64,000 nucleotides of DNA from Candidatus Phocaeicola excrementigallinarum (GTDB taxonomy: Bacteria > Bacteroidota > Bacteroidia > Bacteroidales > Bacteroidaceae): NCBI GenBank assembly GCA_019120125.1, contig DWVR01000025.1, positions 1 to 64,000 of the forward strand. Reading direction: 5' to 3'. A program made the translations under genes and the position numbers. The notes beneath the pieces were generated by a model. It did not search any database. It was not told the origin of the DNA and saw only the letters and a list, made by a program, of their open reading frames with translations. This document shows positions 1 through 64,000 of this stretch, piece by piece (position 1 is the first letter of the stretch; each line of letters opens with the position of its first letter).

Positions 1-2
1 TC

Positions 3-110
3 CTGATGAACTTGATTGCGGCATTGGGGGCCTATTGCTTCTTTGACAACAAGCCTGAAGCACTGCAAGGATACACAATCGAGCAGTCAAAACAATTGAC
101 TTTGTTCTAA
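3..110 (+). CDS. C-terminal 36 codons of a gene truncated by the window edge; possibly an IS transposase
   Basis: Open frame from position 3 (..LMNLIAALGAYCFFDNKPEALQGYTIEQSKQLTLF*) ending at TAA 108-110; style resembles IS4-type transposase C-termini, but this is from memory only. Confidence 0.35.
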   Translation: MMNLIAALGAYCFFDNKPEALQGYTIEQSKQLTLF

Positions 111-309
111 TGTTATCCCGAACTCACGTAAATAATGTATTACGGCAAGATTCTCCACCGCCATAGCCAAGTACTTGCAGCCACAGGATTGATACCTATG
201 GAGACTATGCCGACTTTAAACCAATTGTGTTTTTGTCCATGATTCTATTGCATAAGAAATGCGGAGTTGCACTTCTGACCTGACGGTAGCGGAAATTGAA
301 GGACCCTGC

Positions 310-1911
310 TCAAATCACAACCACCATCAACTGAATGAACAGTATCAGAATGACCATCGCCACCGGATAGACCGTAGCATACGCCACACCGGGGATGTTG
401 CTGTCTGTCATCGAATCGACCGCGGCAAGTCCCGGTGTACTTGTCATACCTCCGGTAATGGTGCCCAACAGGTCGAGCATGTCAATCCTGCATACAAAAC
501 GTCCCACCAATGCCGCCAGCACCATAGGGACCAACGTAATGACCGCACCCAGTCCGAACAACAGGAAACCGCTTTCCTGAAATGTGGACACCAGCGTTGT
601 TCCGGCCGATGTCCCTACCTCGGCAAGGAACAGCAGCAACCCCAACTGACGCAGCAGATGGTTGGCGGGTGCCGACATTGACCAAAGCACAGGACCGGTT
701 TTTCCGATGGCACTCAAAATCAAGGCTACGATCAATACTCCTCCGGTCAGCCCCGGAGAGAATGAGAACTCCGAGCCGAACGAAATGTTCAGCTTGCCGA
801 ACAGCACTCCCAGCACGATTCCCATGGCAATAGGAAAGAAGTCCGTATCAGAAAGACGTTTCGCGTCATTACCGAACAGACGGGCCACCGCCTTGATTCC
901 TTTCTGCTCGCCCACCACTGTCAGCTTGTCGCCGAACTTCAACGCCAGATCGGGCGAAGGCGAAAGGTCGATTCCGCTCCTCCGGATGGTAGTGACGGTA
1001 CACCCGAAATTCTTCTGCAGGTTCAGCTCGCCCAACTGCTTGTTGATGATGTTTTTCTGGGTAAGGAGCAATGACTCGATGCTCTGGTCATGCTCCAGAG
1101 GAAGCTCTCCCTCCTCACGGCTGCCCACCAGCACCGCCAGATTGTCCAATGCCTCACGGCTGCCCACAGCCTCAATGCAGTCACCTTCCTCAAGCACCGT
1201 ATTCGCGGTAGGCATCACGATCACATCCCCCTTCTTCAGGCGTGACACCACCGCACCCGTCATGGCACGGATATTCATCTCGATCAACGTCTTGCCCATG
1301 GCTAAAGGATTCGTCACCCGAAACAAGGCCGTGCCCAGCTCAGGAAACTGGCTGCGGCGTTCCTTCTCCAACCGCCGTGCCTCTTCCTGAAGATCCACAC
1401 GGAAAAATCTTGGCAACATCTTGACAAACAATATGATGCCAATCACACTGAACGGATAGGCTATACCGTACGCAATGGAAGCCGACGGCGAATGGGTAAG
1501 GTCGATGGCCACGGCAAGTCCCGGTGTACTGGTCAACGCTCCGGTAATGAGTCCGATAATGGTGGGTGTGTCGATATGGAACAGATATTTCATGCCCGCC
1601 CCGAGCAGACATGCGGAAGCCACCAGCAGCAAAGTGATGAGAATCAGCGTCCGGCCCTTGCTGCGGAACGACTGAAAGAAACCCGGTCCCGCCTGAATGC
1701 CAATTGTAAAGATGAACAGCACAAGCCCGAAGTTCCCCAGTTCCTTCGGAATGGTCACACCCCAATGTCCGAAAGCCAGCGCGATGAATATCACCGCCGA
1801 AACATCGAGCGACAAGCCTTTCACCTTGACGCGACCCAAAATGAATCCCAACGCCACAATCAGGAACACGGAAAAATAAGAATTCTGAAGCAAATCTGTC
1901 CACATAAGCAA
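310..1911 (-). CDS. AspT/YidE/YbjL-type putative transporter (duplicated membrane domains with central TrkA-C/RCK_C domains)
   Basis: 533 aa; two hydrophobic blocks each with a GxxTSTPGLA motif (GALTSTPGLAVA, GGMTSTPGLAAV) flanking two RCK_C-like regions. Confidence 0.85.
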   Translation of the reverse strand: MLMWTDLLQNSYFSVFLIVALGFILGRVKVKGLSLDVSAVIFIALAFGHWGVTIPKELGNFGLVLFIFTIGIQAGPGFFQSFRSKGRTLILITLLLVASACLLGAGMKYLFHIDTPTIIGLITGALTSTPGLAVAIDLTHSPSASIAYGIAYPFSVIGIILFVKMLPRFFRVDLQEEARRLEKERRSQFPELGTALFRVTNPLAMGKTLIEMNIRAMTGAVVSRLKKGDVIVMPTANTVLEEGDCIEAVGSREALDNLAVLVGSREEGELPLEHDQSIESLLLTQKNIINKQLGELNLQKNFGCTVTTIRRSGIDLSPSPDLALKFGDKLTVVGEQKGIKAVARLFGNDAKRLSDTDFFPIAMGIVLGVLFGKLNISFGSEFSFSPGLTGGVLIVALILSAIGKTGPVLWSMSAPANHLLRQLGLLLFLAEVGTSAGTTLVSTFQESGFLLFGLGAVITLVPMVLAALVGRFVCRIDMLDLLGTITGGMTSTPGLAAVDSMTDSNIPGVAYATVYPVAMVILILFIQLMVVVI

Positions 1912-2152
1912 TACGGGTTTAAAATAGGTTTACGCTTTGTCAAGATGCTGACCCACAAGGATTTCCACAGACACAATCCTTATCTCCCAAACAAGATCCA
2001 TGTAATCCAGTCCCAGCATCCCTGTCAGACTTCGCGCACCCTTGTTAATAACGTTAAATCATTCTGTTAATACCATCCTGTCCACTTTCAAGGAAAATTC
2101 CTTTTTATCCATCTCATACCATTCTAGTTACCAGTCATATAGAGACAACCGA

Positions 2153-2236
2153 AAAACGTCAGGACGTTTTACTTGAAACACCGAAGCGTTTTACCCGAAA
2201 CGCCTAGACGTTTTGACTAAAACAACAGGACGTTTT
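2153..2236. repeat. Array of four 18-bp imperfect palindromes, 22-bp period (copy 1)
   Basis: Units start at 2153, 2175, 2197 and 2219: AAAACGTCAGGACGTTTT / GAAACACCGAAGCGTTTT / GAAACGCCTAGACGTTTT / AAAACAACAGGACGTTTT with 4-bp spacers actt, accc, gact. Confidence 0.95.
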
Positions 2237-2314
2237 CCGGATAAAGATACGGAGCTTTTCATTCAACCCCAAACTTCCCTGTCATAATTAACAAATTCTA
2301 CAATAACTTTGTTC

Positions 2315-4198
2315 TCATTCCATCTCCAAAGTACCGATATATCCGTAAAGCTTGCGGTAGAACGGATGACGGGTCAGCGTGGAAGCGTCACCCAGAATGA
2401 TGAGCTTCATGCGTGCACGGGTAATCGCCACGTTCATGCGCCGCAGGTCGTTGAGAAAACCGATCTGCCCCTCTTCGTTGGCACGTACCAGACTGATGAG
2501 AATCACGTCGCGCTCCTGTCCCTGGAATCCGTCGACCGTGTTGACCGTAATGACGGAACGGTAAGGCTTGAAGAAACTGTCTTTCTTGAGCAACTGCCGG
2601 AGAAACTGCACCTGCGCCTTGTAAGGGGAAATCAGTCCCACATCAATCCGTTCCTCCAGAAAACGCTCACGTCCGATCTTGGTGATATAATTTTTCAGCT
2701 GCCCTACAGAGAGTTCCGCCTCAGCCTTGTTGATCCGCCCGTAACTGTCGCCCACAAACTCCTCATTGCAATCCATCCCTTCGGTATTGACCCACTCTAT
2801 CGGAGTATCGAAATCAAGGATGCTCCGGTATCTCACCTCAGGCGCAGACTGAAGCATTCCGCCATAGAACCAGTCGGAAGAGAAACGCATGATGGCATCG
2901 TTCATCCGGTACTGCACCTTCAACAACGACACGGCATCGGGCTTGTTTTTCACGACAGCCTGCATCAGTGTATGTCCCAGTCCCTGACGTGCCGCCTCCA
3001 CGCATTTCACGGTGGGAGGAAGCTGACAATGGTCGCCCGCCAGTATTACCCGGTCGGCCTTACGGATAGCTATCCAGCATGCCGCCTCGAGAGCCTGCGC
3101 CGCCTCATCGACAAACACCGTGCCATACTTCTGCCCGACAAGCACCCGGTTGGCACTTCCCGCCAACGTACAGGCTATGACGCGCGCCTCGCTGAACAGT
3201 GATTCATTGATACGTATCTCGAGGTCGGTGGCACGGTCCTTCAGTGAATTGATTTTTGTCCGCACGGACTCACGGTTGGAAGCTTTCCGCAACTGCGAAT
3301 AAAGTTCCCTGATCGCCTTGCGGATACTCCAAAGCTGCGGATAGTCGGGATGCGACTCGAAACGCCGCTCATAGGTGAACGACAACATTTTGTCGTTCAC
3401 CCGGCTGGGATTTCCTATCCGGAGCACACTCACCCCCCGGTCCACCAGCTTCTCGCTGATCCAGTCGACCGCCATATTGCTCTGCGCGCACACAAGCACC
3501 TGGTTCTCCCTGTGCAATGTCTCATAGATGGCCTCCACCAGCGTCGTGGTCTTTCCGGTTCCGGGAGGCCCATGCACAATGGCCACATCCTTGGCATGCA
3601 GAACCTTGTTGACGGCATCCTCCTGCGTACGGTTGAGCCACGGGAAACGGACCGGCTGAAAACTGAACACCGATAGCGGACGGGAGCCATGAAAAATGTC
3701 ACGCAACTCCGCCAGACGATTGTTCCTGGCCGAAATGACCTGCTTCAAAGCCTCGAACATCAGACGGTAACTGGTCTCGTCGAAATAAAGCTGCACGCCC
3801 AACACCTCCCTGCCCTGCAAGGCCAACAAGGCATCCGCATCAGGAAGTATCACCACCATGCGGTCCTCATCCACATAGTTCACCGTGGCCACAAAGTTCA
3901 GATACGAAAGTTTACCGCTCAGGTCCTGACTGAAGAAGCATACGGGACGGCCATACTCGAACACATGCTCGATGTCCTTGTCCTCCCTCCGTTCCACCTC
4001 AACCACAAGCTGGTTCAAGGCATTATAATAACTCCTCCCGATGTTCAAAGGATACCAGCACATGCCACGCTTTATCTTGCGCCCGATACCCATCACCTCG
4101 GTCTGTTGCCTGAACTGTTCTTTTTCGTATTCGTATTCCATTTTCAGCAACTCATACTGCCGCTGAAGATAAAGTATAGGAGATTCTGACATATTCAT
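2315..4198 (-). CDS. Superfamily 1 DNA/RNA helicase, IGHMBP2/Dna2/NAM7-like
   Basis: Walker A GPPGTGKTTT, Walker B VFVDEAAQA, motif III GDHCQLPPT, C-terminal VDGFQGQERD and NVAITRAR motifs. Confidence 0.92.
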   Translation of the reverse strand: MNMSESPILYLQRQYELLKMEYEYEKEQFRQQTEVMGIGRKIKRGMCWYPLNIGRSYYNALNQLVVEVERREDKDIEHVFEYGRPVCFFSQDLSGKLSYLNFVATVNYVDEDRMVVILPDADALLALQGREVLGVQLYFDETSYRLMFEALKQVISARNNRLAELRDIFHGSRPLSVFSFQPVRFPWLNRTQEDAVNKVLHAKDVAIVHGPPGTGKTTTLVEAIYETLHRENQVLVCAQSNMAVDWISEKLVDRGVSVLRIGNPSRVNDKMLSFTYERRFESHPDYPQLWSIRKAIRELYSQLRKASNRESVRTKINSLKDRATDLEIRINESLFSEARVIACTLAGSANRVLVGQKYGTVFVDEAAQALEAACWIAIRKADRVILAGDHCQLPPTVKCVEAARQGLGHTLMQAVVKNKPDAVSLLKVQYRMNDAIMRFSSDWFYGGMLQSAPEVRYRSILDFDTPIEWVNTEGMDCNEEFVGDSYGRINKAEAELSVGQLKNYITKIGRERFLEERIDVGLISPYKAQVQFLRQLLKKDSFFKPYRSVITVNTVDGFQGQERDVILISLVRANEEGQIGFLNDLRRMNVAITRARMKLIILGDASTLTRHPFYRKLYGYIGTLEME

Positions 4199-5116
4199 TT
4201 AATCCATCTTGTTCTCAGCCAGCATCTGTGCACGCGACTTGCTCTGTGTCACCACATACACGCCGGTAAATATCAGCAGGGCGGCTATCGCCTTGACCCA
4301 ACCGAATCCGGCCATTCCGGCAAGCACCGCCACACTGCTTCCTACTACCGGCTGCATATAGTTGTACATGCTGACCACCGTAGGACGCAAGGTTTTCTGC
4401 CCGACCAGCATCAGAATGTAGGCCACATACGTGCCGAACAGCACCACATAGCCCACTTCCAGCCAGACTTCAAGCGGAAAGACGGAAAAGTCCGTCACCG
4501 AAAAGTCATTATAGGAAAAAGGAATGAAACAAATGGCGGCATAAGTGAACATCCATTTCATCAATGTAACCACACTATAACGCGCGATCAGCTTCTTGAA
4601 TATGGTCAGATAACAGGCAAAACTGACCTGTGCCGCCACACACAATGCATCGCCCAACACACTGCCCGCTTCATCACCGCCTCCATGATTGCTCATGATG
4701 AGCACCAACGCACCTACCGAACCCAGAAAAATACCGATGACCTTCTTGGGCGTGACAGGCTCCTTCAAAAACAAGGCCGCCAGAATCATGGTGACAATCG
4801 GCATGGTAGTAGTGACTATCGAGGCATCGACCGGCGAGGTAAGCGAAAGGCCGAAAGTGAAACAGCCCTGGTTGCAGACTATTCCCAACAGGGAAGCGAA
4901 AAAAAGCATCAACAAATCGTGAGGGCTCACTTTTTCTTCCTTCACAAAAAGAGAGGTAATCCAGAAACAGCAGGCAGCCCCGATCATCCGCATATTGGCC
5001 AGCATCAGTCCGGTAATCCCGGCATCCATCGCCGCCTTCCCTACCGGTGACATCAGTCCCCACATGCTGGCCGCCGCCAACAAAGCCAGATGTGCCTTTA
5101 CATTCCTTACATTCAT
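4199..5116 (-). CDS. EamA/DMT-family transporter
   Basis: About 10 hydrophobic segments, two EamA repeats; start chosen at MNVRNVKAHLALLAAASMWG. Confidence 0.85.
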   Translation of the reverse strand: MNVRNVKAHLALLAAASMWGLMSPVGKAAMDAGITGLMLANMRMIGAACCFWITSLFVKEEKVSPHDLLMLFFASLLGIVCNQGCFTFGLSLTSPVDASIVTTTMPIVTMILAALFLKEPVTPKKVIGIFLGSVGALVLIMSNHGGGDEAGSVLGDALCVAAQVSFACYLTIFKKLIARYSVVTLMKWMFTYAAICFIPFSYNDFSVTDFSVFPLEVWLEVGYVVLFGTYVAYILMLVGQKTLRPTVVSMYNYMQPVVGSSVAVLAGMAGFGWVKAIAALLIFTGVYVVTQSKSRAQMLAENKMD

Positions 5117-5230
5117 CTTAGAATATTCTATGGTTTCACGCCGCAAACTTACAACAAATCTTCGACAATCACACACATTCCGCCACCGAGTGTTCATCAA
5201 TCGTCAATCTGAAATAAGCCGGACACAAAA

Positions 5231-5285
5231 AAATGAGAATGTGCCCCAAGTGAAAGAACTGAATACATGGCGCACATTCTCATTT
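5231..5285 (-). terminator. Hairpin with T-run, likely terminator of the ROK gene
   Basis: AAATGAGAATGTGC ... GCACATTCTCATTT arms; on the minus strand the second arm is followed by a T-rich tract. Confidence 0.6.
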
Positions 5286-5317
5286 CCTCATTCCACCGAC
5301 ACAAACGTGTCTTGCCG

Positions 5318-6526
5318 TCACACCTCGAACAGACTGTTACGTGCCAGCAGGCAGGCACCTACCACTCCCGCCTTGTTCTGCAGCTTTGAAAGCACAATGG
5401 CAGAATCACGGTTGACGAGATTCAGGGAATATTTTCTGACGGCAGTCTTCACCGGCTGCAGGATATAATCTTCCGTACGGGCCAACGTTCCTCCGATAAC
5501 CACCAGTTCCGGATTGAACAGATTGATCAGTCCTGCCAGATACCGTCCCAGTTTACGTCCGATTTCTTCCACCAGCTCGATACACAACATATCCTCCTTG
5601 TTGGTGGCTTCCACAATCTCTTCAAGCGTCACCTCCTCCGTGGAAGAAAGGATTTTCTTCGCCAGGATCGAGTTCTGGCCTCCTTTCACTTTCTCACACA
5701 AGAGACGATGGAGAGCCTGCCCCGACACCTCGGTCTCCAGACACCCTTTCTTGCCGCAACGACAGATTATCTCGTTGTCGAACACACTGAAATGCCCGAA
5801 CTCTCCGGAAAAGCCGGAACGTCCCTCATACATTTTCCCGTCGATGATGAATGCCGCGCCGAGTCCCCAGCTGACATTGATGAACACAATATCCTTTTCG
5901 GCCTTCACCACCCCTTTCAACATTTCTCCGTAAGCCATGGCACGGGTGTCGTTGTCAATCCGCACAGGAATGCCCAGCTTGTCGCTCAGAACTTCACTGA
6001 GCGGACGCTCCTCAAAATTGAACATGCTGTAACTGTATCCTTCCTCCGGATTCACCCTTCCGGAAATGTTCACGCCGACCTGAAGGATCTTGTTCTTTAC
6101 ACTTTCATGACGGTCAATGAAATTCCGTATATGTTCCACCAGCGTCTCAAGACCGGCCGGACTGTTCTCCAGACAACATTCCAGTCCCATTTCCGAATCC
6201 ACAATATCACCCGTAAAGTTCATGAGACCGATATGCAGGCAAAATGCCCGGATATCCACCCCTATCGTATATGCAGACCCCGGATTCAGGCCATACACAT
6301 TAGGGGGCCTTCCCTCGCTGGTCTCCTGCTTTCCGTAATTGACTATATAACCCGACTCCACCATCTCCATGACAAATTTGGTGACCGTAGGCACGCTCAA
6401 GTCTATCTCTCTCGCCAAATCAGGAATTGTGGAGAAATGCGTATGCATCAGATAAGCGATGATCCGCTTCTGAGTCACCGTTCCTTTTGTACCGCTTTCC
6501 AATTCCTCTATCAGTCTATGTACCAT
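5318..6526 (-). CDS. ROK-family transcriptional regulator (HTH + ROK domain)
   Basis: N-terminal winged HTH (IPDLAREIDLSVPTVTKFVMEMVESGYI), ROK sugar-kinase-like fold and CRCGKKGCLE zinc motif; divergent from the sialic-acid genes. Confidence 0.88.
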   Translation of the reverse strand: MVHRLIEELESGTKGTVTQKRIIAYLMHTHFSTIPDLAREIDLSVPTVTKFVMEMVESGYIVNYGKQETSEGRPPNVYGLNPGSAYTIGVDIRAFCLHIGLMNFTGDIVDSEMGLECCLENSPAGLETLVEHIRNFIDRHESVKNKILQVGVNISGRVNPEEGYSYSMFNFEERPLSEVLSDKLGIPVRIDNDTRAMAYGEMLKGVVKAEKDIVFINVSWGLGAAFIIDGKMYEGRSGFSGEFGHFSVFDNEIICRCGKKGCLETEVSGQALHRLLCEKVKGGQNSILAKKILSSTEEVTLEEIVEATNKEDMLCIELVEEIGRKLGRYLAGLINLFNPELVVIGGTLARTEDYILQPVKTAVRKYSLNLVNRDSAIVLSKLQNKAGVVGACLLARNSLFEV

Positions 6527-6699
6527 TCTTAACCTCTCACTATTTTAAATGTCCTGTAAATGTCTGCTAAAATAGCCAAAATTGCCGAACGGAACAACTT
6601 TAAAACCAAAAAACAGAGACATGAAACGAAGGAATCTGATTTTTTTCGTTATTTTTAGGGCAAACATTTAAAAATCCATTAATTAAAGACACCCATTAC

Positions 6700-7782
6700 A
6701 TGAACAGATTACCGCTTCTCATTCTCGCAGCCTTGCTGCTGGCCTCAACCGCAAATGCCGGAACCCTACCCGGACACACACACCGGCTGCCAGACCACCC
6801 CATCCCACAAGGTGTCTCCGCACCCTTTGCCGGATTCATAGATGACTGGCTGATAGTAGGCGGAGGATGCAACTTTCCGGAAACACCCGCCGCCGACGGA
6901 GGAAGCAAAGTCTACTATGAACAATGCTATGCCATACATACCGCTTCCGACTCCCTGACATGGAAACAGATCGGCAGCCTTCCCCAACCCACCGCATACG
7001 GCTGCACGGCAGAAACCACACAGGGATTGGTCTGCATGGGAGGAATGAACGCCGACTCATGCCTTACCGCCGTATTCCTGATCGAAAAGAAAGGAGGAGA
7101 CGGCAATTTCTCCTTCCGTCCGCTCCCTTCACTGCCCACCGCCATCGACAACGCGTCGGCCACTGCCGTCAACGACTGTGTCTACATCACAGGCGGCAAC
7201 CAGAAAGATCAGGGAAAAGCCCTCTACCGGCTCAAACTCCAGACAGGAAGCGCATGGGAGAGACTGCCTTCTTATCCGGGTCCCCAACGGATACAACCCA
7301 TCCTGGTGAATGACGGTAAACAAATCTATCTGACCGGAGGCTATCAGGCCCCATCCGGTTCTCAGGAAAGCATCCTGTCGGCAGACATGCTGAAATTCGA
7401 TCCCGGAAAAGAAGAATGGACCTACGAATCAGACATTCCCGATGAGCAGGACGGGGAAAAACGCTGTCTGGCCGGAGGAGCAGGTACGCACACACAAAAC
7501 CGCCTCATCTTTACCGGTGGAGTCAACTACCGCATCTTCAAGAATGCCATTGAAGGAAAAGCCGGCAAAGACTATATGAGACACACGCCGGAATGGTACA
7601 GGTTCAACGATGACATACTGCTGTTTGACCCTGTGGAAAAGAAATGGAAGATCCGTCCGGACATCAACGGCATGGCCCGTGCGGGGGGAATACTTCTTTA
7701 CCACAAGAACCGTCTGTACATGATTTGTGGGGAAATAAAACCGGGTATAAGAAGCCCTGAAATTATTATCTATCCCTTATAA
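6700..7782 (+). CDS. Kelch-repeat cyclically permuted mutarotase / N-acetylneuraminate epimerase-like
   Basis: Signal peptide, repeated Kelch GG motifs (FTGGVNYR, YLTGGYQ, CMGGMN), position in sialic acid cluster. Confidence 0.8.
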   Translation: MNRLPLLILAALLLASTANAGTLPGHTHRLPDHPIPQGVSAPFAGFIDDWLIVGGGCNFPETPAADGGSKVYYEQCYAIHTASDSLTWKQIGSLPQPTAYGCTAETTQGLVCMGGMNADSCLTAVFLIEKKGGDGNFSFRPLPSLPTAIDNASATAVNDCVYITGGNQKDQGKALYRLKLQTGSAWERLPSYPGPQRIQPILVNDGKQIYLTGGYQAPSGSQESILSADMLKFDPGKEEWTYESDIPDEQDGEKRCLAGGAGTHTQNRLIFTGGVNYRIFKNAIEGKAGKDYMRHTPEWYRFNDDILLFDPVEKKWKIRPDINGMARAGGILLYHKNRLYMICGEIKPGIRSPEIIIYPL

Positions 7783-7817
7783 AAGGGGACCGATTATAAA
7801 AAAATAACCATACAAAC

Positions 7818-7849
7818 ATTGTATTACAAAGAAAATACACATATATTTG
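7818..7849 (+). promoter_or_regulatory. Bacteroides-type promoter upstream of N-acetylneuraminate lyase
   Basis: ATTG (-33-like, 7818-7821), 20-nt spacer, TATATTTG (-7, 7842-7849). Confidence 0.5.
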
Positions 7850-7886
7850 CCCTATTAAATAAACAAACTGATTTAAGAAAGCTGTT

Positions 7887-8804
7887 ATGGAAAGAATCAT
7901 TGGATTAATCGACGCGCCATTTACTCCTTTTTATGAAAACGGAGAAGTGAATTATGAACCGATTGAGAAATACGCTCAAATGCTGGCCAAGAATGGCCTG
8001 AAAGGCGTATTCATCAACGGCTCATCGGGAGAAGGCTATATGCTGACAGAAGAAGAGCGGATGAGACTGGCCGAACGATGGATTGAAGCGGCACCCGAAG
8101 GCTTCAAGGTAATTGTCCATGTAGGAAGCTGCTGCGTGAAAGCAAGCAGAATGCTGGCCGAACACGCGCAAAAAATAGGAGCCTGGGGAATCGGAGCGAT
8201 GGCACCTCCTTTTCCGAAAGTGGGAAGAATAGAGGAGCTGGTGAAATATTGTGAGGAAATCGCTGCCGGAGCGCCCGACCTGCCTTTCTATTACTATCAT
8301 ATACCGGCATTCAACGGAGCCTACCTCCCCATGCCCGCTTTTTTGGAAGCAGTGGACGGACGCATCCCGAACTTCGCGGGCATCAAATATACCTACGAAA
8401 GTATCTATGAATACAACCAATGCCGCCTGTACAAGAACGGAAAATACGACATGCTCCACGGGCAGGACGAGACCATTCTTCCGGCATTGGCCATGGGAGG
8501 CGCCCAGGGAGGAATCGGCGGAACCACCAACTACAACGGAAAGAATCTGGTAGGAATCATCGAGGCCTGGAACAACAACGATCTGGAGAAAGCACGCGAA
8601 CTGCAGAATTTCTCACAAGCGGTAATCAACGTAATCTGCCACTATCGCGGAAATATCGTGGCCGGAAAACGCATCATGAAACTCATCGGCCTGGACCTGG
8701 GAAAAAACCGCACGCCGTTCCAGAACATGACGGACGAGGAAGAGGCACGCATGAAAGCCGAACTGGAGGCCATCAATTTCTTTGAACGCTGCAACAAATT
8801 CTAA
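7887..8804 (+). CDS. nanA: N-acetylneuraminate lyase (DHDPS/NAL superfamily)
   Basis: NGSSGEGYMLT, YYYHIPAFNG, FAGIKYTYE (Schiff-base lysine region) motifs. Confidence 0.92.
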   Translation: MERIIGLIDAPFTPFYENGEVNYEPIEKYAQMLAKNGLKGVFINGSSGEGYMLTEEERMRLAERWIEAAPEGFKVIVHVGSCCVKASRMLAEHAQKIGAWGIGAMAPPFPKVGRIEELVKYCEEIAAGAPDLPFYYYHIPAFNGAYLPMPAFLEAVDGRIPNFAGIKYTYESIYEYNQCRLYKNGKYDMLHGQDETILPALAMGGAQGGIGGTTNYNGKNLVGIIEAWNNNDLEKARELQNFSQAVINVICHYRGNIVAGKRIMKLIGLDLGKNRTPFQNMTDEEEARMKAELEAINFFERCNKF

Positions 8805-8810
8805 ACCGCC

Positions 8811-9995
8811 ATGAATATCGATCATTATCTCAATTACTGGTCCGACCTCTATAAAGAGGATATGCTGACCGACATCATGCCATTCTGGATGGAACATGGC
8901 CTTGACAAGGTGCATGGAGGAGTATACACATGTATAGACCGTAAGGGGGAGCTGATGGACTCCACCAAATCGGTCTGGTTTCAGGGACGGTTTGCCTTTA
9001 CCTGCTGCTTCGCCTACAACCATATCGAGCGGAAACAGGAATGGCTGGACGCGGCCAAATGCACGCTCGGCTTTATTGAAAAACATTGCTTCGACAACGA
9101 CAGAAGGATGTATTTCGAAGTCATGGCCGACGGAACACCGCTAAGAAAAAGAAGATACGTGTTCTCGGAAAGTTTCGCAGCCATCGCCATGGCCGAATAT
9201 GCCCTTGCCACAGGCAACCAGACCTATGCGCAGAAAGCGCTGGACATATTCAAGGACATGAGACGTTTCCTGAACACTCCGGGCATATTGGAACCCAAAT
9301 ACCTGCCTACCGTAGAAATGCAGGGACATTCCATCACGATGATCATGATCAACGTGGCCAGCCGTATCAAGAAAGTAATCAGCGACCCGGAACTGGACCG
9401 ACAGATCGACGAGTCGCTGCACGCATTGAAAACCTATTTCATCCATCCGGAGTTCAAAGCCCTGCTGGAAACGGTAGGACCGAACGGCGAATTCATCGAC
9501 ACCATCAACGGACGGACCATCAATCCCGGACATTGCATCGAAACATCATGGTTCCTGTTTGATGTGGCACATGACCGCGGAAACGACAAGGAACTGATTG
9601 ACCTGGGTCTGCAAATATTCGACTGGTCCTGGGAATGGGGATGGGACAAGGAATACGGAGGCATCATCAACTTCAGAGACTGCCGGAACCTGCCCGCACA
9701 AGACTATTCACAGGACATGAAGTTCTGGTGGCCTCAAACCGAATCCATCATCGCCACCCTGTATGCCTACAAGCTGACAAAAGACGAAAAGTATCTGCAG
9801 ATGCACCGTCAGATCAGCGAATGGACATACGCCCACTTCCCCGACCATGAATACGGAGAATGGTATGGTTATCTTCACCGTGACGGTTCTGTGGCACAAC
9901 CCGCCAAAGGGAATCTGTTCAAGGGGCCGTTCCACATTCCGCGAATGATGACCAAGGCACACACCCTATGCCAGGAAATACTGGCAGGAGAATGA
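8811..9995 (+). CDS. N-acylglucosamine 2-epimerase (AGE) family; likely ManNAc to GlcNAc epimerase
   Basis: (alpha/alpha)6 AGE-type sequence with NPGHCIETSWFL and WWPQTESI motifs; adjacent to the lyase. Confidence 0.9.
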   Translation: MNIDHYLNYWSDLYKEDMLTDIMPFWMEHGLDKVHGGVYTCIDRKGELMDSTKSVWFQGRFAFTCCFAYNHIERKQEWLDAAKCTLGFIEKHCFDNDRRMYFEVMADGTPLRKRRYVFSESFAAIAMAEYALATGNQTYAQKALDIFKDMRRFLNTPGILEPKYLPTVEMQGHSITMIMINVASRIKKVISDPELDRQIDESLHALKTYFIHPEFKALLETVGPNGEFIDTINGRTINPGHCIETSWFLFDVAHDRGNDKELIDLGLQIFDWSWEWGWDKEYGGIINFRDCRNLPAQDYSQDMKFWWPQTESIIATLYAYKLTKDEKYLQMHRQISEWTYAHFPDHEYGEWYGYLHRDGSVAQPAKGNLFKGPFHIPRMMTKAHTLCQEILAGE

Positions 9996-10136
9996 CATTG
10001 TCTTTTTTGTCACCGTGAATACCCGACAGCAACGGGTACTCACGAGTGACATGCGACAGACGCATACCCTATCATAGCAAGCCTTTCACGCCTTTGCACC
10101 AATAAACATTTAACATTAAATTCTGCACTGATATTT

Positions 10137-11369
10137 ATGAAGAATACAAAGATCTATCCTTGGGTTGTAGTAGCCCTGCTGTGGGGAGTGGCTCTGCTGA
10201 ACTACATGGACCGCCAGATGCTGAGCACCATGAAAGACGCCATGCAGATGGACATCGTGGAACTGCAGTCGGCCACCAATTTCGGACGCCTGATGGCTGC
10301 ATTCTTATGGATTTACGGTCTGATGAGTCCGTTTGCCGGGATGATAGCCGACCGGCTCAACCGGAAATGGCTGATAGTGGGAAGCCTTTTCGTATGGTCG
10401 GCCGTCACTTACCTGATGGGAGTCGCCGATACCTATAACCAGATATTCTTTCTGCGTGCGCTGATGGGAGTCAGTGAGGCACTGTACATCCCGGCCGGAC
10501 TCTCACTCATAGCAGACTACCACACGGGGCGTTCACGATCACTGGCCATAGGTATCCACATGACAGGACTTTATACGGGCCAGGCCATCGGTGGATTCGG
10601 CGCCACCGTAGCGGCGGCATTCTCCTGGCATACCACTTTCCATTGGTTCGGTATCATCGGAATCGCCTATGCCGTCATACTGATGCTCTTCTTGAAAGAC
10701 AAGAAAACCATGACCGTTCCTGACAAGCCGCTTCAGGAATCCCCCAACAAAGAAAGCTTGGGAAAAGGTCTGAAAGCATTGTTCAGCAATGTTGCCTTCT
10801 GGGTTATCCTGTTTTATTTCGCCGCACCAAGCCTGCCCGGATGGGCCACAAAGAACTGGTTGCCGACACTGTTTGCCGAAAGCCTGAATCTTCCGATGTC
10901 ACAGGCCGGTCCCATGTCGACCATCACCATCGCGGTATCTTCTTTCATCGGCGTGATCATAGGCGGCAGCCTCTCTGACCGATGGGTGCAGAAAAACCTG
11001 CGCGGACGAGTCTATACGGGAGCCATCGGACTGGGAATGACCATTCCGTCGTTACTCCTGCTAGGCTTCGGACATCACATCGTATCAGTAGTAGGTGCCG
11101 GGCTTCTGTTCGGCATCGGATACGGAATCTTTGATGCCAACAACATGCCCATCCTTTGCCAGTTTGTATCCGCGAAACAACGTGCCACAGCCTACGGCAT
11201 CATGAATATGACCGGGGTGTTTGCCGGAGCTTTCATCACCGACCTGCTCGGACAATGGAGCGATGGCGGAAATCTGGGACTGGGATTTGCCATGCTTGCC
11301 ATCATCGTGGCGGCCGCCCTGTGCGCACAACTTTATTTTCTGCGTCCGAAAACAGACAATGTGGAATAA
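10137..11369 (+). CDS. MFS transporter, probable sialic acid transporter
   Basis: 12-TM MFS, NYMDRQMLSTM start and DRLNRKW loop; position between epimerase and sialidase. Confidence 0.88.
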   Translation: MKNTKIYPWVVVALLWGVALLNYMDRQMLSTMKDAMQMDIVELQSATNFGRLMAAFLWIYGLMSPFAGMIADRLNRKWLIVGSLFVWSAVTYLMGVADTYNQIFFLRALMGVSEALYIPAGLSLIADYHTGRSRSLAIGIHMTGLYTGQAIGGFGATVAAAFSWHTTFHWFGIIGIAYAVILMLFLKDKKTMTVPDKPLQESPNKESLGKGLKALFSNVAFWVILFYFAAPSLPGWATKNWLPTLFAESLNLPMSQAGPMSTITIAVSSFIGVIIGGSLSDRWVQKNLRGRVYTGAIGLGMTIPSLLLLGFGHHIVSVVGAGLLFGIGYGIFDANNMPILCQFVSAKQRATAYGIMNMTGVFAGAFITDLLGQWSDGGNLGLGFAMLAIIVAAALCAQLYFLRPKTDNVE

Positions 11370-11406
11370 ACAACAATTGAACCAAACTTTAATTTGAATA
11401 CACACC

Positions 11407-13032
11407 ATGAAGAAATTAATCTCCTTATTTATCGGATTCGTTTCATTCATCAGCCTGCAAGCATCCGATACAGTCTTTGTGAAAGCATCTCAAGTGCCTA
11501 TTCTGATAGAAAGACACGACAACGTGTTGCTCTATATGCGTCTGGACGCAAGACAGACAAAGACACTGGACAATGTCACCCTTACTTTCGACAAGGGAGG
11601 GGACCTGTCGCAAATCAAATCAGTAAAGCTGTACTACAGCGGGACCGAGGCCCCACAAGACAGAGGGAAAAAACGTTTTGCCCCCGTGGAATATATATCG
11701 AGCCACAATCCAGGCCATACACTGGCGGCCAATCCTTCGTATTCCATCAAGAAGTCAGAAGCCACTCCTACTGCAAACACAGTCACACTGGAAGGGAAGC
11801 AGAAACTGTTCCCCGGATATAACTTTTTCTGGGTCAGCATAGAGATGAAACCTTCCGCACCGCTGGATACAAAAATCAGTGCTGAAATCACCCGAATAAA
11901 AGGAGACGGAGAAACAATTCCTGTCAAGAATACAGATGAACGTGCAGTCGTAAGAAGAATGGGGGTAGGTGTCCGCCACGCCGGAGATGACGGCTCGGCA
12001 GCTTTCCGCATACCCGGACTGGTCACGACCAACAAGGGTACTCTGCTAGGTGTATATGATGTTCGCTACAACAGCAGCGTCGACCTGCAGGAACATATTG
12101 ACATAGGTCTTAGCAGAAGTACAGACGGTGGAAAGACATGGGAAAAGATGCGCCTTCCCTTATCGTTTGGCGAATATGACGGACTTCCGTCTGCACAGAA
12201 CGGTGTAGGCGACCCGTCCATTCTGGTTGACACGAAAACAAATACCGTATGGATTGTAGCTGCATGGACCCACGGAATGGGGAACCAACGTGCATGGTGG
12301 AGTTCACATCCGGGAATGGACCTGAACCATACCGCCCAACTGGTAATGGCGAAAAGTACCGATGACGGAAAGACCTGGTCAGCCCCGATAAACATTACAG
12401 AACAGGTGAAGCTCCCGGAATGGTATTTCCTGCTCCAAGGACCGGGAAGAGGCATCACCATGGACGACGGTACACTGGTATTCCCCATTCAGTTCATCGA
12501 CAAGACACGCATCCCCAATGCAGGCATCATGTACAGTAAAGACCGAGGAAAAACATGGGCCATCCACAACCATGCCCGTACCAACACGACAGAAGCACAG
12601 GTGGCCGAACTTGAGCCTGGAACCCTGATGCTCAACATGAGAGACAACCGCGGCGGAAGCCGGGCCGTATATACCACTGACGATTTGGGAAAAACATGGA
12701 AAGAACATGAGTCCTCGCGTACAGCCCTGATAGAACCGGTCTGCATGGCCAGCCTTATCAGTGTAAAAGCCAAAGACAATGTATTGGGAAAAGATTTGCT
12801 GATTTTCTCTAACCCCAACACCACAAATGCCCGGAAAGACATTACAATCAAAATCAGTCTGGACGGAGGCAAGACTTGGAAACCGGAGCATCAGCTTCTT
12901 CTTGACGAAGGATACAATTGGGGATATTCATGCCTCACGATGATTGACAAGGAAACAATCGGAATACTCTATGAAAGCAGCGTAGCCCACATGACTTTCC
13001 AAAGCATCAAGCTGAAAGACATAATCAAATAA
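11407..13032 (+). CDS. nanH: Exo-alpha-sialidase (GH33) with N-terminal domain
   Basis: FRIPGLV (FRIP) motif and several Asp-boxes (SRSTDGGKTW, AKSTDDGKTW, SKDRGKTW, SLDGGKTW). Confidence 0.95.
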   Translation: MKKLISLFIGFVSFISLQASDTVFVKASQVPILIERHDNVLLYMRLDARQTKTLDNVTLTFDKGGDLSQIKSVKLYYSGTEAPQDRGKKRFAPVEYISSHNPGHTLAANPSYSIKKSEATPTANTVTLEGKQKLFPGYNFFWVSIEMKPSAPLDTKISAEITRIKGDGETIPVKNTDERAVVRRMGVGVRHAGDDGSAAFRIPGLVTTNKGTLLGVYDVRYNSSVDLQEHIDIGLSRSTDGGKTWEKMRLPLSFGEYDGLPSAQNGVGDPSILVDTKTNTVWIVAAWTHGMGNQRAWWSSHPGMDLNHTAQLVMAKSTDDGKTWSAPINITEQVKLPEWYFLLQGPGRGITMDDGTLVFPIQFIDKTRIPNAGIMYSKDRGKTWAIHNHARTNTTEAQVAELEPGTLMLNMRDNRGGSRAVYTTDDLGKTWKEHESSRTALIEPVCMASLISVKAKDNVLGKDLLIFSNPNTTNARKDITIKISLDGGKTWKPEHQLLLDEGYNWGYSCLTMIDKETIGILYESSVAHMTFQSIKLKDIIK

Positions 13033-13066
13033 TACGGAAACAACCGGAAAATCAGGATTCTGAAAA

Positions 13067-13097
13067 GAGAGAGCGTACGACACGCTCTCTTTTTTTA
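13067..13097 (+). terminator. Rho-independent terminator after the sialidase gene
   Basis: AGAGAGCGT-acgac-ACGCTCTCT followed by a T-run. Confidence 0.85.
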
Positions 13098-13186
13098 TTC
13101 ATTCACAAGAAAACCAGGCCCACCGCACACCAGAGTCATGTTTTTTCACTATATTTGTGTGGGAACATTTTTAATCCGCCATAACC

Positions 13187-14011
13187 ATGAAAAAACAGGC
13201 AAACTATATTAAACGCATCGAGATTAAAGGTTTGTGGGGCCGCAAGGACATTTCGTGGAACCTACGTCCGGATGTGAACATCCTAAGCGGAGTGAACGGA
13301 ATAGGAAAAAGCACCATTCTCAATAATTCTGTCAGCAGTCTGAGCCTGCTGGAAGGGGGAGCGCTGAAGAACGGAGTACAACCGGGTGTGTCGTTCATCT
13401 TCTCACCTGAGGACGCCACATATATTCATTTTGATGTCATACGCAGTTTCGACCGCCCGCTGCTCAATTCTGAACTGCTGGGAAAAATCGGGAACCAGAA
13501 AGTGAAAACCGAACTTGACTGGCAACTCTACCAACTGCAGAGACGCTATCTGGACTATCAGGTGAATGTCGGAAACCGCATTATCGACCTGCTGACAAGC
13601 GGAAATCCGGACAACCAGACAAAAGCGACGGAAGTGTCACGCCCGAAAACAAAATTCCAAGACCTTGTCGACGACCTGTTCAGTGAGACTGGAAAGAAAA
13701 TCATCCGGAAAAGTAACGAGATCCAGTTTGAACAGGACGGGGACATCCTGTCTCCTTACCAACTCTCGTCCGGCGAGAAACAAATGCTCGTCATCCTCCT
13801 TACCGTACTGGTACAGGACAATCAGGCTTACACCTTGTTCATGGACGAACCGGAAATCTCGCTCCACGTGGAATGGCAGCAACGCCTGATCTCACTCATA
13901 CGCGAACTGAATCCGAACGTACAGATCATTCTGTCCACACACTCCCCGGCACTTATCATGAACGGCTGGATTGACGCTGTAACAGAAGTCAGTGATATAA
14001 CTGTCCACTAA
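13187..14011 (+). CDS. Compact AAA/ABC-type ATPase (AAA_15/AAA_21, OLD/RecF-like)
   Basis: Walker A SGVNGIGKSTI, signature LSSGEKQML, Walker B TLFMDEPEISLH, switch ILSTHSP; 274 aa, no long coiled-coil. Confidence 0.88.
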   Translation: MKKQANYIKRIEIKGLWGRKDISWNLRPDVNILSGVNGIGKSTILNNSVSSLSLLEGGALKNGVQPGVSFIFSPEDATYIHFDVIRSFDRPLLNSELLGKIGNQKVKTELDWQLYQLQRRYLDYQVNVGNRIIDLLTSGNPDNQTKATEVSRPKTKFQDLVDDLFSETGKKIIRKSNEIQFEQDGDILSPYQLSSGEKQMLVILLTVLVQDNQAYTLFMDEPEISLHVEWQQRLISLIRELNPNVQIILSTHSPALIMNGWIDAVTEVSDITVH

Positions 14012-14024
14012 AAACCAAACGGCT

Positions 14025-15023
14025 ATGGGAAAAAGACTCACAGAAAACCTTTCTTCCCTCTATATTGGCGCGGCCAACAAACTGAAGCCGAAACGGGCGA
14101 GACGAAAGATTGTAGCCTACGTAGAAAGTTATGAGGACATCTCTTTCTGGCGCGCACTACTTTCAGAATATGAAGACAACACACGCTATTTCGAGGTAAT
14201 GCTGCCTTCGCAAACATCGCTGGCCAAAGGAAAGAAAACGGTATTGATGAACCAACTGGGAAAACAGTTGGGAGAGAATATGATTGCCTGCGTAGACAGT
14301 GACTACGATTACCTGCTTCAAGGATGTACGAACACTTCACGCTACATGTTGGAAAATCCTTACGTAATCCAGACCTACGCATACGCCATTGAGAATTACC
14401 ACTGCTATGCGGAAGGACTGCACGATGTATGCGTAATGGCCACCCTGAACGACCATAAGGTCATTGATTTTCCGGCGTTCATGAAACTTTATTCACAGAT
14501 AGCCTATCCACTGTTCATCTGGTCCATCTGGTTCTACCGGCGGCATAACCTTTCGGAATTTTCTTTGTTGGATTTCTGCTCTTATGTAAAGCTGGAACAT
14601 GTGAATACAGTCCATCCGGAAAAGTCGCTGGAAATAATGGCCAAAAAAGTTAACCGGAAGCTACGCGATTTGGAGCACAGACATTCCAAGGCAAAACCTG
14701 AAATAGAAGCCATGAAAAAAGAGCTGAGAGGACTGGGGGTCCACCCTGAGAACACATATATGTTCATTCAGGGACATCATATTATGGATAACGTTGTCAT
14801 GCGTCTGCTGATTCCGGTATGCACCATTCTTAGAAGAGAACGGGAACAGCAGATCCACGATCTGGCCCTTCACAGCATGCAGCTGCAAAACGAGCTGACA
14901 AGCTATCAGCGTAGCCAGATCAATGTAGAACTGGTCATCCACCGCAACACAAATTATACAAATTCGCCGCTCTATCAGATGATCAGGAACGATGTGGAGA
15001 GATTTCTGAAAATCATCAAATGA
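14025..15023 (+). CDS. DUF4435 domain (TOPRIM-like) protein
   Basis: KIVAYVESYEDISFW ... MIACVDSDYDYLL pattern (conserved E, then DxD) as in DUF4435/TOPRIM-like proteins; starts 13 nt after the ATPase gene. Confidence 0.75.
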   Translation: MGKRLTENLSSLYIGAANKLKPKRARRKIVAYVESYEDISFWRALLSEYEDNTRYFEVMLPSQTSLAKGKKTVLMNQLGKQLGENMIACVDSDYDYLLQGCTNTSRYMLENPYVIQTYAYAIENYHCYAEGLHDVCVMATLNDHKVIDFPAFMKLYSQIAYPLFIWSIWFYRRHNLSEFSLLDFCSYVKLEHVNTVHPEKSLEIMAKKVNRKLRDLEHRHSKAKPEIEAMKKELRGLGVHPENTYMFIQGHHIMDNVVMRLLIPVCTILRREREQQIHDLALHSMQLQNELTSYQRSQINVELVIHRNTNYTNSPLYQMIRNDVERFLKIIK

Positions 15024-15157
15024 TTTGCAGCTTCCCCTAACAAGAATAGGAAACTCCCTAACGACAAATAGGGAGTTTCATCTTGTAAGGGGATTTCCAT
15101 TCCTCTATTTTTGCAATACAAACTTCAGACAAGACTTGTCTGGCAAAAACAGGAATC

Positions 15158-16081
15158 ATGAAAACAAAAGTTTTTTTACTTGGCATTCTGGCCACATGCC
15201 TGAGCATCGTTCCGGCATCGGCATACGGGTTGGGCGACATTCGGGTCAACGCACGGTTCATGACAGACCGTATGGCCTTCGAATTACATCTTAACACCAA
15301 CCAATACAACGACCTGTATGAAATCAATTATGATTTCTTCAACAGCATCAACCCCTATATTGCAGAAATAGCCATCGCCAACGTGGATGCCATGAATACC
15401 TACTACCGTTATCTGGATATCCGGAACGATGACCTGCGCTGGGTGTTGACCAGTGCGGAATATGCACGCTTCATCACACTGGAATATTTCTTCCGGCCAC
15501 TCTACACGATGAACAACGTATGTTATCTGCACATCTACAAAATCTACCCCAACCGCACCTTTTTCTATTACAAGCCTCCAAGACACTATCTGACCTACCG
15601 TGGAGGACACTGCAGAGTACATTTCAGAGGAAAAAGCTATTACCGGCAAATATTCCCGAAAAAGTATCACCATCCGGTTTATCCGCAAGCATGTCATGCG
15701 CACCCACAGGGAGCGTATCCAAAACCAGGGCACGCCAACACGGCACCGCATAAAAATCCCGGCTATCGGTTCAGTCCAGTCGACCACCGTCCGACCGGAA
15801 CGGGACCTCACACTTCGGTACCGCACAAACCTGTAAGACCGGAAAGCGGAAAGCCTGGTATGTCGAAACCGGACAAGAACCAGCATATCCGGCCCCATGC
15901 CCCGGCAGTGAAACCATATCACGGAAAAACGGACATCACAAAACCGGGAAAGCCAGCATCCCCAAACCCGTCCGCACAAAAACGCCCCAACGTGCGGAAA
16001 AGCCAACCTTCAGGCAAACATTCCATACGTCAGGGCCAATCGTCCCGTCAAGCCAACCGTTCGGAAGCCAGACAATTATGA
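15158..16081 (+). CDS. Secreted protein with Pro/His/Lys-rich low-complexity C-terminal tail, unknown function
   Basis: Signal peptide MKTKVFLLGILATCLSIVPASA; globular N-terminal half, then a tail rich in P, H, K, G. Confidence 0.75.
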   Translation: MKTKVFLLGILATCLSIVPASAYGLGDIRVNARFMTDRMAFELHLNTNQYNDLYEINYDFFNSINPYIAEIAIANVDAMNTYYRYLDIRNDDLRWVLTSAEYARFITLEYFFRPLYTMNNVCYLHIYKIYPNRTFFYYKPPRHYLTYRGGHCRVHFRGKSYYRQIFPKKYHHPVYPQACHAHPQGAYPKPGHANTAPHKNPGYRFSPVDHRPTGTGPHTSVPHKPVRPESGKPGMSKPDKNQHIRPHAPAVKPYHGKTDITKPGKPASPNPSAQKRPNVRKSQPSGKHSIRQGQSSRQANRSEARQL

Positions 16082-16918
16082 TCGGGAAAGGCGGATGCCT
16101 CCCTCTTCAAGCACAATCAGACGCTTCTTGTAGAGGTCGCCGACCGCCTTCTTGAATATTTTCTTACTCACACCGAAAGTTCCATAAATGATCTCCGCAT
16201 CGGTCTTGTCATTGATCGAAGTATATCCGCCATGATCTTTAATGAACTGAAGCAATTTTCCAGAGAAATCACCCACCTGGTGCGCTCCGGCTTTCTGCAA
16301 CTCCAGATCTATCTTTCCGTCGGGGCGCACCTGCTTGATATAGGCAGGAAGCTTCATACCGATCTCAAGCGGCTGGAAGATCTCATTGTGATAAATCATG
16401 CCGCCAAATTTATTGTCCACAATCACCTTATAGCCCAAATCGGTACGTTGCCAGATCATAACATCCACTTCCTCGCCAGACTGATAATCCGGCATCTCGT
16501 CCGAAAGATACTTTTCGACCTTTGCCGTAGCCATGATGCGGAAACTCTCCTCATCCAGCTCCACATACACCACATACCTGTGACCTTTCTGCATCTTCAC
16601 CTTCTGCTCGCGGAAAGGAATAAACAGATCCTTCATCAGTCCCCAATCCAGAAAAGCACCGTACTGGTTCACCCATGCCACCTCAAGGCATGCAAAGTCG
16701 CCCACCTGCGCATAAGGCTCAAGTGTAGTGGCCACCAGACGTTCATCCATATCCAGATAGATGAACACATTCAGCATATCCCCGACCACACATCCTTCAG
16801 GCACATATCTTTTAGGAAGCAGAATCTCGCCATCCTCATCTCCATCGAGATACACACCGAAATCCACTTCCTTCACAACTGTCAACTGGTTATACCGTCC
16901 TAATCTTATATGACTCAT
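16076..16918 (-). CDS. S1-domain RNA-binding protein, CvfB family
   Basis: CvfB-like S1 repeats ([43 protein letters not shown]) and C-terminal wHTH. Confidence 0.88.
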
Positions 16919-17577
16919 AAATCTTCTGTTTTTATTTTTCCGTCAATAATATGTATTTTCCTGTCTGTGCTCGAAGCCAGCCCCTCATCGTGTGTCACAA
17001 TCACAAATGTCTGTCCAAGCTTGTCGCGCAAGTCAAAGAACAGCTGATGCAGCTCCTCCTTGTTCTGCGTATCAAGACTCCCCGAAGGCTCATCGGCCAA
17101 CACTACCGAAGGATGGTTGACCAAAGCCCTTGCCACCGCCACACGCTGCTTCTCTCCTCCCGACAACTCCGCCGGTTTATGCGAGGCACGTTCCTGCAAC
17201 CCCATCATCTCCAGAAGTTCCATCGCACGCTTACGGGCACTTGCAGCCGAATCCCCTCTGATCAATGCGGGAATCGTCACATTCTCAAGTGCGGTAAACT
17301 CCGGCAACAACTGATGGAATTGAAACACGAAACCGATCTCCTTGTTCCGGAAAGCGGACAGTCGGCTTTCATTCAACCTGCTCACCTCAGTACCGTTCAG
17401 CACCAACCGACCCGAATCCGGTTTGTCGAGCGTGCCCATTATCTGAAGAAGAGTGGTCTTTCCCGCACCACTGGGCCCCACAATGCTCACAATCTCTCCC
17501 TTACCGATGGTCAGGTCTATTCCCTTCAACACCTGCAAGGGACCGAAACTTTTTGTTATTCCTTCCAATTCTATCAT
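16915..17577 (-). CDS. lolD: ABC transporter ATP-binding protein, LolD/MacB-type
   Basis: Walker [11 protein letters not shown], signature [15 protein letters not shown], Walker [13 protein letters not shown]. Confidence 0.9.
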
Positions 17578-17623
17578 GCTCTGAACCTTTCATTAATGAC
17601 CGACATCCTGATATGCACGTCAA

Positions 17624-18346
17624 TCAGATCTTGCGTATCACATATTCCGCCAGATAACATCCGAATACGGCAGGCATATAACTTACCGTTCCCGCCGTAG
17701 ACTTCTTATTGGCTTCTCCCTCCACCAGAAGCACGGCATCCGCATCGGCCTGCTCGGTGCTGAACACTACCGGCAGTTTCCGTTTCATACCCATCTTCTG
17801 CAACCGTTTTCTCACCGCCTTGCTCAATCCGCAATGATACGTTTCCCACAGATCGGCAAAACGGATCTGGGTAATATCCTTCTTCGCCCCCGCTCCCATA
17901 CTGCTCACAATCCTTATCCCTCTCCGCAAGGCATGATAGATAAGATAACATTTCGGAGCGACCGTATCGATGGCATCGACTATAAAATCAAATCTTGCAC
18001 CATCAAGCAGTTCCGGAATGGCCTCATCTTTCAGATAGACCGGAAGCACCTTCAAATCGAGTTCCGGATTTATATCCATAAAACGTTCAGCCAACACTTC
18101 CGCTTTCGGACGACCTATCACAGAGTGAGTCGCCGGCAGCTGACGGTTGATATTAGTCGGCTGCACCACGTCCGCGTCAACAATTGTCATTTTTCCGACT
18201 CCGGCCCGACAAATCATCTCCGCCGCATACGCGCCTACACCGCCCAGCCCGACCACAAGCACATGGGCATTTCTCAAGCGTTCCATTTTTTCCTTACCCA
18301 ACAGCAGTTCCGTACGCTGCCGCCATTCATTGTCATTCACACTCAT
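17624..18346 (-). CDS. tcdA: tRNA threonylcarbamoyladenosine dehydratase (ThiF/E1-like)
   Basis: VLVVGLGGVGAYAAEMICRAGVG nucleotide motif, DADVVQPTNINRQ, SSMGAGAKKD; start set at MSVNDNEW. Confidence 0.9.
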   Translation of the reverse strand: MSVNDNEWRQRTELLLGKEKMERLRNAHVLVVGLGGVGAYAAEMICRAGVGKMTIVDADVVQPTNINRQLPATHSVIGRPKAEVLAERFMDINPELDLKVLPVYLKDEAIPELLDGARFDFIVDAIDTVAPKCYLIYHALRRGIRIVSSMGAGAKKDITQIRFADLWETYHCGLSKAVRKRLQKMGMKRKLPVVFSTEQADADAVLLVEGEANKKSTAGTVSYMPAVFGCYLAEYVIRKI

Positions 18347-20487
18347 GAATCTTTTTTGAACCATTTGTAGAACCAATTGCCCACCTTATCATAATACTGG
18401 GTTTCCGCCCAACCGCGTGGATCGGCAAACGACAACGCCTCGTTCGGATCTCCCTTCTGGTCGGGATAGAGCAACATGATACTGTTATTGTTGAAATATC
18501 GTGAAATCTGCACAGGCAGACGCTCAAACGAAGAATCGTAAGAGATAGAGCCTCTCCGGGCACTGACAATTACCAGCAAATGGTCATAATTCACCTGTCC
18601 GGTAATAATCAACAGATCATCCCAATTGTCAAGTTCCTGAAACTCCGTCATCACGTCCTTATGTCTCTTCTGGATATATCCTTTGATATAGCCCAATGTC
18701 TGCGAATGCGCGAAAAAATGCAGACGGCATCCCAGCTGGGAACTCATGCGGCACAACTGGGTGATCCATTTCACGAAACCATGCTCAAACTCCGCTTTCG
18801 GAGGAACCGCCACGATGATGCGCCGCAACGTGTTGACCGGCATCAGAAACCGTGCGATCATCACCTGTCGGTACGTACTTTTCAGCAAGTCCTCCGTCAG
18901 GTTGCCGAAGAAAGAGTCCACAATACTCACTTTATGGTGCAGACCTATAATAATGGTAGTAGCCTCCACCTCCTTGGCGGTATGCAGGATACCCGTCGCG
19001 ATATTCAGGTCAAACCGGCTGAGAGTTTTCAACGAGATATTGGCCGACGCGGCAATCTGCCCCGCACGCTCCAGATTCCTCTTCCCCTTCATTTCCAGTC
19101 TGACCGAATCATTGTTGTCGTTAATCACGTTCAGCGCATAAAGATTGTCGGCATGTTTCTCGTTCCTTACCACCAGAGCAAGTTGCATCAGACACTCCAG
19201 CGTGTCGGGATTGGCCACAGGAATCAGGAACCGCTCCTTCTCATATTCCTTTTCCTCATCCACCTCCACATCATCCATCACGATACGCTTGGCCGCATGT
19301 TCCGTCATGAACGAACTCACCACACAAGTCACCAGTATCAACAGGATGGTTCCGTTGAGCACATCCTCATTCAGCAGCCTCTCGCCGTTCGGCTGAATGA
19401 TTCCATACCCCACCAGCACTGCGGCCAGCGTGGCGGCAGCCTGCGCATTGCTCAATCCGAACATCAGTTCCCTTTCCACCGGCCTCATCCGGTAAATCTT
19501 CTGAGTAAGCCATGAAGCGATCCATTTGCCCGACAAAGCGACCACAATCATCACCGAAGCCACTTTTATCGAATCAATATGGCCGAACAGTACATTCACG
19601 TTGATCAGCATACCGACACCTATCAGGAAATAGGGAATGAACAGGGCATTACCCACAAACTCCAGATGACTCATAAGCGGAGACACATGAGGGATAAGAC
19701 GGTTCAGCACCAGTCCTACGAGAAACGCACCGAGAATGCCTTCCATACCAATCAGCTCCATCAACGCCGCGCCAAGAAACATCATGGCCAGCACAAAGAT
19801 GTACTGCACCACCTGGTCGCTGTAACGCCGGAAAAACCAGCGCCCTATCTTCGGGAAAGTCACCATGATCAGCGCGCTGAGCACCACCACCTTCAGAATC
19901 ATCCATACCACAAACATGTCGGAAGTCTCTCCCTTATACATGCCGGCAATCACCGCCAGCACCAGCAAGGTAAGTGTATCAGTCACCGCAGTTCCTCCCA
20001 CCGCTATTCCTACCGCACGCTGACGGTTGATACCATAACGGATTACGATGGGATAGGCTATCAAGGTATGTGAGGCATACATGCTGGCCAGCAGCACGGA
20101 GGTGACAAGCGTATAGTCAAGCAGATGCAGGTTTGTCCAGATTCCGATGCCCAACGGGATAATAAACGCCAGCAACCCCAGCACGATAGCCTTCGTGCGG
20201 ATGCTCTTGAAATCTTCCATGTTCATTTCAAGCCCCGCCAGAAACATGATATAATACAACCCCACCTTGCCGAACAGCTCGAAACTGCTGTCACGTACCA
20301 GAATATTGAAGCCATGCTCCCCCACCACGATACCCGCCAGAATCATTCCGATAATGTGCGGAATACGCAGACGCTCCAGCAGAATCGGCGCGAACAAGAT
20401 GATGACCAACACCAAAAAGAATATCCAGGTCGGGTCAGTCACGGGAAGATTTATGTCGAAATCAACTAAATCAAGCAATTCTTTCAT
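18343..20487 (-). CDS. Cation:proton antiporter (CPA2) with C-terminal universal-stress-like region
   Basis: Na+/H+ exchanger membrane domain (RIPHIIGMILAGIVVG) plus soluble C-terminus; start chosen at MKELLDLVDF. Confidence 0.88.
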   Translation of the reverse strand: MKELLDLVDFDINLPVTDPTWIFFLVLVIILFAPILLERLRIPHIIGMILAGIVVGEHGFNILVRDSSFELFGKVGLYYIMFLAGLEMNMEDFKSIRTKAIVLGLLAFIIPLGIGIWTNLHLLDYTLVTSVLLASMYASHTLIAYPIVIRYGINRQRAVGIAVGGTAVTDTLTLLVLAVIAGMYKGETSDMFVVWMILKVVVLSALIMVTFPKIGRWFFRRYSDQVVQYIFVLAMMFLGAALMELIGMEGILGAFLVGLVLNRLIPHVSPLMSHLEFVGNALFIPYFLIGVGMLINVNVLFGHIDSIKVASVMIVVALSGKWIASWLTQKIYRMRPVERELMFGLSNAQAAATLAAVLVGYGIIQPNGERLLNEDVLNGTILLILVTCVVSSFMTEHAAKRIVMDDVEVDEEKEYEKERFLIPVANPDTLECLMQLALVVRNEKHADNLYALNVINDNNDSVRLEMKGKRNLERAGQIAASANISLKTLSRFDLNIATGILHTAKEVEATTIIIGLHHKVSIVDSFFGNLTEDLLKSTYRQVMIARFLMPVNTLRRIIVAVPPKAEFEHGFVKWITQLCRMSSQLGCRLHFFAHSQTLGYIKGYIQKRHKDVMTEFQELDNWDDLLIITGQVNYDHLLVIVSARRGSISYDSSFERLPVQISRYFNNNSIMLLYPDQKGDPNEALSFADPRGWAETQYYDKVGNWFYKWFKKDS

Positions 20488-20782
20488 AAGACACGGAGGG
20501 GCTATATCTTTTCTTTCGGGCACAAAAATACGAAAAAAGTTCCGCATTTTCTCCACCGTATTTCAAAATGTTTTAATTTTGCAGATTAATGAAAGCTGAC
20601 ACTTTTTGCCACACTCTTTCCGGAAGAGAAAACAGAAAGACAAAGAAACGCCGCATTCCGGAACTTTATGAAATCCGAAAGTCACATTTCACACAATTGT
20701 CTCATGAAACGTTCCGGAAAAGGGGAAAAGAGTGACAGACCAAACTTGCGGAAATATTAACAACAAATAAATTTACAGAAAG

Positions 20783-21790
20783 ATGAAAGTAGCAATTGTA
20801 GGCGCGAGCGGTGCCGTAGGACAGGAGTTCCTGCGTGTACTCGATGAAAGGAATTTCCCGATTAATGAATTGTTGTTGTTCGGCTCCACACGCAGTGCGG
20901 GACGGAAATATACATTCAGAGGAAAAGAAATCGAAGTGAAGCTTCTGCAGCACAACGATGACTTCAAAGGTGTGGACATTGCATTCGCTTCAGCCGGAGC
21001 AGGTACATCCAGAGAATTTGCCGACACAATCACGAAACACGGCGCCGTGATGATCGACAATTCCAGCGCGTTCCGCATGGAAGAGGACATTCCGCTGGTA
21101 GTACCCGAAGTGAATCCGGACGATGCGCTGAACCGTCCGCGGAACATTATCGCCAACCCGAACTGTACGACCATCCAGATGGTGGTGGCCCTGAAAGCCA
21201 TCGAGAATCTGACCCACATCAAGCGTGTGCATGTGTCCACCTATCAGGCAGCCAGCGGCGCGGGTGCGGCAGCCATGGACGAGCTTTACGAGCAATATCG
21301 CCAGGTGTTGGCCGGCGAGCCTGTCACCGTGGAGAAATTTGCCTATCAGCTTGCCTTCAACCTGATTCCGCAGATTGACGTATTCACCGACAACGGATAT
21401 ACAAAAGAGGAAATGAAGATGTATAACGAGACGCGCAAGATCATGCATTCTGACGTAAAAGTCAGCGCAACCTGTGTGCGTGTGCCAGCCCTCCGCTCTC
21501 ATTCGGAAAGTATCTGGGTGGAGACGGAACGTCCCGTATCGGTGGAAGAGGCACGCGAAGCCTTCGCCCACGGTGACGGTCTTGTACTGATGGACAACCC
21601 GGAAAAGAAAGAATACCCGATGCCGCTGTTCCTTGCCGGAAAGGATCCTGTCTACGTAGGACGTATCCGCAAGGATATGGCCAACGAGAACGGACTGACT
21701 TTCTGGATTGTGGGCGACCAGATCAAGAAGGGTGCCGCACTGAATGCCGTACAGATAGCGGAATACCTGATCAAAGTGAAAAACATCTGA
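20783..21790 (+). CDS. asd: Aspartate-semialdehyde dehydrogenase
   Basis: [34 protein letters not shown] catalytic Cys motif, [11 protein letters not shown]. Confidence 0.96.
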
Positions 21791-21836
21791 CCGGAAGTGT
21801 GAAAGAACAAGACAAACGGACCGGCCGGTTGTCTGA

Positions 21837-21897
21837 AAAAACTGTAGTGTATCAAATAAGTCAACACAAATTATTTAGTACACTACAGTTTTTTTAT
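21837..21897. terminator. Long-stem bidirectional hairpin between convergent asd and phosphoesterase genes
   Basis: AAAACTGTAGTGTA ... TACACTACAGTTTTTTT perfect 14-bp arms, flanking A/T runs. Confidence 0.65.
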
Positions 21898-21923
21898 TGC
21901 CTGCTTCTTTGCAAGTCTAAAAA

Positions 21924-22898
21924 TCACATCGGATAACTGACTTCATTGATGACTTTGCCACCTTTCAGACGGATCCATGTACGGAAACCGCGTTCGCCTT
22001 CCCTCAGTTCGATGACACGGGCACCGTTTCCTCCAGGAATGTCATTATACACCGTGTTTCCACCCGTGTAGCGGCCATAACCCAGCATGATGCCATACCA
22101 GTTCACCACATAATCGTTCACATGGTCATGCCCCACGAAAGTGGCCATCACATCTCCGGCCTCCAACATCGCCGTAAACAGCCCCGTATTCAATGCCGGC
22201 GCACACGCCCTCTCTTTCCGTGTACCTATCAGCAGCGCATTCTCGTCCTGAGCGGCCTGATTATATTCAGGAACGGGGATATGAAAGAATGCCAACGCGG
22301 GCAAGGGAACCCCACCGTTCCGCGTCGTGAAACCCACACTCTCCTTCCGGTACCATTCTATCTGGTCGGGTTTGATCCAGTCATATCCTTTCACTTCTTT
22401 CCGGCCCGAATACGCATGACTGTCGAACACATAGATGACGGCCGCATCTTTCGTGCCGTCAGAAGAACGGACCGGAAGAATGAAATTCGTCACCCCCGAA
22501 ATACCGTCCACGGTTCCGGTCATATTGCCCGGCTTGCCCTTGAGATATTCACTCAACTGTCCGCGGGTCATATCCTGCTCGTCATCATGATTTCCCCAAG
22601 TTACGGCAAAGGGAATGCCGCGTGAAACAGCCGGCTCAAGGGCCCGGTCAAGGGCCTCCGAAGCCGGTTTGGCATACACCAGGTCGCCCGTATACATCAC
22701 AAAATCCGGCTTCTCGGCATCCAGCACCTCGTTCATGCGTTCTGCCGCTTCCTCACTGGCCGGATTCCCCGGTTTCCAATGCACATCGGTAAACTGTACA
22801 ATCTTGATCTTTCCGTCCGCGCCGAACTTCAGTTCCTGTGCGCGCATCCCCATGCCCCCTACAAGAAGGAGAGCCACCACGCAAAACAATTTTCTCAT
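21924..22898 (-). CDS. Secreted calcineurin-like metallophosphoesterase
   Basis: FTDVHWKPG, YTGDLVY, TWGNHDDE, FVGHDHVNDY metal-binding motifs; signal peptide. Confidence 0.9.
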   Translation of the reverse strand: MRKLFCVVALLLVGGMGMRAQELKFGADGKIKIVQFTDVHWKPGNPASEEAAERMNEVLDAEKPDFVMYTGDLVYAKPASEALDRALEPAVSRGIPFAVTWGNHDDEQDMTRGQLSEYLKGKPGNMTGTVDGISGVTNFILPVRSSDGTKDAAVIYVFDSHAYSGRKEVKGYDWIKPDQIEWYRKESVGFTTRNGGVPLPALAFFHIPVPEYNQAAQDENALLIGTRKERACAPALNTGLFTAMLEAGDVMATFVGHDHVNDYVVNWYGIMLGYGRYTGGNTVYNDIPGGNGARVIELREGERGFRTWIRLKGGKVINEVSYPM

Positions 22899-23194
22899 AT
22901 ATTTTTCAGTGTTAAAGTATTATAGCCGTAAAGCATTAAAGCGCATGGCACCGGCAACCCCTTTATAGAATCCACGCTTTCCCACCGTATCGTTTTATCC
23001 ATGCACCTGCTGCTTATCATAATAAGGCAGACAAAGCCGCTCCACGCGACAAAGGTAATCCGAAAAGATTACATCCCTGTCACAATCATGCGACAAAATA
23101 TGATGCCAATCCAAAAAATTCGTATATTTGCTCTCGAAGGCTTTCTTGTCCGAACATTATATAAATCTGAATATCATCAAAAAAACACAGAATT

Positions 23195-25069
23195 ATGGCA
23201 GATAGTAAAGAAAAACTTTTTTCGGATTTTCCGCCCGTGTCCACACAGGAATGGATGGACAAGATCATGGTAGACCTGAAAGGGGCCGACTATGAGAAAA
23301 AACTGGTGTGGAGAACCAACGAAGGCTTTAAGGTGAAACCTTTCTACCGGCAGGAAGACCTGGAAGGACTCAACACCACCGAAGGACTTCCGGGCGAGTT
23401 TCCCTACATCCGGGGAAACAAGAAAAATGACAACACGTGGTATATCCGTCAGGACATCCGGGTGGACGATGCGAAAGAGGCCAATGCCAAAGCGCTCGAC
23501 ATTCTGAACAAGGGCGTGGACTCGCTGGGCTTCTCCGTGAAAAAAACGGACCTCAGCGAAGAGTTTGTCCGCACTCTGCTCGACGGAATCTGCTGCGACT
23601 GCATCGAGCTGAACTTCTCCACCTGCCAGCGCCACACGCTGATGCTGGCAAAGCTCCTGACCGGATATTTCAAGGAAAAAGGATACGACCCTGAACGGAT
23701 TCACGGCTCGCTCAACTTCGACCCTATCAGCAAAATGCTGCAGAAAAGAAAGGATGTGAGCGGAGTCATCGCATTCGGGAAAGACCTCATCGACACATTG
23801 AAGGACTATCCCCACTTCCGCTGCATGGCAGTCAACTCGCTGATGCTGAACAATTCGGGAGCCTATATCTATCAGGAACTGGGCTATGCGCTGGCATGGG
23901 GCAATGAATACCTGCGCCAGATGACCGAAGCGGGAGTTCCGGCAGAGCTGGCCGCAAGAAAAATCAAGTTCAATTTCGGAATCAGCTCCAACTATTTCAT
24001 GGAAATAGCCAAGTTCCGTGCCGCACGTATGCTTTGGGCGGACATTGCGGCACAATACCAGCCTGAACATCAGGACGCGTGCATGATGAACACCCATGCG
24101 GAAACGTCCTCATTCAACCTGACACTATTCGACTCATACGTCAACCTGCTCCGCACACAGACCGAGACCATGAGCGCGGCCATCGCCGGAGTGGACTCCA
24201 TCACGGTAACTCCTTTCGACAAAGTATATGAAACGCCGAATGACTTCTCCGAACGTCTGGCACGCAACCAGCAGCTCCTGCTGAAAGAAGAGTCGCACTT
24301 CAACCGCATTGTGGACGCGGCGGCGGGTTCCTATTACATCGAGAACCTGACGGCATCCATCGCCAAAGAGGCATGGAAGCTCTTCCTGCAGGTGGAAGAC
24401 GAAGGCGGTATGCTGGAAGCGGTAAAGGCAGGCACCGTGCAGGAAGCGGTGAACGCCAGCAACAAGGCCCGTCATGAAGCGGTATCCCGACGGAAAGAAA
24501 TCCTGCTGGGCACCAACCAATATCCGAACTTCAACGAGTTGGCAGGAGAAAAGGCACCGCTGGCCCAGACATGCGGCTGCGGAGGAGGAAAAGACCATCA
24601 GCATACACACGAATGCGAGAAACCCTTCCCGACCCTCCACACGGACCGTGCCGCCAGCGAGTTCGAGTCACTCCGTCTGGAAACGGAGCATTCGGGCAAG
24701 CGTCCGAAAGCGTTCATGCTGACCATCGGCAACCTGGCCATGCGTCAGGCACGTGCCCAGTTCTCGTGCAACTTCCTGGCCTGCGCGGGCTATGAGGTAA
24801 TCGACAACCTGGGATTCCCGTCGGTGGAAGAAGGAGTGGAAGCAGCAATCAAGGCAAAGGCCGACATTGTGGTGCTCTGCTCCAGCGACGACGAGTATGC
24901 GGAATATGCCGTTCCGGCCTTCAAGGCTCTCGGCGGACATGCGATGTTCATCGTGGCCGGTGCTCCGGCATGCATGGAAGAGCTGAAAGCCGCCGGCATC
25001 GAGCACTTCATCCACGTGCGCTGCAACGTCCTGGAAACCCTGCGTGAGTTCAACAAACAATTACTGTAA
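23195..25069 (+). CDS. mutA: Methylmalonyl-CoA mutase small subunit
   Basis: Mutase TIM-barrel homologous to the downstream mutB; degenerate B12 domain; Cys/His-rich linker. Confidence 0.93.
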   Translation: MADSKEKLFSDFPPVSTQEWMDKIMVDLKGADYEKKLVWRTNEGFKVKPFYRQEDLEGLNTTEGLPGEFPYIRGNKKNDNTWYIRQDIRVDDAKEANAKALDILNKGVDSLGFSVKKTDLSEEFVRTLLDGICCDCIELNFSTCQRHTLMLAKLLTGYFKEKGYDPERIHGSLNFDPISKMLQKRKDVSGVIAFGKDLIDTLKDYPHFRCMAVNSLMLNNSGAYIYQELGYALAWGNEYLRQMTEAGVPAELAARKIKFNFGISSNYFMEIAKFRAARMLWADIAAQYQPEHQDACMMNTHAETSSFNLTLFDSYVNLLRTQTETMSAAIAGVDSITVTPFDKVYETPNDFSERLARNQQLLLKEESHFNRIVDAAAGSYYIENLTASIAKEAWKLFLQVEDEGGMLEAVKAGTVQEAVNASNKARHEAVSRRKEILLGTNQYPNFNELAGEKAPLAQTCGCGGGKDHQHTHECEKPFPTLHTDRAASEFESLRLETEHSGKRPKAFMLTIGNLAMRQARAQFSCNFLACAGYEVIDNLGFPSVEEGVEAAIKAKADIVVLCSSDDEYAEYAVPAFKALGGHAMFIVAGAPACMEELKAAGIEHFIHVRCNVLETLREFNKQLL

Positions 25070-25077
25070 CATTCAAT

Positions 25078-25584
25078 TGAACGCAGAGACACAGAGGCAC
25101 AGAGCTTTTCTTTTTTGAGTTTTAAAAGAGACATGGAGAACAAATACAACATTTACAACACGATAAGCCGGGAAATTATCGGAGCGGCAATAGAAGTACA
25201 CAAAGAGTTAGGCCCCGGATTGCTGGAATGCGTGTATGAAACATGTCTCATCAGAGAACTTCAAAGAAAAGGCCTGGAAGTGAAAAGCCAAGTACCTGTC
25301 CCTTTATTCTACAAGGGAGAAAAACTTGACAAAGAGTTCCGGCTAGACCTTTTGGTAGAGGACAAAGTGGTCGTTGAACTGAAAGCGATAGACGAAATCA
25401 AGGATATACACGAAGTGCAACTGGTCACTTATCTGAAACTGACCGGAAAGAAATTAGGATTACTGATTAATTTCAATGTTCCGGTCTTGAGCAAAGGTAT
25501 CCGACGAAGAATAAACGGACTTTAATCTTTCTCTGCAGACTCGGCCACTAAAAAATCCTCTGCGATTTAGCGTCTCTGCGTTCA
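25078..25584. mobile_element. Putative inverted-repeat-bounded cassette carrying the GxxExxY gene
   Basis: TGAACGCAGAGAC at 25078-25090 and its exact reverse complement GTCTCTGCGTTCA at 25572-25584 bracket the ORF between mutA and mutB. Confidence 0.5.
25133..25525 (+). CDS. GxxExxY family protein (PDDEXK_3-type predicted nuclease)
   Basis: [20 protein letters not shown] (GxxExxY) and [17 protein letters not shown] (D..ExK). Confidence 0.93.
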
Positions 25585-25598
25585 AAAAAAATAAGACT

Positions 25599-27752
<2,154 letters not shown>

Positions 27753-27760
27753 TATTCCCC

Positions 27761-27823
27761 ACACAAAGGCACGAGGACACAAAGAAAAGCGGCAGCGAAG
27801 CTCCTGTGTCTTTGTGCCTTTTT
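27761..27823. repeat. Imperfect inverted repeat of the CACAAAGGCAC..GACAC type
   Basis: cacacaaaggcacgaggacacaaag ... ctcctgtgtctttgtgcctttttg. Confidence 0.75.
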
Positions 27824-27852
27824 GTTTTTGCCTGATTTTTATCCCAATCCAC

Positions 27853-29955
27853 ATGTTTATGAAAAAGCTTACCTTCATCTTCTGCCTGCTTCTGGCCTGT
27901 GCCGGACTGCACTCCCGGACCTTATCCGACAAAGGCGCGTTCCGCCAATGGCAAGACAACAAATACTCCATGTTCATCCATTTCGGATTATACTCCGAGC
28001 TGGGAGGAGTATGGAACGGACAGCCAGTAAGGCAAGGCTATAGCGAACAGATCATGGCTTTCGCCCCTATCCCGAAACTGGAATACGAGACGCTCGCAGC
28101 ACGGTTCAACCCGACACGGTTCAACGCCGATTCCATTGCGGCCTTGGCCAAACGCGCAGGCATGCGCTCCATTGTGCTCACCAGCAAGCATCACGACGGA
28201 TTCTGCCTGTTCCGCACCTCCACCACTGACTACAATTCATACGACGCCTCCCCGTGCAAACGCGACTTCGTGAAAGAAATGGCGGATGCGTGCAAACGTG
28301 CCGGACTGCACTTCGGCCTCTATTATTCACTCATTGACTGGCATTACCCGTACGCGTCTCCCATGTCGCCCCATAATGCGGATTTCATCACAGAGAGACA
28401 CCACGAATATTCCAAGGCACAATTGAACGAGCTTCTCACCCGATACGGTCCCGTCTCGGAACTCTGGTTCGATATGGGAGCCAACACACCGACGCAAAGC
28501 AAGGAACTGTATGAACTGGTACACCGCCTCCAACCCGACTGTATGGTGAGCGGACGACTGGGAAACGACCAGTACGACTTCTGCGTGATGGGCGACAACC
28601 AATATCCGGGGGCCACCCTGCAGACTCCATGGCAGACCGCCGCCTCCATGTTCGACGAGACCTGGAGCTACCGGTCATGGCAGGAACGGGGAAAAGTGTG
28701 CGACAAGGTGAAAGAAAAGACCCGTAACCTGATCGACGTGGTCTCCCACGGCGGAAACTTTCTGCTGAACATCGGTCCTGACGGAAACGGGAATGTAGTA
28801 CCCTTCGAGAAGGAAGTCCTGGAGAACATAGGAAAATGGCTCCGCCAGTACGGGTATGCCGTGTACGGGAGCAGGCCCTCTCCTTTTCAGACGGACTTCG
28901 GATGGGGGGCGGTGACCCGGAACGGAAAGCGTCTGTATCTCTTCCTGTCGGGCGAATACCCGGAAAACGGGAAAATCACATTCGACATGCCCGGATATAC
29001 CCTGCAGGAGGGGGACGGAAAAATGGCCACCTACCTGCAATACGGCGACCAGATCGTACTGACCGTACCGGCTTCCGCCTACAAGGACAGTGTGGTCCAT
29101 GTGCTGACCCTCGATTTCGACAAGACCATCGAGCCTCTTCCCGGAAACGGTGTAAGAAGCGTCATGCTGACCTCACAGAACGCCACCCCCCTCTACAGCT
29201 ATTCCTGTTTTGACTACTACAGCAACTATAAAAGCACGGTAGGATATTCCTGGAATTTCGAGCAGATCCTCCTGAAACAGCTCGACCTGATCTATACTCC
29301 ACAGGAAGCGGGCAGGGAAATCGACCTGACCATTGACGACAAGACCTATACGCTGACTCTCGACAAAAAGAGACCGCAGGAAATGGAAGCGCTTCCGGGC
29401 ACGGAATGGGGCGGCCTGTATCTGTGCGGCCCGGGCGGAGGCTCATTCCTGTCACCATCCACATTGAAGACAGACCGCGAGCATGCACCGGTAAGAAACG
29501 AAAAATGGGAAGTTCTCAGACAAGACAGCGGAACCATCGCCTGCGGGACGTTCGAGACCTACTACCTGATGCGGGAGATCGAATCCCCGCGGGCCCAACG
29601 GATTGTGGCGGAAGTGGGAGCCGGAAACGGTATAGAAGTATATCTGAACGGAAAATCCATCATGAAGCATCTGAATCCGTACCGCTGCACATTCAGGAAG
29701 GAACTGGTGGTCCTCCCCCTGAGAAAAGGGAACAACCAGGTGGTAGTCCGCCTCTACAACCGTTTCGAGAACCAGTCAGGCTACCTCCTTCGTCCGGCAA
29801 CCCGACCGGTCGTCTACCGGCAGGAAGTCACACTCCCCGAAATTCTGAACGGAAAGTCACATACGGTAACCGTCAGGCCGCACAATCCGGTTTCCCCCCA
29901 CACGGATGCCGGACTCTCGAACCTGCGCATCCGGCTCAGAAGAATCGCGATGTAG
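27853..29955 (+). CDS. Alpha-L-fucosidase (GH29)
   Basis: MFIHFGLYS, VLTSKHHDGFCLF, LWFDMGAN (nucleophile Asp region), GGNFLLNIGPDGNG; start set at MFMKKLTFIF. Confidence 0.93.
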   Translation: MFMKKLTFIFCLLLACAGLHSRTLSDKGAFRQWQDNKYSMFIHFGLYSELGGVWNGQPVRQGYSEQIMAFAPIPKLEYETLAARFNPTRFNADSIAALAKRAGMRSIVLTSKHHDGFCLFRTSTTDYNSYDASPCKRDFVKEMADACKRAGLHFGLYYSLIDWHYPYASPMSPHNADFITERHHEYSKAQLNELLTRYGPVSELWFDMGANTPTQSKELYELVHRLQPDCMVSGRLGNDQYDFCVMGDNQYPGATLQTPWQTAASMFDETWSYRSWQERGKVCDKVKEKTRNLIDVVSHGGNFLLNIGPDGNGNVVPFEKEVLENIGKWLRQYGYAVYGSRPSPFQTDFGWGAVTRNGKRLYLFLSGEYPENGKITFDMPGYTLQEGDGKMATYLQYGDQIVLTVPASAYKDSVVHVLTLDFDKTIEPLPGNGVRSVMLTSQNATPLYSYSCFDYYSNYKSTVGYSWNFEQILLKQLDLIYTPQEAGREIDLTIDDKTYTLTLDKKRPQEMEALPGTEWGGLYLCGPGGGSFLSPSTLKTDREHAPVRNEKWEVLRQDSGTIACGTFETYYLMREIESPRAQRIVAEVGAGNGIEVYLNGKSIMKHLNPYRCTFRKELVVLPLRKGNNQVVVRLYNRFENQSGYLLRPATRPVVYRQEVTLPEILNGKSHTVTVRPHNPVSPHTDAGLSNLRIRLRRIAM

Positions 29956-29983
29956 AAGAATGGGGCTGTATCAAGAATGATTT

Positions 29984-30062
29984 GAAACACAAAGGCACAG
30001 AGACACAGAGCTTTCTGTTTTATGGATCTGCAGAAATGCTGTCTCCGTGTCTTTGTGCCTTA
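29984..30062. repeat. Inverted repeat of the same CACAAAGGCACAGAGACACAGAG family, no ORF inside
   Basis: gaaacacaaaggcacagagacacagagctttctg ... cagaaatgctgtctccgtgtctttgtgcctta. Confidence 0.85.
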
Positions 30063-30067
30063 ATTCC

Positions 30068-31030
30068 TCAATAAATGGCCTCGGCGATTTTCCGCACACT
30101 GTCAGACGCCAGCAACGTGTAGAAATGAAGCCCCGGCACGCCGTGCCTGATAAGATCCTTACACTGCTCAATGCCCCACTCCACTCCTACGGCCTTCACT
30201 TCTTCGTCCGTCTTGCATTTGCGGAGTTCCGCGGCAAAAGGTTCCGGAATATCCGTGCGGAACACCTTGGGAAGAACCGTCAGCTGACTTTTCAGCACCA
30301 CAGGCTTGACACCCGGAATAATCGGCACATTGATCCCCTCTTTCCGGCAACGCTCCACAAACGAATAATATTTCTCATTGTCGAAAAACATCTGGGTCAC
30401 CACATAGTCGGCGCCGTTGCGCACTTTCTCTTTCAGATAGAAAATGTCCGAGTCCATATTGGGAGCCTCCTCGTGTTTTTCAGGATAGCAGGCCATGCCA
30501 TACGAAAAAGGCGTCTCAATCCCCTCAATCTTCGAACCGTCGAGCGCGATTCCCTGATTGAACAGGTTGACCTGCCGCTGGAGGTCGGTGGCATGCTCAT
30601 GATACAGATCCCTGTCCCTTGCCGGGATGTCCAACGACTTCGCGTCCCCACGAAGCAGCAACAGGTTTCTGATTCCCAGAAAATTCAGGTCCAGCAAGGC
30701 ATATTCCGTCTCTTCCTTTGTGAATCCTTTGCAGATGATGTGCGGAACCGCCTGAATACCATACTTGTTCTGAATGGCCGCGGCCACGGCCACCGTTCCC
30801 GGACGCTTGCGCACCGTAGCCTTTTTCAGATTCCCGTCGGGCTGAGGGACATAGATTGTCTCACTATGATGCGAAGTGATGTTGATGTATTTCGGCTCAA
30901 ACTCCTTCAGTTTCTCAATCACGTTATACACCTTCTGAATGCTGTTCCCCTTCAGCGGAGGCAATATCTCGAACGAAAAGACCGGACGCTGGCTGTCCTT
31001 CCTGTTTTCTATAAAATCTATAACTTTCAT
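30068..31030 (-). CDS. metF: Methylenetetrahydrofolate reductase
   Basis: FSFEILPPLKG, YINITSHHSE, TQMFFDNEKYY; start set at MKVIDFIENRK. Confidence 0.95.
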   Translation of the reverse strand: MKVIDFIENRKDSQRPVFSFEILPPLKGNSIQKVYNVIEKLKEFEPKYINITSHHSETIYVPQPDGNLKKATVRKRPGTVAVAAAIQNKYGIQAVPHIICKGFTKEETEYALLDLNFLGIRNLLLLRGDAKSLDIPARDRDLYHEHATDLQRQVNLFNQGIALDGSKIEGIETPFSYGMACYPEKHEEAPNMDSDIFYLKEKVRNGADYVVTQMFFDNEKYYSFVERCRKEGINVPIIPGVKPVVLKSQLTVLPKVFRTDIPEPFAAELRKCKTDEEVKAVGVEWGIEQCKDLIRHGVPGLHFYTLLASDSVRKIAEAIY

Positions 31031-31129
31031 ATCTTTTATTAATGTGTTTCTCCGCAAAGGTAACGAATCTTCAAAAAACAGGCTAATATTATCCGTCTTT
31101 TTAAACCAGGTTTCTACGGCTCTTTCATT

Positions 31130-31160
31130 GTAGGGGTGGACTCGTGTGTCCGCCCGGATA
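31130..31160. repeat. GTAGGGG-family small palindromic repeat
   Basis: tgtaggggtggactcgtgtgtccgcccggat, arms GGG(T)GGAC / GTCC(G)CCC. Confidence 0.5.
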
Positions 31161-31180
31161 TATTGCAGGTGTTATCGAGA

Positions 31181-31337
31181 ATGTCTCAAAATAAAAATTG
31201 TCTGCCAAAAAGCAATGTCATCCTGAGCGGAGCGAAGAAACAACGTTCGATGAAGTCAATCTCGTGTGCATTGGCTTGTGTTTTCGAGATCCTTCACTCC
31301 GCTCAGGATGACAAAATGAAAGTGGATTTTTATTTTG
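31181..31337. repeat. MITE/REP-like inverted repeat
   Basis: Outer arms TCTCAAAATAAAAAT.../...ATTTTTATTTTGG; inner arms GTCATCCTGAGCGGAGCGAAG / CTTCACTCCGCTCAGGATGAC. Confidence 0.75.
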
Positions 31338-31339
31338 GA

Positions 31340-32011
31340 TTACTTTATTCCCAGACAGTAATTAATCAGCAGGAGCATATCGATGGTGTTGGCCGTATCA
31401 AGCTCCATCCGCCTGATGTAGTCCTTTATTTCTTCTTTGTGCGAGGGGAAAAGCTTCTGCAGATCCTTTACCCTTTTTATCTTTTTCTGCTTTCCGTTTA
31501 TGCTGATGTAATAGGTGTTGTCGCTCTTACGGGTGTAGACATCCGTGTTCTTCGCGCTCTGATTCTGGTAGGGGGTGTACTTTTCCGTCCCGTAAAGTCC
31601 CAGATTGGTCATCTTCAACGTGTACACGCTGCCTTGGGTCACCATGCCCAAGGCTCCTCTGGAACCGATGTTCACGTCCTTCAGCAGCCAGTCCACATAG
31701 ATGACGCCGTTCTTGGCGTTCACCACCTCCCGGAAGCCCTTGGCCGCAGGCACGAACTTGTGGCCCTCAATCGTGATGGTGTCCACCTGCGCGGGGTTGG
31801 TCATCTCCATCATGTCCTCCCCTTGCCGGAAATACATGGTCTTGTTGGCCGCGTCATAGTTCATCACGGCCTGGCTCGTGGTACGGTTCCTGAACTTGAT
31901 CTGTGCCGTGGTGAAGCTGTCGAACAGAAAAATCCTGTGGTATTGCTGTGCATAAAGAGGCGGCAATGCCATACACAGCTGCAATACGATGAATGTAACG
32001 AGTTTTCTCAT
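31340..32011 (-). CDS. Secreted hypothetical protein linked to SusD
   Basis: Signal peptide MRKLVTFIVLQLCMALPPLYAQ; no recognised enzymatic motif. Confidence 0.7.
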   Translation of the reverse strand: MRKLVTFIVLQLCMALPPLYAQQYHRIFLFDSFTTAQIKFRNRTTSQAVMNYDAANKTMYFRQGEDMMEMTNPAQVDTITIEGHKFVPAAKGFREVVNAKNGVIYVDWLLKDVNIGSRGALGMVTQGSVYTLKMTNLGLYGTEKYTPYQNQSAKNTDVYTRKSDNTYYISINGKQKKIKRVKDLQKLFPSHKEEIKDYIRRMELDTANTIDMLLLINYCLGIK

Positions 32012-32016
32012 ATATA

Positions 32017-32213
32017 AATGAAGAATTAAGAATGAAGAATGAAGAATAAAATAAATGAAGAATGAAGAGTGAAGAACAAAATAAATGAAGAATGAAAAGT
32101 GAAGAACTTAGAAATGAAATAATTTGTGTGAAATCAAGATTCTTCATTTCTCGCTTTTCATTTTATAAAATTCCTCATTCTTCATTCTTAATTCTTCATT
32201 TTCTAAGTTCTTC
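32017..32213. repeat. Purine-rich GAAGAATGAA repeat region with perfect 24-bp inverted arms and two 30-bp direct repeats
   Basis: AATGAAGAATTAAGAATGAAGAAT at 32017-32040, exact reverse complement at 32177-32200; direct repeats 32051-32080 / 32081-32110. Confidence 0.9.
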
Positions 32214-32285
32214 ATTTATAAAAGTGTTCCGGAACCTCACGGCCCCGGAAACACCACTACTTACGTTATATGTGCTAATTTCGGA

Positions 32286-34235
32286 TTAGCGACCGGCACC
32301 CCACGCAGGTGCATTCAAGTCAGCCCACAAACGTTCGGTTGCAAGAACCTTGTCATACAGACCGGAGGAAGTTACGGTCAGACCCTGTTCCTGATAAGCG
32401 GCTTCTCTTACGTCTGCCGAAATATCCTCATCAGTGATACCACCTGTCGGGAAACGACGGGGAATCTCACCAACCGGAACTTGTGCATAACTTGTACGCG
32501 GCAGGATATTCGAGTCGAAGCTCGGATAGCCGGAACGGCGTGCAGTCACGTACACTTCATTCGGATAGAGAGTGAAGTGGATCAGCTCCTGCAAATAGAT
32601 CTTTTCCAGCTTCTCTTCCGGAGTGCCTGTAAAGGCGTACTGCGGACTTGCCAGCATGGTGTTGATCTCACCGTCTTTCAGGTCAATCTCACCTTCAAAC
32701 GGGTCATAACCGAAACTGCCTTCCACATTGCTGTAGTAAGTCACCTGGTTGTCGCGTGCCAGTTCGTTGTATGACTGTACGGAGAACGAAAGCGCACGGT
32801 TGTAGTAAGTCTCGGCCTGTGCCTCGTTCCCGTTCAGCATGGCGAACTCAGCCAGATAGAGGTTCACTTCTGCCGCACTCAGATACATTCCGTACCAAGG
32901 ACGGTCGATGGTTGTGTATGTGTACACATCATCCGGCAAAGTGGCGGCTTCCACCTCCTGGGCGGATGTATAATAACGCCCGATAATCATCATACGGTTC
33001 AAAGTAGAGAACACCTGATAACTTTTCGGATTCTGTCCCTTCTCATTATGCAGATAAAGTTCCTTGTCGGCATTCGGATAATTCTCGGGGAAGTACCATT
33101 TATACGCACCGCTCGCGTCATTGCCGGCGTTCCAGTCTTCCGTGATACCATAGTAACGTACCCACGGTTCGCCCGGACCACCCCAGCTTACGAAATCCTT
33201 CTTGCCGTCCGCGCCTATTGTATAATTCACATTCGCTTCGATGAAATCAGGAATTTCCAGACCTGCGTCATAATATCCCTGCACAACCTTGGAGTTCCAG
33301 TAGTTCTTGGTATAGAAGAAACGCACACGCGGGTCACGGTTGTTGACCATGAAATCAATCATCGTCTTTGTTCCCGCGCAACCGGTGAATCCGTTGCTCC
33401 AGTGATAGATACGGTCGTTCACGTATCCCTGGTCACCGGTCAGACGCACGTCGCCCTTGTGGAAACGTACATCCTCCTCCAGCGCGTCAATGTAACCGCA
33501 GGAAGCGCTCGCCACGTCAGCAGCGATCTGTTTTGCCTTCGCTTCGTTCTGTGCCAACAGACGGACAGCGATACGCAACTTCAGGGAGTTGGCGAACTTC
33601 GCCCATTTCTCCGTGTCACCGCCGTACACCACATCCTGGTTGGCCTGCATCACGATGTCAGGAGACGAGAAAGTAGTGATTGCCTCGGTCAATTCATTGA
33701 TCCACAGGTCATAAAGGCTTTCCACGGTGTCGTATTCCGGAGTCAGTGTGCCACCGTAGGCACCCATACATGCTTCCGTGTAAGGAATGGAGCCGTACAT
33801 GTCGGTAGCAAAAATACCTTCATAAATGCTCAGCAGCTTGGCGGCAGCCACATAACCGGCATTGGCCGCACGGTATTCATCATCCTGCAGTTCCATTTCG
33901 TGTTCCATAGCACGCAACACGCGCAACACATTGATGTACTGGCGGTTCTGGTCACCGTCAATCGTCAGGGTCAGAATGCTTTCCGAAGCACCTCCGGTAG
34001 AAAGTCCGAATCCTGCCCACTGATACTTCATCGGGGCGTTGTAGTAATATTCCAGATACGGCTGGGGGTCAAATACGTTTACAGCCTCAGCAAACAGATA
34101 AGGCACCTCGCCTTGCACCACTGCCGACGGGTCTGTATTCATCTCTGAAAAGTCATCGCGACAGCCCGTGGTGGTCAATCCCGTACCGAGGGCGATGGCT
34201 GCCAAAAGTAATTTATATGATTTCATATTCGTCAT
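32286..34235 (-). CDS. SusD/RagB-family outer-membrane lipoprotein (SusD-like_2 type)
   Basis: Lipobox TTGCRDD, MNTDPSAV start and SusD-like TPR pattern; adjacent SusC. Confidence 0.9.
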   Translation of the reverse strand: MTNMKSYKLLLAAIALGTGLTTTGCRDDFSEMNTDPSAVVQGEVPYLFAEAVNVFDPQPYLEYYYNAPMKYQWAGFGLSTGGASESILTLTIDGDQNRQYINVLRVLRAMEHEMELQDDEYRAANAGYVAAAKLLSIYEGIFATDMYGSIPYTEACMGAYGGTLTPEYDTVESLYDLWINELTEAITTFSSPDIVMQANQDVVYGGDTEKWAKFANSLKLRIAVRLLAQNEAKAKQIAADVASASCGYIDALEEDVRFHKGDVRLTGDQGYVNDRIYHWSNGFTGCAGTKTMIDFMVNNRDPRVRFFYTKNYWNSKVVQGYYDAGLEIPDFIEANVNYTIGADGKKDFVSWGGPGEPWVRYYGITEDWNAGNDASGAYKWYFPENYPNADKELYLHNEKGQNPKSYQVFSTLNRMMIIGRYYTSAQEVEAATLPDDVYTYTTIDRPWYGMYLSAAEVNLYLAEFAMLNGNEAQAETYYNRALSFSVQSYNELARDNQVTYYSNVEGSFGYDPFEGEIDLKDGEINTMLASPQYAFTGTPEEKLEKIYLQELIHFTLYPNEVYVTARRSGYPSFDSNILPRTSYAQVPVGEIPRRFPTGGITDEDISADVREAAYQEQGLTVTSSGLYDKVLATERLWADLNAPAWGAGR

Positions 34236-34246
34236 TTTTTCGTTGG

Positions 34247-37200
34247 TTAGAATGTAGCGTTAATGGTGAATGTATAGCTTGCCACGTACGGACTTACCGA
34301 ACGGATCATAAACTGACCGGCCTGAGTACCACGGAGAGACTCCGGATTGAAGTTGTTAGGCAGGGAGTTCAGCAGATAGCCCAAGTTGCGTCCTGTTACC
34401 GACAGATTGATGCCAGACGCACCGATCTTCTTCGCAAACTTGCCCGGCAAACGATAGCTCAAGGAAACCTCACGCAAGGCGATGTAGTTCAGTTCGTGGA
34501 ACCAGTCGTTGTTCTTCGTTACAGTGGCACGGCCCCATGAGTTGTTCCAGTAGTTCCAGGAAGAAGCGTGCTGCGGATCTACTATTTTACGTTCCACCAA
34601 GTCGGCATACAGCTCACCGCCTTCGGCGATGGTGTAAGTACCGGTCGGGGTGCTGATGGTCTGTCCGCCCGGCATGATGGCGTTCGGGATGATACCGTCG
34701 TCATATACCTTGCCGTCCCAGATAGAAGTGTAAGTGATACCTCCGTGTTCGGCGGATGTGCCGTTCAGAGAGCTTTCCAAGTAACCGTATGCAGTACCAT
34801 AGTGAGAACCGTAGATAGCCACCATACCACCGAAGCGCATGTCAAGAGAAGCGCTCAAGCTCCAGTCCTTGTATCTCAGAGTCGTATTGATAGAACCCAG
34901 GAAGTCAGGCTGGATAGAACCTACTGTTTCCACAACTCCCGAACGGTCGTAGTAAACGGCCTTGCGGGTTTCGTAAGAATCCAGACACAGGATAGGAAGG
35001 CCTGTATTCTTGTCAATCTTCGGAGCCGCGTCAGATTTCAGCAAACCATATTCACCACCCACTTCGGCTACAGAAGCGATACGGTAGTTACCGTAATCGG
35101 CGTCACCTTCCATTTCGATGAAGTTTGCCACATTTTCATGCAATTCCACAATTTTAGAACGGTTTCTTGTATAAGTGAAGTTCAAGTCCCAAGTCCAGTC
35201 CTTGGTAGAGATCGGAGTGGTGTTCAGCGCAATTTCCACACCCTGGTTCTGGATGTTACCGGCATTGATCAGCTGGTTGGAGATACCTGACTCGGAAGGA
35301 ACAGCGATTGTCATAATCTGGTCACGGGTATTTTCCTTATAGTAAGTGAAGTCGATACCGATGCGGTTGTCAATGAAACGCCAGTCGAGACCCACTTCCC
35401 ATGAACTCTTGCGCTCCGGCTTCAGATTCTGTGAGTAAGCGGTAGTCGGCACGCGCAGACCGTAGGTGTTGTCCAGACCATACAGCGAGTAGGCCGTATT
35501 GATGGTGTACGCGTCGGTGTCGTTACCTACCTGCGCCCATGATCCGCGGACTTTCAGGAATGAGATCCATGACGGCAGTTTCTCACGGAATGTCTCGCTG
35601 ATCAGCCAGGAAGCTGATACGGACGGGTAGAAGTAAGAATAGTTACCGTGCTGGTCGGAATAAACCAGTGAGGACGACCAGTCGTTACGTCCGGTGATAT
35701 CCAGATAAACCTGGTCTCTCCAGCTTACAGCCACCTGAGCGGCTACAGACAGGATGGTCTTTTCACCGGAAATGGTACCTGTGGAAACAAGGGCGTTCTT
35801 GGAGTTGCCCACAAAGAACTGGCCCGGAATGATCAGACCGCCGTTGGTCTGCTCCTGCAGTTCCTGCTGGTAGTTGTGGTAGTATTCGCCACGGAGGAAT
35901 CCGCTGAAGTTCCAGTCCTCAGTGAAACGCTTGTTCCACATGAAGTTGGCGTTCAGGTTGGTCTGTTCCTTGGTGTACTGGCCCAACTTGTACATACCGC
36001 CTTCGTTGGCGTAACCGCTACCCAATTCCTTGGATTCGTTGCGTTTGTAGTAGTAGTTGTAGTTTCCTTCAGCCACGAACTTCAACCAGTCGGTGAGGTC
36101 AGCCGTCAACTTCACGCTCGGACGAACCGAAGTTTCCTTCTGGGTATATTCGTTTTCAAATACGGACCACCATGTACCAAGACCCGGCAGGTTACCATAC
36201 TCGTCATTGTAGTTGTTGCTTGCCATACCTCCGTGCGAGCCTTTATACATGTTTCTGTATTTACGGGTATCATACATACGGCCCCATGTACCGTCGATGA
36301 ATCGCTCGCCGAAGTTGGTCTCACCACCCTGACGCGGAGTAGAGTTGGCGAATGAGATGCCCGCTTCGATTTCTACCTTACTGGTGATCTTGTGCGAAGC
36401 CTTTGCCATGAAAGAGAAACGCTGGAAACGGTTGTTCGGCGTATTACCGTCGGCATGCTTGAACGACATGGAGGTGTAGAACGAAGAAGTGTCATTTCCA
36501 CCCTGAATAGATACGTTGGTGTTCGAGTTGAAACCGTTGTCGTATGAATCCACGAAGTTGTCTTCATACGCCTGGTAAGGCACCATTGAATAATCATAGA
36601 ATTCGATGGGCTGACCGTCAAATTTTGGTCCCCATGAAGTATCTCCTGTCATCGGACCGAACGGTTGCACCGAACGGTCACCGTTGGCGTTCAGATAGAA
36701 CGAATCCGTGTCCTGCATGTTACCGGAAGACTTATAGTCTGAATATCCGGACATATAACCGTCGCCTCGTTCGTTCTGGAAGCTCGGTCCGCCGTACACA
36801 TGGTCGATACCGAATGTCTGGGTCACGCTGATGCCCAAGCCTTTCTTTCCCTTACCGCTCTTGGTGGTGATCACAACCGCACCGTTCAGACCGCGTGAAC
36901 CGTAAAGCGCGGTAGCGGCGGCACCTTTCAACACGGACACTGTCTCGAAATCGTCCGGGTTCAGGTTCTTCAGCTCGTTACCCCAGTCGGTATCACTGGT
37001 CGCCCAGTTCGCATCACCTTCCTTGATGTCGTTGCTGAGAATCACACCGTCCACCACATAGATAGGCTGGTTGTTCTTACCCAGTGTGGAGGCACCACGG
37101 ATCATAATACGTGAAGAACCGAACAGACCACCATCACCTGTGGAGATGTCCACACCGGCCACCTTACCTTGCAGGGCCTGTACCGGGTTGACCACATTGG

Positions 37201-37642
37201 CATTCAAGTCTTCTCCCTTCAATTCTGTCACCGCGTAACCCAAGGCCTTGCTCTCGCGCTTCATACCGAGGGCGGTCACCACCACCTCGTCCAGCGTCTG
37301 GCTGTCGGCTGTCAGCATCACGTTGAGCGGCTGTCCGTTCCAAGTGATCTCCTGAGTCGCGTATCCGATGTAGGAGATCTGGATGACATCACCCTTCTTC
37401 ACGTTGTTGAGCACGAACTTACCGTCGAGGTCCGTGATGTTACCGTTAGTAGTGCCTTTCACTACGACAGACGCACCGATGACACTCTCACCGGTCTCGT
37501 CCTTCACGATACCTGTACAACTTTCTCCCTGCTGCTGCACAGCCATCGGATTCGCTTCATTTCCGGACGAAGCATACAATGTCCCGCTTCCACCTGCAAG
37601 CAGGAACAATGCCAATCCTAAAAACTTACATTGTCTTTGCAT
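34247..37642 (-). CDS. SusC/RagA-family TonB-linked outer-membrane transporter
   Basis: CarboxypepD_reg-like N-terminus, LDEVVVTALGMKRESKALGYAV, plug domain GAAATALYGSRGLNGAVVITTKSGK, C-terminal beta-barrel. Confidence 0.96.
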   Translation of the reverse strand: MQRQCKFLGLALFLLAGGSGTLYASSGNEANPMAVQQQGESCTGIVKDETGESVIGASVVVKGTTNGNITDLDGKFVLNNVKKGDVIQISYIGYATQEITWNGQPLNVMLTADSQTLDEVVVTALGMKRESKALGYAVTELKGEDLNANVVNPVQALQGKVAGVDISTGDGGLFGSSRIMIRGASTLGKNNQPIYVVDGVILSNDIKEGDANWATSDTDWGNELKNLNPDDFETVSVLKGAAATALYGSRGLNGAVVITTKSGKGKKGLGISVTQTFGIDHVYGGPSFQNERGDGYMSGYSDYKSSGNMQDTDSFYLNANGDRSVQPFGPMTGDTSWGPKFDGQPIEFYDYSMVPYQAYEDNFVDSYDNGFNSNTNVSIQGGNDTSSFYTSMSFKHADGNTPNNRFQRFSFMAKASHKITSKVEIEAGISFANSTPRQGGETNFGERFIDGTWGRMYDTRKYRNMYKGSHGGMASNNYNDEYGNLPGLGTWWSVFENEYTQKETSVRPSVKLTADLTDWLKFVAEGNYNYYYKRNESKELGSGYANEGGMYKLGQYTKEQTNLNANFMWNKRFTEDWNFSGFLRGEYYHNYQQELQEQTNGGLIIPGQFFVGNSKNALVSTGTISGEKTILSVAAQVAVSWRDQVYLDITGRNDWSSSLVYSDQHGNYSYFYPSVSASWLISETFREKLPSWISFLKVRGSWAQVGNDTDAYTINTAYSLYGLDNTYGLRVPTTAYSQNLKPERKSSWEVGLDWRFIDNRIGIDFTYYKENTRDQIMTIAVPSESGISNQLINAGNIQNQGVEIALNTTPISTKDWTWDLNFTYTRNRSKIVELHENVANFIEMEGDADYGNYRIASVAEVGGEYGLLKSDAAPKIDKNTGLPILCLDSYETRKAVYYDRSGVVETVGSIQPDFLGSINTTLRYKDWSLSASLDMRFGGMVAIYGSHYGTAYGYLESSLNGTSAEHGGITYTSIWDGKVYDDGIIPNAIMPGGQTISTPTGTYTIAEGGELYADLVERKIVDPQHASSWNYWNNSWGRATVTKNNDWFHELNYIALREVSLSYRLPGKFAKKIGASGINLSVTGRNLGYLLNSLPNNFNPESLRGTQAGQFMIRSVSPYVASYTFTINATF

Positions 37643-37677
37643 AGCATAAATTTTTAATTAAACTTTACTTTAATTTC

Positions 37678-37705
37678 CCTTATAATAAAAAATTTTATTA
37701 TAAGG
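37678..37705. promoter_or_regulatory. Perfect 13+2+13 AT-rich palindrome in the susC leader
   Basis: CCTTATAATAAAA-AA-TTTTATTATAAGG, 36 bp upstream of the susC start. Confidence 0.85.
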
Positions 37706-37741
37706 ACACCGCTTTTTATCCTTTTATTAGGTTTACGGAAG

Positions 37742-37773
37742 CAAAGTAATACAATCCGCCTTTAATTTGCAAA
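37742..37773 (-). promoter_or_regulatory. Candidate susC promoter
   Basis: Minus strand TTTG (37773-37770), 20-nt spacer, TTACTTTG (37749-37742). Confidence 0.45.
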
Positions 37774-37879
37774 AAATATCTGAGAAAAATGAAAAAAAAT
37801 TTATGCATTTTCGCCATGATACGCCATATTCCGCAGTGGATAAAAAAGGGGCGTGCGAGCCATCCGGAATCCCATAAAA

Positions 37880-37963
37880 AAAACGCCTTGACGTTTCACT
37901 TAAAACGTCTTGACGTTTCAAGCAAAACGCCCTGACGTTTCAGGTAAAACGCCTTGACGTTTT
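37880..37963. repeat. Array of four 18-bp palindromes, 22-bp period (copy 2, most regular)
   Basis: AAAACGCCTTGACGTTTC / AAAACGTCTTGACGTTTC / AAAACGCCCTGACGTTTC / AAAACGCCTTGACGTTTT starting 37880, 37902, 37924, 37946; spacers actt, aagc, aggt. Confidence 0.97.
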
Positions 37964-38013
37964 TTCATGGCCCGACAGCCATTGAATATCAAGTCAATAC
38001 CGGCGGGCACGGA

Positions 38014-38769
38014 TCAGTCCAGAAACAGGTCATCGGGATAGCCGATGTCGACCAGAAACAGCGCGTTTCCGGGAGCGGACGTACCCGCACTGCAACGGTC
38101 CTTCTTTTCGATAATCCGGCGGAATCCCTCCACCGAGAGCTTGCCGCGTCCCACCTCGACCAAGGTCCCCACGATGGCGCGCACCATGTTGCGCAGAAAA
38201 CGGTCGGCCTGGATGGTGAACACCCATTCCTCCCCGCCCGTCTGTTCCCAACGCGCCTGCATGATGCGGCAGTTGTTGGTCTTGACGTCCGTATGCACCT
38301 TGCTGAAGCTCGTGAAGTCAGTATAGTCAGACAATGTCCGGGCCGCCTCGTTCATCTTGTCGAAATCAAGTTTCTGATACATCCGCCACACGTACCTCCG
38401 GTTGAACGGGTCTTTCCGTGTGGTGACATGATATTTATAGGTACGGTAGGTGGCATCGAAACGGGCATGCGCTTCCTGGCGCACACGGCGCACCCTGTAG
38501 ACGGAAATGTCCTGCGGAAGAATCCGGTTCAGCTTGTCGGCCATCATCTCCGGATCGGCCGGCCGCTCCAGATCAAAATGGGCCACCATCAGACGGGCAT
38601 GCACGCCGGCATCGGTGCGTCCGGCCCCTGTCACCTCGATGGAATCGTCGCGCAGGAACGTGACCAATGCCTTGGTGAGCGTCTCCTGCACACTCACCCC
38701 GTTGGGCTGCACCTGCCAGCCATGATAGTCGGTGCCGTCGTAGGCCAAATAAATGAAATACCTGAACAT
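38014..38769 (-). CDS. truA: tRNA pseudouridine synthase A
   Basis: [30 protein letters not shown] catalytic motif. Confidence 0.95.
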
Positions 38770-38833
38770 AGCTTGTTTGTATTGAGACGCGGATTGTTTT
38801 TTCACCACAGATTACACGGATTATTACAATCAT

Positions 38834-38989
38834 TCATTTTCTTCATAATGAATATCCGCAAAGTGCCCATGTAGGGGCGTATCGCATACGCCCGAATGCG
38901 TCAACTTATCCACGCAGATGTTTTCAGGGCGTATGCGATACGCCCCTACATGGTAATTAGGTAAAATGCGGATACTCATTTTCTTCATA
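38834..38989. repeat. Putative MITE: inverted repeat flanked by 14-bp direct repeats
   Basis: Arms CATGTAGGGGCGTATCGCATACGCCC / GGGCGTATGCGATACGCCCCTACATG; direct repeats TCATTTTCTTCATA at 38834-38847 and 38976-38989. Confidence 0.8.
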
Positions 38990-39035
38990 CACCTTATATT
39001 ATTATAAGGGTTGTCATCTTGGGGGAAAAACGAAG

Positions 39036-39713
39036 TCAGCGTGCGGTGATGTGGAAACATCCCTGACGGAGCTCATACTTCACGTAGCAGCGGTCGGCCT
39101 TGCGCAAGTCGCGGAGCACTTCTGAGAGCACCAGCTTCAGCGTATCGGCACTGACATCCTGCATCGGCCGCCCGTCGGGATCCTCCACCTTCTCGAAACG
39201 CTTCCAGCTGATGTCGAAGGTCGTGCCATAAAAATGGCATGACTTCAGTGAGGCGTTCGTATTGGTGCGGCGCAGACGCCTCACATCTTCCTTGGTGCGG
39301 GTCACCGAAGTCACGATTACCCGGTTCGGGTTCAGGCCCTTGTTTTCCAGCGAATCGAGGAAGTTCGCCCCGATGGTGTCAAGCAGCGAGCTGGCCTGCG
39401 GAATCAGATAAGGGATGGAATGGGTGAGCGAATCCACGTCGTAAAGCTCACAAGGAGCGATCTCCACGAGCCGTCCCGTCATCTCCTCCGCCTCCTCACG
39501 GGTCTCTATGGGACGGATGCCGATTTTCCTCGCCGTGGCCAGCTGCACATTGTTCAGGTCGCCGAACGACCGTTTATAACTGATCACCCCCCGGATATTG
39601 CGCGGATGGTTCATCTTCATCGACATATCTTTCTTTTCTTCGGAACATCCGGCCATCATCAGTCCGGAAAGCAGCGCAAACAGGCTGCAGGCATACAACA
39701 GTTTCTTCATCAT
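39036..39713 (-). CDS. Lipoprotein, DUF5715-like, possibly related to M15-type peptidases
   Basis: Lipobox MMAGCSEE; VTSVTRTKEDVRRLRRTNTNASLKSCHFYGTTFDISW resembles a VanY/M15 SxHxxGxAFDI pattern. Confidence 0.55.
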   Translation of the reverse strand: MMKKLLYACSLFALLSGLMMAGCSEEKKDMSMKMNHPRNIRGVISYKRSFGDLNNVQLATARKIGIRPIETREEAEEMTGRLVEIAPCELYDVDSLTHSIPYLIPQASSLLDTIGANFLDSLENKGLNPNRVIVTSVTRTKEDVRRLRRTNTNASLKSCHFYGTTFDISWKRFEKVEDPDGRPMQDVSADTLKLVLSEVLRDLRKADRCYVKYELRQGCFHITAR

Positions 39714-39868
39714 GGTGAAATTCGTTTCGTGGCGGCAAAGATAAGGAAAATTTCCGAGCCCCGTCTCCCGTTATTACTTTTGATTATGCCCCATAAACAA
39801 ATGTGAATAGGAGAATCCGCACAAAACGCCTACCTTTGCGGCCGGAAACGACAAAAAACGATAATGAT

Positions 39869-40942
39869 ATGTTTGAAAAAGGAAACAGAGCCAACACGCT
39901 GCACGGCATCCTGCTGATCGCGCTCTTCTCGTTCGCGGCCTTCTACATCGCCGAAATCCCGTTTGTGAAAAGTCTTTCGTTCAGTCCGCTGATTGTGGGC
40001 ATCATCCTCGGCATGCTGTATGCCAACAGTCTGCGCAACAAGCTGCCCGAGACGTGGGTGCCGGGCATCAAGTTCTGCACGAAGCAGATTCTGCGTGCCG
40101 GCATCGTGCTCTACGGATTCCGCCTGACGCTGACCCAGGTGGCCGCCGTGGGACTTCCGGCCGTGGTGATCGACACCATCATCGTGGCGGGCACCATCTT
40201 TCTGGGCATCTGGCTGGGCAAGCTGCTGAAAATGGACAAGGACACCTCGCTGATGACTTCCACGGGAAGCGCCATCTGCGGAGCGGCCGCCGTGCTGGGA
40301 GCAGAGCCGGTGGTGAAATGCGAAGGACACAAGACCGCCATCGCCGTATCGACGGTCGTGATTTTCGGAACCATCTCCATGTTCCTCTATCCCATCATGT
40401 ACCGTGCCGGACTGCTGGACTCACTGACCGACACCGGAGTGGCCATCTATACGGGAAGCACGCTCCATGAGGTGGCGCACGTGGCCGGGGCGGGCAACGC
40501 CATGGACCCGACCGACACGCTGGGCATCGCCGGAACGGCCACCATCACCAAGATGATCCGCGTGATGATGCTGGCCCCCGTGCTGGTCATCATGAGTCTG
40601 GCCCTTGCCGGACGGAAAAAGGTGACAGCCGGCGGAAAGACGGAAAAGAGCAAGATCACCATTCCCTGGTTTGCTTTCGGCTTCATCGGCGTCATCTGCC
40701 TCAATTCCCTGCTGCAATACCTGCTGGGAGTGGACAGCGTGAAGGACATTCCGCTGAACGGCACCATCGAATACATCGACACGTTCATGCTGACCATGGC
40801 CATGACGGCCCTCGGCACGGACACCAGCATCGAGAAATTCAAGCAAGCCGGAGCGCGCCCGTTCCTCCTGGCCGGACTGCTCTACATCTGGCTGGTGGGC
40901 GGCGGCTATCTGCTGACAAAGTATCTGGTCCCGATGATGTGA
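39869..40942 (+). CDS. YeiH-family putative sulfate exporter / membrane protein
   Basis: Polytopic protein with GSAICGAAAVLGAEPVV and TGSTLHEVAHVAGAG motifs; start set at MFEKGNRANT. Confidence 0.9.
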   Translation: MFEKGNRANTLHGILLIALFSFAAFYIAEIPFVKSLSFSPLIVGIILGMLYANSLRNKLPETWVPGIKFCTKQILRAGIVLYGFRLTLTQVAAVGLPAVVIDTIIVAGTIFLGIWLGKLLKMDKDTSLMTSTGSAICGAAAVLGAEPVVKCEGHKTAIAVSTVVIFGTISMFLYPIMYRAGLLDSLTDTGVAIYTGSTLHEVAHVAGAGNAMDPTDTLGIAGTATITKMIRVMMLAPVLVIMSLALAGRKKVTAGGKTEKSKITIPWFAFGFIGVICLNSLLQYLLGVDSVKDIPLNGTIEYIDTFMLTMAMTALGTDTSIEKFKQAGARPFLLAGLLYIWLVGGGYLLTKYLVPMM

Positions 40943-40980
40943 CTTTTCATCGCTCATTCCTGATTCTTCATTTTAAAAGA

Positions 40981-41012
40981 TTTGGACAGAAGCCCAAATA
41001 GAAGTATATTTG
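40981..41012 (+). promoter_or_regulatory. Bacteroides-type promoter of the AraC-family regulator
   Basis: TTTG (40981-40984), 20-nt spacer, TATATTTG (41005-41012). Confidence 0.7.
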
Positions 41013-41044
41013 GAGTGAAAACGAGAAAAGTCCAGACAAGACCG

Positions 41045-41905
41045 ATGAAGAAGATTAAAGAACTGACCACTGATTACCATACACGAGACATACTTGCAGG
41101 CATTGACATGACCGGAAGTTTCAAGGAACTGTTCCGCCAGGCGGCCATCACCCCACACAGCATCTTCCTGCTGTGTGTGCGGGGCTCCTGCAAGATATCC
41201 ATCCATCTTACCCGGTATGAGATGAGCGCCGGCTCGCTCGCCATCATCTTTCCCGGCGTATACTTCCAGATACTCGAACAGACTCCGGAATGCCGCTTCA
41301 TGTACATCGGAATCGCGCAACGCGCCCTGGAAAACACATACCTGTTCTCACAGACGCTCGAATACACCCACCGCATCCTCGAACAGCCTGTATTGAGACT
41401 TCCGCCGGAAATCAGCAAGATCTTCATGGACGGCTTCATGGCGGTCATCCGGACAACGCGTCTGAAACAGGACCTGCTCAATGACATGCAGATCGGACTG
41501 CTTTACACCCAGTTCGTGACAACGGCCTACAACGCCAGTCCGCTGAACACACCGGGCAAGAGTGACAGCCATTACAGCCGGAACCGGGAGATCGTGAAGG
41601 AACTGGTGCGCCACATCATACAATATTACAAGAAAGAGCGGAACGTGGCCTTCTATGCGGAAAAGATGCACCTCTCCCCGCAACATCTGAGCACCACGGT
41701 GAAGAAAGTGACCGGCAAGACGCTGACCGACCTGATCTCATCGTTCATCATCCGTGACGCGCAGGCCAAACTCCGCTCCACAGAAATGACGATCCAGGAA
41801 ATCGCCTATTCGCTCAACTTTTCCGACATCTCCTTCTTCGGGAAATACTTCAAGCGGTACACGGGCATGTCGCCCAAGAAATACCGTAACGCCGGGGATG
41901 TATGA
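41045..41905 (+). CDS. AraC-family transcriptional regulator
   Basis: C-terminal double HTH: VAFYAEKMHLSPQHLSTTVKKVTGKTLTDLI ... IQEIAYSLNFSDISFFGKYFKRYTGMSPKKYR. Confidence 0.93.
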   Translation: MKKIKELTTDYHTRDILAGIDMTGSFKELFRQAAITPHSIFLLCVRGSCKISIHLTRYEMSAGSLAIIFPGVYFQILEQTPECRFMYIGIAQRALENTYLFSQTLEYTHRILEQPVLRLPPEISKIFMDGFMAVIRTTRLKQDLLNDMQIGLLYTQFVTTAYNASPLNTPGKSDSHYSRNREIVKELVRHIIQYYKKERNVAFYAEKMHLSPQHLSTTVKKVTGKTLTDLISSFIIRDAQAKLRSTEMTIQEIAYSLNFSDISFFGKYFKRYTGMSPKKYRNAGDV

Positions 41906-42493
41906 TCACTCCTTTGTCTCCTCTATCGGAGTGATGTCCTGAATATCGGCTGAACCGGCTCTCTTCCGGCGGTAACGCACCAACCGGAGGATGTCGGACA
42001 AGGCATATACGATGAAAGAGACACCCAGCACCATAAACGGCACCATGGCCGCCTCGAAGGGATTGAAAAGAACCACCAGTCCGGCGGCAAGGACCAATAC
42101 GGGAAAAAGATACATGCCAAAAGGCACATGCACATAGCTTCTGGCAGCCACAAGCCCCGAAAGCTGGCTCAGTCCGCCCAACAGAAGAAGGACTCCCAAC
42201 ACGTACATCAGGATGGTGACGAAAAAGGCGGGCGTCAGCACAAGCCAGAAGCCGAGCAGAGCGCTTCCCAAAGCCACCAACGGAAACATGGTCCCGACTC
42301 CGGCCTCCCGCCGCTTCCTGTAAGTGGCAAAGTACGAGAAAAGTCCGACCAGACCGGGAAGCAGGAAAAGCACTCCGACGGTGATCACCAGATAATTGAT
42401 GGCCATATCAGGCCAGGCCAGCAGCAAGATTCCGATTACCAGCGCACAAAGCGGACTGAGCAATGCATAGTTGATTGGTTTCATATACTTCAT
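41906..42493 (-). CDS. HdeD/DUF308-family membrane protein
   Basis: Six hydrophobic helices with DUF308-like repeats; start set at MKYMKPINYALL. Confidence 0.75.
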   Translation of the reverse strand: MKYMKPINYALLSPLCALVIGILLLAWPDMAINYLVITVGVLFLLPGLVGLFSYFATYRKRREAGVGTMFPLVALGSALLGFWLVLTPAFFVTILMYVLGVLLLLGGLSQLSGLVAARSYVHVPFGMYLFPVLVLAAGLVVLFNPFEAAMVPFMVLGVSFIVYALSDILRLVRYRRKRAGSADIQDITPIEETKE

Positions 42494-42556
42494 GTTTGTT
42501 GATTCTTCACCAAAGGTAATGAAAAAACAAATACGGATGACAAATGGTTGGAACAA

Positions 42557-44626
42557 TCAGCCCGCATAACTGTGCATTCCGCCCAACACGTAGTTCACGC
42601 CGAAATACGTCATCAGCACCGTCGTGAACGCCAGCACCATATACAGATGGAAGAAAAGCGGCTTGCGGAACACGGACAGACTCTGCGTGTGGAAAGCCAC
42701 CCCGTACACCATCAGGGTAATCAAGGCCCAGACCTCCTTCGGATCCCAGCTCCAATAGCTTCCCCACGACACGTTCGCCCAGACCGCTCCGGCAAAGATT
42801 CCCACCGCCAGGAAAAACACCGACGGGTAGAGTGTCAGCCGGCAGAACAGCATCAGCCTTTCCACCAGCAGAGGCCGCCGCCTTACAAGGAACGCCAGAA
42901 TGCCGCACAGAAACATGAGGGCAAACAACGCGTAGGAAATCATGATCAAAGAGACATGAATGCTCAGCCACGGAGACAACAGTACGGGCATGAGGGGAGA
43001 AATCTGGGGATTCATCTCGCCCAGAAAGGCCACCAGCAAAACAAGACCCGACAACAGGAATCCGGAAGGAAGGAGGAACGAGAAACGGCGCTGCCAGACG
43101 CATGTGCACAAGAGCAGGCATCCGGCCATGAAAAGCATGGTCTCATAACCGTTTCCCAACGGAATCCGCCCCCCGATGTAGGCACGAAGCAGATAGCCGG
43201 TCCAATGAAAGGCACAGGAAAGGTACGCGGCCAAGGCCAGTCCCCTCCGTCCCCAGACACACGGACGGCCTTCCCACCGCCCGTCCTTTCTGAGATACAC
43301 ATAAAGGCACAACAGAAATCCCAGCACTCCGAACGAAAGGTTGGTCATGAACAGAATCCTCGTGAAGGGAACCGCATTGTAAAACAGTTCGGCACGTATC
43401 TTCGGTTCCGGCAAAGGAGTGACACTTCCGTCGTCAGGCAAAGGACGGATGAACGTTCCCCTGTTCAACATCAGGACCATCCCGACTTTCTCATCCAGCT
43501 CCAGGATGTCCTTCTCAAACTTCCCCAGTCTCCGCTCCTCCGCCGGACGGGCCGCCTGTTTCTTTTTCCGGCACTCCCGCAGGATCTGTTCCAGACGATA
43601 AGTCTTTCCTTCAAACAAATCGGTCAAGGCCGCATACGGAGTGTCCAGTCCCAGTTCCCGGCGCAGGCTTTCGCTCTTCACGCGGAACATCGGCTCGTGC
43701 TGCCACTCATCGGGATACAGCATCCAGCCCGCAACCACCTGTTCCGGGGTAAGTCCGTTGTACGACACCTTGCCCGTCAGCTTCAGCACGAAGTCACGGG
43801 CCAGCGTATTGAACGGCACCACACGGTCGTGATAGATGACCTGCCGGGCCTTCAGCTTTTCCGCATCCTGCCGGGCCAACACACTGACAGGCCTTGCCTG
43901 AAGCGGAACCTGCAGGCCGAGCAGCAGAAGCAGCACCATGCCTTTCCCCAACAACGGATGACGAAGCAGACGGAAAAAAGTCTCCTTCCGGCTGAACAGA
44001 AGCCACACGGCCGAAAGGGCAAGCAACACATAACCGGTGTACGTCAACGGGATTCCCCACGGATCGTGATTGACACTCAGCCAGCTTCCGGAAAAGTCCT
44101 CATCAAAAGATGACTGATAAAAACGGTACCCCTCCACCGAAAGAATCCGGTTCATCGAGATGACACCGCTGTGAGAAAGACGCCCCGACTTGCAGGTCAC
44201 ATAACTGAGATAATCGGACGGAGCTTCCGTTCCCGGATAATACCTGATTCTGAAACTGTCCAGACGGATACTGAAAGGCAGACCGGCCTCCCCTCCGCCG
44301 GAAGCCTGTGTAAAAGAAGATACCTCTTTCCCTTCCGTCAGGTGCACGTATCCTTTCTCACCCGTCAGAAAGGTAAGAAAGGCCCCTCCCAATATGATCA
44401 GGAGGGAGCCGTGCAACAACAAAACGGGGAAACGCCTCCACAGCCTGAACCTGACCAGGGCCATTACGGCCGCGACAGACAACGCTCCCCACAAGCAACA
44501 AAACCAACAGGTATGGTATACATGTCCGTTTGTGAAAGAAGTACCGAAGGCATGTTCCAGAAAAGTCGCTCCGGCCAATACCGCGGCCAGCAAGACATAA
44601 AGTACGACTACTGTCTTTTTCAGCAT
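42557..44626 (-). CDS. ccsA: Fused cytochrome c biogenesis protein (ResB-like + CcsA)
   Basis: C-terminal WWD-type motif WGSYWSWDPKEVWALI, CcsA helices and N-terminal ResB-like region. Confidence 0.85.
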   Translation of the reverse strand: MLKKTVVVLYVLLAAVLAGATFLEHAFGTSFTNGHVYHTCWFCCLWGALSVAAVMALVRFRLWRRFPVLLLHGSLLIILGGAFLTFLTGEKGYVHLTEGKEVSSFTQASGGGEAGLPFSIRLDSFRIRYYPGTEAPSDYLSYVTCKSGRLSHSGVISMNRILSVEGYRFYQSSFDEDFSGSWLSVNHDPWGIPLTYTGYVLLALSAVWLLFSRKETFFRLLRHPLLGKGMVLLLLLGLQVPLQARPVSVLARQDAEKLKARQVIYHDRVVPFNTLARDFVLKLTGKVSYNGLTPEQVVAGWMLYPDEWQHEPMFRVKSESLRRELGLDTPYAALTDLFEGKTYRLEQILRECRKKKQAARPAEERRLGKFEKDILELDEKVGMVLMLNRGTFIRPLPDDGSVTPLPEPKIRAELFYNAVPFTRILFMTNLSFGVLGFLLCLYVYLRKDGRWEGRPCVWGRRGLALAAYLSCAFHWTGYLLRAYIGGRIPLGNGYETMLFMAGCLLLCTCVWQRRFSFLLPSGFLLSGLVLLVAFLGEMNPQISPLMPVLLSPWLSIHVSLIMISYALFALMFLCGILAFLVRRRPLLVERLMLFCRLTLYPSVFFLAVGIFAGAVWANVSWGSYWSWDPKEVWALITLMVYGVAFHTQSLSVFRKPLFFHLYMVLAFTTVLMTYFGVNYVLGGMHSYAG

Positions 44627-44654
44627 AACAAGTCTCTATTCGTCGGCAGAAAAG

Positions 44655-45812
44655 TCAGAAATCCGGATATTCCGTATTTCTCACCGCCTTGGTTCCCATG
44701 CATTCCATCTCTATCAGCCAGCCCGGACGGCATACCGGCGCCAGCAATATGACTTTCGGAATGCCCGGAAAGCGGGTATCGAACATCTTCTTGACCACAT
44801 GATAATCGGACACGTCACGCAGATACACCAGCATCTGGCCTACATCCTCGAATCCCATCTCCGCCTCATCCAGCAAGGCTCCGACATTCTCCCACATCCG
44901 TTCCGTCTGCCGGCGGATGTCGCCCGGAAAGACCACCTCACCCTTGTTGTTGATGCTGGCCGTGCCCGAGATGAACACCTGGCGGCGGTCGCCGTAGTCC
45001 ACGCAAGTGCCACGCTCAAAACTTACCCCATATTCATACGTAGGATTCAGATGCGTAGGCGCGTAAAGGAAACGTATCTGTTCCTTTTTCAGTCCCAGCA
45101 CCGCATACGTATCCATCTGCACCAGCACTTTCGGGTCGGCATTCCTGCCGCCGATTCCGGTACTGGCTATATAATGTGTGTGCTCCGTCAGATTCTGCGT
45201 CACGAACACCTCGTTCCGGGCCTTCACCACTCCGGCATAGTTCACATCCACGTTCTGCACGAAAAACCATGTCCGGATGCAGTTCTCCGACAGATGTCCG
45301 CCCCGCCCTATCAGCTGCATGACATAGTCGTTCAGCAACAGACGGGTCTGGTATTCCGAATTGGCCGCACGATTGGAGGCGGAACCGCCCCACAAGTGAG
45401 TATAGGCACCATGGACAGCTTCGAACAGACCGTTATCAAGGATACGGGTCTGCATGTCCGACTGCAGATAGACCCAGAGCGCGATCTTCGTACCGTCCAG
45501 AGGCGCCTGCTCGACGACCGAACAGGCACAAGTGGAACTCTCCGGAACCTGAGCGGACAGATAGTCCGCCTGATTGGCCGCATCGCTCAGAAAATAACGC
45601 TTGAACACGGCCACGGCACCCTTCAACTCTTTTTCCAGCATGCCGTAATAAGTGTTCAGCACAGCGTCCACCTGTTCCCGGAAGGTCAGTCCGGGCTGTG
45701 TGACATGAATCATCACGTGGTATTCCGACACTCCGCCCTCCACTTCAAACCGTGAGATCTCTACTTTTGTATTTTTGAATTGCTTGTCGTTCTGTTGTTG
45801 TTTGTCGCTCAT
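44655..45812 (-). CDS. Long Rid/YjgF-fold protein, chorismatase (FkbO/Hyg5)-like architecture
   Basis: C-terminal YjgF-like block (VFISGTASINNKGEVVFPGDIRRQTERMWENVGALLDEAEMGFEDVGQMLVYLRD); far longer than a single Rid domain. Confidence 0.6.
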   Translation of the reverse strand: MSDKQQQNDKQFKNTKVEISRFEVEGGVSEYHVMIHVTQPGLTFREQVDAVLNTYYGMLEKELKGAVAVFKRYFLSDAANQADYLSAQVPESSTCACSVVEQAPLDGTKIALWVYLQSDMQTRILDNGLFEAVHGAYTHLWGGSASNRAANSEYQTRLLLNDYVMQLIGRGGHLSENCIRTWFFVQNVDVNYAGVVKARNEVFVTQNLTEHTHYIASTGIGGRNADPKVLVQMDTYAVLGLKKEQIRFLYAPTHLNPTYEYGVSFERGTCVDYGDRRQVFISGTASINNKGEVVFPGDIRRQTERMWENVGALLDEAEMGFEDVGQMLVYLRDVSDYHVVKKMFDTRFPGIPKVILLAPVCRPGWLIEMECMGTKAVRNTEYPDF

Positions 45813-45830
45813 AATTCCATCAATTTTCAA

Positions 45831-46553
45831 TCAAGGCTGTGCGCCTCCGTTTATCCAATCATCAATCAAACTCAATAAGACAGGTTCTGCAGACAGAATA
45901 TCCTGATGGTCGTGGCGGATATGTCCGTTCTCATGCAACACCTGATACAGCAGACTGTTTTCCGCATCTCCCGGCTTCACCCTCATCACATCCGGACGGG
46001 AAGAGGAGGGAACATTGACCAACTCTCCGTAACTCCGGCCTTCCGTGAGATACAATCCGCCGGCAGCCGACGTGCTTCCGCCGTGACAACTCGCGCATCT
46101 GGAATCGAATACGCTGTGCTGCACGGCCCGGAACATGGAAACATCCAGTGCGCCTACATCCATCCGGATGGTATCTTCCGCCGTTTCCGAGCAATCCACC
46201 TTATCGAAAGTGACCACTCTCTCCCGGATGCGGTTGATGACACAGAGTTCCACCTCGGCCACTTCGTCGGTCACTCCCGACATCACCACCTGAAACATTC
46301 CGTTCCCGTCCGACGAAGAAGGCATCACGTTCGCGGAAGTAAGCGCATACTCGCTCTCCGGATCAAAGCCTGCCACCGCCACCGTATAACCGGAAGGCCA
46401 GGTCTCTATTCCTGTTATCCGGCCCGTGAACTTCACGGTGCGCCCTCCTTCTCCGGAAGAAATGACCGTATCGTAAATCCGGCCCTCATCACACGATGAC
46501 AAGAGACAGAGACCCAGAAGAGAAAGCGCAAACAGAAATCTTTTCTTTTTCAT
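45831..46553 (-). CDS. Lipoprotein with one c-type heme site
   Basis: Lipobox LLSSCDEG; FDSRCASCHGG (CxxCH); start set at MKKKRFLFALSLLG. Confidence 0.75.
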   Translation of the reverse strand: MKKKRFLFALSLLGLCLLSSCDEGRIYDTVISSGEGGRTVKFTGRITGIETWPSGYTVAVAGFDPESEYALTSANVMPSSSDGNGMFQVVMSGVTDEVAEVELCVINRIRERVVTFDKVDCSETAEDTIRMDVGALDVSMFRAVQHSVFDSRCASCHGGSTSAAGGLYLTEGRSYGELVNVPSSSRPDVMRVKPGDAENSLLYQVLHENGHIRHDHQDILSAEPVLLSLIDDWINGGAQP

Positions 46554-46575
46554 AGACTGATTCTCCCGCAACATG

Positions 46576-47796
46576 TTAGAAAGTGTACTGAAGCATGACG
46601 GTCGCGTTGTGGGTGGCGATGCCCAGATCGTCATTGTCACGGTCGAGCTGGGTTTCATGTCCCCAACGGCCCACAAACTGATACATGGCCTGAAGCTTCA
46701 GGTTGCAGCCCTTGAAGAAATAATTGACTCCCACGGCCGGCATATTCATGAAACCGTCGGTATCCATACCGTTGCGGTTGAAGAAATCATAACGGGCCGT
46801 AGCCTGAATACGGGGAGCCACAAAGTAACCGCCTTGGATATAACCGCCCAGATAATGATAGCTCTTGTCTATCTTCTGCCGCTCCGTAAAGCCGACATTC
46901 ATATAATAGATTTCCGCACCGAGATAAAGCTTGCGTCTCAACATCGCGAACTCAAGTCCGGCACGAAAATCGTTCGTGCTCTCGTTCTCGCTTTCCACGT
47001 TCAAGGATGTGGAGACACCGAACATCAGCTTGTCCTCATTCAGGCGGTTGGGATTGCCCTGAGTGGAGGGCATCACTCCTTTCGGCATATAGGTGAAACG
47101 TCCGGCATACAACAACGACGGGATATGCCAGTCATCGCTGATGGTCTTTCCGGCGGTATTGACCGAGATTCCCGTACCGTTGAACAGCCCCACCTCATAA
47201 CCGAACTTGTCCGCCACCAGTCCATGCACTTCCACACCCAGGTCAAAGCCAGTACCGATATTGGGAGTCACCGCATTCAGAGAATAAGGCAGTATCACCG
47301 GAGCCGTCAACGACAAAGGCAGAGACGGCATCAGGGTCTCTCCCAAAGTGGTCAGATACGCATGGGAGAAAGGAGTCTTGAACTTTCCGACACGGAGGGA
47401 GAACTGTTTCTTGAATTCCACATCGAACCATGCCTGCTGAAGGATGGCGGCACCCGTAGCGGCGGCATTGATGGACAAGTTGAAAGAAACCTTTCCGAAA
47501 GCCTTTCCCGTGAACCCCAGCACGGCGTAAGGAATGGAGAAACCCGAATTGGCCACATTGTCCTGATTATAGGCCTTGTCAAGCCCTTCATCGTCATACC
47601 AGTTGAAATTGGCACTTGTCTGCACAAGCAGATAAGGTTTGAACACAAAATCACCTCTCTTTGAAGAGATGGTAAAGCCCTCCCTTCCGGCCAGCGAGAC
47701 AATTCCGTTCTCAGAATCCTCTTCATGCTGCGCCATACCGGCCAGAGGCAGCATTGCCGCCAAAGAGGCGGCTATTATTATTTTCTTCATAATCAT
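46576..47796 (-). CDS. Outer-membrane porin (phosphate-selective porin-like)
   Basis: Signal peptide, alternating beta-strand pattern, C-terminal aromatic residue (VMLQYTF). Confidence 0.75.
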   Translation of the reverse strand: MIMKKIIIAASLAAMLPLAGMAQHEEDSENGIVSLAGREGFTISSKRGDFVFKPYLLVQTSANFNWYDDEGLDKAYNQDNVANSGFSIPYAVLGFTGKAFGKVSFNLSINAAATGAAILQQAWFDVEFKKQFSLRVGKFKTPFSHAYLTTLGETLMPSLPLSLTAPVILPYSLNAVTPNIGTGFDLGVEVHGLVADKFGYEVGLFNGTGISVNTAGKTISDDWHIPSLLYAGRFTYMPKGVMPSTQGNPNRLNEDKLMFGVSTSLNVESENESTNDFRAGLEFAMLRRKLYLGAEIYYMNVGFTERQKIDKSYHYLGGYIQGGYFVAPRIQATARYDFFNRNGMDTDGFMNMPAVGVNYFFKGCNLKLQAMYQFVGRWGHETQLDRDNDDLGIATHNATVMLQYTF

Positions 47797-47813
47797 TTTG
47801 TTTGAAAGTCCGA

Positions 47814-49250
47814 TTAAAGTGAATTCAGGAATGCGACCATGGCATCGCGGTCTTCCTTACTCATATTCTTGAACAGGTTCTTCGAAGCCTCAGCCTCACC
47901 ACCATGCCACATAATCGCCTCGATGAAGTTACGCGCACGACCGTCGTGCAGGAAATAAGTATGTCCGTTCACCACCTCCTGCAGGCCGATTCCCCACAAA
48001 GGTGTGGTCCTCCATTCGTTTCCCCGGGCAAGACCGCTCACATAATTGTCGTTCAGGCCGACACCCATGATTTCCGATCCCATATCATGCAGAAGGAAGT
48101 CGGAATAAGGATGAATGGTCTGGTTTCCCAACCACGGCAGTTCCGTTCCGTTCAGCAAGGTAGCTCCACGGGGACGGGTGTGCAAGGTTGTCACATGACA
48201 AAGATGGCATTTGGCCTCATAGAACATCTGTTCGCCTCTCTTCACCTGAGGGTCATTGACATTCCGGCGGGCCGGAACGCCAAGGCAGTGCATATACAGG
48301 TCCACATCTTCCATGTCCTCCGTCGACACATCCAGCTGGTCATACGAAAGTCCCATCATGCTTCCCTGGTCCATCTGAAGCTGCCCCTCGCATATTTCCT
48401 CCGGATAGCGGCTGTTCGTCACACCCATATCGCTCGAAAAGCCCAGCTCCACCGTCAGATCGGCATGTTGGGCCTTGTTTCCCGACAATCCCAGGCGCAG
48501 GGCACCCCGTTCGTTGATGTAATTGCAACGTCCGCTGATGCCATATTCCGGATAATTGCTCTTGGCCGCAAGCGCTTCTATCTCTTTCTGGTCGAGTGCC
48601 ATCATCTGCCCCATACCGACATGACGCAAGGGAATGCGGACCGTACAGAACAAATCTTCCGGACGGATGCTGTCAGCATACCATTCCGTAATCGTATAGG
48701 TCGGTTTGCAAAGCTCATACTCCTCGCCGTCCGGAAAGCTGAATGTCTGGTAATCATATTTTACCGACAGTTTCCCTTCGGCTTCCACCCCATAGATGGC
48801 CTGGTCATGAAGCACACGGCCGTAGTTCTGGAAAAACGCCCCGTTCCTCCGGGTGATATAGACCAGCATGGACGAAAATCCATAACTGCCCGAACCTCCC
48901 TCACTCCACAAAGTGGGTTTGGTACGGCCCGCATTACGGTGGCAGCTTCCGCAGGAATATCCCGCATACACCGGCCCCAAACCTCCATCCTGATTGCTGC
49001 TGGTACGCACATCGTCGTAAAGCCCGTCGCCATCGTTGAAACGGGTGCTATAAACGCCTGAAACCCATGACGCCTCAAAATCGTATGCCTTTGAGGAGGT
49101 CATGAAGTTGGTGGCCGTCCCGGCCGAAAGCGCGAAGCCTTCCGGAATCTCCACATATTGCTGGTCGATCCCTTCGTCCGTACAGGATGAGAAAGCCAGA
49201 GAAAGCAGACAGAAAGAATATATATATTTTCTTAGATACCTCATTATCAT
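47814..49250 (-). CDS. Di-heme oxidoreductase (DHOR/DUF1111 family) lipoprotein
   Basis: Two CxxCH sites (SCGSCHRNAG, AKCHLCHVTTLHTRPRGATLLNG), LPWLGNQTIHPYSDFLLHDMG and FLHDGRARNFIEAIMWHGGEA motifs. Confidence 0.88.
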   Translation of the reverse strand: MIMRYLRKYIYSFCLLSLAFSSCTDEGIDQQYVEIPEGFALSAGTATNFMTSSKAYDFEASWVSGVYSTRFNDGDGLYDDVRTSSNQDGGLGPVYAGYSCGSCHRNAGRTKPTLWSEGGSGSYGFSSMLVYITRRNGAFFQNYGRVLHDQAIYGVEAEGKLSVKYDYQTFSFPDGEEYELCKPTYTITEWYADSIRPEDLFCTVRIPLRHVGMGQMMALDQKEIEALAAKSNYPEYGISGRCNYINERGALRLGLSGNKAQHADLTVELGFSSDMGVTNSRYPEEICEGQLQMDQGSMMGLSYDQLDVSTEDMEDVDLYMHCLGVPARRNVNDPQVKRGEQMFYEAKCHLCHVTTLHTRPRGATLLNGTELPWLGNQTIHPYSDFLLHDMGSEIMGVGLNDNYVSGLARGNEWRTTPLWGIGLQEVVNGHTYFLHDGRARNFIEAIMWHGGEAEASKNLFKNMSKEDRDAMVAFLNSL

Positions 49251-49308
49251 ATCAGACCTGCGTTTATTCATCACGTTATAGTAAGAATGCGTCAAGAAGA
49301 GGGTGTCT

Positions 49309-49334
49309 CAAAATAAAAATCCACTTTCATTTTG
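49309..49334. repeat. 26-bp exact copy of the terminal part of the 31181-31337 element
   Basis: CAAAATAAAAATCCACTTTCATTTTG equals the reverse complement of 31312-31337. Confidence 0.85.
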
Positions 49335-49367
49335 ACACAACCTCTTCCAGACTGTTTCTGACAATTG

Positions 49368-50570
49368 TCATTCACCGGTTGTACGGGCCTGACCGTCCTT
49401 GAACAGCAGGAATTCCAGCGTATGGAAACCACGCACATTCTGCGCGGCGGCAATCGACTCACTGTCCTCCGAATAGTCACCGGTCCATTCCATCTGGCTG
49501 TAGTCGCCTGATTCCAGAATGTTCACGATGGCCGCCTGGTCGAGAGGCCAACTGTCCATGTTCGGGTCAAGGCCCTGGTCGGCTACCGGACCAAAAAGGA
49601 ATGCCTCGCTCTTTTCCCAAGGCTCACGGGCCACAATCCACGCGTCACAAGCATCCTTGAATGCCTGGTCAGTCGGGTTGGCAGCCAACGCATTCACCTT
49701 GTCATACAAGGCTGCGACTTCGTCTTTCAGACTCTCATAAGTGGGCAGAACCACCACATCCACATAATTGTCTACCACCGGATCCAGCACATCCTCACTC
49801 AAATCGTTGCAGGCCGGCTTCAGCTCATCCTCCAGCAATATGGTCAGATCGGCACACGCGTCCTGGGCCGCCAGACTCTGGTCGCTGTTGATATGGTTAC
49901 GGAAAGGCTGGGGGATGGCCAGAATCTTGTCATACGCGTTCTTGATGGCTGCCAGAGTGTTGTCGGCCAGTTCCTGCTTGCCGTTGTCCGCCAGTGCCTG
50001 ATACAGGGACTTGTCGGAAATCAGGCTCTTGTCCACCGCAGCACCGCTGATGACCTCCTCGCTTCTCACGCCGCAGAAAGCGTTGCAGATAGAAACGATG
50101 TTGTTTGAATAGTCCTCACGCGAATGCCAGCTGTACCATGACTCCACGGCATAAAGGGCTTCGGTCACATTTCCGGCCACGTATTTGGAATAAGGGTCAC
50201 CGATTTTAGTCTCTCCCACCTCATTGGAAATATCAATACAACCGTCAATCACCTGCTGCACGCAGTTCAACGCGCTGTTGAAAGGAGCCGCATGGTTCTT
50301 GAACGTGGTGGCATAGCTTTCTCCACCGTTGTAAGAATCGGCCCAATAAGTGTATAAGTCGGTAGCGTCCTGACGGAGCAAGGTCACAACCGCCTTCATA
50401 TAGTTGTTCCAACTGTCCGCGTTTTCAGACGTATAGTCAATGTCTGCCGCGTCCACCGGCTGCTCCTGTGGTCCTTCTCCGTTGTTTGGAGTATCCTCAT
50501 CGCTACAAGCTGTCGCTGTAAAAGCCAACCCCAATGCCAGGGTTGCTACATAAAAGAAATTCTTTTTCAT
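49368..50570 (-). CDS. Imelysin-family lipoprotein (peptidase M75-like)
   Basis: Lipobox ATACSDED; GFHTLEFLLF (GxHxxE) and WPLDQAAIVNILES motifs. Confidence 0.88.
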   Translation of the reverse strand: MKKNFFYVATLALGLAFTATACSDEDTPNNGEGPQEQPVDAADIDYTSENADSWNNYMKAVVTLLRQDATDLYTYWADSYNGGESYATTFKNHAAPFNSALNCVQQVIDGCIDISNEVGETKIGDPYSKYVAGNVTEALYAVESWYSWHSREDYSNNIVSICNAFCGVRSEEVISGAAVDKSLISDKSLYQALADNGKQELADNTLAAIKNAYDKILAIPQPFRNHINSDQSLAAQDACADLTILLEDELKPACNDLSEDVLDPVVDNYVDVVVLPTYESLKDEVAALYDKVNALAANPTDQAFKDACDAWIVAREPWEKSEAFLFGPVADQGLDPNMDSWPLDQAAIVNILESGDYSQMEWTGDYSEDSESIAAAQNVRGFHTLEFLLFKDGQARTTGE

Positions 50571-50610
50571 ACAGATAATTATTTTTTAGTGTTGTTAGTT
50601 TCTGACTGAT

Positions 50611-51966
50611 TTATTTCTTGAAAAACCATCCCACATAAGCCACTCCGATAGAGAACTCATTCTCGCTGGTGTATTTCCCCGAGCCGAACACTTTTCCCGA
50701 GCCGATTTTCCGGGTCGTATAGTCGGCCTTCACCACCAGATTCGGCAGAGCGAACCAGTTCAGACCTGCCACCCACATGCTGACCTGGTTGCGCAAGTCC
50801 ATGGTCTGCCCGGCCTCACCTTTCTCTTGCGGGTTATAATATTCGTAACGTGCGAACGGATAGATAACGGGCACTTTCCGGTTATGATGAAAGACCGAAC
50901 GCAGGTTCACGCCGATTTCACCCGCATAGCTGACCGCATGTTTCGCCACGGGAACCACCCTGCTGTAAGAAGCGTTTCCGGACAGACGGACATTCTTGCT
51001 GCTGATGAATTTTGAATTGGTCAGATTTCCATAGATTATATTCGCACGTGCGGTAATGTAACTGTTCTTGTATTCCAAATCACCGGAATAGATACGCAAC
51101 GGAGCCTTCCGCCCTTCATAAAAATTCGGTTTGTCGGAATTACCGGCTGTATTGGCGCAGTAATAGAACGAACCACCCAGACGCAGTCCCGGTACACCAC
51201 GATAGTCGAGACGCACCACATATCCGGGAGAGTTGAAATTGTCCTCCTCGAAAAGTCCCTGCTTTCCGCCGCCTACCCACGTGTTGCGGTCAAAGCCGTT
51301 CGCGTTCAGTCCGGCAACCACCAGCACCTGATAATCGAACGTAGTGTAATTCTTGCCGAATGTTCCGAAAAACTCGATACCCGTCTCGTGCCAGGTAGAC
51401 GGAATGATGGTCGTCTCCCCTTCCGGACGGACAGTTCCGAAGAAATTGACCGGTTCATGATGCGCGTTGGTCAATCCCACCGGCACAATCATGTGCCCTG
51501 CCCGCACATTGAACGCCGGATGAATGAGACGGGTGATATGGAACTGCTCCAAAGCCACTTCCCCACCCTTTTCCATTTCTGTCTCATACTCGCCGTTTTC
51601 CGAATTCTCCAGTTCCATGGCCGAACCCGTACCTCCGGACTCAAACTCTATCTCGGCACCCAGAATCCACTTCTGTGTGAACTTGTAATCGAAGGCCAAC
51701 ACGAAACGGGGAATGGAAATCGTATTCCGGTGGTCTCTCGTATTCCCGTCCGGATTTCCATAATAACGGTTGATTCCGTAATCCTTGAAGCTGGCCACAG
51801 CCTCACCATAACCTCCCACACGGAAACGTTTGTAACCGTCATCGTATTTTTCTGTCTTCTTTGCCGGCTTTTCACCGGCTACATTCAATGAATCCGCTTC
51901 ATTGGCCCAAAGGCTTCCTGTCGCAAGCAGTGCGGCCATCAGGCATACATTAACTTTTCTACTCAT
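50611..51966 (-). CDS. Outer-membrane porin-like beta-barrel
   Basis: Signal peptide, beta-strand pattern (FRVGGYGEAVASFKDYG..), C-terminal aromatic GWFFKK; start set at MSRKVNVCLM. Confidence 0.75.
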   Translation of the reverse strand: MSRKVNVCLMAALLATGSLWANEADSLNVAGEKPAKKTEKYDDGYKRFRVGGYGEAVASFKDYGINRYYGNPDGNTRDHRNTISIPRFVLAFDYKFTQKWILGAEIEFESGGTGSAMELENSENGEYETEMEKGGEVALEQFHITRLIHPAFNVRAGHMIVPVGLTNAHHEPVNFFGTVRPEGETTIIPSTWHETGIEFFGTFGKNYTTFDYQVLVVAGLNANGFDRNTWVGGGKQGLFEEDNFNSPGYVVRLDYRGVPGLRLGGSFYYCANTAGNSDKPNFYEGRKAPLRIYSGDLEYKNSYITARANIIYGNLTNSKFISSKNVRLSGNASYSRVVPVAKHAVSYAGEIGVNLRSVFHHNRKVPVIYPFARYEYYNPQEKGEAGQTMDLRNQVSMWVAGLNWFALPNLVVKADYTTRKIGSGKVFGSGKYTSENEFSIGVAYVGWFFKK

Positions 51967-52232
51967 TTGCTTCTTGTTTTGTTGAACAACGCAAAGGTAG
52001 ACCACACAAAAAAGCTCATCAATACCTAAAAATAACGAAAATTATCATTTGTAAAGTAACCATTTGTCGGTATCGCCATACCAGACAACGGGGCACCGTC
52101 ACAAACCGCCAAACCATTGAGTGAAAGAGGACAACAGATGAACGACAAACTCCTCCTGAACGGAAAAGACACTCACGGGATACCTAAAACAGAGTAGTCA
52201 CCTGACACTTCAGGCCGTTAAAAGGCAAATAA

Positions 52233-52259
52233 AAAAGGGCACGCAAAGCGCACCCTTTT
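52233..52259 (-). terminator. Terminator of the methylmalonyl-CoA decarboxylase operon
   Basis: Minus strand AAAAGGGTGCGC-TTT-GCGTGCCCTTTTTT. Confidence 0.7.
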
Positions 52260-52278
52260 CATACTTTATAACCATTTC

Positions 52279-53439
52279 TCATATCAGGAATCCCAGCAAT
52301 ACACCGGCGGCTACCGCCGAACCGATCACACCGGCCACATTCGGACCCATGGCGTGCATCAGCAGATAATTGCCCGGATCGTATTCCGCACCGACAATCT
52401 GAGAAATACGTGCCGAGTCGGGCACAGCCGATACGCCCGCGTTACCGATAAGCGGATTGATCTTGTCGTCCTTCTTCAATACCAGATTGAAGATCTTCAC
52501 GAACAACACGCCCGAGGCAGTGGCCACGATGAACGAGAAGGCACCCAAAAAGAATATCTTCAAAGAATCCCATGTCAGGAACTCGGAAGCCTGAGTGGAC
52601 GCGCCTACCGTCAATCCCAACAGAATGGTGATGGTATCAATCAGCGGACCACGGGCCGTCTCCGCCAGACGACGTGTCACACCGCTTTCCTTCAACAGGT
52701 TACCGAAGAAAAGCATACCCAGCAACGGCAGACCGGAAGGAACAAGGAAACAAGTCAGCAGCAGACCGACAATCGGGAACATCACCTTCTCCGTGTGCGA
52801 TACGGCACGGGGAGTCTTCATGCGGATCAGACGTTCTTTCCTGGTCGTAAGCAGACGCATGACAGGAGGCTGGATTACCGGTACCAACGCCATATACGAA
52901 TAAGCGGAAACCGCAATCGCTCCCATCAGGTTCGGAGCCAGCTTGGACGACAGGAAGATGGCTGTCGGACCGTCCGCACCACCGATGATACCGATAGAGG
53001 CGGCCTGCATGGGATCGAATCCCAGCCACAAGGCAGCAATATATGCTCCGAAAATACCGAACTGGGCCGCCGCTCCGATAAGCATCAGTTTGGGATTGGA
53101 TATCAATGCCGAAAAATCGGTCATTGCTCCGATACCCAGGAATATCAGCGGCGGATACCATCCGGAAGTCACCCCCTGATACAGGATGTTCAGCACAGAC
53201 CCCTCCTCATAGATACCTACCTGCAGGCCGGCATCCAGATTGAAAGGTATATTTCCGACCAGAATACCGAATCCGATCGGAATCAGCAGCATCGGCTCGA
53301 ACTCCTTCGCCACGGCCAGATAAATGAAGAATATCCCGACCAGAATCATGACCAGATGACCCGGTGTCGCATTATAGAAACCGGTATAGGTCCAGAAGTC
53401 AGCCAGATTATTTTGCAGAAAGTTCAGAAATTCTCCCAT
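52279..53439 (-). CDS. Sodium ion-translocating decarboxylase beta subunit
   Basis: OadB/MmdB-type membrane protein with IGIIGGADGPTAIFLSSKLAP and GNAGVSAVPDSAR motifs. Confidence 0.95.
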   Translation of the reverse strand: MGEFLNFLQNNLADFWTYTGFYNATPGHLVMILVGIFFIYLAVAKEFEPMLLIPIGFGILVGNIPFNLDAGLQVGIYEEGSVLNILYQGVTSGWYPPLIFLGIGAMTDFSALISNPKLMLIGAAAQFGIFGAYIAALWLGFDPMQAASIGIIGGADGPTAIFLSSKLAPNLMGAIAVSAYSYMALVPVIQPPVMRLLTTRKERLIRMKTPRAVSHTEKVMFPIVGLLLTCFLVPSGLPLLGMLFFGNLLKESGVTRRLAETARGPLIDTITILLGLTVGASTQASEFLTWDSLKIFFLGAFSFIVATASGVLFVKIFNLVLKKDDKINPLIGNAGVSAVPDSARISQIVGAEYDPGNYLLMHAMGPNVAGVIGSAVAAGVLLGFLI

Positions 53440-53441
53440 AA

Positions 53442-53882
53442 CTATTCAATGATTATAAGGTCAGTTCCTTCAAGAATAGATTCTCCCTTGCTCACCTTGA
53501 TGGCGGTCACCTTTCCGTCGCGGTCGGCCTTGATGTCATTTTCCATCTTCATGGCCTCAAGTATCATCAAAGTCTGCCCGCGCTTCACGGCATCCCCTTC
53601 CTTCACCTTAATCTCAAGAATCACACCGGGAAGCGGGGAACGCACCGCCGACACTCCTCCAATCGGGGCGGGACGGCTGATGGCAGGAGGCGGAGCGGCC
53701 GGTGAAGTGGACGCCGTGCGCAGCACCGGCTTGATTTTAGGCGCCTTCTTCTTTTCAAGTTCCACCATATAGGCCGTACCGTTCACTTCCACACGGACAT
53801 GGTTGTTTTCTTCTATGTCTCCCACGGCCACCTTATAAAGATTTCCGTTGATTTTATATCTGTATTCTTTCATGTTTTCCAA
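53442..53882 (-). CDS. Biotin carboxyl carrier subunit of the decarboxylase
   Basis: EAMKMENDI biotinylation motif, proline-rich linker. Confidence 0.95.
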   Translation of the reverse strand: MENMKEYRYKINGNLYKVAVGDIEENNHVRVEVNGTAYMVELEKKKAPKIKPVLRTASTSPAAPPPAISRPAPIGGVSAVRSPLPGVILEIKVKEGDAVKRGQTLMILEAMKMENDIKADRDGKVTAIKVSKGESILEGTDLIIIE

Positions 53883-53894
53883 ATTGTTAAAAGG

Positions 53895-54824
53895 TTATTT
53901 TCTATGAGGAGTCTCACGCAATGTATAGATTTTCGAGCTCCACGGAGAATAGCTTCTCTTCACGCGGCTGATGGTCAGAATCGTCTCCTCCACATCGTGG
54001 TCGGCTCCCTGAGCCTCATGAAGAGCCATCGTGATGGCGGCAATCACCTCACCCGGAGCCTCACCGAAGCCACGCTCTTTCGCCTCGTCCTTGTCGGTCA
54101 CGTTATGCACCTTCATCGCATTGCGCTTGCGGAGCCTTACAGCCAGCTTGCCGACAAAGCGGAAGCAGATATAAAGCAATATCAGGCCGACAAACACCAC
54201 CCCCATGGCCGTGACGGTCATGCCGACACCTGCCGGGTCATGATGCTCGAAATTCTCCATCTTCGGATTACTCTCGATGGTCTGGTTGTTGGTACTCGGA
54301 GTGACGTATCTCAACTCGCTGTCATCCTTCACTTCCCACTCTTCCGCACCGTCGGTGACCCGCGCGTACGACTGGTTTGCCTTCAGGAGACCGCCCGGAA
54401 CCACCACCTCGTCCAGCAGATTACGTCCCGAATCGTAAAGTCCGATCCAGTTGTCGCCTGTCTTGCTCAGCACGAAGTTGGTATGGAATGTCCCGCGACG
54501 GGGAGCACCGTCGGCCCAGAACAGCGAATGCTGCCGGGGCGGAATGCTGGTAAGCACGTCCCCCTTCGGAATGAAGTAAGTGGCGGTATCGCCCGGCTTG
54601 CAGCTCACCTTGATCAGACAACCGGCCAAGTCCTCCGTACTGTATGCCTTGTTGAATATCTCGATCCATCCGCTGTGCATGCCATAGTCATCCTGGAAAT
54701 TGCTCACGTTGTCGGTAAGCACCTCGTTGATGACCAGCTTGCTGTCGGGTTTCTGCCCCGTACACGAGACCAGCCCCACCAGCAGAAGCAGCGAAAGGAA
54801 TATTCCTGTTTTCGGTTTCTTCAT
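53895..54824 (-). CDS. OadG-family decarboxylase subunit with N-terminal lamin-tail-like domain
   Basis: Lipobox LVSCTGQ; KLVINEVLTDN..GWIEIFNKAYSTEDLAGCLI (LTD-like); single TM GMTVTAMGVVFVGLILLYICF (OadG-like). Confidence 0.75.
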   Translation of the reverse strand: MKKPKTGIFLSLLLLVGLVSCTGQKPDSKLVINEVLTDNVSNFQDDYGMHSGWIEIFNKAYSTEDLAGCLIKVSCKPGDTATYFIPKGDVLTSIPPRQHSLFWADGAPRRGTFHTNFVLSKTGDNWIGLYDSGRNLLDEVVVPGGLLKANQSYARVTDGAEEWEVKDDSELRYVTPSTNNQTIESNPKMENFEHHDPAGVGMTVTAMGVVFVGLILLYICFRFVGKLAVRLRKRNAMKVHNVTDKDEAKERGFGEAPGEVIAAITMALHEAQGADHDVEETILTISRVKRSYSPWSSKIYTLRETPHRK

Positions 54825-54850
54825 AATCATCGTTCGTTTAAGGGTTGTCA

Positions 54851-56404
54851 TTACAATGGAATGTTTCCATGCTTCTTGGCCGGATTGGTCTGCTTCTTGG
54901 TCTGGAGCTGCTGCAAAGCGCGGATGATGCGGAAACGTGTGTTGCGCGGCTCGATCACATCATCAATGTAGCCATACTTGGCGGCGTTATACGGATTGGC
55001 GAACAGCTTGGTGTATTCCGCCTCTTTCTCGGCCATGAACGCTTTCGGGTCGGCGGCCTCTTTCGCCTCCTTCGCATAAAGCACTTCCACTGCGCCAGAA
55101 CCTCCCATCACAGCAATCTCGGCAGTAGGCCATGCATAGTTGATGTCACCCCTCAACTGCTTGCAGCTCATCACGATGTGAGATCCTCCATACGACTTGC
55201 GCAACGTAATGGTCACCTTGGGCACTGTAGCCTCTCCGTATGCGTACAGCAGTTTCGCACCGTGCAGAATGACGGCGTTGTATTCCTGACCCGTACCCGG
55301 AAGGAAGCCCGGCACATCCACCAGCGAGACGATAGGGATGTTGAACGCGTCGCAGAAACGCACGAAACGCGCTCCCTTGCGTGAGGCGTTGCAGTCAAGC
55401 ACACCGGCCAATGTCTTGGGCTGGTTGGCCACGATTCCTACCGACTGGCCGTTGAAACGGGCAAAACCCACAATGATATTCTTGGCAAAATCCGGCTGTA
55501 CCTCCAGAAACTCACCGTTGTCCACAATCGCCCCGATCACCTCGTACATATCGTATGCCTTGTTGGGACTGTCAGGGATAATCTCGTTCAACGAGTCCTC
55601 CAGACGGTCTATCGGGTCCGTACAATCCGTATAAGGCGGCTCTTCCAGATTGTTCTGCGGCAAGTACCCCAGCAGCTTACGGATAAGAGACAATCCTTCC
55701 TCCTCGGTGGCCGCCGTGAAGTGGGTCACACCGGAACGGGTGGAATGCACACTCGCGCCACCCAGATTTTCCTGTGTCACATCCTCACCTGTCACAGACT
55801 TCACCACTTTCGGCCCTGTCAGGAACATATATGAAGTCCCCTCAATCATCAATGTGAAGTCAGTCAGTGCCGGAGAATACACCGCACCGCCCGCACAAGG
55901 CCCGAAGATTCCCGAAATCTGCGGAATCACGCCCGAAGCCAGAATGTTCCTCTGGAAAATCTCGGCATATCCCGCCAAGGCGCAGATTCCTTCCTGAATA
56001 CGTGCGCCGCCCGAATCGTTCAGTCCGATTACAGGCGCACCCATCCGCATGGCCATGTCCATCACCTTGCAGATCTTCTTCGACATGGTTTCCGACAACG
56101 AGCCCGCCGAAACCGTGAAGTCCTGTGCGAACACATACACCAGACGCCCGTCGATGGTTCCGTAACCTGTCACCACTCCGTCGCCCAGATAATGCTTCTT
56201 TTCCATTCCGAAGTTCGTGCACCGGTGCTCCACAAACATGTCCATTTCCTCGAAACTCCCTTCATCGAGCAGCATCGAGATGCGTTCGTGAGCCGTATAT
56301 TTTCCTTTGGCGTGCTGTTTCTCGATGGCCTTCTCACCGCCACCCATACGAGCCTTGGCACGCAGGTCTATCAGTTCTTTTACTTTTTCAAGTTGGTTAC
56401 TCAT
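54851..56404 (-). CDS. mmdA: Methylmalonyl-CoA decarboxylase alpha / propionyl-CoA carboxylase beta subunit
   Basis: Carboxyltransferase domain ([63 protein letters not shown]). Confidence 0.96.
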
Positions 56405-56451
56405 GGTATTTTCTATTTAAATTAATGAACAGTCAATCATTTTGCCAAATG

Positions 56452-56856
56452 TCATTTCTCGCAAAGCTCGGTCAGCACACCCATTGTCGACTTGGGATGC
56501 AGGAAAGCGATCTGCAGATTCTCGGCACCTTTACGGGGAGCCTTGTCAATCAGCCGGAGACCCGCTTCTTCGGCCTGAGCCAACGCATTGGCCACTCCGT
56601 CCTCTACCGCGAAAGCCACATGATGCACGCCCATGCCGCGGTTTTCGATAAACTTGGCGATGGTGCTGTCCGGTCCCGTGGGTTCCAGCAACTCGATTTT
56701 CGTCTCTCCGCACTTCAAGAACGCGGTCTTCACTTTCTGGTCTTCCACTGTCTCTATGTTATAACATTTCAGGCCCAATACATTTTCATAATAAGGGAGG
56801 GCTTCTTCGATACTCTTCACCGCAATGCCCAGATGTTCGATATGAGAAATTTTCAT
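56452..56856 (-). CDS. mce: Methylmalonyl-CoA epimerase
   Basis: Glyoxalase/VOC fold: HIEHLGIAVKSIEEALPYYENVLG, GVHHVAFAVEDG. Confidence 0.95.
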   Translation of the reverse strand: MKISHIEHLGIAVKSIEEALPYYENVLGLKCYNIETVEDQKVKTAFLKCGETKIELLEPTGPDSTIAKFIENRGMGVHHVAFAVEDGVANALAQAEEAGLRLIDKAPRKGAENLQIAFLHPKSTMGVLTELCEK

Positions 56857-57188
56857 AACTGAATGGTATTATAATTAAAGTTTTATTCGATTACATTGCA
56901 CAAAGAAAAGAAAATTGTGCCGAATAAAGAAACTTTTCGCCTTTTTTTTACGTCACCCACAAAATGAGTCCATGAACGAATCCACAAAAGCCTGGAGACG
57001 CAAAACTACCGGAAAAACAAAGGACAGACCGGAAAAGTCATATAGTATTATACAAGAAACAGACACCTTTTCTCCTTTAGATTTCCGCAACGGATCCTGT
57101 CAAAATGTCATTACACAACAATAAATTGATTATCAATATACTACATATCATACAGAGGGCCTTATCCGATCATAAAGAAGCCGTGTAA

Positions 57189-57272
57189 AAAACGCCTTGA
57201 CATTTTACCTGAAACGTAAGGACGTTTTGATCAAAACGCCTAGGCGTTTCAGGTAAAATGTCAAGGCGTTTT
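57189..57272. repeat. Array of four 18-bp palindromes, 22-bp period (copy 3; the whole array is itself near-palindromic)
   Basis: AAAACGCCTTGACATTTT / GAAACGTAAGGACGTTTT / AAAACGCCTAGGCGTTTC / AAAATGTCAAGGCGTTTT starting 57189, 57211, 57233, 57255; spacers acct, gatc, aggt. Confidence 0.97.
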
Positions 57273-57299
57273 TCTCCGGACAAAATGTCAGTAATGAAA

Positions 57300-58277
57300 T
57301 CACACGTAGAACTTCACGAGCAGACGGTTGAGCCACCCCCATCCCACACGGAACCAACGGCGGCTGCTCATCTGACGCCCGCCGAAACGGAGGATGAAAT
57401 CACGATAACCGTATTTCTTGAAAGGCAGTCCGGCGTCAATGAACTCAAAATGGTCGTAACCGTGGGCAAGGGCATACGCCATGGCATTCCATACGGCCAG
57501 CACACCGGGATACTGCAACGGATAGCTTTTCCGCATGCCTCCGGAAAAAAGCAGGTAAGCATCCTTTTCCGAAAACAGACAGACCGAACCGCCGATAATC
57601 TTCCCTTTATAACGCACGATGAAAATCCTGGCATGCTCGGACGACTGGCGGGACAGGGAAAGGAAAAACTTGATATCCGGAAGGTAACGGTGAATCTTGG
57701 ACGAATAATAACGGCGCAGCAGCATGAAGAACTCACGGACCTCCTCTTCCGTACGGGCCACATCCATCTCCGCCCCACTCTTCAACCCGCGGCTGATCTG
57801 ACGTTTCCTTGACTCGCTCATCCACTTGCCGATACGGTTTCCATGCAGCGAATTGCGCACCCGCATCCAACGCACGGGGAAATAGCCGCACTCACGGAAA
57901 TAACGGTAGCCGAACAAAGGTTCCTTCAAGTTACGGAACTCCAACAGAAACGAACGGTCCTTGAAACTGGAAGTGAAACAAGCCAGCAGTTCCCGGAAAA
58001 TCTCCTCCCTCGCAAAAGAAGAGGGAAAATACTCCCCTGCACCATAGACATACGTCTCGCGGAAAAAGAGTTTGAAACGGAAACAACGGCGGGTGATGCA
58101 AAGCAGTTTGCCTACCGCCTGTGTCCCCTCGTAAGCCACGAGCAACACGGGACGGAATCCCTTGGCCTGCTGCAATGCCTGAAACATTTCAACGGAATAA
58201 AAGACATTCGAACCCGGCAAGGAAGGGATATCTTCAGCTTTATAATATGTAGCCAGACGAAGTGCCATACATTGCAA
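57300..58277 (-). CDS. FemAB/GNAT-like acyltransferase
   Basis: GNAT-type C-terminal half (IFIVRYKGKIIGGSVCLFSEKDAYLLFSGG..YDHFEFIDAGLPFKKYGY). Confidence 0.75.
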   Translation of the reverse strand: MQCMALRLATYYKAEDIPSLPGSNVFYSVEMFQALQQAKGFRPVLLVAYEGTQAVGKLLCITRRCFRFKLFFRETYVYGAGEYFPSSFAREEIFRELLACFTSSFKDRSFLLEFRNLKEPLFGYRYFRECGYFPVRWMRVRNSLHGNRIGKWMSESRKRQISRGLKSGAEMDVARTEEEVREFFMLLRRYYSSKIHRYLPDIKFFLSLSRQSSEHARIFIVRYKGKIIGGSVCLFSEKDAYLLFSGGMRKSYPLQYPGVLAVWNAMAYALAHGYDHFEFIDAGLPFKKYGYRDFILRFGGRQMSSRRWFRVGWGWLNRLLVKFYV

Positions 58278-58290
58278 ATGTAGGATTTTT

Positions 58291-58322
58291 TTTGAGGATT
58301 TGGAACGGATAAGCTATATTTG
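58291..58322 (+). promoter_or_regulatory. Bacteroides-type promoter of the nitroreductase gene
   Basis: TTTG (58291-58294), 20-nt spacer, TATATTTG (58315-58322). Confidence 0.7.
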
Positions 58323-58342
58323 TCGGGACAAAACGATTTTTT

Positions 58343-58900
58343 ATGGAAAACTTCAGCGAATTGATCAGAAGCAGGCGCAGCATGCGCAAGTTTACGGAAG
58401 AGGAACTGACTCAGGACGAAGTGGTGGCACTGCTCAAGGCCGGACTGATGTCGCCCACCTCGAAAAGGTCGAACAGCTGGCAGTTCATCGCGGTAGACGA
58501 CAAGCTGCTGCTGGAGAAACTGTCCCGATGCAAGCCTTCAGGAGCCGCGTTCGTGAAAGACGCCGCGCTGGCCATTGTGGTGACCGCCGATCCGATGGCC
58601 AGTGATGTGTGGATAGAGGATGCCTCGGTGGCCGCCATCATGATTCAGTTGCAGGCGGAGGACCTGGGACTGGGAAGCTGCTGGGTGCAGGTACGCGAAC
58701 GCGATACGGCCGACGGCACACCCGCCAACGAATATATCCACGAGCTGCTCGGCCTGCCCTTGCAGCTTCAGGTGCTCTGCATCATCGCCGTCGGACACAA
58801 AGGCATGGAACGGAAACCGTTCGACGAATCCCATCTGCAATGGGAGAAAGTGCACATCAACCAATACAATCCTGACAATGGCAACGGCAACGGACAATAA
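58343..58900 (+). CDS. Nitroreductase-family protein
   Basis: FSELIRSRRSMRKF start, AGLMSPTSKRSNSWQF, LGLGSCWV motifs. Confidence 0.92.
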   Translation: MENFSELIRSRRSMRKFTEEELTQDEVVALLKAGLMSPTSKRSNSWQFIAVDDKLLLEKLSRCKPSGAAFVKDAALAIVVTADPMASDVWIEDASVAAIMIQLQAEDLGLGSCWVQVRERDTADGTPANEYIHELLGLPLQLQVLCIIAVGHKGMERKPFDESHLQWEKVHINQYNPDNGNGNGQ

Positions 58901-59207
58901 GGATACCTATAAGGCCACCGCCGTATTTCTTGTCGTGATGGGACTCCTGTACCTGATTGACAGGACGTTCGGCTTCGGACGGATGGGACTCTCCTGGATC
59001 ATGCAGAAAGACAACATGTTGCTCTATGCGGCTGTCATCTTCCTGTGGTTCAAGCGCGACAAGTCGGTGGGCATCATCCTGGCCGGCATCTGGCTGATCC
59101 AGAATATCGGACTGGTCATCACGCTGCTGGGACAGATGTCATCCTACCTGCTTCCCGCCGCCTTGCTGCTCGTCGGAATCATCCTTTATTTCATCTCTTC
59201 ACGCTGA
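58878..59207 (+). CDS. Small LiaF-type transmembrane protein
   Basis: 109 aa, four hydrophobic segments; overlaps the preceding gene. Confidence 0.6.
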   Translation: MATATDNKDTYKATAVFLVVMGLLYLIDRTFGFGRMGLSWIMQKDNMLLYAAVIFLWFKRDKSVGIILAGIWLIQNIGLVITLLGQMSSYLLPAALLLVGIILYFISSR

Positions 59208-59208
59208 C

Positions 59209-60024
59209 ATGGAAAAACAGAATCTTACCCTCACATTCATCGGCGCGGGCAATGTGGCGACCCACCTGGCACAGGCACTCGCCCGGAAGAGTTGCCGCAT
59301 CAACCAGATATACAGCCGGACGGAGACTTCCGCACAGGCACTGGCTTCCGCACTGGACTGCGCCTTCACCACCGACTTGTCGGAAATATCGCCCGATTCG
59401 GACCTATATATCGTCTCGGTGAAGGATGCCGTACTGGAAGAAGTCACCGGCACGCTGGCACGACACGCCAATCCGGACGCGCTGTTCGTACATACGGCAG
59501 GAAGCATGCCCATGTCGGTATGGGAAGGAAAAACGCGCCGCCACGGAGTGCTCTACCCGATGCAGACGTTCAGCAAGTCAAGAAGCGTCGACTTTTCCAA
59601 TGTCCCTTTTTTCATCGAGACCAGTCTGCCGGACGACACGCTCCTTCTGCAGGAACTGGCCGGACGGCTGAGCGACAAAGTATACGCAGCCTCATCAGAG
59701 CAACGGAAGTATCTGCACATCGCGGCCGTGTTCGCCTGCAACTTCGCCAACCACATGTATGCCATCAGCAGACACCTGCTGCGTGCCCACGGACTCCCGT
59801 TCGAGGCCATGCTTCCGCTGATTGACGAGACAGCGCGGAAAGTACACACGCTCACGCCTACGGAAGCACAGACAGGTCCGGCCCGACGGAATGACCGGAA
59901 CGTAATGGAGCGGCATCTGGAGATACTGGAAGAGGAGCCGGAACTGGCCACCCTTTACCATCTGATCAGCAGGAACATTCATACATACGAACTTAAAGAC
60001 AAAGAAGAAAATGATAAACTATGA
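59209..60024 (+). CDS. Rossmann-like + DUF2520 oxidoreductase
   Basis: [16 protein letters not shown] Rossmann start; DUF2520-like C-terminus ([18 protein letters not shown]). Confidence 0.88.
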
Positions 60025-60529
60025 CCTTACAAGAATAAAGGCGCTGTTTTTTGACGTGGACGGAGTATTGAGTGGAGAAACCGTCGGAATGGACTCCAAC
60101 GGCGACCCGATGCGCACCGTCAACATCAAGGACGGATATGCCCTGCAACTGGCCGTGAAATGCGGTCTGCACATAGCCATCATCACCGGAGGAAAAACGG
60201 AGTCGATAAGGAAACGCTATGAGGCTCTCGGCGTCAAGGACATTTATCTGGGAGCATCGGTCAAGACAAAGGAATACGAAGAACTGCTCCGGAAATACGA
60301 CCTGAAACCGGAGGAAGTGCTCTATATGGGTGATGACATTCCTGACTATGAGGTACTCAGACTGGTGGGGCTACCCTGCTGTCCCGCCGATGCGGCGCCC
60401 GAAATCAAATCGGTCTGCAAATACATCTCCCACCGCAACGGAGGCTACGGGTGCGGCCGGGATGTCATCGAGCAGGTGCTCCGTGCCCAAGGAAAATGGA
60501 TGTCGCATCAGGAAGCGTTCGGCTGGTAG
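60011..60529 (+). CDS. kdsC: KdsC-like 3-deoxy-D-manno-octulosonate 8-phosphate phosphatase (HAD-IIIA)
   Basis: [31 protein letters not shown]. Confidence 0.9.
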
Positions 60530-60625
60530 ACCTCTTGCCGGATACAAAGGCACGAGACCGATAGCCGGTTCTCCGTAGCCTTGCACCCCCACTTGAACAT
60601 TATTGAATTTGAAAACTGACCTACA

Positions 60626-61210
60626 ATGACATTAGACAATCTGAAGAAATACCACATTATCCTTGCATCGAACTCTCCCCGACGCAGAGAACTGCTTGCC
60701 GGACTGGGAATCGACTATGAAGTGAAAACACTTCCCGGAATAGAGGAAAGCTATCCGGACAATCTTCAAGGAGAGGAAATACCCGTGTACATCGCCCGCG
60801 AAAAGGCCGACGCCTACCGTCCGCATATCCGGAAAGACGAACTGATCATTACCGCCGACACCATTGTCTGGCTGGACGGAGAAGTATTGGGGAAACCGAA
60901 AGACGAGGCGGACGCCTGCCGCATGCTCCGCCAACTGTCCGGACGGGTCCACCAAGTGATTACCGGAGTCTGCATCACGACTGCCGACACACAGCGTGCC
61001 TTCGCCACGACCACCGACGTGACATTCGACACGCTCAGTGAAGAGGAAATCGACTATTATGTGAAAAACTACCGTCCGTTGGACAAAGCCGGAGCCTACG
61101 GAGTGCAGGAATGGATCGGCTTTATCGGTGTCACCCGGCTGGAAGGCTCCTATTTCAACGTGATGGGACTGCCCGTGCAACGCCTTTACAAGGAACTGAA
61201 GAAACTGTAA
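60626..61210 (+). CDS. maf: Maf-family nucleotide pyrophosphatase
   Basis: IILASNSPRRRELLAGLG, ITADTIVWLDGEVLGKP, GAYGVQEW. Confidence 0.95.
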   Translation: MTLDNLKKYHIILASNSPRRRELLAGLGIDYEVKTLPGIEESYPDNLQGEEIPVYIAREKADAYRPHIRKDELIITADTIVWLDGEVLGKPKDEADACRMLRQLSGRVHQVITGVCITTADTQRAFATTTDVTFDTLSEEEIDYYVKNYRPLDKAGAYGVQEWIGFIGVTRLEGSYFNVMGLPVQRLYKELKKL

Positions 61211-61228
61211 AAATCTCATAGACAAGAT

Positions 61229-62590
61229 ATGGAAATCATTTATCTGCTGACAGGACTTGTAACGGGTATCATCATCGGCTGTCTGATCCTGTCACGCAAG
61301 ACCGCATCCTTGACAACACAACTGCAGATGCAGCAGACGCACACACAGGACATGCTGAACGCCGAACAGCAAAAGACCGCCGCACTGATGGAACAGGAAA
61401 AACGGGAAAAGGACTTTCTACGCCGGCAACTGGACGAGACGGGAAAAGCGTTGTCCGAAACACGGCAGACAGCCGCCTCGCTCCGCACGGAAAACCACAA
61501 CCTGAACGAAAAACTGGAACTGCAGAAAAAGGAACTGGCCGACCTGCACAAACAATTCCAGATGGAGTTCGAGAACATCGCCAACCGGATTTTCCAGCAG
61601 AAGACGGAAACATTCAACAAGCTCAGTGCCGAAAGCCTGAACAGCCTGCTGAAACCTTTCGGAGAGAACTTGCAGGAATTCAAACATCAGGTAGCGGAAG
61701 TGTACGACAAGGAATCGAAACAACGCTTCTCGCTTGAAGACCGGATCAAAGAGCTGATGCAACTCAACAAACAAATCAGCGATGACGCCAACAACCTGAC
61801 ACGCGCCCTGAAAGGGGACTCCAAGATGCAGGGAAACTGGGGCGAGATGATTCTGGAAACGATTCTCGAACGTTCCGGACTTAGGGAAGGGGAAGAGTTC
61901 TTCAGACAGGAGTTTCTGAAGGACGAAAACGGTGAACCGCTCAAAAACGAGCAGGGGCAACGGATGCAGCCGGATGTACTGGTCAAATATCCCGACAACC
62001 GCGTGGTCATCATCGACTCGAAAGTATCGCTCACCGCTTACGCCAACTATGTAGGATGCGAGGACAAAACCGCACAGGAACAATACCTGAAAGCCCATCT
62101 GGCCTCCGTCAGAAGCCACATCGACGAACTGAGCCGGAAAGACTATTCGAAATACGATGCCACGGCACCCGATTTTGTCATGATGTTCATCCCCAACGAA
62201 CCAGCCTACCTGCTGGCCCTGCAGGCCGACCATGACCTCTGGAATTACGCCTATCAGAAGAAAGTGGTACTGATGAGCCCGACCAACCTGATTGCCGCCC
62301 TCCGGCTGGCACTGGATTTATGGAAACGAGAATACCAGCTCAAGAACATCCAGAATATCGTAAACCGCGGAACCGCACTTTATGAGAAACTGGTAGGATT
62401 CACGGAAACATTTGAAAAAATCGGAGATACCCTGAAAACGGCCTCCAACGCCTACGAGAACGCCCGCAACCAGCTTTCACAAGGACGAGGCAATCTGATC
62501 CGTCAGGCGGAAATGCTGAAAGAACTGGGCATCACCCCAAAAAAGAAATTCCCCCCAAGCCTGCAGGGCGGAAAAGAAGGGGAAAATTAA
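61229..62590 (+). CDS. rmuC: DNA recombination protein RmuC
   Basis: Coiled-coil N-terminus, then RmuC core ([35 protein letters not shown]). Confidence 0.94.
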
Positions 62591-62622
62591 AAGATTCTTA
62601 TTTTCCCCGTCAGTGATAAAAA

Positions 62623-62676
62623 CGCAGTGAAGCATCTCATGTGTATCAGTTCCAACTTTCGAGATGCTTCACTGCG
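62623..62676. repeat. Inverted repeat / bidirectional hairpin between rmuC and hisS
   Basis: CGCAGTGAAGCATCTC (62623-62638) and exact reverse complement GAGATGCTTCACTGCG (62661-62676). Confidence 0.85.
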
Positions 62677-62705
62677 CTCTGCCTGACAGAATAAATACTA
62701 TGAGA

Positions 62706-64000
62706 TCAAGATTTTACCGCTGATACCAGTTCGTCTACAGTCACCAATGCCTGCTCACCCGTAGTCATGTTCTTCAAAGTGACCTTTCCTTCGTTCATTT
62801 CGGTCTGACCCACAATGGCGACAAAAGGAACAGCCTTATTGTTGGCATAACTCATCTGCTTCTTCATCTTTGCGCTGTCGGGATAGATTTCCGCACGGAT
62901 GCCCGCCTCACGTACCTTGGCCAATATCGGCAACACATAGGCGGCCTCGGCTTCTCCGAAATTGACAAAGAGCAACCGGGTAGCATCGGCAGATTCTTTC
63001 GGATAAAGGTCGAGCTGGTTCAGCACGTCATAAATACGGTCTGCACCGAACGAGATGCCTACCCCCGACATGCCATCCATACCGAACACGCCTGTCAGAT
63101 TGTCATAGCGTCCGCCACCGCTGATGCTTCCGATCTGCACGTCAAGGGCTTTCACCTCAAAGATGGCACCGGTATAGTAGTTCAAACCACGGGCCAGCGT
63201 CAGATCAAGCTCCACTTCTGATTTCACTCCCAAGGCAGCTACCTTGCTCAGTATAAACTCACTTTCCTCCACACCTTTCAATCCGGTCTCACTGGCCGCA
63301 AGCACATTCTTGAGTGTCTGAAGCTTCTCCCCGTTCGATCCGTCCAGCCGGATAATAGGCTGCAGTCTGTCTATCGCTTCCTGCGAGATGCCTTTTGAGG
63401 CCAGTTCCGCATTCACATTGTCAAGGCCGATCTTGTCGAGTTTGTCGATAGCCACCGTAATGTCCACAATCTTGTCAGCCTCACCGATGATTTCCGCAAT
63501 ACCTGTCAGGATTTTCCGGTTGTTCACCTTGATGGACACACGGATACCGAAACGGTTGAACACCGTATCCAGCATCTGTACCAGTTCCACCTCATTCAAC
63601 AACGAGTCACTACCCACCACGTCGGCATCACACTGATAGAACTCACGGTAACGTCCCTTCTGCGGACGGTCGGCACGCCATACCGGCTGAATCTGGAAAC
63701 GCTTGAACGGGAAAGTAATCTCATCGCGGTGCATCACCACATAACGGGCAAAAGGTACCGTCAAATCGTAGCGCAAACCTTTTTCACAGAACTTGCCTGC
63801 CAGCTTGGCCGCGTTCCGGCTCAACAGCTCCTCATCAGTCAGACCCGAAAAATAGTCACCTGAGTTCTGAATCTTGAACAGCAGCTTGTCACCTTCCTCG
63901 CCATATTTTCCCATCAATGTGGAAAGGTTCTCCATCGCCGGAGTCTCAATCTGCTGGAATCCATACAGATAAAACACTTCACGAATCGTGTTGAATATAT
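62706..64000 (-). CDS. hisS: Histidyl-tRNA synthetase (N-terminus beyond window)
   Basis: [61 protein letters not shown] motifs. Confidence 0.97.

Follow-up and report, generated by a model that had tools for sequence, protein, structure and literature searches.

The window analysed here, the whole stretch of 64,000 nucleotides from Candidatus Phocaeicola excrementigallinarum, lies on contig C86 of the source genome (G000), a 2.75-Mb draft that is 93% complete. Three arrays of four dyads each are located in its intergenic gaps. The arrays, which have no strand assigned, and the neighbouring genes, which lie outside the elements and serve as context only, are listed below in order of position.

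2153 to 2236, no strand: four-dyad array, diverged copy, with units starting at 2153, 2175, 2197 and 2219
2315 to 4198, minus strand: AAA_11/AAA_12 helicase, 3' end 78 bp from the 2153 array
34247 to 37546, minus strand: SusC/TonB-dependent receptor, 5' end on the side of the 37880 array away from truA
37880 to 37963, no strand: four-dyad array, main copy, 84 bp, with units at 37880-37897, 37902-37919, 37924-37941 and 37946-37963 and spacers ACTT, AAGC and AGGT
38014 to 38769, minus strand: truA (tRNA pseudouridine synthase, PF01416), 3' end 50 bp from the 37880 array
57189 to 57272, no strand: four-dyad array, with units starting at 57189, 57211, 57233 and 57255
57300 to 58268, minus strand: GNAT-type acetyltransferase, 3' end 27 bp from the 57189 array

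The preliminary description had reported four 18-bp dyads with a 22-bp period and 4-bp spacers at 37880, with further copies at 2153 and 57189, and our analysis confirms all three. It had also placed every copy in a gap with the 3' end of a minus-strand gene on one side and the 5' end of its neighbour on the other, which again holds, including truA and SusC at 37880; the 2153 array is flanked by the AAA helicase and an Asp-Al_Ex permease, and the 57189 array by the GNAT acetyltransferase and a glyoxalase. In the 57189 array, the reverse complement of unit 1 is exactly unit 4, and spacer 1 is related to spacer 3 in the same way. Overall, 12 unit matches were observed in the window, compared with 0.21 expected from shuffles, and a degenerate fourth array is found shortly beyond it on the same contig (C86:70601). 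The window also contains a long inverted repeat of short A-rich repeats (AATGAAGAATTAAGAATGAAGAA...) at 32021-32225, separate from the dyad arrays and directly downstream of a gene ending at 32011; a similar tract is present in the sister species G003 (L321:7394).

Globally, the arrays are a dispersed extragenic element with about 80-100 copies in the source genome, while a control pattern had 0. With up to three mismatches allowed, adjacent unit pairs numbered 263 and 266 on the two strands genome-wide and four-unit places numbered 52, each against 0 for the control; a sequence-only model yielded further four-unit places. Each array is built from eight 5-bp cores, AAACG and CGTTT alternating every 11 bp, with 6-bp words between them: four A words inside the dyads (e.g. 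CCTTGA/TCAAGG) and three B words between the dyads (e.g. TGATCA and CAAGTA/TACTTG). A dyad spans 16-18 bp, with AAACG...CGTTT half-sites around a 6-bp word, and the dyads are phased at 22 bp, or two helical turns. The outer ends of the array are nearly always AAAACG and CGTTTT. Chains were sought in the window and around the listed places; of the 80 detected there, 71 have exactly 8 cores (four units), two have five units, one has six, and the remainder are truncated. The strict 22-bp period of the preliminary description applies to the three window arrays but not to the whole genome: in roughly one quarter of arrays a single junction is shortened to 21 bp, the spacer being one base less, and these shortened spacers mostly adjoin units of the CCGAAG/CTTCGG type.

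To place the arrays relative to genes, we used a home-made codon-usage caller, whose gene calls are an approximation. By these calls all 79 arrays are outside genes: 42 are in tandem gaps, 17 in convergent gaps, 14 in divergent gaps and 6 at contig ends. Thus 59 of the 79 arrays adjoin the 3' end of a called gene in a tandem or convergent gap, mostly just past the stop codon. In tandem gaps the 3' end of the upstream gene is the nearer one in 92% of cases (median 38 vs 177 bp, p 1e-5). The functions of 20 upstream genes showed no common theme.

We then compared the arrays with known repeat systems. Rfam 15 gave 0 matches above gathering score in the window, only weak chance hits, and a literature search covering few subscription papers found no description of such arrays, in line with the earlier remark that the family was not recognised. 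CRISPR arrays share partly palindromic repeats and a regular period, but CRISPR spacers are unique and about 26-72 bp long, whereas the arrays have 4-6-bp spacers from a limited dictionary and usually four units. None of the genes that adjoin the three arrays of the window is a cas gene, and the earlier judgement that 18-bp dyads with 4-bp spacers are not a CRISPR stands. Like MITEs and the intergenic repeats of Porphyromonas gingivalis, the arrays are short non-coding dispersed repeats of Bacteroidales; unlike them, the copies share no full-length sequence and carry no target-site duplication, flanking direct repeats being no more frequent than in shuffled pairing. A close likeness is to REP/BIME elements (GTAG and CGTC families; E. 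coli BIME-2 with its gyrase/IHF sites), which are also dispersed, extragenic, palindromic and located downstream of genes, with many copies, species-specific families and clustered units; the defining mark of these elements, 20-40-bp palindromes in many extragenic copies, applies to the arrays as well. However, REP superfamilies are marked by an unpaired GTAG or CGTC tag ending an asymmetric unit (PMC3733652), while the arrays have no such tag: their units are symmetric (AAACG..CGTTT), and CGTC occurs solely inside the half-site. Furthermore, the arrays are phased at 22 bp, their unit number is fixed within a species, their copies are more than 8 kb apart, and RAYT (Y1 transposase, PF01797) had 0 matches in the 93% complete source genome, compared with matches in five control genomes. 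On the features tested, the arrays work like REP superfamilies and yet are not members of them.

How far does the architecture extend to other species? Of 61 Phocaeicola genomes, 24 have arrays with the AAACG core, and the words differ from genome to genome. The rest of the family seldom carries them, and single cases turn up in Prevotella, Kaistella and others. Within one species the number of units hardly varies, but species differ: G000 has four, most arrays of G003 have three and strain An793 has five to six. The period stays at 21-22 bp throughout, and neither it nor the unit number varies freely. A core-free scan found 21/22-bp arrays with unrelated cores in G064 and G078, and weakly in others. 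Two sites were compared, truA and 57189: at each, G064 has four units at 21/22 bp with an unrelated sequence, and G078 and G011 lack arrays. The earlier proposal that geometry is kept while sequence diverges is thereby extended to about 80-100 copies and to other Phocaeicola, where 3-6 units at 21-22 bp appear with other words or cores, in some cases at the same sites. Three further occurrences can be recorded. In Kaistella chaponensis, a flavobacterial species far outside the genus, 22-bp arrays of AAACGTCCTTACGTTT units show a Phocaeicola-like architecture (L216:749 and L252:6624). G010 has a weak repeat with a 22-bp lag (CAAGTTCTG...) at L349:3902, which may be a relative. A search for viral spread gave one exact match among 2.9 million contigs filed as viral, in a longer mixed array with a 22-bp period and several different dyads (L433:11536-11760, IMGVR_UViG_3300035431_000002).

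Closely related genomes reveal how the arrays change. G000 and its sister G003 have a median nucleotide identity of 93% over syntenic hits. Several arrays have been kept since the split of the two with 0-2 bases different (L102 is identical to L271), and the 57189 array differs from its G003 orthologue by 7 transitions. Other sites have matching flanks but exchanged arrays, a four-unit CCTTGA array facing a three-unit CTTCGG array (L112/L262, L113/L190, L125/L255, L135/L389, L149/L192, L151/L377 and the truA site). The three-unit CTTCGG family dominates G003; several of the partner arrays come from a named contig set whose arrays match those of G003. Unit gain and loss proceeds in exact 22-bp steps, as one orthologous array has 6, 5, 5 and 4 units in L264, L170, L227 and L286, respectively. 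These four, from P. mediterraneensis-type genomes, form a useful natural series in unit number. At one further site, G007 (B. mediterraneensis Marseille-P2644T) has a simple hairpin and G022 a six-unit array. In the paralogous pair C58:3053 and C71:2752 the spacer is inverted and the arm changes are matched; PMC8604942 describes this combination as what template switching leaves behind when it occurs between inverted repeats. In five related pairs, 5 compensatory changes were counted, compared with 1.8 expected under a random null (P 0.03), a modest excess that is only suggestive. The few sites comparable between relatives contained remnants, a replacement array or a diverged gap, and none was cleanly empty.

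The arrays are also regularly spaced along the chromosome. We tested spacing on four complete contigs (418 kb) together with the listed positions. The 35 pairs of neighbouring arrays are on average 23.9 kb apart, with a minimum of 8.8 kb and a CV of 0.39; no pair is closer than 8 kb, where random placement would give 11.3. Because the array list was possibly incomplete, the complete contigs were rescanned with a weight matrix. The rescan of the 418 kb found 20 arrays, none in genes, with a minimum distance of 8.8 kb and a CV of 0.38 (P 2e-4 for each against random intergenic sites), and shuffled sequence gave 0. Degenerate arrays newly found in the rescan fell into large gaps. The largest gap left, on contig C45, holds a 21-bp array of four units from an unrelated family with TCCACG/CGTGGA dyads (C45:79380-79560, L393), nested between remnants of AAACG-type units (C45:79427). 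Arrays thus repel each other, with a mean spacing of 20-24 kb and none closer than 8.8 kb. G007, with at least 51 arrays, has a similar minimum of 8.1 kb among those listed (P 0.005), which puts the minimum spacing at about 8-9 kb; among the same arrays no ori/ter bias was seen (KS p 0.22).

We next asked whether the working form is RNA or DNA. The fold energy (MFE) did not differ between the transcribed and the antisense strand (n 37, p 0.77), the outer words are identical on both strands, and no word shows strand bias. This lack of asymmetry favours a strand-symmetric DNA element and makes it less clear that the array works as RNA; bidirectional terminators would be compatible with the same symmetry. 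A single long hairpin of the whole array was rejected, as RNAalifold on 26 arrays gave a covariation term of 0.03 kcal/mol, that is, none. B1 and B3 words were not complementary beyond chance, and the complementarity of A2-A3, B1-B2 and B2-B3 words was below shuffled; this may reflect either avoidance of long palindromes or inheritance, and is not decisive. The anti-complementarity of Y1/R6 units (Fisher p 3e-11) was set aside as confounded by inherited CCTTGA/TCAAGG words.

Taken together, we tentatively read the arrays as a REP/BIME-like duplex-DNA element that marks the chromosome at regular intervals and may be a dimer-binding or topology site, a reading with a good chance of being right, if somewhat short of even. 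The array would act as duplex DNA, and its phased dyads would form a cluster of sites for a putative dimeric DNA-binding protein or topology enzyme, as in BIMEs; together, the arrays would make up a set of evenly spaced landmarks. Strand symmetry and even spacing speak for the binding-array role suggested earlier, whose protein partner is putative. Template switching, unit duplication or deletion and replacement of one array by another may keep re-making the arrays, so that the letters turn over while geometry and approximate chromosomal spacing stay. Copy number with a zero control, fixed unit number, intergenic position, spacing, strand symmetry and the same-site arrays of G064 all count for the landmark reading. 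On the other hand, a protein motif would be expected to be conserved across the genus, as parS and matS are, yet sequences turn over even between sister species; the G064 comparison consists of two orthologous sites, both array-free in G078 and G011; and the arrays listed in G007 lack ori/ter bias. The same points distinguish the arrays from the matS/MatP, Noc-binding, SlmA-binding and parS sets, with which they share palindromes dispersed along the chromosome, those of the arrays at regular spacing. The known sites are single conserved palindromes read by a conserved protein, usually with an ori/ter bias, whereas the arrays have 3-6 phased dyads, a sequence unconserved across the genus and no detected bias. 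A bolder version, rather unlikely in our view, is that the arrays represent a landmark class new in Bacteroidota and defined by geometry: 3-6 dyads at 21-22 bp, with their number, phase and a spacing of about 20 kb kept and the sequence rewritten in each species, read by a putative protein that either evolves fast or recognises shape or structure instead of letters.

Even spacing and same-site turnover fit a functional landmark, but they also fit a target-immune element re-invading old arrays. The arrays could then be a self-spreading REP- or MITE-like element with a putative enzyme and no host function, in which target immunity would produce the repulsion below 8 kb and a preference for existing arrays the same-site replacement. 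We consider this rather unlikely, though a serious contender. The species-specific families, as in REPs, the exchange of four-unit CCTTGA for three-unit CTTCGG arrays at orthologous sites and the foreign 21-bp array nested in AAACG remnants all suit it; the missing target-site duplication and the lack of a Y1/RAYT gene in the 93% complete genome do not. Moreover, recent copies should be near-identical, but the inner words differ from array to array, while several arrays that G000 and G003 have both kept since they diverged show only 0-2 base differences. Our preference for the landmark reading comes from two observations, that one spacing pattern is filled by different families and that orthologous positions are kept, the comparison covering few sites.

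Less likely still, the arrays may be strong bidirectional intrinsic terminators or 3'-end stabilisers, with tandem RNA hairpins downstream of genes. With intrinsic terminators, including bidirectional ones, they share the location past stop codons and in convergent gaps, hairpin potential and ends formed by A-runs and T-runs, the T-run on the downstream side being slightly longer (p 0.06); the UUCG-type units in G003 and the simple hairpin of G007 in place of the six-unit array of G022 also fit. By contrast, the arrays have several phased dyads and strand symmetry in both fold energy and words, 14 of 79 lie between divergent genes, a consensus terminator scan finds just a weak match in the array, and terminators would be required every few kb rather than about every 20 kb. 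The strand symmetry and the divergent gaps likewise weaken the earlier idea of a transcription-boundary RNA cruciform. Finally, it is improbable that the arrays are functionless, immobile quasi-palindromes grown and homogenised by template switching and slippage, since these processes, which the inverted spacer with matched arms, the modest compensatory excess and the exact 22-bp unit indels do recall, cannot alone give the same AAACG core at about 100 loci, a species-fixed unit number and even spacing.

If the arrays are landmarks, gut Bacteroidales would possess a dispersed set of chromosome-organising or supercoiling sites that can be found by sequence and tested in cultured Phocaeicola (P. 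mediterraneensis, P. plebeius and P. barnesiae). If they spread by themselves, the arrays would belong to an extragenic element that keeps its copies apart by immunity, replaces existing copies in place and has no known enzyme. In either case it is unusual for conserved geometry to go together with a free sequence and regular spacing, which raises the question of what reads the arrays.
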